From Yersinia artesiana (lineage in GTDB: Bacteria; Pseudomonadota; Gammaproteobacteria; Enterobacterales; Enterobacteriaceae): a stretch of DNA of 43,824 nucleotides. The notes below the pieces were generated by a model. That model had not been told where the DNA came from. It searched no databases and saw only the letters and a program-made list of their open reading frames with translations. This document shows positions 1-43,824 of the stretch, in pieces. The DNA is taken from assembly GCF_902726545.1 (NCBI RefSeq), contig NZ_CACVAD010000040.1:1-43824 (forward strand), written 5' to 3'. Both the position numbers and the translations under genes were made by a program. Position 1 is the stretch's first letter, and each line of letters opens with the position of its first letter.

Positions 1-180
1 CCCTCATCACTTTATACTTATAACCAGTAACAGGCCTTGTTAATTTTAATAACATATAACGATAAGCTAACTTTTCAATTAACAATAGCCGTATTAAATG
101 AGTAGAAGTTGTTATTCATCAAGAATAGCGTTTCCGCATAAAGATATTATGCACCGCTTAATACCCGTTCTGGGGGAAAT

Positions 181-873
181 ATGGAAACAAAACTTAATAT
201 TTTGTTAGTACATGGAGCGTGGGCCGATGGTTCACAATGGCGATATATTATTCCTGCCCTACATGCAATGGGACATCGGGTTATTGCAATCCAAAATCCA
301 TTAACATCATTGGCAGACGACGTAGAACGTACTATCAAGCAGACTACGGCCTTGTATGGCCCGACACTATTAGTCGGTCATTCTTACGGTGGAATGGTGA
401 TTACTCAAGCGGGGCATTTGCAAAATGTCGTCGGGATGGTTTATCTCGCCGCTTTTGCACCGGATGCCGGAGAAAGCTTATCCAGCACTTATGCATTGCG
501 TAAACCACCGGTGGGCGCGGCATATATTCGCCCTGACGATAATGGCTTTTTATGGATCGATGCCGACCAGTTCCACGAGAATATATGTCAGGATATTGAT
601 GAAAGTGAAGCGCTAGTGATGGCCCTGACACAAAAACCTTTAGCAGCTCGTAGTTTTACTGATAAGTCTGCGCAGCCAGCCTGGCGAGTCAAACCCTGTT
701 GGTATCAGATTTCAACAGAAGACAGAATGCTGCCCGCTGAAACACAACGCGATTTTGCCGAACGAATTAAGGCGCAGAAAGTGATTGAACTGCCTTCCAG
801 CCATTCAGCTCATCTCTCACATCCGCAACAAATTATTGATTTAATTAATGATGCAGCAAATGCAGTTAGATAA
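181..873 (+). CDS. alpha/beta hydrolase, esterase-like
   Basis: A 230-residue single-domain alpha/beta hydrolase with no signal peptide, so probably cytoplasmic. The oxyanion-side motif LLVHGAWADGSQW lies near residues 8-20, and the nucleophile elbow GHSYGG places the catalytic serine at about S68. A C-terminal SSHSAHLSHP segment supplies the likely catalytic histidine, and the acid is probably the aspartate in TEDRMLP. The family includes EstC/salicylate-esterase-like enzymes of about 230-270 residues. The substrate cannot be told from sequence. The ATG follows a GGGGGAAAT ribosome site. The gene stands alone and converges on ompX across a shared terminator. Confidence 0.8.
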   Translation: METKLNILLVHGAWADGSQWRYIIPALHAMGHRVIAIQNPLTSLADDVERTIKQTTALYGPTLLVGHSYGGMVITQAGHLQNVVGMVYLAAFAPDAGESLSSTYALRKPPVGAAYIRPDDNGFLWIDADQFHENICQDIDESEALVMALTQKPLAARSFTDKSAQPAWRVKPCWYQISTEDRMLPAETQRDFAERIKAQKVIELPSSHSAHLSHPQQIIDLINDAANAVR

Positions 874-911
874 TTTTTAGTTACCCATCAAAACTATCAC
901 TATAACAGACG

Positions 912-938
912 AAAAAAATCCGCCCGAAAGCGGATTTT
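912..938. terminator. bidirectional intrinsic terminator
   Basis: A perfect 9-bp stem (915-923 with 930-938) with loop CCGAAA, flanked by A-runs on the left and T-runs on the right. It can stop both the hydrolase transcript (+) and the ompX transcript (-). Confidence 0.85.
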
Positions 939-993
939 CATCACATACAGCGTTCACCTTTAAAGATGAAGGCTGATCATCCTAAGCTGTTGC

Positions 994-1521
994 TTAGAAA
1001 GTGTAACCCACGCCAGCAACCCAAGTACCAACGTCAACGTTACGGATGCGGCTCTGTTCGTAAGAAACGTCCAGGGCAACATTTTGCATTGGGTTAAACT
1101 GCATACCCGCGCCGTAGGTGAAACCGTAATCGCTGGTGCTATTTTTGTCGCCAAGAGATGTTGGGTAGTTCTGGCTGAAACGGCCATAACCCACACCGAC
1201 CAGGCCATAAACGCTAGCCCAATCGTTGATACGGTAAGCTGGGCCAGCAGTGATGGCGTTGTATTGTGCTTTGTTGTAAACAGACGCGCTATCGCCGAAG
1301 CTGCTTTTTTCAGTGTGAGTGAAAGAGGTGATATAACCCAGTTGAGAATCACTCCACTCATAACGGTATTTCAGGTTGAAGCCTGAAGATTTGTTAGCAA
1401 CACCCTGGTAATCGCTCTGGGCATAACCACCAGAAACGGTGCTTTGACCTGCAAAGGCTGAACCTGCGGTCACTGCTAATACACAAGCTGCTACAGCTGA
1501 AAGACATGCAATTTTATTCAT
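994..1521 (-). CDS. ompX: outer membrane protein OmpX
   Basis: A 175-residue Ail/OmpX/Lom-family eight-stranded outer membrane barrel. A signal peptide of about 23 residues ends at GSAFA. The mature protein shows alternating strand patterns and ends in GYTF with the terminal phenylalanine needed for BAM-dependent insertion. ATG at 1521 is chosen over the in-frame GTG two codons upstream because GAGGTGG lies at the right distance and the GTG would overlap it. Location beside rhtA matches E. coli, where ompX and rhtA are neighbours, which favours OmpX over the virulence-associated paralogue Ail. The terminator at 912-938 ends the transcript. Confidence 0.9.
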   Translation of the reverse strand: MNKIACLSAVAACVLAVTAGSAFAGQSTVSGGYAQSDYQGVANKSSGFNLKYRYEWSDSQLGYITSFTHTEKSSFGDSASVYNKAQYNAITAGPAYRINDWASVYGLVGVGYGRFSQNYPTSLGDKNSTSDYGFTYGAGMQFNPMQNVALDVSYEQSRIRNVDVGTWVAGVGYTF

Positions 1522-1570
1522 AACCACCTCGAAAGACGCAAATTTTTAGATGAAACTAAAACACCTCGAA

Positions 1571-1646
1571 ATTATAACAAAAAGTAGCGTGAAACTCTGC
1601 TTACTAATGATTGTCTAATCATTTATTTGGTGTAACAAAGAGTTTC
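1571..1646 (-). promoter_or_regulatory. ompX -10 element and nested upstream dyad
   Basis: Read on the minus strand, a consensus TATAAT occupies 1576-1571, about 50 bp before the ompX ATG. No good -35 is seen at standard spacing. Just upstream is a nested inverted repeat: GAAACTCT (1591-1598) pairs with AGAGTTTC (1639-1646), and inside it AATGATT (1606-1612) pairs with AATCATT (1617-1623). This looks like an operator for an activator or repressor of ompX. The rest of the divergent ompX-rhtA gap (1647-1922) is AT-rich with nothing firm. Confidence 0.5.
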
Positions 1647-1922
1647 AAGTATCATCTATCTTACTAATACACTTATAAATTTTGGCTATGTTACTCCTTT
1701 TTGTGACATCCATCACCAAAAGCCATTCCAGACTATTCTTATTTTTAACGTTCAAAAAGACATCAAAAAACGCTTTAAAAATAAGCATTCTTAGCGAGTG
1801 ATGATTTATTTTTCTTTTTTTTCGGCTTTATTATGTCTGGCGGTAATTTTTAAACACTCAAGCGACATTTCATTTACACTGACAAGAATTGATACTTACT
1901 ATTCTCTTTGAGGCTCAACAGG

Positions 1923-2810
1923 ATGTCTTTGTCTCCTCCATCCAAACATTCACTTCCGTTACTCCCCATTTTCTTGCTTGTGATCGCCATGATCTCAATA
2001 CAAAGTGGCGCATCGTTAGCAAAAAGTCTGTTCCCGCTGGTTGGCGCACAAGGGATAACATCGTTACGACTCGGCATCGGTACGCTGATTCTGTTTATTA
2101 TTTTTAAACCCTGGCGGATGCGGTTTGAAGCGGGTAGCCGGTTACCCTTGCTGATTTATGGGGTGACCTTGGGAGGAATGAATTTCCTTTTTTACCTGTC
2201 ATTAAAAACAGTGCCATTAGGTATTGCCGTGGCCTTGGAATTCACCGGCCCGCTGGCAGTCGCCATGTTATCTTCACGTCGTCCGGTTGATTTTATCTGG
2301 GTGGGGTTGGCGATCCTGGGGCTATGGTTCCTGTTACCTCTGGGAAGTAACATCGGCACTATTGATTTATTTGGCGCAGCTTGTGCTCTGGGTGCGGGTG
2401 CCTGCTGGGCGCTTTATATTATTTCAGGGCAAAAAGCGGGCGGTGATCATGGGCCAGGGACTGTGGCAGTTGGCTCTTTAATTGCTGCATTGGTTTTCTG
2501 CCCGATTGGCGTGGCTTATAACGGTCTGGCGCTGTTCGATCCCGCAATTTTGCCGGTTGCTTTAGCCGTCGCTATTTTGTCTACCGCTTTGCCCTATTCG
2601 CTGGAGATGGTCGCACTGACCCGCCTGCCTACTCGTACATTCGGCACATTAATGAGCTTAGAACCCGCATTGGCGGCAATTTCAGGGCTGGTTTTCTTAA
2701 ATGAGCATCTGACATTGATTCAATGGCTGGCTTTGGCATCCATTATCAGTGCCTCCATTGGCGCGACTCTGACCATAAAATCTAAACCGCAGATAGACGA
2801 AATTGCTTAA
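1923..2810 (+). CDS. rhtA: threonine/homoserine exporter RhtA
   Basis: A 295-residue inner membrane protein of the drug/metabolite transporter superfamily with two EamA repeats and about ten membrane segments. It exports threonine and homoserine in E. coli. Long stretches match E. coli RhtA, for example GASLAKSLFPLVGAQG, PLGIAVALEFTGPLAVA and LTRLPTRTFGTLMS. The ATG at 1923 is preferred over the in-frame TTG at 1908: it follows a GAGG about 10 bases upstream and matches the family length. The GNAT gene starts 13 bases after its stop, so the two are probably one transcript. Confidence 0.92.
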   Translation: MSLSPPSKHSLPLLPIFLLVIAMISIQSGASLAKSLFPLVGAQGITSLRLGIGTLILFIIFKPWRMRFEAGSRLPLLIYGVTLGGMNFLFYLSLKTVPLGIAVALEFTGPLAVAMLSSRRPVDFIWVGLAILGLWFLLPLGSNIGTIDLFGAACALGAGACWALYIISGQKAGGDHGPGTVAVGSLIAALVFCPIGVAYNGLALFDPAILPVALAVAILSTALPYSLEMVALTRLPTRTFGTLMSLEPALAAISGLVFLNEHLTLIQWLALASIISASIGATLTIKSKPQIDEIA

Positions 2811-2823
2811 ACAGGAGCCAAAT

Positions 2824-3315
2824 ATGGAAATCAGAATGGCAGCAGCAGCCGATTTTGCTGAAATTTGGCCGCTGTTTCGGGCAGTAATCAGTAGCGGCGA
2901 CACCTATGTATTCACACCAGAAACCCCAGAACAAGATGCCTATGATTACTGGTTTGGTGCTGGCGTGCGGTGCTGGGTAGCCCTGCACCAGGGGCGAGTG
3001 GTCGGCATGTACAAATTAATCGATAACCAGCGTGGCCTTGGTAACCATGTCGCCAATGCATCCTTTATGGTTGATGGGGAAGCCCGCGGGCTGGGTATCG
3101 GCAAAGCACTGGGGTTACACTGTATCGAGCAGGCAACCGCTCTCGGTTATCGGGCCATACAGTTTAACTTTGTGGTCAGCACCAATACGCTGGCAGTTGC
3201 TCTGTGGCAAAAACTCGGCTTTGAGATTATCGCCACACTGCCTGGCGCGTTTAATCACAGCCAATTGGGTTATGTGGATGCCTATGTGATGCATCGAACT
3301 TTGCTCCCTAATTAG
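2824..3315 (+). CDS. GNAT family N-acetyltransferase
   Basis: A 163-residue acetyl-CoA-dependent N-acetyltransferase. The acetyl-CoA pyrophosphate-binding motif A is visible as EARGLGIGKALGLHCIEQA (about residues 85-103). The later segment NTLAVALWQKLGFEI is the typical motif B of the fold. The acceptor is unknown. An AGGAG sits 7 bases before the ATG. Its tight spacing behind rhtA suggests co-transcription, but no functional link to amino acid export is shown. Confidence 0.85.
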   Translation: MEIRMAAAADFAEIWPLFRAVISSGDTYVFTPETPEQDAYDYWFGAGVRCWVALHQGRVVGMYKLIDNQRGLGNHVANASFMVDGEARGLGIGKALGLHCIEQATALGYRAIQFNFVVSTNTLAVALWQKLGFEIIATLPGAFNHSQLGYVDAYVMHRTLLPN

Positions 3316-3361
3316 CGCTGAACACGCAGTTTCCCGCCCAAGACAGATTCATTAATAGCAC

Positions 3362-3397
3362 GCCAGCCCAGTCATTACGCGGGTTGGCTTTTTTTAT
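3362..3397 (+). terminator. intrinsic terminator after rhtA-GNAT
   Basis: GCCAGCCC (3362-3369) pairs with GGGTTGGC (3381-3388) with one G-U pair, followed by a run of seven T. It insulates the FAS1 cassette from the rhtA transcript. Confidence 0.85.
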
Positions 3398-3417
3398 TTA
3401 TTATTTTTCACTTTTTT

Positions 3418-3446
3418 GCATCCAAAACACCCTGCTGATTCGTATA
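3418..3446 (+). promoter_or_regulatory. candidate SigK-type ECF promoter of FAS1 gene
   Basis: GCATCC (3418-3423), a 17-base spacer, then CGTATA (3441-3446). This resembles the mycobacterial SigK promoter form (-35 CCATCC, -10 CGAAT-like, spacer about 16-17). It lies 45 bases before the FAS1 ATG, right after a terminator. The predicted leader can form a hairpin (TGAGG 3455-3459 with CCTCA 3470-3474; outer GTAG/CTAC) just before the AGGAATA ribosome site. The sigma assignment is inferred from the adjacent sigma gene. Confidence 0.55.
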
Positions 3447-3491
3447 GGTAGATGTGAGGCAAGGCTTCACCTCAACCTACAGGAATACATT

Positions 3492-4052
3492 ATGAAAACG
3501 CTCATTCGTACCGCTATCTGTGCTTCTTTAGTCTTCAGCAGTGTTTCTATGGCCGCCATGATGTCTGACACTGTAATGGTCGGGGGCGCGTCGATGCTCC
3601 CAAGCAAAAATATTATCGAGAATGCAGTCAACTCAAAAGATCACACCACCTTGGTTGCCGCAGTTAAAGCTGCCGGGTTGGTGGATACCCTACAAGGGGC
3701 TGGCCCCTTTACCGTGTTTGCGCCCACCAATGCCGCCTTTGCAAAATTGCCGGCAGGTACGGTGGAAAATTTGGTCAAACCAGAAAATAAAGCCTTGCTC
3801 ACGCAAATCCTGACCTATCACGTGGTGGCCGGGAAGTACGATATGAAACAACTGGAAAGTAAGATCAAGGCCGGGGGCGGGACTGCCGAACTGAAAACGG
3901 TCAACGGCCAGCCATTATGGATTATGAATAATGGGCCGCATAATATTCAGATTAAAGATGGCAAAGGTAACATCGCGAATATCAGTACCTATGATGTACA
4001 ACAGAAAAATGGCGTGATCGATGTTATTGATACTGTCCTGATGCCTAAATAA
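3492..4052 (+). CDS. secreted FAS1 (fasciclin) domain protein
   Basis: A 186-residue protein with a signal peptide (about 20-23 residues, ending near SMAA) and one FAS1 domain. The H1 motif GPFTVFAPTNAAFAKLP, the central YHVV and the H2-like GVIDVIDTVLMP are all present. FAS1 domains mediate adhesion or protein interaction; bacterial members include mycobacterial MPT70/MPT83. It has no lipobox cysteine, so it is predicted to be soluble in the periplasm or exported. ATG at 3492 is chosen for the signal peptide and the AGGAATAC site; the reading frame is open further upstream but lacks a start signal. It lies directly ahead of a SigK-like sigma/anti-sigma pair that probably controls it. Confidence 0.88.
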   Translation: MKTLIRTAICASLVFSSVSMAAMMSDTVMVGGASMLPSKNIIENAVNSKDHTTLVAAVKAAGLVDTLQGAGPFTVFAPTNAAFAKLPAGTVENLVKPENKALLTQILTYHVVAGKYDMKQLESKIKAGGGTAELKTVNGQPLWIMNNGPHNIQIKDGKGNIANISTYDVQQKNGVIDVIDTVLMPK

Positions 4053-4101
4053 AACCGGTCTATACTGGGTGCAGTGTCTCACTGCACCTGACGGTTTTTT
4101 T
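4051..4101 (+). terminator. intrinsic terminator/attenuator between FAS1 and sigma genes
   Basis: An inner 8-bp stem GGTGCAGT (4068-4075)/ACTGCACC (4081-4088) and an outer stem AAAACCG (4051-4057)/CGGTTTT (4092-4098) are followed by seven T. It overlaps the FAS1 stop and ends 12 bases before the sigma start, so the sigma gene would be read at reduced level by read-through. Confidence 0.7.
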
Positions 4102-4113
4102 AGGGATTGGCGC

Positions 4114-4668
4114 ATGAATGAATGTTCTGTGGAACAGCAGGTCGGGCTGATAGATGCCATTGCTCAAGGCGATCAGTCCGCTTTTGAAAAGCTTTACCGT
4201 CTCACATCTCCTCGATTATTCGCAGTCGCCCAACGCATGTTGCGTAATCCCGCCCGGGCAGAAGAAGTTTTACACGACAGTTTTCTCACGGTCTGGAGCC
4301 GGGCCGGTCATTACAATGCTCAACTCAGTGCGCCACTCACCTGGTTAACTCATATTGTTCGCAACCGGGCTATCGACCTGATGCGAGGCAATGATAATCG
4401 CCTGCAACCATTAAGCGATGACGAAACCGATTCGCTGACCGACAACACTCTGACACCACTGGCGCAATTGCAGCAAGACAGTGAGGCTAAGCAACTAGCC
4501 GATTGTCTGACACATCTGCCCGTTGAGCAGCGCCAAAGTATTATGCTGGCTTATTATCAAGGGCTTTCTCATGGGGAAATCTCTGTTCATTTACAGCAAC
4601 CCCTCGGTACGATAAAAAGCTGGATACGTCGTGCACTGGACCATCTAAAGGACTGTGTAGGCTTATGA
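4114..4668 (+). CDS. ECF sigma factor, SigK/RpoE-like
   Basis: A 184-residue group 4 sigma-70 factor. Region 2 (about 20-90) contains AEEVLHDSFLTVWSRA and the RNRAIDLMR end. Region 4 (about 125-180) contains LPVEQRQSIMLAYYQGLSHGEI and the recognition helix PLGTIKSWIRRALDHLK. It has three cysteines: C4, C131 and C181. The last two match in spacing the redox-active pair of mycobacterial SigK (C133/C183). ATG at 4114 follows AGGGATT; the frame is open upstream but that part would run through the terminator. The stop overlaps the anti-sigma ATG (ATGA), indicating translational coupling. I infer that it activates the FAS1 gene and itself. Confidence 0.88.
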   Translation: MNECSVEQQVGLIDAIAQGDQSAFEKLYRLTSPRLFAVAQRMLRNPARAEEVLHDSFLTVWSRAGHYNAQLSAPLTWLTHIVRNRAIDLMRGNDNRLQPLSDDETDSLTDNTLTPLAQLQQDSEAKQLADCLTHLPVEQRQSIMLAYYQGLSHGEISVHLQQPLGTIKSWIRRALDHLKDCVGL

Positions 4669-5330
4669 AAAACAGACGCGAATATGACTCAGCACTCGCC
4701 GCAGAATATGCGTTGGGCACCCTGCGCGGGCTGGCACGAATGCGTTTTGAACGCAGGGTCCGCCGCGACCCACGGCTAGCCGCTGATGTTGCCAGTTGGC
4801 AAAGCCTATTTACTCAATTAGATAATCAGCTTGCCCCGCTAGCACCACCAGAGCGCGTCTGGAAACGGCTCGAATTGCAGTTGCCCCCTGTCAATATCCG
4901 CCACATAAAGCGAAACTCTTGGTCTTATGCCGGTTGGGCCGTCGCTGCGAGCCTGGCCGCAATATTGCTCATCCCGCGTTTATGGGTCGAGCCGCCGACA
5001 GCCATTCCGGTGGCCGTGCTGTCCAATAGCCAGCAGAACGGCCAATGGGTGGTCAGTCTGGAAAAATCGACTCGCCGTTTGACATTAACACCACTGAATC
5101 CGGTGACTGTCAGTGATACGAATAGCCTTGAATTATGGAGTATTCCAACTGGCGAAAAACCACATTCATTGGGGTTACTGAATACACAAGGACCGACACA
5201 ACTGACATTGGCTGAAAACCAGTTAACGGGTAATTCAATACTGGCAATCAGTTTGGAACCTCATGGTGGCTCGCCTACTGGCCAACCTACCGGGGCAGTC
5301 TTGTTTAGCGGACCATTACAAAATCTATAA
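4665..5330 (+). CDS. anti-sigma factor, RskA family
   Basis: A 221-residue single-pass membrane protein. The N-terminal sigma-binding part (about 1-75) contains [12 protein letters not shown] and the helix pattern typical of RskA-type anti-sigma domains. One membrane segment spans about residues 86-104. The periplasmic RskA domain shows [19 protein letters not shown] and ends with [18 protein letters not shown], both family landmarks. It is encoded immediately after, and overlapping, its probable partner sigma factor. In the family, regulated proteolysis or redox change in the sigma factor releases the sigma. The tam gene starts 25 bases downstream and may share the transcript. Confidence 0.87.
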
Positions 5331-5355
5331 GACGTTTTTCTACCGGAGGCCACAC

Positions 5356-6132
5356 ATGCAAGACTGGGATCCCGATTTATATCGCCAATTTGAAGCAGAA
5401 CGCACCCGCCCTGCTCACGATCTGCTGGCCCATATTCCAGCAGAAATACCGCAACGTATCAGTGATTTAGGCTGTGGGCCAGGCAACTCGACTCAACTAT
5501 TGCACCAGCGTTTCCCAAAGGCGCAGTTGGTCGGTATTGATACTTCGCGGGCCATGTTGCTCAGTGCACAACAGCGCTTGCCTGATTGTGCCTTTCTCGA
5601 AGCCGATATCAGCCAATGGCAGCCTACCGAGCCGCAAGACCTGATTTATGCCAATGCATCGCTACAGTGGCTAACTGACCACCAGCAACTTTTCCCTTAT
5701 CTGTTTTCTCAACTGGCCGCCAATGGGATACTTGCCGTACAGATGCCGGACAATCTGGATGAACCCAGCCATAAGGCAATGCGGGAAGTCGCCGAGAACG
5801 GCCCGTGGCAACAAACATTGCAAGAGGCGGGAGTGGTGCGGGCCAAAGTGCTCACCGCCAATCAGTATTATGACTTACTGGCCCCCAATGCTGAACAAGT
5901 CGATATCTGGCGCACCACCTATTACCACCCAATGCCGTCAGCGCAGGCGATTGTCGATTGGCTACGCGCGACCGGTTTACGACCTTTTCTTGAGCCGCTC
6001 TCTGAGTCTATGCGATTGGATTTTCTGCAAGATTATCTGACTATTATTGATGCGGCATATCCACAGCAAGTGAATGGACGGCGTTTACTCGCATTTCCGC
6101 GTTTATTTATTGTTGCTCGTGCGTTGAAATAA
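5356..6132 (+). CDS. tam: trans-aconitate 2-methyltransferase
   Basis: A 258-residue class I SAM-dependent methyltransferase; E. coli Tam has 252 residues. It methylates trans-aconitate, a by-product that inhibits aconitase. It opens with [20 protein letters not shown], as Tam does, and carries SAM motif [14 protein letters not shown], the GIDTSRAML ribose-binding segment and [13 protein letters not shown] at 5356 follows CCGGAGG at good spacing. It lies 25 bases after the anti-sigma gene without an obvious terminator between, so it may be co-transcribed with the sigma cassette. In E. coli tam is elsewhere. Confidence 0.9.
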
Positions 6133-6140
6133 CCTCTTGA

Positions 6141-6171
6141 GTATGCCGGTTAAGTTAATTTACCGGCATAC
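6141..6171. other. hairpin downstream of tam
   Basis: GTATGCCGGT (6141-6150) and ACCGGCATAC (6162-6171) form a perfect 10-bp stem with an 11-base loop and no T-run. It may act as a 3' stabiliser or weak terminator for tam. The remainder of the 6133-6446 gap is very AT-rich (6180-6340) and probably bends easily, as expected upstream of dps. Confidence 0.6.
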
Positions 6172-6353
6172 GGTACTGATATAACACAATAAAATAGTTT
6201 CCATATAAAACCACTTATATTTTAAATATAAAAATACATATAAATCATAGTAATAGTCATTACCAATTGGACGCAATAATAAGAATGATAATATTTTAGT
6301 CATGAAACACTAAATTACATTTTCAAACAAATTCAGCAATGAGCTATTTAATT

Positions 6354-6400
6354 GATAGGCACTATCTGTCCTGCAAAATTAAATATCTTTGTTATACTTA
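6354..6400 (+). promoter_or_regulatory. candidate dps promoter with operator-like palindrome
   Basis: GTTATACTTA (6391-6400) resembles the sigma-S extended -10 (CTATACTTA). No clear -35 exists, as is common for sigma-S promoters. Upstream, GATAG-GCA-CTATC (6354-6366) is a perfect 5-bp dyad around the -35 zone. The spacing does not fit the OxyR consensus. Confidence 0.5.
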
Positions 6401-6446
6401 TTGCGGTGAAGAAATTGGTAATCAACTCAATAAAGGGATACCTATT

Positions 6447-6950
6447 ATGAGTACAGCAAAACTGGTAAAAGCAAAATCTTCTGAACTCATCTATACACGT
6501 AATGATGTTGATGAACATACTAAAGAAAATACCATTAAACTATTAAACGATATGGTTATTCAGTTTATCGATCTGTCGCTTATCACCAAACAGGCGCACT
6601 GGAATATGCGCGGTGCCAATTTTATCGCCGTCCATGAAATGCTTGATGGCTTCCGCACCGCCATCAATGATCATCTGGATACCTTTGCAGAACGCGCGGT
6701 ACAACTTGGCGGCATTGCTCTCGGTACTGCACAACTTGTCACTGATAAAACACCGTTGAAGAGCTATCCAACCCATATTCATAGCGTGCAAGAGCATCTA
6801 AAAGAGTTGGCGGACAGATATGGTGTGGTCGCAAACTTCGTGCGTAAGGCCATAACAAAAGTCAAAGACGAGGATAGCGCAGATATGTTTACTGCCGCAT
6901 CGCGCGACCTTGATAAATTCCTGTGGTTCCTTGAAGCCAACATAGAATAA
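6447..6950 (+). CDS. dps: DNA-binding ferritin-like protein Dps
   Basis: A 167-residue protein, the same length as E. coli Dps. It forms a dodecamer that binds DNA in stationary phase and oxidises iron with hydrogen peroxide. The ferroxidase residues H51, H63, D67, D78 and E82 are all in place within [19 protein letters not shown] and [10 protein letters not shown]. The lysine-rich N-terminus ([12 protein letters not shown]) fits DNA binding. ATG at 6447 is supported by AAAGGGATA and by the Dps N-terminus; the frame is open 36 codons upstream without a start signal. The neighbourhood with glnHPQ and rhtA matches E. coli. Confidence 0.95.
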
Positions 6951-6981
6951 CCAATCTGCATAGGTAACTCTTTGCGACAAT

Positions 6982-7005
6982 ACAGGGCCGGCTATCCGGC
7001 TCTGT
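6982..7005 (+). other. hairpin between dps and ybiI
   Basis: A 10-bp stem with one G-U pair (6982-6991 with 6996-7005) and CTAT loop, ending 4 bases before the AGGAGGT site of ybiI. There is no T-run, so an mRNA stability or translation-modulating element is likelier than a terminator. Confidence 0.55.
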
Positions 7006-7017
7006 TCAGGAGGTCAT

Positions 7018-7284
7018 ATGGCAAGTGGATGGGCTGGTGACGGTGCAGTACAAGAGCAAATTGACTCCACGCTTGAAGATGCTATTGAGCGTGCGCGTCT
7101 TGCGCTGGGCAAAGGCGATAGCGAAATATATTGCCTGGAATGTGGTCAAATCATTCCAGAAGCACGACGCAAAGCGCTGGCCGGTGTCAAACATTGCCTG
7201 GCCTGCCAAAATGAATTAGATAAGCGTCAAACAACCCATTCCGGTTATAACCGCCGTGGCAGTAAAGATAGCCAACTCAGATAG
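7018..7284 (+). CDS. ybiI: DksA/TraR-type C4 zinc finger protein YbiI
   Basis: An 88-residue protein closely matching E. coli YbiI, including MASGWAGDGAVQEQI at the start and YNRRGSKDSQLR at the end. The zinc-binding cysteines are in CLECG and CLAC (about residues 39-62), the pattern of DksA/TraR proteins that bind RNA polymerase. The coiled coil of DksA is absent apart from a short N-terminal helix. Its role is unknown. A perfect AGGAGGT lies 5 bases before the ATG. Confidence 0.88.
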   Translation: MASGWAGDGAVQEQIDSTLEDAIERARLALGKGDSEIYCLECGQIIPEARRKALAGVKHCLACQNELDKRQTTHSGYNRRGSKDSQLR

Positions 7285-7417
7285 TTCCCCCTCTCCCCCT
7301 TGTTGCCCCCTTTTCGAACAAAAATCCGATACAGTTAACAATATTGTTACATCAATGTTGGTTATGGATTGATTATCATTGGCTCTAGAGTTAATAATAA
7401 GTAAATAATTGGATTCT

Positions 7418-7466
7418 TGCACCATAATGACAGTAACGCACCATTTTGGTGATCTAGTTTGGTGCA
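7418..7466 (+). promoter_or_regulatory. NtrC (GlnG) binding sites upstream of glnH
   Basis: Compared with the NtrC consensus TGCACCA-N3-TGGTGCA: 7437-7453 (CGCACCATTTTGGTGAT) is a strong full site; 7418-7434 has a perfect left half; 7450-7466 has a perfect right half. Centres fall about 139, 120 and 107 bases before the predicted sigma54 start, the arrangement expected of enhancers and close to the known E. coli glnH layout. The rest of the 7285-7671 gap shows no other firm element. Confidence 0.8.
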
Positions 7467-7538
7467 ACCAAAGCAAGCTAAGTAGTGGCATGCTAATTAG
7501 TTTGAGAAAATTCTTTATTTTTAAATGACTTGCATTTC

Positions 7539-7554
7539 TGGCACGATCTTTTCA
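7539..7554 (+). promoter_or_regulatory. sigma54 promoter of glnHPQ
   Basis: TGGCACG at 7539-7545 gives the -24 element (GG at 7540-7541). TTTC at 7550-7553 occupies the -12 place of TTGC, a departure I recall also for E. coli glnHp2. Predicted start is about 7565, giving a leader of about 107 bases. Confidence 0.75.
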
Positions 7555-7671
7555 TATTGCACCCTGAAATATAAAAATGGATCCCCATGCCCCGCGCGGT
7601 TGGCGTTGTAGTTAGACCGCAATATCAACCACAAAGGGTAATCCACAAAAAGCACAAAGGAACTCCCACTT

Positions 7672-8415
7672 ATGAAGTCACTTGTCAAAGTTTCATTGGC
7701 CGCTCTCGCACTGGCCTTTGCCATTAACTCCCACGCCGCAGAAAAAGAACTGATTGTTGCCACAGACACCGCGTTCGTTCCTTTTGAGTTCAAACAAGGG
7801 GATAAATATGTCGGTTTCGATATCGACTTATGGGATGCTATCGCGAAGAAACTGGATCTGAAATACACCCTGAAACCAATGGATTTCAGTGGCATCATTC
7901 CGGCGTTGCAAACCAAAAACGTGGATCTGGCTCTGGCCGGGATCACCATTACCGACGAGCGTAAAAAAGCAGTCGATTTCTCTGATGGCTATTACAACAG
8001 CGGCCTGCTGGTGATGGTTAAAGCGAATAATAACGACATCAAAGGCGAAGCTGATCTGGCAGGCAAAGTGCTGGCAGTGAAAAGCGGCACCGGCTCTGTC
8101 GATTATGCTAAAGCCAACATCAAAACCAAAGACCTGCGCCAATTCCCGAATATCGACAATGCGTATTTAGAGTTAGGTACAGGCAATGCTGATGCTGTTT
8201 TACACGACACCCCCAACATCCTTTACTTCATCAAAACTGCCGGTAATGGCCAGTTCAAAGCCGTGGGCGATTCCATTAAAGCTCAACAGTATGGTGTCGC
8301 ATTCCCACAAGGCAGTGACCTGCGTGAAAAAGTTAACGCAGCGCTGAAATCCCTGAAAGAAGACGGCACTTACGCTGCAATTTATAAAAAATGGTTTGGC
8401 GTAGAACCTAAGTAA
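7672..8415 (+). CDS. glnH: glutamine ABC transporter, periplasmic binding protein
   Basis: A 247-residue family 3 solute-binding protein with a 22-residue signal peptide (cleavage after NSHA). The mature part begins [18 protein letters not shown] and contains the ligand-binding segments [34 protein letters not shown] and [10 protein letters not shown]. It delivers glutamine to GlnPQ. First gene of glnHPQ, downstream of a sigma54 promoter and NtrC sites, so induction by nitrogen limitation is expected. The AAGGAAC ribosome site lies about 10 bases before the ATG. Confidence 0.95.
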
Positions 8416-8432
8416 TTCATTTTTAAAATTTT

Positions 8433-8467
8433 TATACTCTGAAATTTCGAAGAATGACGAGAGTATA
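8433..8467 (+). other. intercistronic hairpin glnH-glnP
   Basis: TATACTCT (8433-8440) pairs with AGAGTATA (8460-8467); the loop contains GAAATTTC. With no T-run it probably protects the glnH mRNA 3' end and lets the binding protein be made in excess over GlnPQ. Confidence 0.6.
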
Positions 8468-8483
8468 GACCAGGAGAATATCC

Positions 8484-9140
8484 ATGCAGTTTGAATGGAG
8501 CGCTATTTGGCCCGCCATCCCAATCCTGCTTGAAGGCGCCAAGTTAACCCTATGGATTTCGGTCCTGGGGTTGCTTGGCGGCCTGATTATTGGGGTTATA
8601 GCAGGTTTTGCCCGCGCCTATGGCGGTTGGCTGAGCAGCAATATCGCATTAGTGTTTATTGAGCTAATCCGTGGCACGCCAATTGTGGTGCAGGTGATGT
8701 TCATCTACTTCGCGTTGCCGATGATGATGCCAGTGCGCATCGATCCCTTCACCGCAGCCGTGGTGACGATCATCATTAACTCAGGCGCATACATCGCGGA
8801 AATCACCCGTGGTGCGGTGCTGTCAATTCATAATGGGTTCCGTGAAGCTGGCCTGGCGTTGGGCTTGTCCAAACGCGATACCTTGCGCTACGTGATAGCC
8901 CCCTTAGCTTTGCGTCGCATGCTGCCACCATTAGGTAACCAATGGATCGTCAGCATCAAAGACACCTCACTGTTCATCGTGATTGGCGTAGCTGAACTGA
9001 CTCGCCAGGGTCAGGAAATTATTGCCGGTAACTTCCGCGCCATGGAAATTTGGAGTGCGGTTGCGGTTATCTACCTGATAATCACCTTGGCTCTGAGCTT
9101 CGTTCTGCGCCGGTTAGAAAGAAAACTGAAAATAATATGA
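8484..9140 (+). CDS. glnP: glutamine ABC transporter, permease
   Basis: A 218-residue inner membrane permease of the HisMQ type with about five membrane segments. The ABC-coupling EAA loop is visible as [30 protein letters not shown] (about residues 125-155), and [15 protein letters not shown] is a family signature. It forms the homodimeric channel for glutamine. An AGGAG precedes the ATG. Its stop overlaps the glnQ start by the ATGA arrangement. Confidence 0.95.
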
Positions 9141-9859
9141 TTGAATTCAAAAACGTCTCCAAACACTTTGGTAAAACCCAGGTGCTCCACGACATCAATC
9201 TGAATATCACCAAGGGAGAAGTGGTGGTTATTATTGGTCCTTCCGGCTCGGGTAAGTCTACCCTGCTGCGTTGTATCAATAAGCTGGAAGTCATTACCAG
9301 TGGTCAGCTGATTGTCGATGGCCTGGATGTCAATGATCCCAAAGTTGATGAACGCCTGATTCGCCAGGAAGCAGGTATGGTATTCCAACAGTTTTATCTG
9401 TTCCCGCATTTGACTGCGTTGGAAAACGTGGCATTTGGCCCCATCCGTGTGCGTGGAGCTTCTAAGGAAGCGGCCAACAAACTCGCGATGGAGCTATTGA
9501 CCAAGGTGGGGTTGGAAGAGCGCGCTCATCATTACCCGGCAGAGCTGTCCGGTGGGCAACAGCAGCGCGTGGCTATCGCCCGTGCTCTGGCGGTCAAACC
9601 TAAGCTAATGCTGTTTGATGAGCCGACATCAGCACTGGATCCGGAATTGCGTCATGAAGTCTTGACGGTAATGAAAGATTTGGCTGAAGAAGGCATGACG
9701 ATGGTCATCGTCACCCACGAAGTGGGCTTTGCGCAAAAAGTGGCATCGCGCCTGATCTTTATCGATAAAGGCCGGGTGGCGCAGGATGGTGACCCTGATA
9801 GTTTAATTTCAAATCCACCCAGTGAACGTTTACAGGAGTTCCTGCAACACGTTTCCTGA
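9137..9859 (+). CDS. glnQ: glutamine ABC transporter, ATPase
   Basis: A 240-residue ABC ATPase, exactly the E. coli GlnQ length. Walker [10 protein letters not shown] lies at residues 34-42, the Q-loop at [10 protein letters not shown], the signature [15 protein letters not shown], Walker [13 protein letters not shown], and the H-loop in VTHEVGF. It drives glutamine import through GlnP. ATG at 9137 overlaps the glnP stop; the longer frame upstream lies inside glnP. Confidence 0.95.
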
Positions 9860-9895
9860 TGTGCGATTTAGCAGAGCTAAAATCACGATGTTAAA

Positions 9896-10084
9896 CGGGT
9901 ATCTTTACTGATACCCGCCTGCGCTTAATGGCAAAGCTGTTGATAACTTAGTGAGTGAAGGGTTTACCGCACCTCGGGGCACTCCGGTCGCTTACGCGAC
10001 TACGACCCCAACGGCACGATTCCCCTTCATTTGACGGTGACAGCAGTCTGTGGCGGGCATTTTTACTGATACCCGCCTTTTTTT
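9896..10084 (+). repeat. duplicated hairpin flanking a structured ~140-base element
   Basis: Hairpin A: CGGGTATC (9896-9903)/GATACCCG (9910-9917), no T-run. Hairpin B: GGCGGG (10052-10057)/CCCGCC (10072-10077), then seven T. Both share the 17-base direct repeat TTTACTGATACCCGCCT (9904-9920 and 10062-10078). Between them lies a foldable segment: outer TGAAGGG (9956-9962)/CCCTTCA (10023-10029), middle GGGG (9976-9979)/CCCC (10006-10009), and inner GTCGC (9987-9991)/GCGAC (9996-10000) with TTAC loop. This looks like a duplicated terminator around an inserted or structured RNA element. The function is unknown. Confidence 0.6.
10052..10084 (+). terminator. intrinsic terminator of glnHPQ
   Basis: A six-base-pair GC stem plus two A-T pairs beyond one mismatch, then seven T (10078-10084). 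It is the distal copy of the duplicated hairpin. Confidence 0.8.
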
Positions 10085-10098
10085 GTGCTGATGCTCAG

Positions 10099-11403
10099 TC
10101 ATATATGGGGTTGCTGATTCTTGACCTGAGAAAACGCCGTCATCAACTTCACCACATCCTGCATCCCAATATTCACCTGATGAATAACTTCACCGGCATC
10201 TTGGGTCAGAGTGACTCCGCCACCGGCCTGCTCGACACACACACCCATGCCCTTGATGGCCGCCATCACCCCGTTCTGAATCGTCTTGGTCATATGCTCG
10301 ATTTCAGTGGCTGCTTTACGCGAACTTTCTGCCAGTATGCGCACTTCACTCGCCACTACAGAAAACCCTTTACCGTGTTCACCGGCATGAGCCGCTTCTA
10401 TTGAAGCATTGATTGCCAATAAGTTAGTTTGCGAGGAAATTTTGCGAATGGCTTCAACAATAGTGCCAATCTCGTTCGAGCAACGGCCTAACTCGCTGAT
10501 AACACCTGAAGTTTCGCGAGCTACCGACTCCACTTCCTGCATACCGCGAACCGCCTGCTGGACAATCTCAGCCCCTTGCGACGCTGACCGGTCTGTGGTT
10601 AATGATAAATGGTGCACATCACGAATCAGATTCTCTTCCTGCTCCTGCTGCAACATCAATGGCGTAATATCCTGCGCGATTTTCACCACTTTCAGCACCT
10701 GCCCCTCTTTATCCATAATCGGGTTATAGCTCGCTTCCAGCCAGACACGCTGACCGCGACTGTTCATGCGCTCAAAGCGCCCAACAATGAACTCACCACG
10801 GGCTAACCGCTGCCAATGCTGACGATATTCATCGGAATGAGCGAATTCTGGAGTGCATAGAATCTGATGAGACTTATGCCGAATATCAGCCAGTGAATAA
10901 CCAATAACATTTAGCAAATTATCATTGGCATCTAAAATAATGCCTTGGGGTGTGAAGGTGATCATTCCCATTGAGCGATTTAGCGCAGCTAATAAACTCT
11001 GGTGTTCCTGAGACTGCAACATTCGCTCAGTCACATCACTGGCAAGTTTAATAATTTCCACTACCCGGCCTTGGCTATCGAGCACTGGCGTATATGTCCC
11101 TTGCAGCCAAATAATCGTGCCGTCTTTGCGAATGCGTTTAATATTATCGGTAATGGCCCGCCCTTCATTGAGCAATTGCCAATGGCGGCGGTAAGCATCA
11201 CTTTGCACATATTTCGGGTCACAAAACAGTTTATGGTGCTTCCCGAGCACCTCTTCTCGTTGATATCCCATAGCGTGTAAAAATAAGGCATTAGCGTATT
11301 TTACTGTGCCATCAGGTTTGAAAATAATCATAGGAACGGCACTATCAATCGAAGTCAGTTCGGCGCGCTTTGATACATGAGATGAGCTGAAATTGAACAA
11401 CAT
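10099..11403 (-). CDS. soluble double-PAS methyl-accepting chemotaxis-like protein
   Basis: A 434-residue protein without membrane segments: PAS domain 1 (about 15-125), PAS domain 2 (about 140-250), each ending in a PAC-type IKLASDVTER or VKIAQDIT segment, then a short chemoreceptor signalling domain (about 255-420) with the conserved tip SSQTNLLAINASIEAAHAGE. The layout and length resemble Pseudomonas BdlA (biofilm dispersal) more than transmembrane chemoreceptors or Aer. PAS domains probably bind heme or flavin; no ligand residue is assigned. ATG at 11403 follows AAGGACT; the frame extends upstream without a ribosome site. Single gene, convergent with glnQ. Confidence 0.85.
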   Translation of the reverse strand: MLFNFSSSHVSKRAELTSIDSAVPMIIFKPDGTVKYANALFLHAMGYQREEVLGKHHKLFCDPKYVQSDAYRRHWQLLNEGRAITDNIKRIRKDGTIIWLQGTYTPVLDSQGRVVEIIKLASDVTERMLQSQEHQSLLAALNRSMGMITFTPQGIILDANDNLLNVIGYSLADIRHKSHQILCTPEFAHSDEYRQHWQRLARGEFIVGRFERMNSRGQRVWLEASYNPIMDKEGQVLKVVKIAQDITPLMLQQEQEENLIRDVHHLSLTTDRSASQGAEIVQQAVRGMQEVESVARETSGVISELGRCSNEIGTIVEAIRKISSQTNLLAINASIEAAHAGEHGKGFSVVASEVRILAESSRKAATEIEHMTKTIQNGVMAAIKGMGVCVEQAGGGVTLTQDAGEVIHQVNIGMQDVVKLMTAFSQVKNQQPHI

Positions 11404-11729
11404 AAGTTGAGTCCTTATGGTGAAAGATCGTGCTACAAATAAGTCATGTGACCATTGACATGTTTGCACAACAAAACCCAGAAAACCCTTAATAGAATTT
11501 TCTTTAAGTTTTATTCTTCACCCTGGACGATGAATTAGCTGGGTAAATAAAATTAAATATGGAGAAAAAATCAAAATAAAACCTACACTTGTCGGCTATA
11601 TTGCCTAACTAATAATTATCTTAATTAGCATAGCCGAAAGTATTTGAATTGACAGCCAACTGAGCGATATTGAAATAAAACAGCAGGAAATAGGGCAATA
11701 CCCAGATAATTGAATATTGCCACCAAGCT
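11404..11729. other. non-coding gap upstream of chemoreceptor gene
   Basis: AT-rich sequence carrying the leader of the minus-strand receptor gene. I find no convincing promoter consensus, ORF or hairpin with a T-run. The right edge leads into the tandem repeats. Confidence 0.5.
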
Positions 11730-11834
11730 GCCAGTAAACGCATCCCGATGAGTCTATTTATTTTAAGGTCAACGGCAGACAGTGATTCGGATAAGTGCAC
11801 GCCGCTAACACCCCTGTAGTGTCAAGGACGAAGG
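11730..11834. repeat. intergenic structured repeat, copy 1
   Basis: It shares a 23-base left block (11730-11752) and a 55-base right block (11780-11834, one difference) with copy 2. Its 27-base middle differs from the 11-base middle of copy 2. It lacks the left pairing arm CTACAGG that copy 2 has, so the copy may be 5'-truncated. Confidence 0.8.
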
Positions 11835-11867
11835 TATGCCCAAAGTCATTGGCGCTACAGGTAGGCA

Positions 11868-11956
11868 GCCAGTAAACGCATCCCGATGAGCTGACACAAG
11901 TCAGTGATTCGGGTAAGTGCACGCCGCTAACACCCCTGTAGTGTCAAGGACGAAGG
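11868..11956. repeat. intergenic structured repeat, copy 2
   Basis: This copy folds well. CTACAGG (11855-11861) pairs with CCTGTAG (11935-11941), extendable by three G-U/G-C pairs. Inside, CCCGA pairs with TCGGG around a TGAG/TGAT internal loop and an apical CTGAC-ACAA-GTCAG hairpin. The repeat ends 3 bases before the rlmF stop codon, so it forms the rlmF 3' region. The sequence looks like a dispersed Yersinia intergenic repeat by memory, but I cannot confirm this here. Confidence 0.75.
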
Positions 11957-11959
11957 GGA

Positions 11960-12922
11960 TTACCATCGTTCAGCTTTCCAGGCCGCCTGTTGCTCCGGTG
12001 TCAGGAACGTCCATGCAACAAAGCGGCTGACTTTCTGCCCTTGAGCCATATCAATGGTTCGAACCTCAACCGCATTGGCGTAACGCAGAGCATGATAGAT
12101 AGCAGGTAATGTTGTCTTTTTAGAGATCAGTGAAGTAAACCAGAAGCAATTTTGTGCCTTGGTCGCGCTCTCTGCCACCATGCGGCTGACAAAACCTTCT
12201 TCGCCGCCCTCACACCACAGCTCACTATTTTTACCACCAAAGTTTTGCACCGGCTTGGCTGCAACTTCACTTTTACCCAGTTTGTGCAGTTTACGCCGCG
12301 TGGTGGCTGCTGCTTCTTCCGCTGAGCCATGGAACGGTGGATTACACAATGTGGCATCGTAGCGTTCATTCACCGCCAAGATACCCTCGAAAATCGCTTG
12401 TGGATTTTTTTGTTGCTTAAGTCGCAGGGTATTTTTCAATGTCGGATTCATGGATACCACCATTTTTGCCGCACTCAGGGCTTGCGAGTCAATGTCAGTC
12501 CCGGTGAAGCGCCAGCCGTATTCTCGCTGACCAATAATAGGATAAATACAGTTCGCACCCACACCAATATCCAACACAGCAATATTCTTACCTTGCGGGA
12601 TAACTCCGTCATTGCTGCTGGCTAATAAATCAGCGAGATGATGCACATAATCGGCACGACCTGGAATGGGTGGGCATAAAAAGTCAGCCGGAATATCCCA
12701 ATATTCAATGCCATAAAAATGTTTTAATAATGCCTTATTCAGCATTTTTACTGCCAGTGGGGAGGCGAAGTCGATAGAAATATCCCCGTAAGCTGTTGGT
12801 GCCAAAAAAGGGATTAGCTCGGGGCAACTCACTGAAAGAGCATCAAAGTCATAACGTGAGCGATGACGGTTGCGCGGGTGCAATCCACTTTTTTCTTTCG
12901 GGAATACTTTTTTGTTTTCCAT
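11960..12922 (-). CDS. rlmF: 23S rRNA (adenine-1618-N6)-methyltransferase
   Basis: A 320-residue SAM-dependent methyltransferase that modifies A1618 of 23S rRNA. The N-terminus contains GLHPRNRHRSRYDFDAL as in E. coli RlmF (YbiN, 308 residues). Motif I is VLDIGVGANCIYPIIG, the acidic ribose motif is FTGTDIDSQAL, and the N6-adenine catalytic motif is NPPFHGS. ATG at 12922 is preferred because AGAGAG precedes it; an in-frame ATG at 12967 has no ribosome site and would add 15 residues foreign to the family. Confidence 0.92.
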   Translation of the reverse strand: MENKKVFPKEKSGLHPRNRHRSRYDFDALSVSCPELIPFLAPTAYGDISIDFASPLAVKMLNKALLKHFYGIEYWDIPADFLCPPIPGRADYVHHLADLLASSNDGVIPQGKNIAVLDIGVGANCIYPIIGQREYGWRFTGTDIDSQALSAAKMVVSMNPTLKNTLRLKQQKNPQAIFEGILAVNERYDATLCNPPFHGSAEEAAATTRRKLHKLGKSEVAAKPVQNFGGKNSELWCEGGEEGFVSRMVAESATKAQNCFWFTSLISKKTTLPAIYHALRYANAVEVRTIDMAQGQKVSRFVAWTFLTPEQQAAWKAERW

Positions 12923-13067
12923 CGTACTGACTCTCTGATAGGCATTTTCTGGCGCGTAAGATAGCATAAATTCATGTGAAACGGGTCAGCAACACATATT
13001 GCTTGCCGTCCGAGAGAATGAAAACCTGGTAATTATAAGTCAAATATTTTGAATGAATAACTCAATT

Positions 13068-13149
13068 CTATCCGGTTTTAAAATTTCACCGAGGGCGTAA
13101 TATAGCTTCCATCGAAAGGAAACGCCCTTTCAACCTTAAAACCGAATAG
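13068..13149 (+). promoter_or_regulatory. long inverted repeat in ybiJ leader
   Basis: A 14-base arm (13068-13081) pairs with 13136-13149 with one mismatch. Within it AGGGCGT (13092-13098) pairs with ACGCCCT (13122-13128). The outer arm ends just before the AGGAATA ribosome site. It could be a two-tier RNA switch, a processing site, or an operator. Confidence 0.55.
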
Positions 13150-13158
13150 GAATACATC

Positions 13159-13419
13159 ATGAAAAACATCAAAAATTTAGTTGCAGTTATCGCCCTATCT
13201 ACTTTATCTTTCGGTAGTTTTGCTGCTGAATACGTTAGCAGCCAGGATGCGGCTAAATTAGAGCAAGTTGGTGTAATCTCCGTCAGTGGCGTCACTGACC
13301 TGAGCAGCTTGAAAGCACAACTGGCGGAAAAAGCAGATGCTGCCGGTGCTAAAGCCTTCACTATCACTTCAGCAACAGGCAATAACTTGATGCACGGTAC
13401 TGCGGTTATTTATAATTAA
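13159..13419 (+). CDS. ybiJ: periplasmic DUF1471 (YhcN/BhsA) family protein
   Basis: An 86-residue secreted small protein: signal peptide MKNIKNLVAVIALSTLSFGS to about residue 22 (FGSFA), then a DUF1471 domain ending ATGNNLMHGTAVIYN, typical of the YhcN/BhsA/McbA family. It is closest by eye to E. coli YbiJ, which lies in the same region. Members are stress-induced and affect biofilm or membrane properties; the exact function is unknown. AGGAATAC precedes the ATG. Confidence 0.85.
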   Translation: MKNIKNLVAVIALSTLSFGSFAAEYVSSQDAAKLEQVGVISVSGVTDLSSLKAQLAEKADAAGAKAFTITSATGNNLMHGTAVIYN

Positions 13420-13484
13420 TTTAACCTTAGATAGATTGCAGCAATATTGGTGGAGTTTATCAGCCCAATCGTTGCTGTGAGAGA

Positions 13485-13517
13485 AAAGGCCCATCAGCAA
13501 CCCTGATGGGCTTTTTT
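13485..13517. terminator. bidirectional terminator between ybiJ and M3 peptidase
   Basis: GCCCATCAG (13489-13497) pairs with CTGATGGGC (13503-13511), with a T6 tail on the plus side and an A4 run (13485-13488) that gives T4 on the minus side. Confidence 0.88.
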
Positions 13518-13536
13518 ATATAGAAAAAACAACACA

Positions 13537-15399
13537 CTATACTGACTTAAGCCGTGCATTTATTGCGCTCGCGAATGTGCGACACATTGCCTCATCCCCT
13601 TGCAAATTGTCAGCCAACTGTTCATCCCCATCAACCACTCGCAGAGTAACGTTTAAATCAAAATCTGCCGCCGGTTGTGGGCGTATTGCCGCCAGTTCAA
13701 TTGTTTTCTGTGCTTCACGCCAGGATTCTTCAACGGTTTGATTACACACCTTGGCCAGATAATCTGGATTGAAACCCTCTCCGGTCAAGCTGCGCAATGT
13801 CTCATCGTGACTGACACTATTACCAGGCCGCCAATAATGCTCAGCGAGATCTGGGCCAATAGCCGGGTTGTCCGTCAGATAACCATCGCGTTTGAGGAAG
13901 AATGCCCTGGTCTGCTCTACCGCCATCAATGCCAATAGATAACCTTGATAGGAGCAAGCAGATTCCATTGATAACAAATGCGGGATAGCCAATGTCGGAC
14001 GTGGACTACCGCTGACACCCAGAATTTTTAGCTCAATATCCCGAGCAAGCTGAGTCATCGCCTCTGGCGTGCATTGTGCATCATCCCACTGATATAGCTG
14101 CCATTCAAAATAGGGTACTAATAAAATATGGCGATCATTAAAAGCTCGCATAGGTTGCCGCGCCTGAATACTTTCCTGAATTAATACATCAGGAACGGAT
14201 TCACCCGCACTATTTTTAGCATAACGTTTTAACCAATCAGCATCATCAAGCAGGCTATCACAGAACATGGATTGCGTTTCGGCATAGGCCATTGAAGTTG
14301 GAGGGAATTCTTGTGAGAAACATGGCGAGTTTTGTGCAATATTAGAAAAATGAGCCGCATGACCACCTTCGTGGAATAAGGTATTTAGGCCCGAAGCACC
14401 ACTTCCTATCTGATCAGGTTTAGCCAAACTCGTGAAGTTGATCCGCGCCGGTATCCATTTTCCCTGATCAACAAAAGGCGGTACTGGCCCATGCATAAAC
14501 CCATTTTCATACTTCCCTTTGCGTACCAGCAGATCCAAATTCATCTGTGCGCCGCGAAAACCAATATGCAGCCGCTTAAAGCTATTAATCCAGCGGTCGA
14601 GTGACTCGGCAAAGGGGAAATAAGGGTCTAATTGACGGGTAACATCGCCCCCACTGGCAAAGCGGATATTCCAGGGTTCCAGCGTTTCAGGGCCTTTCTC
14701 TTCTGCTAATTGCTGCAAACTACGCAAGTTCGCCTCGCGGGTCTGCTCTTCGAAGCGCTCCAAAATGGCAAATAACTGTTCCGGTGTCATCTGTTCGGTT
14801 TTATTCACTTTGTAATCAAAGTAATTGCGGTAACCCAATTTCCGCGCAAAACGATTACGTAAACGGATTAGTTCAGGCAATCCATTGTGCAATAACCATT
14901 GTTCCAGCTCACGTAATGCCAAATGCGAACTGTATCGACATTCCGCATTTTCATTGGTGCCTTGGTTGGTCAATAACTCCCCCAAGGAAGCCGGAACCCG
15001 CTCACCGGCTGTATTTAAATGTGTCAAAGTGAAGGTTTTGCGCTGCTGGTAAAGATTTGATTCAGCAGCAATAATCTCATCAAGTAATACTTGTGCGTCC
15101 GGATCTTCAATGGCATTACAATCAAAAAAGCGATACCACCCCTGCAAGCCGTGCAGTAACTCATCCCGCTCCACGGTAGCGGGTTCACTTCCTAACTGAG
15201 CAATCAGATCACGTAATTCCTTTAAACGATGACTCTGTGCGATAAAGCGCTTATAAACCGTTTCGGCTGCGGAAAATTGCTGTGCAATATCATCTCCCCC
15301 CAACCCCATGTAGTTCTGCCAGAAAAGATCTTCTTTGGCCTGATGGACAGCCAGATAATCCTTATTCAGAGCAGTAAAGTAGTTCAATGCTTGTTGCAT
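13537..15399 (-). CDS. M3 family oligoendopeptidase
   Basis: A 620-residue cytoplasmic zinc metallopeptidase. The catalytic motif HEGGHAAHF (about residues 350-358) gives the HExxH-type zinc site, and TSMAYAETQSMF about 25 residues later supplies the third ligand glutamate. Family M3 enzymes (PepF, PrlC, Dcp) cut short peptides. The N-terminal helical part is typical of M3B oligoendopeptidases. ATG at 15399 follows AAGGAAC; the frame is open six codons upstream from a TTG. It is flanked by its own terminator and a 218-base AT-rich upstream gap. It is not the E. coli PrlC or Dcp orthologue by position. Confidence 0.85.
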   Translation of the reverse strand: MQQALNYFTALNKDYLAVHQAKEDLFWQNYMGLGGDDIAQQFSAAETVYKRFIAQSHRLKELRDLIAQLGSEPATVERDELLHGLQGWYRFFDCNAIEDPDAQVLLDEIIAAESNLYQQRKTFTLTHLNTAGERVPASLGELLTNQGTNENAECRYSSHLALRELEQWLLHNGLPELIRLRNRFARKLGYRNYFDYKVNKTEQMTPEQLFAILERFEEQTREANLRSLQQLAEEKGPETLEPWNIRFASGGDVTRQLDPYFPFAESLDRWINSFKRLHIGFRGAQMNLDLLVRKGKYENGFMHGPVPPFVDQGKWIPARINFTSLAKPDQIGSGASGLNTLFHEGGHAAHFSNIAQNSPCFSQEFPPTSMAYAETQSMFCDSLLDDADWLKRYAKNSAGESVPDVLIQESIQARQPMRAFNDRHILLVPYFEWQLYQWDDAQCTPEAMTQLARDIELKILGVSGSPRPTLAIPHLLSMESACSYQGYLLALMAVEQTRAFFLKRDGYLTDNPAIGPDLAEHYWRPGNSVSHDETLRSLTGEGFNPDYLAKVCNQTVEESWREAQKTIELAAIRPQPAADFDLNVTLRVVDGDEQLADNLQGDEAMCRTFASAINARLKSV

Positions 15400-15617
15400 A
15401 GTGTTCCTTTTCAGCAATTATTCATTAAAACCTGATTAAGACAGGAAAACCAAACGACTTATTCAGTCTATCACCGTAAAAAAAGACAACAAGCCGTGAT
15501 CACATTAAAATAAAAAACTTTATATTTTATTAAGTAAGAGTTATTTAAATAGGAAAATAGCCAGTACAAACTTAACAAAAACTAAAAGCCAATAAAATAC
15601 ACAAAACGTCATGATAA

Positions 15618-16598
15618 CTACCGAATAATGGTGATTCCGTATAAGTCATTAATCCGTTGTTGTGCAAGTTCGACTGTGTTCGCCTGCCCTGCGGCAACTA
15701 AACAACATGCCAGCTGTTTTTGGATAGAATCAGGAATAGGTAACACTCCAGCCAAACAATCTTCAATCCAGCGTGCGGTTTTAGCTGCATCTTTCGACGA
15801 GGGTAATTCAAGCTCGCCCGACTCAGGTTGGCGTTCCAGTAAAACTTGCTGCTCACCGTTATTGATATAGTGAATTGGCGGGCAACGTAGCGGGTTAGCA
15901 TAAACTTCCCCTTCAGTCCCTTGCTGCAACAAGGCGGGAGCATTAATCGCCTGGAAAAAGCCGCCGACTTTTTGCATATATTCTGGATGGGAAACACTGG
16001 CCAGGCGCAGGTGGGGTTCGTGAATAAAGGGCGCTGCCAACTTTGCCAGGGTATGGCTACTGTTTCTGACGCCCATACGCCAGCGTTGCTGTAATTGTTC
16101 GTCCAATTGAGCGGACAGCGCTGAAACGGGAATAAACACCGGCAGCCCGTTATCCAGACGCTGTTGAGCCTCTGCAGCGTTATGTGACCAGGGAATGTTT
16201 AATTGCTGGAAAATCTCGGCACTGGTCACCCGACTGCTATCTTCTGTCACGCCGTGAACCACCACGGGTAGCCCAAGACGCGCGAGCAATAACGCCAATA
16301 ACGGGGTGAGGTTGGCTTGTTTACGCGCTCCGTTGTAGCTTGGAATAACGACTGGCAATGGGCGGCCAGTGGGTACACGCAGTGACATCATCTGTTCTTG
16401 CATCGCCTGATAAAATCCCAGGATTTCCTGCTCAGATTCACCTTTAATACGAAATGCAATCAGGATCCCACCCAGTTCCAGCGCCGGTACTTGTCCTGCC
16501 AGCATGGCTTTATATAATTCGTAAGCGGTATCCTGATCCAGGTCGCGGGCATGATTTTTACCGCGCCCAATCTCTTTGATAATTTTGCTGTAATCCAT
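15618..16598 (-). CDS. ybiB: TrpD2-like nucleic-acid-binding protein YbiB
   Basis: A 326-residue member of the glycosyltransferase family 3 (anthranilate phosphoribosyltransferase fold). It starts MDYSKIIKEIGRGKNHARDL and keeps the fold's helical N-domain (AMLAGQVPALELGGILIAFRIKGES). The catalytic phosphoribosyl pyrophosphate site GTGGD of TrpD is absent. E. coli YbiB binds nucleic acids and belongs to the LexA-regulated dinG-ybiB transcript. Here aqpZ sits between them. GGAGAAAT lies 9 bases before the ATG. Confidence 0.88.
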   Translation of the reverse strand: MDYSKIIKEIGRGKNHARDLDQDTAYELYKAMLAGQVPALELGGILIAFRIKGESEQEILGFYQAMQEQMMSLRVPTGRPLPVVIPSYNGARKQANLTPLLALLLARLGLPVVVHGVTEDSSRVTSAEIFQQLNIPWSHNAAEAQQRLDNGLPVFIPVSALSAQLDEQLQQRWRMGVRNSSHTLAKLAAPFIHEPHLRLASVSHPEYMQKVGGFFQAINAPALLQQGTEGEVYANPLRCPPIHYINNGEQQVLLERQPESGELELPSSKDAAKTARWIEDCLAGVLPIPDSIQKQLACCLVAAGQANTVELAQQRINDLYGITIIR

Positions 16599-16759
16599 GG
16601 TGCGGTATTTCTCCTATCAATATTCCGTAAATATAAATCAGTTAAATATAACTGAAACTTTATCATTGATAGGGATAGATATGCCCGAAATAGTTATCAG
16701 GTTAAGTAGGGGATAAAAGCTGCGGGTAACAATATCGCTGACGACGTTAGCGGGGGAAA

Positions 16760-16793
16760 CAGACCACTGCGGAGAATGAATCAGTGGTCTGTC
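16760..16793 (-). terminator. hairpin downstream of aqpZ
   Basis: An 11-bp stem (16760-16770 with 16783-16793), followed on the minus strand by TTTCCCC. A probable weak terminator of aqpZ; leaky read-through into ybiB is possible. Confidence 0.6.
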
Positions 16794-16801
16794 TATCTCT
16801 A

Positions 16802-17503
16802 TCAATTATTCAACTCTTCCGGTGGGCTAAACAGTACACGGTAGATAGCCCCCCCTAAGGCCCCGCCCACTAAAGGCGCTAACCAGAATACCCATAATTG
16901 CTGTAATGCAATTCCACCGGCAAAAATGGCTACCCCGGTGCTACGGGCTGGATTAACTGAAGTGTTATCTACCGGAATGCTGATTAAGTGAATCAGTGTC
17001 AGACACAAACCGATCGCCAGCGGAGCGGCTACTGCCGGAGAACGTATATCCGTCGCCCCCATAATCACCATCACGAACCCCATAGTTAGAATCACTTCGG
17101 CGACCAATACCGCTTGTAAGCTATAACCCCCCGGTGAGCGCACGCCAAAGCCATTACTGGCGAATCCGGCAGTCACATCAAAACCGGCCTTACCACTGGC
17201 GATTAAATACAAAATTGCCGCCCCGGCTAGCCCCCCCAGCACTTGTGCGATGATATAGGGGATCAATTGTGCGCCAGAAAAGCGGCCTCCGACCCATAAA
17301 CCAAGCGACACTGCAGGGTTAAAATGCGCACCAGAAACGTGCCCTAATGCATACGCCATTGTGACAACAGTCAGCCCGAATGCCAACGCCACACCGAGAA
17401 ATCCGATCCCCGCCACCGGGAACATTGCCGCCAATACTGCGCTGCCGCACCCGCCTAACACCAGCCAGAAAGTGCCAATAAACTCTGCCATTAGCTGTTT
17501 CAT
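16802..17503 (-). CDS. aqpZ: aquaporin Z
   Basis: A 233-residue six-helix inner membrane water channel. The two half-helix NPA motifs are present as HFNPAVS (NPA at 62-64) and VNPARS (about 186-188). The selectivity filter region and N-terminus [20 protein letters not shown] match AqpZ and not the longer glycerol facilitators. It is placed between dinG and ybiB, unlike E. coli. The predicted start uses ATG at 17503; upstream AGAGGTAG serves as ribosome site. Confidence 0.94.
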
Positions 17504-17824
17504 TCTGATCTACCTCTGCCCGCCAAATATGTCGATAGCAGTTAGCATTGCCGCTAACCAATAACCAGCAATTTTCACCGGAGGTACTGCCAGGCTTAAC
17601 TTGTCAGAGTCAGCTCACCAGCGGTTGATATAATATTAGTCACTGGATTTATGCCTATCAGAAAAGATTTCAGATCAAATGGTTTTTTTCAGAAATGATT
17701 AACTTGAGGGATGATATTTGCCATAAAATTTCAGTGAAATCGCAATATAGGCTGGCCGATTATCAATCGGAGTAATCACTCGCTCCGTTTCAATAATCAA
17801 ACCAGCATACCAAGCGACCACTAG
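17504..17824. other. aqpZ-dinG intergenic region
   Basis: It contains the aqpZ leader and promoter zone (AT-rich TATTATAT near 17625-17640 on the minus strand) and the dinG 3' flank. A short CGGAG/CTCCG hairpin near 17770-17790 lacks a T-run. Nothing else is seen. Confidence 0.45.
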
Positions 17825-20008
17825 CTATAAGGTCGTTCGTTTTCTTCGTACTTTCTTCCCTGCCGCCTTAGCAGCCACCTTCGCCATGGGAGTGACCACA
17901 ACGTTGCCTTCCGGCATATCCGGTTGCTCGATAGGAAAAACAGGTAACGCCGCCAGCAACCGCGAACCATAACCCTTGGTTAATAAGCGCCGGTCATAAA
18001 TAATAATTTCACCATGGCATTGGTTACTGCGGATCAGACGTCCAACTTGTTGAATCAAATTAAATGACGCACTTGGCAAACTTTGCACCTCAAACGGATA
18101 GCGATTCAACGACTTAAGCCATTCCCCTTCAGTCAAGATCACCGGGCTATCGATAGGGGGAAATGAAATTTTGTGGATATGAACCTGAGTCAATAATTCA
18201 CCTTTCAAATCCAATCCCTCAGCAAAGGATTGCAAGCCTATCAATACACTGGCTGTGCCCTTTTTCACCCGCTTGCGGTGCTCTTCTACCAGCCGGTAGC
18301 GCGGTTGATCCCCTTGAACCAGTAGCATCAAGCGCAGATCAGTGACATGACTGAGGAACGTTTGCATCGCCCGGTGGCTGCTAAATAGGATCAACATGCC
18401 CTTATGCTGCCCGCTGGCCTGTTGCGCGCGGAAGAATTGCGCCATTTCCGCCAGATGCTCAGCCTCATGGGCCATAGTGGGTTCAAAGCGCATTTTGGGA
18501 ATAATCAGCTTCCCTTGCTCTATATGATTAAACGGTGATGACAGGGTTTCAAACCGGTCTCCGGCTTTCTCGCTCAATCCGCTAAGTTCCTGCAAACGCG
18601 CAAAACTATTAAGCGAACGTAAAGTGGCCGACGTGACAATGACATGTGGCACTTTACGCCACAGCATTTTATCCAACTGATCACTGACGCGTATTCCCAC
18701 ACAGTGGAAATAGAGGTGCGTCTGATTCTCGCGATAATCGCGGGTAATCCATTTGGAAATCGGCGCATTCGACGCTTTTGCCATCGCCGCCAAGCGCCAA
18801 AGTTTGCTCATGGCCTCCAGATAACCCAATGTCCGGCTCATTTGCAAAATGGCACGATGTAACCGCACGATATCGTGCTTGCCGGTTTGTTCGCTTAAAT
18901 CATTGAGAACAAACTCAGCCAGACCACGTAACGCATCGGTTAACTTGAATAATTTGGCGCAATCTTCCGTCAAACTACCGGGTAGTTCACCCATTTCAAA
19001 ACGATATACCGCCGGACTGCCATCGGCTGGCAGCAGTTGGCTAACTTGCTGCTCAACACTCAGCATCAGCTCACGCAGTTGTTCACAATGATCTTTTAAA
19101 CGTTCGGGATTAGCCAAACCGGGTGGGTTTTTAGGCCGATATTGCACCATGCATTGATCCACCAGCCGGACAATCATATCCAACTGCATATTGGCAAAAA
19201 ACGCGGTGATTTCACCCTCAATCTCAAGTGCATCACGGGCAACATCTGGCAAATGATGGCCCTCATCCAACACCAGCAGCAGCTCTTTAGGATTGGGTAA
19301 TACGGATTCGGTTTCCAGTGCCGCCATGACTAATGCATGATTGGCGACCACGACATCGGCGCTTTCTATTTCCTTGCGGGCAATAAAGAACGGGCATTCA
19401 CGAAAATAATGACAATTACGGCCCAGGCAATTGGCTTTGTCGGTACTTAATTTGGCCCACAAACTGTCACTGAGTGATAACTGATGATGGTCACGCAGCC
19501 CATCCCAGACATGGCTGTTCAATGATTTGGACAGCGCTAAACAGGTTGCCTGCTCCTCGCCATTGGCAGGAGCCAGTTCATCACCGAGAAAGAGTGATAA
19601 ATCCCCTTGCCCGGAGACATCGGTGCACATCGCCGCCAGATTGCGCGGACAGACATAGCGCCCACGCCCAAAGGCACCGGTGAACTTAAGGTCGGGAATA
19701 ATCTTCTTCAACAGCGGCAAATCTTTGCTGTAAATCTGATCCTGTAACGCCACATTTGCGGTACTGACCACCAGCGGCTTGCTTTCCGCCCGGCCGACGG
19801 CAATGCCTGGGATCAGATAAGACAGGGTTTTGCCGACCCCCGTCGGGGCCTCAATAGCCAAATGGCGACCAGCATCACCCGCCAGCGTTTTCGCCACTTC
19901 GGCAATCATTTGGCGCTGCGGCGCTCGGGAAATAAAATCCGGAATCTGCTGCGAAAGAGCCTTATACCACTGACTAATTTGTTCTTTTACTGCCGGGGAC
20001 AACGCCAT
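17825..20008 (-). CDS. dinG: ATP-dependent DNA helicase DinG
   Basis: A 727-residue superfamily 2 (XPD-like) 5'-3' helicase that acts on DNA damage forks and R-loops. Walker A EAPTGVGKT lies at residues 53-61. Iron-sulfur cluster cysteines are C120 (GRYVC) and three in NCLGRNCHYFRECPF; Walker B is LVLDEGHH. C-terminal helicase motifs include VGRLIRSNQCHG. ATG at 20008 puts the first cluster cysteine at 120 as in E. coli, so the longer open frame is rejected. LexA control is expected; a weak LexA-like site is noted upstream. Confidence 0.94.
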   Translation of the reverse strand: MALSPAVKEQISQWYKALSQQIPDFISRAPQRQMIAEVAKTLAGDAGRHLAIEAPTGVGKTLSYLIPGIAVGRAESKPLVVSTANVALQDQIYSKDLPLLKKIIPDLKFTGAFGRGRYVCPRNLAAMCTDVSGQGDLSLFLGDELAPANGEEQATCLALSKSLNSHVWDGLRDHHQLSLSDSLWAKLSTDKANCLGRNCHYFRECPFFIARKEIESADVVVANHALVMAALETESVLPNPKELLLVLDEGHHLPDVARDALEIEGEITAFFANMQLDMIVRLVDQCMVQYRPKNPPGLANPERLKDHCEQLRELMLSVEQQVSQLLPADGSPAVYRFEMGELPGSLTEDCAKLFKLTDALRGLAEFVLNDLSEQTGKHDIVRLHRAILQMSRTLGYLEAMSKLWRLAAMAKASNAPISKWITRDYRENQTHLYFHCVGIRVSDQLDKMLWRKVPHVIVTSATLRSLNSFARLQELSGLSEKAGDRFETLSSPFNHIEQGKLIIPKMRFEPTMAHEAEHLAEMAQFFRAQQASGQHKGMLILFSSHRAMQTFLSHVTDLRLMLLVQGDQPRYRLVEEHRKRVKKGTASVLIGLQSFAEGLDLKGELLTQVHIHKISFPPIDSPVILTEGEWLKSLNRYPFEVQSLPSASFNLIQQVGRLIRSNQCHGEIIIYDRRLLTKGYGSRLLAALPVFPIEQPDMPEGNVVVTPMAKVAAKAAGKKVRRKRTTL

Positions 20009-20084
20009 GCATATCTTATCTAAACTGAATGTTGCCCTATTGTCCCACACCGCAACGCTCACGTCAGCCCGAAAGCAGCATAAG

Positions 20085-20104
20085 TACTGGTTGAAGTGTC
20101 AGTT
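20085..20104 (-). promoter_or_regulatory. weak LexA-like box upstream of dinG
   Basis: TACTG-N10-CAGTT (20085-20104) satisfies the CTG-N10-CAG core, but the spacer is not the usual alternating AT. It is 77 bases before the dinG ATG. Confidence 0.3.
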
Positions 20105-20156
20105 TATCGCCAATAAAAATGAACAATATTTACGCAATGTCGCAATTATTTATCTT

Positions 20157-20190
20157 TTGTCATAAATATATCACACAGATGCGGTAAAAA
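20157..20190 (+). promoter_or_regulatory. candidate Pho box and -10 of the porin gene
   Basis: TTGTCAT (20157-20163), four AT-rich bases, ATATCAC (20168-20174) resembles the Pho box (CTGTCAT-N4-CTGTCAC). A -10-like TAAAAA starts at 20185, the right distance for PhoB-dependent promoters whose Pho box replaces the -35. Confidence 0.45.
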
Positions 20191-20280
20191 TTCTGCGCTG
20201 GATGAATTCAGACAGATATTGAATACAGCAAAAAATTCTACTACTCGCGTCTTTTTAAATAAGAGAAACAGGGCAAAAAT

Positions 20281-21396
20281 ATGAAACGTAATATTCTGGC
20301 AATCCTGGTACCAGCCTTATTAGTTGCCACAACTTCACATGCAGCAGAAATCTATAATAAAGATGGTAACAAACTCGATTTATACGGAAAAGTAAAAGCT
20401 CTGCACTACTTCTCTGATAATAACAAAAGTGATGGCGATAAATCTTACGTTCGTTTTGGTTTTAAAGGTGCGACTCAAATTACCGACCAACTGACAGGTT
20501 ATGGTCAGTGGGAATATAACGTTGCAGCTAACTATGCTGAAAGTCAGGAAACAAAAGATAATAAAACACGCTTAGCCTTTGCCGGTTTGCGTTATGGGAA
20601 ATTAGGTTCGATCGACTATGGTCGTAACTACGGCGTGTTATATGATATCGCCGCCTGGACCGATATGTTGCCAGAGTTCGGTAATGACAGCTACACCAGA
20701 ACCGATAACTTTATGACTGGCCGTACAACTGGCGTTGCTACTTACCGCAACACCGACTTCTTCGGTTTGGTTGATGGCCTGAAGTTCTCCCTGCAATATC
20801 AGGGCAAAAACGGCAGCGAAACTGACAATACCAATGGTCGCGCAGATGCCACCAAACAGAATGGTGACGGCTTCGGTTTGTCTTCCAGCTATGAAATTGG
20901 CGCAGGTGTCAGTGTCGGTGCGGCCTATGCTTCATCTAACCGCACCACCGCGCAGAAAGAAGGACGATTTGGTAAAGGCGATAAAGCAGATGCCTGGACT
21001 ACCGGTCTGAAATATGATGATAACGGTGTTTACTTAGGTGCAACTTATGCCGAAACACGTAATATGACGCCTATTTCCGGCACCGCCGTTATTAATAATG
21101 TCTCAACCAGCGTCAGTGGTTTTGCTAATAAAACACAAAACGTTGAATTAGTTGCGCAATACCTGTTTGATTTCGGATTAAAACCTTCTTTGGCTTATAT
21201 TCAATCTAAAGGAAAAGATATCGAAGGAATTGGTGATGCCGATTTAGTTAAATATGTCGACATTGGCGCTTACTACTACTTCAACAAAAACATGTCTACC
21301 TATGTTGATTACAAAATCAACCAACTTAACGACGATAATAAGTTAAAACTGAACACTGATAACGTTCTGGCTGTTGGCCTGGTCTATCAGTTCTAA
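20281..21396 (+). CDS. general porin, PhoE/OmpC type
   Basis: A 371-residue trimeric 16-strand porin. A 21-residue signal peptide (cleaved at SHA-AEIYN) precedes mature [17 protein letters not shown]. Constriction loop L3 carries MLPEFGNDS, and the protein ends in GLVYQF with terminal phenylalanine. Segments [20 protein letters not shown] and GFANKTQN match E. coli PhoE best, while the FSDN and DVLPEFG-type parts are shared with OmpC. The extra lysine of the PhoE constriction loop (MTKR) is G in MTGRTTG, so anion preference is uncertain. A candidate Pho box upstream suggests phosphate control. Confidence 0.88.
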
Positions 21397-21487
21397 TCGT
21401 TATTAATTAGCATTACCCTCATCGTTTTATTGTTTTAATGTTTCATCGTGTTTTGTGAATTTATTTTATTCGCAGTCATCAAATTTT

Positions 21488-21512
21488 GCCGGGAGATCCC
21501 TCCCGGCTTTTT
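21488..21512. terminator. terminator after porin gene
   Basis: GCCGGGAG (21488-21495)/CTCCCGGC (21500-21507) with loop ATCC and a T5 tail. It can also serve the converging gene at 21521 in the other direction. Confidence 0.88.
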
Positions 21513-21520
21513 ATTATCCA

Positions 21521-22831
21521 CTATTTGTTAACCGATACAGATAATAACCCAATCTCACGCAAAGCTTCAGTTACCGCACCGCTTCGCTTGTTATTGGTAG
21601 CGGAAAAATCAGCTTGCCGTATCCATCGTTGGTAGCGATTTTCACCCAGCGCCTTGTCTGCCTGAACCATCAGAGGGACTAGCCGTACACCAATATGATC
21701 AAGGCTACGATAGGGCCATTTACTCTGCTCCACAGAATAAGGAGCCATAAAATCAAGCGCTTTAATTAAACCACTACCATTCGGTGTTTGATAATGCCAC
21801 AGATCGACATGAACTTTATCTGCCAATTGGGCCATCAGTATGGCCGCTTGCAAACTGAAATAGCTGTAATGGAAAGAACGTGTTCGTGCCAACTCCAGCG
21901 GTTGTGAACCCTCTGCTGCTAATTGGCTATTCAGTTTGGTTTTCAGCAACTCAGCCATCTCAACCACAATAGTCGGTTGTTGCAAATACCAGGCGATAGC
22001 CGCCACTTGTACCACATACCAATTGCCGTGATTATTCTGCGCCGCAGCTTCTTTTTTACCTGCTGCGCTGTAGCGTAACCACTGTAGATATTCCGTCATC
22101 CAGTGGCGAGTCTGCTTTTCATCTTGCACTGTCCAGCTTTTATTTTGCTGTAGCATAATCAACGAATCGACAATACGAGTGGCAAAATAACGCCCATCTA
22201 ACACCCCAGTCCCGCGCCCTGCGGCGATCCCTGGTACTCCCTGAGCAAAATCCAGATTAGGATTCATGCGAGTATCCGGTTCAATGAACCAGGTTCGAAT
22301 CAGGCTAATGGCTTTATCCGCATATTTCTGTTCACCGGAGAAATACCAGGCCAGCGTCAATGTCTGTACCTTCGCCGTAAAATCAGCCAAACGTACACCA
22401 TCGCTGTCTTCATTTTTACTGGCGGGATTAATCTGCCCATCTTTGCGAATCCAAGGTAAACCATCACTTTTTTGACTATCTGGCCACCAATACGCACTGA
22501 GACTTAGATAGTCATGCTTAGAGCCACTGGGCGGAACTCTGGTTTTATCCATGACACTGGAGTTGGGTTGTTTCAGTGCTTTGTCCGCCTGCTGCAATAA
22601 CTGGTGATAAGCCTGCTGTGTCGCCACAGGGATCTGCGCTTGTCCTTTCTCGTTATTTTGCGCGACAGCCCGTTGGTTATGCTGTAACGCACTGGCAGAT
22701 AAAAAAGCATATTCACTCTGTACCGCCTCGGCGACTGGCGTCATAAGCAGTGACAACAGTGCCACCAGGCCGGAATAAGCACGTATAAGATTCGTAATGC
22801 GTATTCTAATCTGGCTCCCCATCAGCCCCAT
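21521..22831 (-). CDS. secreted alginate lyase family protein
   Basis: A 436-residue protein with a signal peptide (hydrophobic GLVALLSLLMTPVAEA near residues 20-36). The alpha/alpha toroid of the alginate_lyase (PL5-like) family follows. Landmarks are SLSAYWWPD, the catalytic-site segment NNHGNWY and RSFHYSYFSLQA. It would degrade a uronate or other polyanionic glycan in the periplasm; the substrate is not known and no alginate genes are nearby. ATG at 22831 follows AAGGTGAG; the ATG three codons in is a weaker alternative. It is a single gene. Confidence 0.8.
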   Translation of the reverse strand: MGLMGSQIRIRITNLIRAYSGLVALLSLLMTPVAEAVQSEYAFLSASALQHNQRAVAQNNEKGQAQIPVATQQAYHQLLQQADKALKQPNSSVMDKTRVPPSGSKHDYLSLSAYWWPDSQKSDGLPWIRKDGQINPASKNEDSDGVRLADFTAKVQTLTLAWYFSGEQKYADKAISLIRTWFIEPDTRMNPNLDFAQGVPGIAAGRGTGVLDGRYFATRIVDSLIMLQQNKSWTVQDEKQTRHWMTEYLQWLRYSAAGKKEAAAQNNHGNWYVVQVAAIAWYLQQPTIVVEMAELLKTKLNSQLAAEGSQPLELARTRSFHYSYFSLQAAILMAQLADKVHVDLWHYQTPNGSGLIKALDFMAPYSVEQSKWPYRSLDHIGVRLVPLMVQADKALGENRYQRWIRQADFSATNNKRSGAVTEALREIGLLSVSVNK

Positions 22832-23111
22832 AAATCACTCACCTTATCTGATAATTGTCATATAAGCTCAGTTGAGCTACTTGATTTTATGCATCATGCC
22901 TGAAGCAATTTTGGCTTTCTTGGGAAGAGTAGTTTTTGTCACTGTCTATTAAGCCAGCAATTGTTAACCATAAGAATAACCCTCTGTTTTAACGAAAATT
23001 TTAGACGAAAAATTAAAACATAAAAAAATAATAAAAACCTTTGGTAACGATCACTATTCTCATGTTTACTGATACCTCTCTGTTTTACTGCTCCTTTTCT
23101 ATTGAATAACT

Positions 23112-24002
23112 ATGCTAAAGCAAAATAGCCGTAATCTGTGGTTGCTAGTCGGTTCACTGTTCACTTTATACTTCGTCTGGGGTTCTACCTATCTGGTCAT
23201 TCGAATCGGGGTCGAAAGCTGGCCACCGTTGATGATGGCGGGATTACGCTACCTGATTGCCGGAGTATTATTGTTCAGTTTCCTGGCTATTCGAGGCCAC
23301 GCCCTGCCCACTTTGCGCCAATGGATGGGGGCCAGCGCAATTGGTATTTTATTATTGGCTATCGGTAATGGGTTGGTCACCATTGCAGAACACCAACATG
23401 TCCCCTCCGGTATTGCTGCCGTTATGGTCGCGACCGTTCCACTATTCACTTTGTGTTTCAGCATGTTATGGGGAATGCGTAATACTAAGCTGGAATGGTC
23501 GGGCATTGCTCTCGGGTTAGTGGGCATTATACTACTCAATACCGGCAGTAACTTATTAGGTAACCCGCTGGGTGCGATGTTGATATTACTGGCGTCAGCC
23601 AGTTGGGCATTCGGTTCGGTCTGGAGCTCACGGCTGGCGTTGCCCAGTGGAGCGATGTCTGGTGCAGCACAAATGCTGGTTGCTGGCGTTGTTCTGTTAC
23701 TTGCCAGTGCATTAAGCGGCGAAGAACTCAATCAAATGCCCTCAATGAGCGGAATTCTCTCACTACTCTATTTGATTGTTTTTGGTTCCATGCTGGCTAT
23801 CAGTGCTTACATGTTCTTGCTGAAAAATGTCCGCCCCGCTGTCGCCACCAGTTATGCCTATGTAAATCCGGTAGTTGCGGTATTGTTAGGCATTGGTTTT
23901 GCCGGTGAAAGTCTATCCACCACGGAATGGTGCGCGTTAGCCGTCATTGTTTCTGCGGTAGTTTTGGTGACGCTGGGGAAATTTTTGTTCAAACCGCGTT
24001 AA
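23112..24002 (+). CDS. yedA: EamA/DMT transporter YedA
   Basis: A 296-residue inner membrane exporter with ten predicted helices and two EamA repeats. It is near-identical in long segments to E. coli YedA: WGSTYLVIRIGVESWPPLMM, AEHQHVPSGIAAVMVATVPL and ATSYAYVNPVVAVLLG. The substrate of YedA is not settled; it is a paralogue of amino-acid and drug exporters. The ribosome site before ATG at 23112 is poor (TTGAATAACT). Confidence 0.88.
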   Translation: MLKQNSRNLWLLVGSLFTLYFVWGSTYLVIRIGVESWPPLMMAGLRYLIAGVLLFSFLAIRGHALPTLRQWMGASAIGILLLAIGNGLVTIAEHQHVPSGIAAVMVATVPLFTLCFSMLWGMRNTKLEWSGIALGLVGIILLNTGSNLLGNPLGAMLILLASASWAFGSVWSSRLALPSGAMSGAAQMLVAGVVLLLASALSGEELNQMPSMSGILSLLYLIVFGSMLAISAYMFLLKNVRPAVATSYAYVNPVVAVLLGIGFAGESLSTTEWCALAVIVSAVVLVTLGKFLFKPR

Positions 24003-24082
24003 TCTCTAAAAATGCAACATAGTTGTTTCATTTAGCCAACGGGCTATAATTCACGCTGTTTAGATAAAAAGTGAAAATAATT

Positions 24083-24271
24083 ATGCTGAGAAAAGCACTC
24101 ATTATCCTGATTGCGGTAATGGCTTTGAGTTCATTAGGTGGCGTTTTTCTGGCTGGACTGAACATTTATACCCGTTCAACCACCCCACATGAAACTGAAA
24201 CTACGGAGTCCAGCCCATTGTCTGATATTGGCCCTGCGGGCTTGTCCAATAATGGTCAGGAATCACCGTAA
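24083..24271 (+). CDS. small single-pass membrane protein, unknown
   Basis: A 62-residue ORF: MLRKALIILIAVMALSSLGG gives a positively charged start and a membrane helix (about 5-24). The acidic, serine/threonine-rich tail (TTPHETETTESSPLSD) is probably periplasmic. AAGTGAAAATA upstream is a weak ribosome site; the in-frame GTG at 24071 is an alternative start. I do not recognise a family. The strand continues from yedA, 80 bases after it. Confidence 0.55.
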   Translation: MLRKALIILIAVMALSSLGGVFLAGLNIYTRSTTPHETETTESSPLSDIGPAGLSNNGQESP

Positions 24272-24415
24272 CGGGCAAGATGGGCAGTTTTACCTTATCT
24301 CAATAAGCAAGGCTTGATGTTGAGAGCGGCGGCCTGCTGTAATGATGAATAATCGTGCATGAGGCGGATTTTTATTGCCGTCTTATGTACTTAATCAGCT
24401 AAATACCGCCTGATG

Positions 24416-26722
24416 CTAGGACTGCAACACCCATAGATAATATTGCCCATCTTTTTGTTCAGCGCCTTCCAGTATCTTCTCAAATCCGGGGAAATGCTGG
24501 CCCCACTGCGCGATGCTGCGAATATAGCGTAACCACGGTTCGTCATCGTGACCAAAACTTTCCCCCGGCATCACAATCGGGATACCCGGTGGATAAGGAA
24601 TAACACCAACAGCAGAAACACGCCCAGCTAACTTATTGAGTGGCAATAGTTCGCAGCGCCCAGCCATATGTGCTTGAAAAGCCTGACGGGGTAGCATTTT
24701 CGGCACGGGTAAATGACTAAATGCTTCTGCCTGTAAGTTATCCATTTCGCTGGTTTTCATATAAGCGAATATCTTGTCACACAGTGCCTTCAGACCAATA
24801 TCTCCATAGTGTTGTGGGTATTTATTAGCCAGTTCGGGCAAGCAAATAGAAACCGATGTGTTGTCATCGTAGTGCTGTTTGAACTCCAGTAGCACATTAA
24901 TGAAGGTCCCCCACTTACCTTTGGTCACGCCAACCGAGAATAAACATAACACCATAAAATCAGTGGTGCGCGAAGGCACTATCCCCCGCTGACCAAGAAA
25001 TTCAGTCACCACCGCAGCGGGAATCCCTTGCTCCGACAACTTGCCGTCGTCCCCCATGCCAGGCACCATGATCCCGACTTTGATAGGGTCAAGCATGCAC
25101 CAATCTTCCTCCAATTGATCAAAGCCATGCCACTGCTCACCCGGTTTGAGAACCCAACACTGGGGATCAGTTGTTAACTGGTTTTTGGCGGCTTGCGCGA
25201 ATGGGACTTTTTTACCACTTTTTTCATCTGTGACTTCCAGTGCATTCCAGGGTTTAAAAAACCACTCGCCTTGTTCAGCAAACGCATCATGTGCTCGCGC
25301 CAACGCCAGGCGGAAATCAACAGCTTCATCAATAACCTCCTGCGTTAGAGCTAACCCTTGATCCCCTTCCATCATGGCAGCACCGATTTCATTGGCAGCA
25401 ATGATGGCGTACAGCGGCGAGGTGGTGGATTGCAACATATAAGACTCATTAAAACGCGAATGTTGGATAGGTTTTTTGCCATTCCTCACATGGATATATG
25501 ATGCTTGTGACAGCGCTGCCAACAATTTATGTGTCGATTGTGTGGCAAAAACTGTCGGCCCCTGCGCTGGATGCTCAGTGGGAGAACCCCGCATAGCAAA
25601 CCGGCTTCGATAAAGAGGATTAAAGCGGGCATAGGCATACCAGGCCTCATCAAAATGTATTTGATCGACACTTTTTGCCAATAAATCCTGAGCTTGCTCA
25701 GCGTTATAACACATACCGTCATAGGTACAATTAGTGACCACTGCATAGACAGGGGTAATATCAGGCACCAATGATATCAATGGGTTTTGAGCAATTTTTT
25801 GCGTGATGCTGCTGGGGTGAAATTGAGCTTTGGGGATTGGGCCGATGATACCATAGCGATTACGGGTCGGGATAAAAAACACCGGTAATGCCCCCGATAG
25901 CACCAACCCCTGCTCGATTGACTTATGGCAGTTGCGATCACATAACGCGACCTGCTTCTCTTCCACTACGGCAGACATGATGGCGCGGTTAGATCCAGAG
26001 GTACCATTAAGCATTGAGTAACTGATATGCGCACCAAAAACCTGTGCAGCATAAGCTTCGGACTCTTTTATTGGACCGCTGTGATCGAGTAACGACCCCA
26101 ATGCTCCTCGCTCAATACCGGTATCCGTTCGAAACAGGTTCTCACCGAAGAAATCAAGGAATTCTCGCCCCACGGCTGTTTTAGTAAACGCCACGCCCCC
26201 CTGATGTCCGGGAGCTGCCCATGAATACTCTGGATTTTCTTCAGTATATTGCAATAAGGCTTTAGTAAAGGGGGGAAATAGCTGCTGGTAATATTTGCTG
26301 ATCAGCGCTTTGGCGCGGGCAGCAATAAATTCCGCAGTATCTTCATGCATCCAGACAAATTCATTCACCAATTTCATAGTATCTAAATTCAGGCTATCAA
26401 TGCATGAATGCTCGGCCATCAATAACACCGGAATGGATTTATTACGGCGGCGAATATCTTGCAGCAAAGCAAATGCCTGGCTATGGGATTCATCATCATT
26501 ACCGCCAGACGTCCAATCGATAAAAATACAACATAAAGAAGAATCTGACGCGACTGTTGCACTACCATCTTCAAATGTTGCTGCGACCATGACATTAAAA
26601 TTAATATCATCCAACGCAATGATCAATTCGTTGACTGCGCGACCATTAGCCGTATTAATGTCACGAATATTACTGTCAACAATCAAAACATTACGTTTCT
26701 TATGGCGACTTAATTCAATCAT
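24416..26722 (-). CDS. adiA: biodegradative arginine decarboxylase
   Basis: A 768-residue fold-type I PLP decarboxylase of the Orn/Lys/Arg group. It converts arginine to agmatine, consuming a proton, for acid resistance. Segments SWAAPGHQGGVAFTKT, ENLFRTDTGIERGALGSLL and the C-terminal VIPYPPGIPIVMPGESFG match E. coli AdiA (756 residues). The PLP lysine is K399 in ATQSTHKLLAAL. An N-terminal receiver-like wing domain covers about 1-145. The RBS is AAAGGGACA. It lies 62 bases after the antiporter gene adiC on the same strand; no AdiY regulator is between them, unlike E. coli. Confidence 0.93.
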   Translation of the reverse strand: MIELSRHKKRNVLIVDSNIRDINTANGRAVNELIIALDDINFNVMVAATFEDGSATVASDSSLCCIFIDWTSGGNDDESHSQAFALLQDIRRRNKSIPVLLMAEHSCIDSLNLDTMKLVNEFVWMHEDTAEFIAARAKALISKYYQQLFPPFTKALLQYTEENPEYSWAAPGHQGGVAFTKTAVGREFLDFFGENLFRTDTGIERGALGSLLDHSGPIKESEAYAAQVFGAHISYSMLNGTSGSNRAIMSAVVEEKQVALCDRNCHKSIEQGLVLSGALPVFFIPTRNRYGIIGPIPKAQFHPSSITQKIAQNPLISLVPDITPVYAVVTNCTYDGMCYNAEQAQDLLAKSVDQIHFDEAWYAYARFNPLYRSRFAMRGSPTEHPAQGPTVFATQSTHKLLAALSQASYIHVRNGKKPIQHSRFNESYMLQSTTSPLYAIIAANEIGAAMMEGDQGLALTQEVIDEAVDFRLALARAHDAFAEQGEWFFKPWNALEVTDEKSGKKVPFAQAAKNQLTTDPQCWVLKPGEQWHGFDQLEEDWCMLDPIKVGIMVPGMGDDGKLSEQGIPAAVVTEFLGQRGIVPSRTTDFMVLCLFSVGVTKGKWGTFINVLLEFKQHYDDNTSVSICLPELANKYPQHYGDIGLKALCDKIFAYMKTSEMDNLQAEAFSHLPVPKMLPRQAFQAHMAGRCELLPLNKLAGRVSAVGVIPYPPGIPIVMPGESFGHDDEPWLRYIRSIAQWGQHFPGFEKILEGAEQKDGQYYLWVLQS

Positions 26723-26784
26723 CGTATTTGTCCCTTTATTGATAACTCATCAAACAGCAATCAATCTGGCTACTAAAGCCGCGG

Positions 26785-28119
26785 TTACTGAATATTCTTA
26801 ACAGATGAATTGAGTGGAAATGGGCTTTTGTGAGTACGGTTATAATTAAAAGTATAAAGTGCAGTAATAACCATCAAAGTAACGAATGACCACATAACTT
26901 CCTCGGCCCCAGAACCGACTACCGCCCAAATACAATAGACAAAAGCAATGAGCGTAATACCAACATAGGTTTTGACTTGCTTGCCCAAATGACCATGACC
27001 GACCAGCAACAATGCCGCACAGGTATATAAATAAGGCACTAATGTAAAAATAACCGTCACGGAAGAAACCAAAGCAAACTCTTTGGCTGCATTAGGCGAG
27101 ATACTGCCAATCTGAAATATCGTCATTAGCACACCGATAATCAGCAGCCCTGCAACAGGCGTTCCGACTTTATTGACCTTACCGAAGATAGGGGGAAATA
27201 GCCCATCATCAGCGGCAGCTTTTGCTGTTTGTCCGGCCACTAACGTCCAGCCACCTAACGAACCGAGGCAGCCAATTGCAGCACAAAGTGACACAATTGC
27301 ACCTGCGGTGTCCCCAAGAGCCAATCGTGCGGCATCGCCAAAGGGTGACGCTGACACCCGCAATTCTGCATTAGGGATCATCCCCATAATGGCGCTACTG
27401 GAGAGCACATAACACACCGCCGCAATTAAGACTCCGCCAACGGTGGCAATCGGCACATTACGTTTTGGATTCTTCACAACACCTGCGGCGACTGAAGCTG
27501 TTTCCACCCCAATAAATGACCATAAAGTGACATTTAAGGTGCTTTGAATAGCACCCAATGTACCTAAGCCGCTAACATTCCAGGCGGCCATATAGGTTTC
27601 GCCTTTAAACCAGAACCAACCAAATAAAGCGATCCCAACAATCGGTATCAGTGCTAATGATGTTGCGACTGCTTGTACTCGGGTAATCATTTTAGGCCCG
27701 ATAATATTCAACCCGACAAAAACCCATAGTATGACAATGCAAGTTATGGTTAATATCATCGGCTCTTTTAACAGTGGGAAAAAATAGCTAAGGTAACCAA
27801 CACCGATCACTACCATGGCGATATTGCCAATCCAGCAAGCTAACCAATACAGAACGTTAGTTTGATAACCTAAGAACGGGCCAAAAGCTCGTCGGGCATA
27901 AGCATAAGATCCGCCAGGGCTATCATCCAAAGATGACATTTTGGCATAAACCATTGATAGTGCTAATGCACCAATAATAGTAATTAGCCATCCCCATATC
28001 GCTATTCCACCGGTAGAAGCCAAACTTGCAGGTAACAAGAAAACACCTGACCCCATTATATTCCCTGCAACCATTAGGGTTACGGGTATAAGCCCGACCT
28101 TTTGATCATCTGTAGACAT
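26785..28119 (-). CDS. adiC: arginine/agmatine antiporter
   Basis: A 444-residue, 12-helix APC superfamily antiporter; E. coli AdiC has 445. It exchanges external arginine for internal agmatine, completing the acid resistance cycle with Adi[14 protein letters not shown] (helix 1 substrate-binding GSG), [14 protein letters not shown] and [18 protein letters not shown] are near-identical to AdiC. ATG at 28119 follows AAGGATT; a TTG two codons earlier is rejected. First gene of an adiC-adiA transcript. Confidence 0.94.
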
Positions 28120-28360
28120 AGGCAATCCTTACAAGTCCCTATAAAAGGATATAAATGATGATGTAAATCTCCTATATATAAAGGTAGCGGATATAAACAA
28201 TAAATAAAGAATCTTTGAGGTATAAATCATTAAAATAAAAAGACCAAAAGGTATTTATATTCATAGAAAATATATCCATTTAAATTAAAAACACTATAAT
28301 TTATTTTATTTGAAATTAACTATTAGTAAATAAGTCGAGACGAAATAATAAATATTTGTT
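28120..28360. other. AT-rich region upstream of adiC
   Basis: Very AT-rich sequence holding the adiC promoter and the 3' flank of the PhnD-like gene. No consensus is clear enough to place a promoter. Such AT-richness is typical of H-NS-silenced acid-resistance loci. Confidence 0.4.
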
Positions 28361-29158
28361 TTAAAGTGTTATTACACCTAATGCCAACGCCTTTTCTTGC
28401 ATCTGTTTAATGACGTCATAGGCCGACAACGGCAATGTGCTAAATCCTCTGATCAATAATTGATCCTTAGCAGAACTTGCCTCCAGAGAGCTGACTGTGG
28501 CTGTAATAGCCTGACGTATCAGGATAAGTTGCTTTTCCGATGTTGTTAATGACGTAATCAGCGGTAATCCCGGTGCGGCCTCGGTTTGCGCGATAATTTT
28601 TAATCCGGCAACAGCTGCTGGATTATCACGCTGCAATAATGCAAAACTCACACAGTCGATAGCAGCAATATCAGCTTGCCGCTGTTGAATCATTTCGATG
28701 GAACGATAGTGTCCCCCCGAAGCTACTGCACGAGAAAAGAGCTTCCCATTGATCGCCAATGGCGCAATCAAAGCACGCAAAGCATTGTATCCTGACTGGG
28801 AGTCGGTACTGTTGAACGCAACGACACGATGGCGAAAGTCAGAAAGCTGCTGCCCTTCTTCATTTTCACGAACCACTACTAAACTGCGGTAATACTCCCC
28901 TGAGCAATAAGGTGATTGATAACTGAATGCGCCGACCAATTGAACTTGCTGTTGCAATAAAGTCACGAGAGGAAAACCACAGGTCTGGCTCAAAAACAGT
29001 GCAGGATCACGCCAATGTTGCAGTAAATCTGAGGGCCAACATAGCTGTTCGGGGACTGCCGTAACGCCATGCTTGCGCAATTGCTGCAACAATAATTGCC
29101 AAAAAGGTTGCACATCTTGTTGTGGTCGAACCCCATACATAGGCAGTGAAATCAGCAT
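28361..29158 (-). CDS. PhnD-like substrate-binding domain protein without signal peptide
   Basis: A 265-residue protein with the fold of phosphate/phosphite/phosphonate binding proteins (PhnD/SsuA group): AVASGGHYRSIEMIQQRQADIAAIDCVSFALL is the hinge and domain-2 pattern. It starts MLISLPMYGVRPQQDVQPFW with no hydrophobic leader, so it is probably cytoplasmic. ATG at 29158 follows AGGTG; a GTG two codons upstream is possible. It lies 37 bases after yehW on the same strand, apparently the fifth gene of the osmF operon. The ligand is unknown. Confidence 0.7.
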   Translation of the reverse strand: MLISLPMYGVRPQQDVQPFWQLLLQQLRKHGVTAVPEQLCWPSDLLQHWRDPALFLSQTCGFPLVTLLQQQVQLVGAFSYQSPYCSGEYYRSLVVVRENEEGQQLSDFRHRVVAFNSTDSQSGYNALRALIAPLAINGKLFSRAVASGGHYRSIEMIQQRQADIAAIDCVSFALLQRDNPAAVAGLKIIAQTEAAPGLPLITSLTTSEKQLILIRQAITATVSSLEASSAKDQLLIRGFSTLPLSAYDVIKQMQEKALALGVITL

Positions 29159-29195
29159 TGACACCTACTTAAGAAGATCAGTAAAAACCGAAATA

Positions 29196-30026
29196 TCAGT
29201 GATCTTTTGCTTCAGGAAGAGACTGCAATTCTCGCCAGCGAGATAAACGTCGATTCCAACGGGTAAAAATCATATCGGTAATAATCGCTAATAGAGCGAC
29301 TACAATCGCGCCCTGGATAACATAAGCAGTATTAAAACCGCTCAGCCCGATAATAATTGGCGATCCCAAGGTTTTCGTCCCTACCGTGGAAGCAATCGCA
29401 GCAGTCCCGATATTGATAATGACTGACGTTCGGATCCCCGCCACAATAACCGGTGCAGCCAACGGTAATTCCACGCGCCACAAGATCTGTCTGGCGCTCA
29501 TTCCTACCCCTGCAGCAACCTCACGGATATCCCGGGAAACAGATTCAACACCTGTAATAGTTCCTTGTAAAATAGGCAATAAACCATACAGCACTAAAGC
29601 AATAATGGCGGGCTTTTCGCTAAAACCCATTACCGGCACGGCGATAGCAAGCACTGCCACCGGAGGGAATGTCTGCCCCATCGCGACAATAGTTTCTACC
29701 ACCGAACGAAATTCTTTCCCCGCAGGACGCGTCACGGCAACACCAGCACTAACCCCAATAAAAACAGCGATAATGCTGGAGATAAGCACCAGAAAAACAT
29801 GGGCAACCACCAGTGACCAAAATGTATCTTGCACATATATCGGCCTGTCGAGGTCAGGGAATAACGCAGAAAAAAAGCCCCACAAGGAGGTCATACCAAA
29901 AACCAGACCAGCCAATAAGAGCAATGCCCAACAAAGAGGATCGGTTAACCCACACTGTAGCGCTGATTTAAGCTTATCAATCAGACGCTTTTTGCCTTCA
30001 CCCATTTTGATGGCAGTCGGTTTCAT
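29196..30026 (-). CDS. yehW: osmoprotectant-type ABC permease YehW
   Basis: A 276-residue inner membrane permease of the BetW/OpuC class with about six helices and the EAA loop [27 protein letters not shown]. The start at 30026 is preceded by GGGAGGAG and overlaps the yehX stop (ATGA). E. coli YehW is 243 residues; the additional N-terminal part is hydrophilic. It pairs with YehY around the YehX ATPase. Confidence 0.88.
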
Positions 30027-30967
30027 ACTCCTCCCCTATCTGCATCCGCAATCAAATCAGCAAAGTAAAGTACCCCCAATGGTTGCCCCTGTTCATCGAC
30101 TACCAACAATTTATCTGTCTGGCGTGACACAAACAGAGAAAGTGCTTCACGCAAGCTAGCCGTACCCAGTATGGGTTGCCCTATCATAGTTTCACCGCGT
30201 CTGATACGTTGTTCGGCTCGCCCGAGTGACAACAACTTAATACCTAAGTCACTGCGGCCAAAGAAATCACGAACAAAGTCATTCGCGGGCTGAGTCAACA
30301 TTTCCAAAGGGGTCCCTTGCTGGATAACTCGCCCGCCATCCATCAACACTATACGGTCAGCCAAAGCTAAAGCTTCATCAATATCATGAGTAACCAGCAC
30401 AATAGTCCGACCCGATAATTGATGAATACGGGTAATTTCGAATTGCAATGCCGAACGTGTCACTGGGTCTAATGCCCCAAAGGGTTCGTCCATCAGTAAT
30501 ACTTCTGGATCTGCGGCCAAAGCTCTAGCAACACCTACCCTTTGTTGCTGGCCGCCGGATAATTGATGAGGATAACGATGAAGAAATTGTTCTGGATCCA
30601 GATGCAATAACTCAAGCAATTCAATCACTCGCTGCCGTATCCGCTCCTGCGGCCATTTGAGTAATTGTGGTACGGTGCCAATATTGCGTTCCACAGTCCA
30701 ATGGGGGAATAGCCCTATTGATTGGATGGCATAACCCATGCGACGGCGTATATCTTCGGGCTTATAATTACGAATTTCCTCTCCAGCAAAATGGATTTCC
30801 CCTTCATCATGTTCAATCAGTCGGTTAATCATTTTTAGTGTGGTCGACTTACCGGAACCCGAGGTACCTATCAATACCGTAAATTCCCCTTTAGCTATTT
30901 GTAACGTTAGGTTATCTACAGCCCGTTTACCGGCAAAATATTTACTTACCTGATGGAAATGAATCAT
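30023..30967 (-). CDS. yehX: osmoprotectant-type ABC ATPase YehX
   Basis: A 314-residue ABC ATPase: Walker [10 protein letters not shown] (about 34-42), Q-loop [14 protein letters not shown], signature [15 protein letters not shown], Walker [13 protein letters not shown]-loop VTHDIDEAL. The C-terminal segment (about 255-314, [20 protein letters not shown]) is a CBS-like regulatory domain as in OpuCA/ProV relatives. Both ends overlap neighbouring genes by ATGA, indicating tight translational coupling. Confidence 0.9.
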
Positions 30968-32118
30968 CGATGCGAAGTATCCATAAAAATAACGATGAAT
31001 TTAAACAGCGAATCAACTACTACCGCCATCACTATCACGGGGATTACCCCCAACAGCACTAAATCCAGTGCACTGCTGAGCAAACCTTGAAATACAATCG
31101 CGCCTAAACCACCCGCACCAATTAGTGCGGCAACAACAGCTAATCCGACTGTTTGCACTGCAATAATCCGAACTCCAGATACAATAAGTGGCATGGCAAT
31201 GGGTATCTGCACCCGAAAGAATAACTGGCCGCGGGTCATTCCCATTCCTCGTGCCGATTCAACAACACTGTCAGGTACAGCGTCTAGCCCGGCAACGACA
31301 TTACGTACCAACGGCAATAAGGCATAAAGTACCAGAGCAACAATCGCTGGCGCTAACCCGATACCACTCACTCCATGCTCAGCCAACCAGGGCATAGCCG
31401 TAGCTAACCCCGCCAAAGGCGCAATTAGCAGACCAAACAAAGCAATAGATGGGATAGTTTGAATAATATTTAATATAGAAAAAACAGCAGTTTGAAAGCG
31501 AAGAGAGCGGAAACAAAACAAACCAAGGGGAATACCCAAAAGCACCGCTGGCACTAACGTTGCAAACAGGATTTGAAGATGTTGCCATAACGCATCATCA
31601 AACACGTCTTGACGATTAACGTATTCTTTCAGCAATGACAGTTGATCGAGTTGCCCGGTAGCCAGCAATATTACGACGGGCAGAAGTAGCAAAACATTAG
31701 CCATACTACGCCAGATAGGATTCACAACCGCACGAGACAAGCTATCGATAGCAATCAAAATACTCATCCCACTCATCAGCCAGAACCCACCGCCAAGAGA
31801 TGTGCGAACCAGGCTTTCTTCGCCGCCAGCAAGTTGTGTAGCAGTGGTGCCAGCCAGTAACAGCAAACCGAATAACAGCAGTTCGGCTATCAAAACTGTG
31901 GCCCAATACAGCACAGTACTTGGTTTAAAGAAAGCGAAGCTAGCCAACATCAATATTGGCACTAACAACCACCAAACTGGCCCTGTCACTAACGATATTA
32001 ATGAAATTCCCTGCCCTGATATCAACCGATTGGGTGCATGGCTGACAAAAGAAAGCCCGACTCCTGATAAAATCATCAAAATAACCAGCGCTAACAGGAC
32101 TCGGTTTTTTACAGACAT
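30964..32118 (-). CDS. yehY: osmoprotectant-type ABC permease YehY
   Basis: A 384-residue permease; E. coli YehY has 385. The N-terminal extension (about 1-180) has extra membrane helices. The ABC-coupling core contains SLLKEYVNRQDVFDDALW, NIIQTIPSIALFGLLIAPLA and VVESARGMGMTRGQLFFRVQ. ATG at 32118 follows GGAGATGG; an upstream TTG seven codons earlier is less likely. The stop overlaps the yehX start. Confidence 0.9.
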   Translation of the reverse strand: MSVKNRVLLALVILMILSGVGLSFVSHAPNRLISGQGISLISLVTGPVWWLLVPILMLASFAFFKPSTVLYWATVLIAELLLFGLLLLAGTTATQLAGGEESLVRTSLGGGFWLMSGMSILIAIDSLSRAVVNPIWRSMANVLLLLPVVILLATGQLDQLSLLKEYVNRQDVFDDALWQHLQILFATLVPAVLLGIPLGLFCFRSLRFQTAVFSILNIIQTIPSIALFGLLIAPLAGLATAMPWLAEHGVSGIGLAPAIVALVLYALLPLVRNVVAGLDAVPDSVVESARGMGMTRGQLFFRVQIPIAMPLIVSGVRIIAVQTVGLAVVAALIGAGGLGAIVFQGLLSSALDLVLLGVIPVIVMAVVVDSLFKFIVIFMDTSHR

Positions 32119-32226
32119 AAAAATCCATCTCCATGACAAATAATCCTAATCGAAGCAATGAATTATCTGTTTATTAGAGAGTGCTATACATATTGATAGC
32201 TATAGCATCCTCCCTGATACACATGA

Positions 32227-33159
32227 CTACCCTTTCACAAACCCTTTTTCTTTCAGATAATTGGCCGCAACTTTCTTGGCATCCTGACCTTCAACCGCAA
32301 TTCTGGCATTCAGTTTTTGTAAGGTTGCACTATCAAGAGTGGCAAATACGGGATTGAGCAAAGCAGGAATATTAGGATGTGCTTTCAGTGTGGCTTCACG
32401 GATTATTGGGGTTGGCGCATAGATAGGCTGCACACCTTTGGTATCCTCCAACGTTTGCAGACCTAATGCCGCTACCGGGCCATCGGTACCATACGCCATG
32501 GCGGCATTCACTCCCGAGGTTTGCTCAGCGGCGGCTTTAATTGTTACCGCAGTGTCACCACCCGCCAATGATAGGAGTTGGTCTTGGTTCAATTTGAAGC
32601 CATAAGCTTGTTGGAAAGCAGGCAGAGCATCAGGTCTTTCAATAAACTCAGCTGAAGCCGCCAATTTGAATTTGCCACCCGTATTAATCCATTTACCTAA
32701 ATCATCCAGGGTTTTCAAATTATTAGCGCTAGCTAAATCCTGGCGAACAGCAATAGTCCAGGTATTGTTCGCTGGCGCAGGTGAAAGCCACACCAGTTTA
32801 TTTTTCTCATAATCCAGCGCTTTTACTTTTTCATAACCTGCTTTCGCATCTTTCCAGGCAGGATCTTTTTCATCAGAAAAGAAAAAGGCACCATTACCCG
32901 TGTATTCAGGGTAAATATCAATCTCACCTGCAATGATAGCTCCGCGCACAACTTTGGTGGTGCCCAACTGGGATTTATTGGTGGTTTTAATCCCATTAGC
33001 ATCAAGAACCTGCACAATAATATTGCCCAGCAATGAGCCTTCAGTATCAATTTTTGAGCCAACACGGACAGTATCAGCAGCCTGCGACGCACCACCTGAA
33101 ACAGCCAACATTACTGTAGCTAACGCAAAAATCCGGCTACGAGTTAGGGTCTTTGCCAT
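32227..33159 (-). CDS. osmF: osmoprotectant ABC substrate-binding protein OsmF
   Basis: A 310-residue periplasmic protein (YehZ). A signal peptide of about 27 residues ends at ASQA. The mature sequence carries VGSKIDTEGSLLGNI, YPEYTGNGAFFF and APANNTWTIAVRQD, near-identical to E. coli OsmF. E. coli YehZYXW is a sigma-S-induced low-affinity glycine-betaine-type importer; the native substrate here is not proven. AGAGGTAA precedes the ATG. It heads the operon osmF-yehY-yehX-yehW and the PhnD-like gene. Confidence 0.92.
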   Translation of the reverse strand: MAKTLTRSRIFALATVMLAVSGGASQAADTVRVGSKIDTEGSLLGNIIVQVLDANGIKTTNKSQLGTTKVVRGAIIAGEIDIYPEYTGNGAFFFSDEKDPAWKDAKAGYEKVKALDYEKNKLVWLSPAPANNTWTIAVRQDLASANNLKTLDDLGKWINTGGKFKLAASAEFIERPDALPAFQQAYGFKLNQDQLLSLAGGDTAVTIKAAAEQTSGVNAAMAYGTDGPVAALGLQTLEDTKGVQPIYAPTPIIREATLKAHPNIPALLNPVFATLDSATLQKLNARIAVEGQDAKKVAANYLKEKGFVKG

Positions 33160-33526
33160 GCTTTACCTCTTGTGCTCAAGGGTTAATGAAAGTTCATTCG
33201 TTAATGTCGGTGAAATGCCCATGTCAACAAGGCATACAAACTAAAACCATTAACAAATCAGCAACCATATTAGATTTAGTCGAAAATGAACCAAATAACC
33301 AATTGATATTAAATATATTATTCAAGTCAGACTAGGCTAACTGGCCTGCCACTTCTATAGATAACAGTATGATAGCTAAGTATTTAAACGCGCTTTACTG
33401 ACAAGGATGACTGTTAAGATTACATAAATAGCTGTATATAACAACAGTAAACTACAGATAAATGAAAACAATACCTCCGATTTTGTAGATAGCCTGATGC
33501 CTTCGTTTTCACTTTGATAAGCCACT
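33160..33526. other. gap upstream of osmF
   Basis: Promoter zone of osmF on the minus strand and 3' flank of the desaturase gene. One dyad AATGAA-AG-TTCATT (33185-33198) lies about 26 bases before the osmF ATG, flanked by two TTAATG copies; it may be an operator or leader hairpin. A 61-codon hydrophobic reading frame at 33376-33561 is not supported by a start signal. Confidence 0.45.
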
Positions 33527-34606
33527 TTAGACTGACTCGCTATACCCATCTCCCCTGTCAATTACAGTGTGCAGCCTTTCCTCAGCCGGAGCTTTATTTT
33601 CACTATCGTAAAAGGGATGAATTTTTATCTCCAAGGCTGTAAAAACAAATGTTTCCAACCATTCAGTATAGCCGTGCACCACAAATTGCTCGCTGCGATG
33701 CTGATACTCAACCCGATTTTCCAGATAAATCCGGCGCAATCCATACCAGGGTAAAGCCGGTAAATCATGGTGAACTAAATGATAATTGAGGTTTAAAAAA
33801 AGTAGCCGCCATGGCCATGCTGCCTCATTCAAAGTAGAACGTGCTGCACTGTTTTCCGCCGCGCGATGCTCAAAAAAGGATCTTATTTTGGTCAGACTAA
33901 GAGCTGGGTAGCTAATCATCAAAATATAAAAAATAGCCGAAATACCATAACCAGCCATCCAGTAAAACAATAAGCCAAGTAAACCAAAATGAACCAACCA
34001 CATTGCAATGGCAGGACGATCGCCAGTAATAAATGCACGGGTTGCACTGCGGATAGTGGCGATGATATCTAACGCGGGCCCCAAAATTAATCGGCCGGCA
34101 AAAGTATTGCTAATACGGACAACACCTTTGAATAATTGGGAAAAATGTTGCCATTGTTTTGCGGTGTAATAATAGCATTCTGGATCTTTTTCAGGATGAG
34201 TCAGATCTTCATCTTTATGGTGTTGAATATGGGAGTCACGATATAGACCATAGGGATACCATATTGCCAGCGGCAAAGTGCCTAACAGCTGATTTACCCG
34301 TCGCCAGCGAGTTGGATGACCATGAATCAACTCATGCTGTAGCGACATATACCACGTGGTCAGTAATATTAGCGATACGCTTCCCAGCACTGCGCCTAAT
34401 TGCTGCCAATAAATAACACAGGCAAACCAGCCAGTATGAATTACTCCTATCAATATCCAGGTAGGCAATTCCAGCCGCCATAGCCAAGAGCGAGACAACA
34501 GTTTTATTCTGGCCCGTTGTTGCTCGCTAAGGTAATAAGCGGCCCCGGCTCCACAGCGATTAAATTTGGTATCAGCAGCAGGCATATTGAGGCTCATACT
34601 TGGCAT
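33527..34606 (-). CDS. membrane fatty acid desaturase family protein
   Basis: A 359-residue integral membrane di-iron protein with the three histidine boxes: HELIHGH (box 1), HIQHHKDE (box 2) and NYHLVHHDLP (box 3). It has about four membrane helices. Such enzymes desaturate or hydroxylate lipid acyl chains or carotenoids; substrate and regiochemistry are not evident. ATG at 34606 follows GGCGGGAATT; starts at 34624 (GTG) or 34597 are alternatives. It stands alone, upstream of osmF on the same strand. Confidence 0.8.
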   Translation of the reverse strand: MPSMSLNMPAADTKFNRCGAGAAYYLSEQQRARIKLLSRSWLWRLELPTWILIGVIHTGWFACVIYWQQLGAVLGSVSLILLTTWYMSLQHELIHGHPTRWRRVNQLLGTLPLAIWYPYGLYRDSHIQHHKDEDLTHPEKDPECYYYTAKQWQHFSQLFKGVVRISNTFAGRLILGPALDIIATIRSATRAFITGDRPAIAMWLVHFGLLGLLFYWMAGYGISAIFYILMISYPALSLTKIRSFFEHRAAENSAARSTLNEAAWPWRLLFLNLNYHLVHHDLPALPWYGLRRIYLENRVEYQHRSEQFVVHGYTEWLETFVFTALEIKIHPFYDSENKAPAEERLHTVIDRGDGYSESV

Positions 34607-34740
34607 AATTCCCGCCAGTATCACCTTAATGATCCCTGCTGCTAACTAACTTAAAATACTATGTAAATATGAGAATGTGATAATCGCCTTCTGTTTTGAT
34701 CTGACTAAGCTCGAAAAGCGTTGAGCGATGACGAATCACA

Positions 34741-35871
34741 TCAATTTTCAACTACATTGACCCAGCACAACTCCTCTGCTGAAGCAGCAATCGCATCAAG
34801 TACTCGGGAGACTTTCCAGCCTTCTTCGAAATCCGGCCACATACGATCACCGGCAGCAATGCCGTTAATCAAATCACGGATCTCGACCGTTTTTTGGTCG
34901 TTAAATCCAATACCATGCCCGGAACTTACACAAAATGCTGCGTAGTCGGGGTGCAATGGCCCTGTAAGCAGTGTTTTAAACCCTTGTCTGGACTGGGGTT
35001 CATCGTGACGATAGAGTTGCAATTCAGCCATTCGCTCTTGAGAATAACTGATTGTGCCTTTGGTTCCTGTGACCACATAGGTCAAACCCATTTTGCGACC
35101 ACAAGCAATGCGTGAAGTCTCTATAGTTCCCATTGCTCCATTGGCAAAACGAACTAGCGCACTAGCCTGATCTTCATTTTCTACTTCACGTAACAATGAG
35201 GGATTTTTTGGATCAGGTCGCTGTTTAATCACCGTCTGCATATCAGCACATACATCAGTGATATCACCCACCAGATAATGGGCCATATTGACAATGTGTG
35301 CGGCTAAATCACCTAATGCTCCTAGCCCCGCCTGCGCCTTAGTGCAGTGCCAATCCAACGGTGTTTGCGGGTCTGCCAAATAATCTTCATTATGAGTGCC
35401 ATAAAAATGCACGATATCGCCAATCTCGCCATTGGCAATGATCTCTCGGGCTAGCTGGCTAGTTGGGTTCTTCATATAGTTGAACCCCACCAACGTTTTC
35501 ACCCCTTTAGCGCGTGCTGCCTCAGCCATTTCTTTGGCATCTGCGGCATTAAGAGCCAGCGGTTTTTCGGAATAAACATGCTTACCATGGCTTATCGCTG
35601 CAAGGGCCATTTCTTTGTGTAAGAAATTTGGCGCACAAATATCTACGACATCAATAGCTGGGTCAGAGACCAATTCTTGCCAATTTGCAGTCGATCGGGA
35701 AAAACCAAACTCTTCAGCTCGTTGTTGAGCCAATTCAGGAGTGACCTCTGCCAGCATTTCTAATACGGGCAAGCCCTTTAAAGGAAAAACAGTCGCAACC
35801 TGCGCATAAGCAATAGCATGACAGCGACCAATATAACCGGTACCAATGAGGCCAATTCGAACCTTTTGCAT
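34741..35871 (-). CDS. Gfo/Idh/MocA family oxidoreductase
   Basis: A 376-residue NAD(P)-dependent dehydrogenase. The Rossmann motif GLIGTGYIGRCHA lies at residues 7-19, the family signature SEKPLALN at about 100, and the catalytic-side AGLGALGDLAAHIVNMAHYL gives the conserved D/H pair. It resembles sugar or inositol dehydrogenases; the substrate is unknown. GAGGGGAATAG precedes the ATG. It is divergent from sseA and is alone without transport or kinase genes, so the pathway is unclear. Confidence 0.83.
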   Translation of the reverse strand: MQKVRIGLIGTGYIGRCHAIAYAQVATVFPLKGLPVLEMLAEVTPELAQQRAEEFGFSRSTANWQELVSDPAIDVVDICAPNFLHKEMALAAISHGKHVYSEKPLALNAADAKEMAEAARAKGVKTLVGFNYMKNPTSQLAREIIANGEIGDIVHFYGTHNEDYLADPQTPLDWHCTKAQAGLGALGDLAAHIVNMAHYLVGDITDVCADMQTVIKQRPDPKNPSLLREVENEDQASALVRFANGAMGTIETSRIACGRKMGLTYVVTGTKGTISYSQERMAELQLYRHDEPQSRQGFKTLLTGPLHPDYAAFCVSSGHGIGFNDQKTVEIRDLINGIAAGDRMWPDFEEGWKVSRVLDAIAASAEELCWVNVVEN

Positions 35872-36261
35872 TCTATTCCCCTCGCTTATTTAGGATTAAG
35901 GCCCCACGAAGAGCCTCTACTTGTCAATGGTTATACGAAATTAAAATTTCACACTCAAGGTAAAATCAGAATGAAAAACCTTTTTTGCGAAGCAACTCAT
36001 TTAATCTGCTCAGTCCGATGAAATTTTGCATTAACAAGTAGTAAACCAAGCTACCTAGCTCACAAAAGGAAATCATAAAAGCCAAAAAATGAATTATTTA
36101 TTCTTTTTATGAAACAAATGAAACTATAAATTTAAACTTTGCGAAGCAATATGCATTGCTGACAACTCTGGGTTTCAATACGGTGATTTCGTTATATAGT
36201 GAACACCGCGATGAAGCACTCAACTAAGCCGCTTCTTTATAATTTCGACAGGTAACTTGCT
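35872..36261. promoter_or_regulatory. divergent control region with twin TTTGCGAAGCAA sites
   Basis: The 12-base word TTTGCGAAGCAA occurs twice, 35984-35995 and 36138-36149, 154 bases apart. Each contains the near-palindrome TTGC-GAA-GCAA. The second copy overlaps a dyad GCAAT-ATGC-ATTGC (36146-36159). It lies between the oxidoreductase (-) and sseA (+) and suggests a pair of operator sites, perhaps with looping. No assigned factor. Confidence 0.45.
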
Positions 36262-37116
36262 ATGAACTCATCTTTTTTGGTTACACCACAATGGCTGGCA
36301 GAACATATTGATGATGCCAACATCGTTATTCTGGATGCCAGAATGTCACCGCCAGGATTAATCCCTAAAAGAAATATTCAGGCCGAGTTTGAGCAAGGGC
36401 ATATTCCCGGCGCTGTTTACTTTGATATTGATGCAATTGCAGATAACAGCACCGATTTGCCTCATATGTTGCCATCTCCACAAGTATTCAGTGAGATGGC
36501 AGGCCAATTAGGGGTTAGTGAGCAGCATACCTTGGTCATTTATGATGATGGCAACCTATTTTCAGCACCACGGGTTTGGTGGACACTCCGTATCTTCGGT
36601 GCCAAAAACGTATATATACTGGCCGGTGGTTTTAGTGGGTGGCAACAGGCAGGTTTTGCATTAGAAAGCGGCCCAACATTTCCAACACCTCAAACCTTCA
36701 ACGCAACATTCAATGATGCTGCTGTCAAAAATGTTCATGAGGTTTTAGCCGCACTGGGAAACAATGAAATACAGATTTTAGATGCTCGTCCAGCCGGCAG
36801 ATTCAAAGCCCTGGAACCAGAACCTCGTCCTGGATTGCGTCTTGGTCGCATCCCCGGCAGTATTAATGTGCCTTGGGGGAGTATGGTTGAAAATGGTAAC
36901 CTGAAATCACCACAAGAACTGGAAGCTATTTTTGCCGCCCAAGGGGTGGATTTAACCAAACCCATTATTACCAGCTGTGGCTCAGGTGTTACAGCTGCGG
37001 TGGTTGCTCTGGGATTAGCCGCAGTCAATGCACCATCGGTAGCACTGTATGACGGTTCTTGGGCTGAATGGGGTGCTTCTGATTCGCTCCCAATCGATAG
37101 CACTCAAATATCATAA
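36262..37116 (+). CDS. sseA: 3-mercaptopyruvate sulfurtransferase
   Basis: A 284-residue two-domain rhodanese-fold enzyme that transfers sulfur from 3-mercaptopyruvate to thiophilic acceptors. The catalytic cysteine is C239 in the loop SCGSGVTA, as in E. coli SseA (C238). The N-domain carries GHIPGAVYFDIDAIAD and DGNLFSAPRVWW, the inactive-domain signature. AGGTAAC precedes the ATG. Its stop is only 6 bases from the stop of the converging urtE. Confidence 0.93.
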   Translation: MNSSFLVTPQWLAEHIDDANIVILDARMSPPGLIPKRNIQAEFEQGHIPGAVYFDIDAIADNSTDLPHMLPSPQVFSEMAGQLGVSEQHTLVIYDDGNLFSAPRVWWTLRIFGAKNVYILAGGFSGWQQAGFALESGPTFPTPQTFNATFNDAAVKNVHEVLAALGNNEIQILDARPAGRFKALEPEPRPGLRLGRIPGSINVPWGSMVENGNLKSPQELEAIFAAQGVDLTKPIITSCGSGVTAAVVALGLAAVNAPSVALYDGSWAEWGASDSLPIDSTQIS

Positions 37117-37122
37117 AATAAC

Positions 37123-37821
37123 TCAAATAGCGACCAGGCTACGGACACCCTCAAGCTCCATATCGGTACCGTGACCTCGCTGGACAATTTTGCCGCGGGA
37201 CATCACCAAATAGCTATCCGCCAGCTCTGCGGCAAAATCATAAAATTGCTCAACCAACAAAATAGCCATATCCCCACGGGCCGCCAGTTTCTTGATGACT
37301 AGCCCGATTTCCTTAATAACCGAGGGCTGAATGCCTTCTGTGGGTTCATCAAGAATGAGCAAACGAGGTTGGCAAGCCAGCGCCCGCCCGATGGCCAGTT
37401 GCTGCTGCTGTCCGCCCGATAAATCGCCGCCACGGCGATGTTTCATTTCCTGCAAAACTGGGAAGAGTTGATAAATATGTTCTGGCACAACCTGACTTTG
37501 TGAACCGGAAAAGCGGGAAAGACCTAACAGGATGTTCTCTTCTACTGTTAATCGCGGGAAAATTTCCCGCCCTTGTGGCACATAGGCAATCCCCCCTTTG
37601 ACTCGCTGATGGGGTGATTGATGGCTAATATCTTTCCCCTCCCAAGTAATGGTACCGTTCTTGGCAGGCACTAACCCCATCAGGCATTTGAGTAATGTTG
37701 TTTTACCCACACCATTACGACCCAATAAGCAGGTTACCTCACCTATGGCAGCCTCGAATGACAAGCCACGCAAGATATGGCTTCCACCATAATATTGATC
37801 AAGTTCATTCACTTGCAGCAT
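37123..37821 (-). CDS. urtE: urea ABC transporter ATPase UrtE
   Basis: A 232-residue LivF-like ABC ATPase. Walker A GRNGVGKTT (about 34-42), YVPQGREIFPRLTVEENI, signature LSGGQQQQLAIGRAL and Walker B LLILDEPTEGIQPS are present. EGIQP after Walker B is typical of UrtE. Last gene of the urea operon and separated from urtD by a 130-base gap. It converges on sseA with no terminator visible. Confidence 0.9.
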   Translation of the reverse strand: MLQVNELDQYYGGSHILRGLSFEAAIGEVTCLLGRNGVGKTTLLKCLMGLVPAKNGTITWEGKDISHQSPHQRVKGGIAYVPQGREIFPRLTVEENILLGLSRFSGSQSQVVPEHIYQLFPVLQEMKHRRGGDLSGGQQQQLAIGRALACQPRLLILDEPTEGIQPSVIKEIGLVIKKLAARGDMAILLVEQFYDFAAELADSYLVMSRGKIVQRGHGTDMELEGVRSLVAI

Positions 37822-37878
37822 ATTTTGCCCTTAAATACCCAAATAACGAGATATAATAAGAAGAAAGCGACGCAACTA

Positions 37879-37891
37879 CAGCAGACTGCTG
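37879..37891. other. hairpin in the urtD-urtE gap
   Basis: CAGCA-GAC-TGCTG lies in the 130-base gap 37822-37951. The surrounding GCGACGCAACTACAG and AACCGCAACAACTC stretches look like a degenerate intergenic repeat, which may modulate urtE expression or stability. I see no gene in the gap. Confidence 0.35.
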
Positions 37892-37951
37892 ACAAACCGC
37901 AACAACTCGATATTGCAAGGTGAGGGGGAGACAACGTAGAGTCAGAGCGGT

Positions 37952-38788
37952 TCAGCGCCCTAAATACACCTCAATCACCTGTTCGTTTGCTTGCACCTCG
38001 GTCAATGTCCCCTCAGCTAATACTTGCCCCTGATGTAATACGGTAACATGGTCGGCGATGGTCTCCACAAACCCCATATCGTGTTCCACCACCATTAATG
38101 AATGCTTCCCTGCCAATTGATTAAACAGCTCGGCTGTATAAGCCGTTTCTGCATCCGTCATCCCAGCGGCTGGCTCATCCAGCAGCAGTAAATGTGGGTC
38201 TTGTACTAACAACATGCCGATTTCAAGAAACTGTTTCTGCCCATGAGATAACAAACCTGCAGACCGCTGACGCATATCATTTAGGCGCAGCATAGTTAGC
38301 GTTTCATCAATTTGATCCCGCTGTTCAGTATTTAACTTAGCGCGCAAACTGGCCCAAACAGTTTTGGTGCTTTTCTGAGCCAGTTCAAGATTTTCAAACA
38401 CGCTCAATGCTTCAAATACTGTCGGTTTTTGGAATTTTCGCCCAATACCCGCCTGAGCAATTTCAATTGTATTCATAACAGAGAGGTCATGGTGTTGGTC
38501 GTACATCATCTTACCGCTCTGTGGGCGAGTTTTACCGGTAATGACATCCATCAGCGTTGTTTTTCCTGCACCATTTGGACCGATAATACAACGCAGTTCA
38601 CCAACGCCTATTTGCAGCGAAAGGTTCCTCAACACATGAAAACCATCAAAACTGACATTGATATCTTCCAGAGTCAGCACCGGGTCCCGTTGTTGACGGT
38701 ACTTATCCGCAGCATGCTGTACCGCACCTGGCTGCTGAACAATCATTTCCGGGTAAATCAGTTGTTCTGTGATTTGAAACCGACTCAT
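37952..38788 (-). CDS. urtD: urea ABC transporter ATPase UrtD
   Basis: A 278-residue LivG-like ABC ATPase. Walker A GPNGAGKTT (about 71-79), AQAGIGRKFQKPTVFEALSV, signature LSHGQKQFLEIGMLL and Walker B LLLLDEPAAGMTDAE are present. The LSHGQKQ signature variant is typical of UrtD. The N-terminal 40 residues precede the core. GGGGGAAAGG and an ATGA overlap with urtC support the start. Confidence 0.9.
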   Translation of the reverse strand: MSRFQITEQLIYPEMIVQQPGAVQHAADKYRQQRDPVLTLEDINVSFDGFHVLRNLSLQIGVGELRCIIGPNGAGKTTLMDVITGKTRPQSGKMMYDQHHDLSVMNTIEIAQAGIGRKFQKPTVFEALSVFENLELAQKSTKTVWASLRAKLNTEQRDQIDETLTMLRLNDMRQRSAGLLSHGQKQFLEIGMLLVQDPHLLLLDEPAAGMTDAETAYTAELFNQLAGKHSLMVVEHDMGFVETIADHVTVLHQGQVLAEGTLTEVQANEQVIEVYLGR

Positions 38789-39861
38789 TTGCCTTTCCCC
38801 CGTCTCAGCAAGCCAATAACCCCCTTAGGTAAGAACAAGGTCACCAAAATAAAGATCAAACCGAGGAAGAATTGCCAATATTCGGGCATAGCCATGGTGA
38901 ACCAGCTTTTGGCACCATTGACAATGCCAGCCCCCAGCACCGGGCCAACCAACGTGCCGCGTCCACCCAACGCAACCCAAATTGCAGCTTCAATTGAGTT
39001 AGTGGGTGACATTTCACTGGGATTGATAATGCCCACCTGTGGCACGTATAGTGCCCCCGCCAGAGCACACAATATGGCTGATAATGTCCAGATAAACAGC
39101 TTGAAACCTTTAGGATCATAGCCACAGAATGTCAGGCGGTTTTCTGCATCGCGTACAGCAGTCAGTACCCGACCAAATTTGGTTCGTGCCACGGCAAAGC
39201 CGAGTGCCAAACTGGCAATAAGCAGCGCGAGTGTTGCCAGGAATAAGGCAATACGTGTGGAGGTTGCTGATACGGAAAAACCCAACATAGTCGTAAAGCC
39301 GGTGAAGCCATTATTGCCACCAAAACCGGTTTCATTGCGGAAAAACAGTAGCATTCCGGCATAAGTTAATGCCTGAGTCATAATGGAAAAGTAAACACCT
39401 TTTATTTTGGAGCGAAAGGCAAAGTAACCAAAAATAAAAGCCAAACAACCGGGGACTAGCACGATCAAGCACAACGCCCAAACAAAATATTGGCTACCAC
39501 GCCAAAACCACGGCAACTCAGACCAAGAGAGAAAGGACATAAATGCGGGCAAACCATCACCAGCAGCTTGCCGCATCAAGTACATTCCCATGGCATACCC
39601 CCCTAGGGCGAAGAATAAGCCATGACCGAGTGATAATAATCCGGCATATCCCCACACCAGATCTAATGCAATGGCAACCACCGCATAACACAGAATCTTA
39701 CCCACAACGGTTAAGGTATATGTCGAGATTGCCAGTGGATTATCCGCAGGCAATAGTGCCAAAAAAGGAAGAATAATCAGTAAAATAGTGACTATACCTG
39801 CTAATGACAGACTAAGGTTTGGGGCTTTTTTCGCCAGGGTTATCGCCAAAGGTTGATTCAT
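38785..39861 (-). CDS. urtC: urea ABC transporter permease UrtC
   Basis: A 358-residue LivM-like permease with about eight to ten membrane segments. LVWGYAGLLSLGHGLFFALGGY and RTKFGRVLTAVRDAENRLTF (EAA-type coupling) mark the branched-chain/urea permease family. It forms the channel with UrtB. Its ATG shares one base with the urtB stop (TAATG). Confidence 0.92.
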   Translation of the reverse strand: MNQPLAITLAKKAPNLSLSLAGIVTILLIILPFLALLPADNPLAISTYTLTVVGKILCYAVVAIALDLVWGYAGLLSLGHGLFFALGGYAMGMYLMRQAAGDGLPAFMSFLSWSELPWFWRGSQYFVWALCLIVLVPGCLAFIFGYFAFRSKIKGVYFSIMTQALTYAGMLLFFRNETGFGGNNGFTGFTTMLGFSVSATSTRIALFLATLALLIASLALGFAVARTKFGRVLTAVRDAENRLTFCGYDPKGFKLFIWTLSAILCALAGALYVPQVGIINPSEMSPTNSIEAAIWVALGGRGTLVGPVLGAGIVNGAKSWFTMAMPEYWQFFLGLIFILVTLFLPKGVIGLLRRGKGK

Positions 39862-41462
39862 TAGTCACTCACCCTGCCCTTGAGGGCAAACAGACCTTGT
39901 GGTCGTTTTTGAATAAACAAAATGATCAGCACTAAAATCAATATCTTGCCCAGCACTGCTCCAATCTGCGGTTCCAGAATTTTATTCAGCATGCCCAGCC
40001 CCAAGGCGGCCACAACACTACCGGCTAATTGCCCAACCCCGCCGAGCACCACCACCAGGAAAGAGTCGATGATATAACCCTGCCCTAATTCCGGGCCGAC
40101 ATTCCCAAGCTGCGATAGTGCAACGCCACCCAAGCCGGCAATACCAGACCCTAATCCAAAGGCCAACATATCGACTTTCCCAGTTGCTACCCCGCAACAC
40201 GCGGCCATTGCACGATTTTGTGTCACTGCACGCACCTGTAATCCGAGGCGGGTTTTATTCAGCAATAACCATGTGAGCAGCAAAACAATCACAACGAAAG
40301 CAATAACGGCAATGCGATTCCAAGGTAGAACCAAATTCGGTAAAAGCTGTACCCCACCCGATAGCCAGGCAGGATTGGCCACTTCTAAATTTTGCGCGCC
40401 AAAAATCATCCGTACCCCCTGAATAAGCATCAAGCTTATTCCCCAGGTTGCCAGCAGGGTTTCGAGTGGGCGACCGTACAGATGTCGAATCACTGTTCGC
40501 TCTAAAACCATACCAATTCCGGCGGTAATAAAGAAAGCAACCGGTAAAGCGACTAACGGATAGAGTGCCAACCAATGTGGAGCAAGCTGTTGAAACAGGG
40601 ATTGCACCAAATATGCAGAGTAGGCTCCCAGCATCAGCATTTCGCCATGAGCCATATTGATGACACCCAATAATCCATAAGTGATAGCTAATCCAAGCGC
40701 GGCCAACAATAAGATAGAGCCCAGCGACAGCCCGCTAAATACCTGCCCGATCACATCGCCCACCATCAAGCGGTTTTGCACCTGTTTTAAACTGCTGGCT
40801 GCCGCAGCACGTACCTGTGCATCTGGCTCTACTTTGACATCGGTTAAGCTTTGCAGCCGTGATTGAGTCTGCGGTGAACCCGATTGCCCTAACAGTTGCA
40901 CGGCATTTAACCGTATTTGCGGATTGCTGTCGGTCAGTTGCAAATTAGCCAGCGCAATACTCAGCGCTTCTTTAACTTTACTGTCCATTTCTAATTTCAG
41001 ACGCTGATTGAGGAGTGGCAACTGATCACTTTGCGCCTGCCGTTGTAATTCCAATGCTGCTTGTAAACGCACAGACTCGTCGTCACTGACCAGCCGTTGA
41101 GCCGCTAATGCATTGGCAATCAAAATACGTAACCGATTGTTGAGCCAGATTTTCTTCGGTATGCCAGTCGGCTGTAACTGCCCCTCCAGCGGGGTGAAAA
41201 CCTGATGATTCTGAATGAAAACCTGCCCAGCACTGTCGATCACTAACGCTTCTTGTTTCAGCGCTTGTAATAATGCTAAACGACTCGCATCCGGCTCTGT
41301 CGCCCATTGCTGCAACATCGTGGCCTGTTGCGAACGATTAGCCGCAGCAAAATCATGAGCTGGCCCTGCCACCGCAAATGTCGACATGCCTAATAACAGG
41401 CACAGCATCGCCCTAAGCCAATCATTGGCCGTTCTACTCCAAATAAGAATTAACGATTCCAT
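39861..41462 (-). CDS. urtB: urea ABC transporter permease UrtB
   Basis: A 533-residue protein: a signal-like start (LRAMLCLLLGMSTFAVAG), a periplasmic HEAT-repeat-like region (about 35-235, e.g. QIRLNAVQLLGQSGSPQTQS) and a LivH-like permease core (about 240-530; GLLGVINMAHGEMLMLGAYS, VRAVTQNRAMAACCGVAT). The N-terminal extension is usual for UrtB. The start is uncertain: ATG at 41462 is chosen as it lies beyond a terminator hairpin; ATG at 41513 has a better GGAG but falls within that hairpin, and ATG 41474 is a third option. Confidence 0.88.
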   Translation of the reverse strand: MESLILIWSRTANDWLRAMLCLLLGMSTFAVAGPAHDFAAANRSQQATMLQQWATEPDASRLALLQALKQEALVIDSAGQVFIQNHQVFTPLEGQLQPTGIPKKIWLNNRLRILIANALAAQRLVSDDESVRLQAALELQRQAQSDQLPLLNQRLKLEMDSKVKEALSIALANLQLTDSNPQIRLNAVQLLGQSGSPQTQSRLQSLTDVKVEPDAQVRAAAASSLKQVQNRLMVGDVIGQVFSGLSLGSILLLAALGLAITYGLLGVINMAHGEMLMLGAYSAYLVQSLFQQLAPHWLALYPLVALPVAFFITAGIGMVLERTVIRHLYGRPLETLLATWGISLMLIQGVRMIFGAQNLEVANPAWLSGGVQLLPNLVLPWNRIAVIAFVVIVLLLTWLLLNKTRLGLQVRAVTQNRAMAACCGVATGKVDMLAFGLGSGIAGLGGVALSQLGNVGPELGQGYIIDSFLVVVLGGVGQLAGSVVAALGLGMLNKILEPQIGAVLGKILILVLIILFIQKRPQGLFALKGRVSD

Positions 41463-41488
41463 AGGCTCACTCATCACAGATATGTGGC

Positions 41489-41527
41489 AAAAAAGAGCCG
41501 GAGGCAGCAACATCTGACTGACTCCGG
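41489..41527 (-). terminator. attenuator between urtA and urtB
   Basis: On the minus strand CCGGAG (41527-41522) and CTCCGG (41503-41498), with an extra CAG/CTG pairing inside, are followed by CTC and six T (41494-41489). It would let the binding protein be made in excess over permease. Confidence 0.6.
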
Positions 41528-41537
41528 AGAGCCAGCG

Positions 41538-42806
41538 CTACTGAGCACTTTTCACTGGATGGTCCGGTTTTTTGTCATTTCCGGCGATAAATGGGCTCCA
41601 CGGCTGAGCGCGAATAGGAGCATCCGTCTGCCACACCACATTGAACTGTCCATCAGCTTCGATTTCGCCAATCATCACCGGTTTATGTAAATGATGATTT
41701 GTCTTATCCATGGTTAAGGTAAAACCGGAAGGTGCCGGATAGGTTTGCCCAGCCATTGCGGCGCGCACTTTATCAACATCAGTTGATTTGGCTTTCTCCA
41801 CCGCCTGCGCCCACATATGCATGCCAACCCAGGTTGCTTCCATCGGGTCATTGGTCACAGCGGTATCAGCATTCGGTAACTTGTGAGCTTTGGCATAAGC
41901 TTTCCATTGCTCAACAAACTTTTTGTTAGTTGGATTATCTACCGATTGGAAATAGTTCCACGCCGCGAGATTACCCACTAATGGTTTAGTATCAATACCG
42001 CGTAGTTCTTCTTCACCCACGGAGAAAGCAATGACTGGCACATCAGTGGCTTTAATGCCCTGATTAGCTAATTCTTTGTAGAAAGGAACATTCGAATCAC
42101 CATTGATGGTGGAGATAACCGCAGTTTTGCCATCGGCTGAGAACTTTTTAATATTGCTCACTATCGTTTGGTAATCGCTATAGCCGAACGGGGTATAAAT
42201 CTCCTCGATATCTTTGTCCTGAATACCCTTGCTATGCAGGAAAGCGCGCAAAATTTTATTGGTTGTTCGCGGATAAACATAATCAGTACCTAACAAAATA
42301 AAGCGTTTTGCCGCACCGCCATCTTCACTCAATAAATACTCGACAGCGGGAATAGCTTGCTGATTTGGTGCTGCGCCGGTGTAGAAAACGTTCGGTGACA
42401 TCTCCTCACCTTCATACTGTACCGGGTAAAACAGTAAACCATTAAGCTCTTCAAATACTGGCAAAACTGATTTACGAGAGACCGAAGTCCAGGCACCGAA
42501 AACAACAGCGACTTTATCTTGTGTTAATAATTGCCGTGCTTTTTCGGCAAATAACGGCCAGTTGGATGCCGGGTCAACAATAACCGGTTCGAGTTGTTTG
42601 CCTAATACTCCACCGTGAGCATTGATATCATCAATGCTCATTAAAGCCATATCTTTCAGGGGAGTTTCAGAAATAGCCATCGTGCCGGACAACGAGTGCA
42701 AAATACCTACTTTAATTGTATCAGCGGCCAATGTGCCAAAAGCCACACCCAGACTGACAACCGAAGCTGAAAGTGCAAAAACCTTAATTAAGTTACGATA
42801 TTGCAT
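41538..42806 (-). CDS. urtA: urea ABC transporter substrate-binding protein UrtA
   Basis: A 422-residue family 5/6 periplasmic binding protein with a signal peptide (about 27 residues, ending at GTLAA). Mature part begins DTIKVGILHSLSGTMAISE, a UrtA hallmark; VQYEGEEMSPNVFYTGAAPN and TINGDSNVPFYKELANQG are strong urea-family segments. It binds urea for UrtBCDE. ATG at 42806 follows AGAGGTTA and is supported by the signal peptide; the 11-codon upstream extension lacks a signal. Control by sigma54/NtrC is predicted. Confidence 0.93.
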   Translation of the reverse strand: MQYRNLIKVFALSASVVSLGVAFGTLAADTIKVGILHSLSGTMAISETPLKDMALMSIDDINAHGGVLGKQLEPVIVDPASNWPLFAEKARQLLTQDKVAVVFGAWTSVSRKSVLPVFEELNGLLFYPVQYEGEEMSPNVFYTGAAPNQQAIPAVEYLLSEDGGAAKRFILLGTDYVYPRTTNKILRAFLHSKGIQDKDIEEIYTPFGYSDYQTIVSNIKKFSADGKTAVISTINGDSNVPFYKELANQGIKATDVPVIAFSVGEEELRGIDTKPLVGNLAAWNYFQSVDNPTNKKFVEQWKAYAKAHKLPNADTAVTNDPMEATWVGMHMWAQAVEKAKSTDVDKVRAAMAGQTYPAPSGFTLTMDKTNHHLHKPVMIGEIEADGQFNVVWQTDAPIRAQPWSPFIAGNDKKPDHPVKSAQ

Positions 42807-42857
42807 AGCGTTAACCTCTGGTCGTTGAGTAAAACACACAAGATTGAATGACTCTGC

Positions 42858-42872
42858 GCAATCGCCGTGCCA
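42858..42872 (-). promoter_or_regulatory. sigma54 promoter of urtABCDE
   Basis: On the minus strand TGGCACG-GCGA-TTGC matches the sigma54 consensus TGGCACG-N4-TTGC at every position; -24 GG at 42871-42870 and -12 GC at 42859-42858. Predicted start near 42847, about 41 bases before the urtA ATG. Confidence 0.88.
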
Positions 42873-42946
42873 GTTTTATATCTTGATGATTTAATTTAAC
42901 ATTATAAATATTTCGGCCAGATAGCCTGATATACAGCCTAATTATC

Positions 42947-42984
42947 TGCACCATTAATGCGCAACAGACGAGCACATATAGTGC
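42947..42984 (-). promoter_or_regulatory. NtrC-like enhancer sites upstream of urtA
   Basis: 42947-42963 (TGCACCATTAATGCGCA) has one perfect NtrC half-site, centred about 108 bases before the predicted start. GCAC-ATATA-GTGC (42972-42984) is a second, shorter dyad centred about 131 before it. The spacing fits NtrC enhancers. The remainder of the 42807-43146 gap holds only the terminator at 43067-43100. Confidence 0.6.
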
Positions 42985-43066
42985 AAGACGGTGAGGAGGG
43001 ATATAAAGAAAAGACTAACTGTGATGGGCTAATTTAAAAATAGAGTGAGGTTATCTCGTTAATTAA

Positions 43067-43100
43067 CGAAAAACAGGAATAGCAAATTGCCACTCCTGTT
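43067..43100 (-). terminator. intrinsic terminator of yehS
   Basis: AACAGGA (43072-43078) pairs with TCCTGTT (43094-43100), with a short inner GC/GC pairing; reading minus, the stem is followed by TTTTC. Confidence 0.7.
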
Positions 43101-43146
43101 CTTGTACTGGTAATCAATATCCGATTTTATATCGACATGATTTTTT

Positions 43147-43617
43147 CTATTTTTTAGGACCGCGTATGCGTAATGTCAAACCCTTAAGGAAATAGCGCAA
43201 CACCTGATCGCCACATGGGCGGAAGTTTTTGCTCCCTTCTTTACGGAACAAAGCATTTAACTCAGGTTTGGATACTGGAAACTCGACGGCGTTGAACACA
43301 TCATGCATATCGGTGTCTTTCAATTCAAACGCCACACGCAGTTTTTTTAGCACGATATTGTTAGTGATAACTGGCTCTACCGCAGGTGCCGGGAACTTGT
43401 CATCTTTACCGCGCCTAAAGAAAATCAGGCCATTGAGGAAATGTGCCATCACCAGATCAGGGCAATCCTGATAACCGGCTTCATCTTCTTTTTTAAGAAA
43501 ATTAACGACATCCGCATTGTCCACTTCAAAGTCAGCCAGCTTAATGATTTCAGTTATCTTGGTATCGTTTACGTTAAGCATATAGCGAACACTACGGAGC
43601 ACATCGTTGTTGATCAT
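43147..43617 (-). CDS. yehS: DUF1456 protein YehS
   Basis: A 156-residue protein with two DUF1456 repeats (about 1-70 and 85-150), matching E. coli YehS: NDVLRSVRYMLNVND, CPDLVMAHFLNGLIFFRRGKDD, NNIVLKKLRVAFELKD and CGDQVLRYFLKGL. No function is known. In E. coli yehS also lies close to yehWXYZ. ATG at 43617 follows AGGGCAGT. The final 207 bases (43618-43824) are AT-rich and show nothing. Confidence 0.87.
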   Translation of the reverse strand: MINNDVLRSVRYMLNVNDTKITEIIKLADFEVDNADVVNFLKKEDEAGYQDCPDLVMAHFLNGLIFFRRGKDDKFPAPAVEPVITNNIVLKKLRVAFELKDTDMHDVFNAVEFPVSKPELNALFRKEGSKNFRPCGDQVLRYFLKGLTLRIRGPKK

Positions 43618-43824
43618 ATTACTGCCCTATTCCTATTATTTAGATTAGACGTGCGCGAATATCGCAAGAAAAACAAAAATCTTCTTTAACGTCTAGCGGG
43701 CAGTATTGTATAGATCCACGCCGATTTTCTCAATGTAAATCTGGTTGATGATAAAATATAGCAGAAAATAAAAGAATCATGGTATACAATTATTAATTGG
43801 CTATTCCCAATAAAAAAACAAATT

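Follow-up and report, generated by a model that had tools for sequence, protein, structure and literature searches.

The question raised by this locus is whether a FAS1 gene, an ECF sigma factor gene and the gene for a membrane anti-sigma factor, lying side by side in an enterobacterium, form a single regulatory switch that has the FAS1 protein as its output. The locus lies in the window, the whole 43,824-nucleotide stretch of Yersinia artesiana DNA that was analysed (NZ_CACVAD010000040.1). All three genes were found there on the + strand, in the order fas1 (3492-4052), which encodes a secreted, adhesion-type FAS1 protein of 186 aa with a single domain and is called mpt83 in PMC7509140, sigK (4114-4668), encoding an ECF sigma factor of 184 aa, and rskA (4665-5330), encoding an RskA-type anti-sigma factor of 221 aa, with the start of rskA overlapping the stop of sigK by 4 bp. 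The cassette is flanked by ompX, rhtA, a GNAT acetyltransferase gene, tam and dps. The coordinates, the Pfam matches and the overlap bear out the initial sequence-only reading, which had described FAS1, ECF sigma and overlapping membrane anti-sigma as adjacent genes, and the neighbours agree with its placing of them in the middle of core genes.

The same reading knew of no described role in Yersinia, and in this it was wrong. The minimal cassette mpt83-sigK-rskA has been described in Y. enterocolitica (Veyrier et al. 2020, PMC7509140), where it is credited to Veyrier et al. 2008; this was the only paper treating the Yersinia cassette that our literature search found. Luciferase was placed on the fas1 (mpt83) promoter both in E. 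coli, which has neither SigK nor RskA, and in Y. enterocolitica (PMC7509140). SigK alone gave some promoter activity, there was none with full-length RskA or RskA 1-85, and RskA 1-179 gave full activation, while SigK C181S was minimally active in E. coli (PMC7509140). A SigK-binding site upstream of mpt83 is stated in that paper, as is that the inducing signal is unknown. The cassette is therefore real and already known, and the novelty that had been implied for it is unsupported.

We propose that the locus is very probably the Yersinia copy of the SigK-RskA-FAS1 switch. RskA, as a single-pass inner-membrane protein, would hold SigK by means of its cytoplasmic N-terminal domain; RNA polymerase carrying SigK would then transcribe fas1 from the GCATCC-N17-CGTATA promoter (3418-3446), and the FAS1 protein would be exported. 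What has been published on the orthologous cassette supports this mechanism well, and we infer that the copy in the window behaves like that of Y. enterocolitica. What is seen directly here is the gene order, a conserved promoter, conserved cysteines and a regulon that, by the strict motif, comprises one operon in this genome. The logic of sigma factor, anti-sigma factor and FAS1 target that had been read from the sequence, together with its comparison to SigK-RskA-MPT83, is thus upheld both by the conserved promoter and by the reporter tests in Y. enterocolitica (PMC7509140).

The promoter on the + strand consists of GCATCC (3418-3423), a 17-nt spacer and CGTATA (3441-3446); position 3418, at which the sequence-only reading had begun the cassette, is the first base of this promoter and not a coding start. 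GCATCC-N16/17-CGTAT was found 5' of fas1 in all 20 cassette-bearing Yersinia genomes, and GCATCC-N15-18-CGTA in 8/8 loci of the same family outside the genus. Named genomes of several phyla were also scanned; among the 80 best FAS1 loci, GCATCC-N15-18-CGT lay upstream in 18, and all 18 continued as CGTA. The controls for these 80 loci gave a mean of 1.04 and a maximum of 3 in 50 shuffles, one match on the opposite strand, and none either downstream or with the reversed pattern. The spacing was 16 in 17 of the 18 motif-bearing loci and 17 in the remaining one; with the three enterobacterial loci set aside the site is still present in 15/77, and 62 of the best 80 loci are without it. We therefore define the promoter across phyla as GCATCC-N16-CGTA, with N17 in most Yersinia; the accessible parts of the literature yielded no published mycobacterial SigK consensus for comparison. 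Between this promoter and the start codon lies the fas1 5' leader (3447-3491, + strand), which is well conserved in Yersinia. RNAalifold returned no consensus fold from 28 aligned leaders, and the idea of a conserved 5'-leader hairpin was dropped. In two Yersinia genomes (G005 and G019; loci L099 and L115) an insertion parts the SigK promoter and the leader from the fas1 start codon.

The proteins are likewise those expected of such a switch. SigK matches Pfam Sigma70_r2 (3.2e-14) and Sigma70_r4_2 (5.5e-14), and of its 16 matches among solved structures the best is M. tuberculosis SigK (4nqw, E=5.1e-22). Its Cys131 and Cys181 align with Cys133 and Cys183 of M. tuberculosis SigK, and the two cysteines are kept in 27/27 and 26/27 distinct sequences. 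Against the NCBIfam SigK subfamily model NF007228 the protein scored 139.1 bits, under the curated cut-off of 226 bits, and so falls outside the SigK subfamily as modelled. This would agree with a place in ECF19 and not ECF18; PMC7509140 assigns M. tuberculosis SigK to ECF18 and the Y. enterocolitica protein to the neighbouring ECF19. The published group numbers themselves disagree, as M. tuberculosis RskA is put in AS19-1 by PMC7406223. RskA of the window matches RskA_C (PF10099, E=4.2e-19), the only such match in the window's genome, and by hydropathy a single hydrophobic stretch (about residues 88-108) separates a cytoplasmic N-terminal domain from the C-terminal RskA_C domain. Across the 20 genus genomes that carry it, RskA is 65-100% identical. 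One of the Yersinia genomes (G007) also has a second, distant sigma and RskA-like pair (L022, G007:C2:3138552), with 31% identity to RskA.

The presumed output of the switch matches Pfam Fasciclin (PF02469, E=4e-34) and is encoded by the sole FAS1 gene of the window's genome. Its N-terminus is hydrophobic and, by hydropathy, resembles a signal peptide. A lipobox has the pattern [LVI][ASTVI][GAS]C, and none was found in the first 35 residues. The presumed site of FAS1 action is the periplasm or the surface. The protein is full length and 87-100% identical in 19 of the 20 matching genus genomes, with a 96% match between the window and Y. frederiksenii. In the remaining genome, G023 (L116, L117), fas1 is broken such that only residues 1-58 and 127-186 match, and sigK and rskA are intact. 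In the deep-branching genomes G008 and G016, FAS1 is 94 and 93% identical, compared with 65 and 66% for RskA and 68 and 67% for Tam. This far slower evolution of FAS1 than of its neighbours RskA and Tam in deep Yersinia branches suggests, as judged from sequence, tight functional constraint. We also looked to neighbouring genes for a clue to function, but the eight flanking ORFs at five distant loci had no theme in common, and five of the eight gave either no Pfam match or weak, sub-cut-off zinc-ribbon matches.

If SigK acts on fas1, it might also act elsewhere, but that it has a wider regulon reached through divergent sites, with FAS1 merely the most obvious target, we consider rather unlikely. 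GCATCC-N16/17-CGTA occurs 7 times in the window's genome and the reversed control 6 times, so that across a genome the motif does not by itself predict SigK sites. Five of the 7 matches fall within long ORFs; the other two are the fas1 site itself and an intergenic palindrome. The palindromic match, GCATCC...GGATGC followed by CGTA, lies outside long ORFs at position 70272-70297 of another contig of this genome (G000:C23, L231); as the single site outside long ORFs apart from that of fas1 it could be counted in favour of a wider regulon, and its palindromic form speaks against this. Genus-wide, GCATCC-N16/17-CGTAT gave 76 matches against 38 in the control, of which 20 are the fas1 site, 10 and 4 belong to two recurrent sequences, each of which falls within an ORF in the single copy checked, and the leftover 42 are near the control. 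The strict scan, using exact patterns, thus found no other convincing SigK site in the window's genome; sites that have diverged would be missed by it. The wider reading also draws on the eleven genes governed by SigK in M. tuberculosis (PMC7509140) and on the linkage seen among the best 80 FAS1 loci. A sigma match occurred within 2.5 kb in at least 27 of these 80 loci and in none of the other 53, and an RskA match in at least 24 of those 27, both counts being lower bounds since some contigs are short. Nine of the 18 motif-bearing loci had no sigma match within 2.5 kb (one of the nine, L215, has a nearby RskA-like ORF), so that control in trans may occur elsewhere. The description of the module as self-contained fits the strict motif scan, as far as such a scan reaches, divergent sites lying beyond it.

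That this strain gained the cassette recently, by mobile transfer, is very improbable. SigK and RskA are absent from E. coli, and the rhtA-dps neighbours are absent from the 9-kb stretch around 6/8 same-family cassettes outside the genus, which shows that the cassette changed place at some point. However, the examined Yersinia loci share the site between rhtA/GNAT and tam/dps, and two other genera (L057, L060) share it with them. The search across Yersinia and other gammaproteobacteria that had been suggested at the outset found rskA and fas1 together in 20/25 genus genomes, the other 5 lacking both, a coincidence that is not due to chance. In three of these five, as judged by eye, remnants persist at the site: the fas1 3' end and the TATACT box (see below) are left in G020 and the rskA 3' end in G011 and G021, while no remnant was seen in G022 or G001. 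It follows that the cassette is ancestral and has been repeatedly lost. On a RhtA tree with two cassette-bearing outgroups, its presence takes 5 changes (4-5 over bootstrap replicates), at least 2 of them forced by well-supported branches. Recent acquisition was accordingly rejected on the synteny and the remnants. The adjacent tam was also considered as a possible member of the cassette and ruled out, as it is kept in 4/5 cassette-less genomes and broken in the cassette-bearing G004; it occurs only in fragments in G004 and G001 (L090, L091).

Beyond the genus, an order-wide draw found FAS1 in 62/295 genomes, ten of them of the same family, including that of the window and one other Yersinia. 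The eight same-family genomes outside the genus all carry fas1-sigK, and seven of the eight have an RskA match, none being found at L059. Among the 52 genomes with FAS1 in other families of the order, 34 loci were checked, and none had both sigma and RskA in its flank, with a weak sigma match at a single locus (L051). These unlinked FAS1 genes, and the much stronger conservation of FAS1 than of RskA, would suit an independent housekeeping fas1 to which sigK-rskA is adjacent only by accident, but the conserved ECF-type promoter 5' of fas1, the joint presence, absence and loss of fas1 and rskA, and the published reporter activity at the fas1 promoter (PMC7509140) leave this reading with next to no probability.

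Within the SigK-RskA-FAS1 switch as we propose it, the spacer between fas1 and sigK holds a further conserved element. Shortly 3' of the fas1 stop, on the + strand, lies a TATACT box (4061-4066), a candidate -10 element of a separate sigK-rskA promoter. Counted from the first base of the stop codon of fas1, TATACT stands 8-12 nt further on in 28/28 enterobacterial cassettes. It is the only hexamer common to 12/12 diverse loci, a set that includes two pairs of close relatives, whereas 4 was the maximum over 500 mononucleotide shuffles. Among the best 80 named FAS1 loci it was present only in the three enterobacterial ones, and its invariance between fas1 and sigK in enterobacteria is possibly undescribed. 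The box is followed on the same strand by a candidate fas1 terminator (4066-4101), comprising a hairpin with an 11-pair stem at 4066-4090 and then a T run. Most relatives have a stem at the corresponding position, with a shorter one in G019, and the T run follows it in most Yersinia and is missing from some relatives; three terminator-like sites were predicted in the region, near the shuffle mean of 2.4. We infer that fas1 transcripts stop partly at this hairpin. One tentative explanation, to which we give less than even credence, is that TATACT is, in enterobacteria, the housekeeping -10 of an uncoupled sigK-rskA promoter, placed immediately 5' of the hairpin and partly overlapping it, and that most fas1 transcripts end at this hairpin, so that a basal supply of sigma and anti-sigma factor would be provided apart from a high, SigK-driven output of FAS1, the regulon being one operon. 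A classical sigma-70 promoter at this position was not called by the promoter scan, and the -35 candidate seen by eye stands at a variable distance (14-17 nt) from the fas1 end, so that such a promoter remains conjecture, as does the pairing of a basal sigK-rskA promoter with a fas1 terminator.

Interest in SigK-RskA stems mainly from its control of major antigens of the tubercle bacilli. A copy from a gammaproteobacterium, with an apparent one-operon regulon, one FAS1 and one RskA, offers a cleaner system in which to approach the signal and the role of FAS1, a value already recognised in print through the use of Y. enterocolitica. Besides the cross-phylum promoter definition, the present analysis adds the TATACT element and the evidence that the cassette is ancestral and was lost more than once.

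Of the known systems, the Y. enterocolitica cassette is the closest, sharing the genus, the gene order, the SigK site 5' of fas1 and the functional Cys181, and the RskA of the window has the length needed for the published truncations 1-179 and 1-85; the difference is one of species or strain only, the window copy being known from its sequence. The M. tuberculosis SigK-RskA-MPT70/MPT83 system has in common with it an ECF sigma factor with two conserved cysteines, an RskA_C anti-sigma factor and a FAS1 target. It differs in that MPT83 is lipid-anchored whereas the FAS1 of the window has no lipobox, in that its SigK governs eleven genes whereas one operon is supported here, and in its assignment to ECF18 rather than the ECF19 of the Yersinia protein (PMC7509140). 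A further comparison is with RpoE-ChrR (ECF11) of Rhodobacter sphaeroides, which also pairs an ECF sigma factor with an anti-sigma partner and whose structure, 2q1z, is the second-best solved match to SigK. ChrR is zinc-dependent, whereas the anti-sigma factor of the window contains no cysteine, and hence none of the N-terminal cysteines of a ChrR-type zinc motif, and carries a membrane segment.
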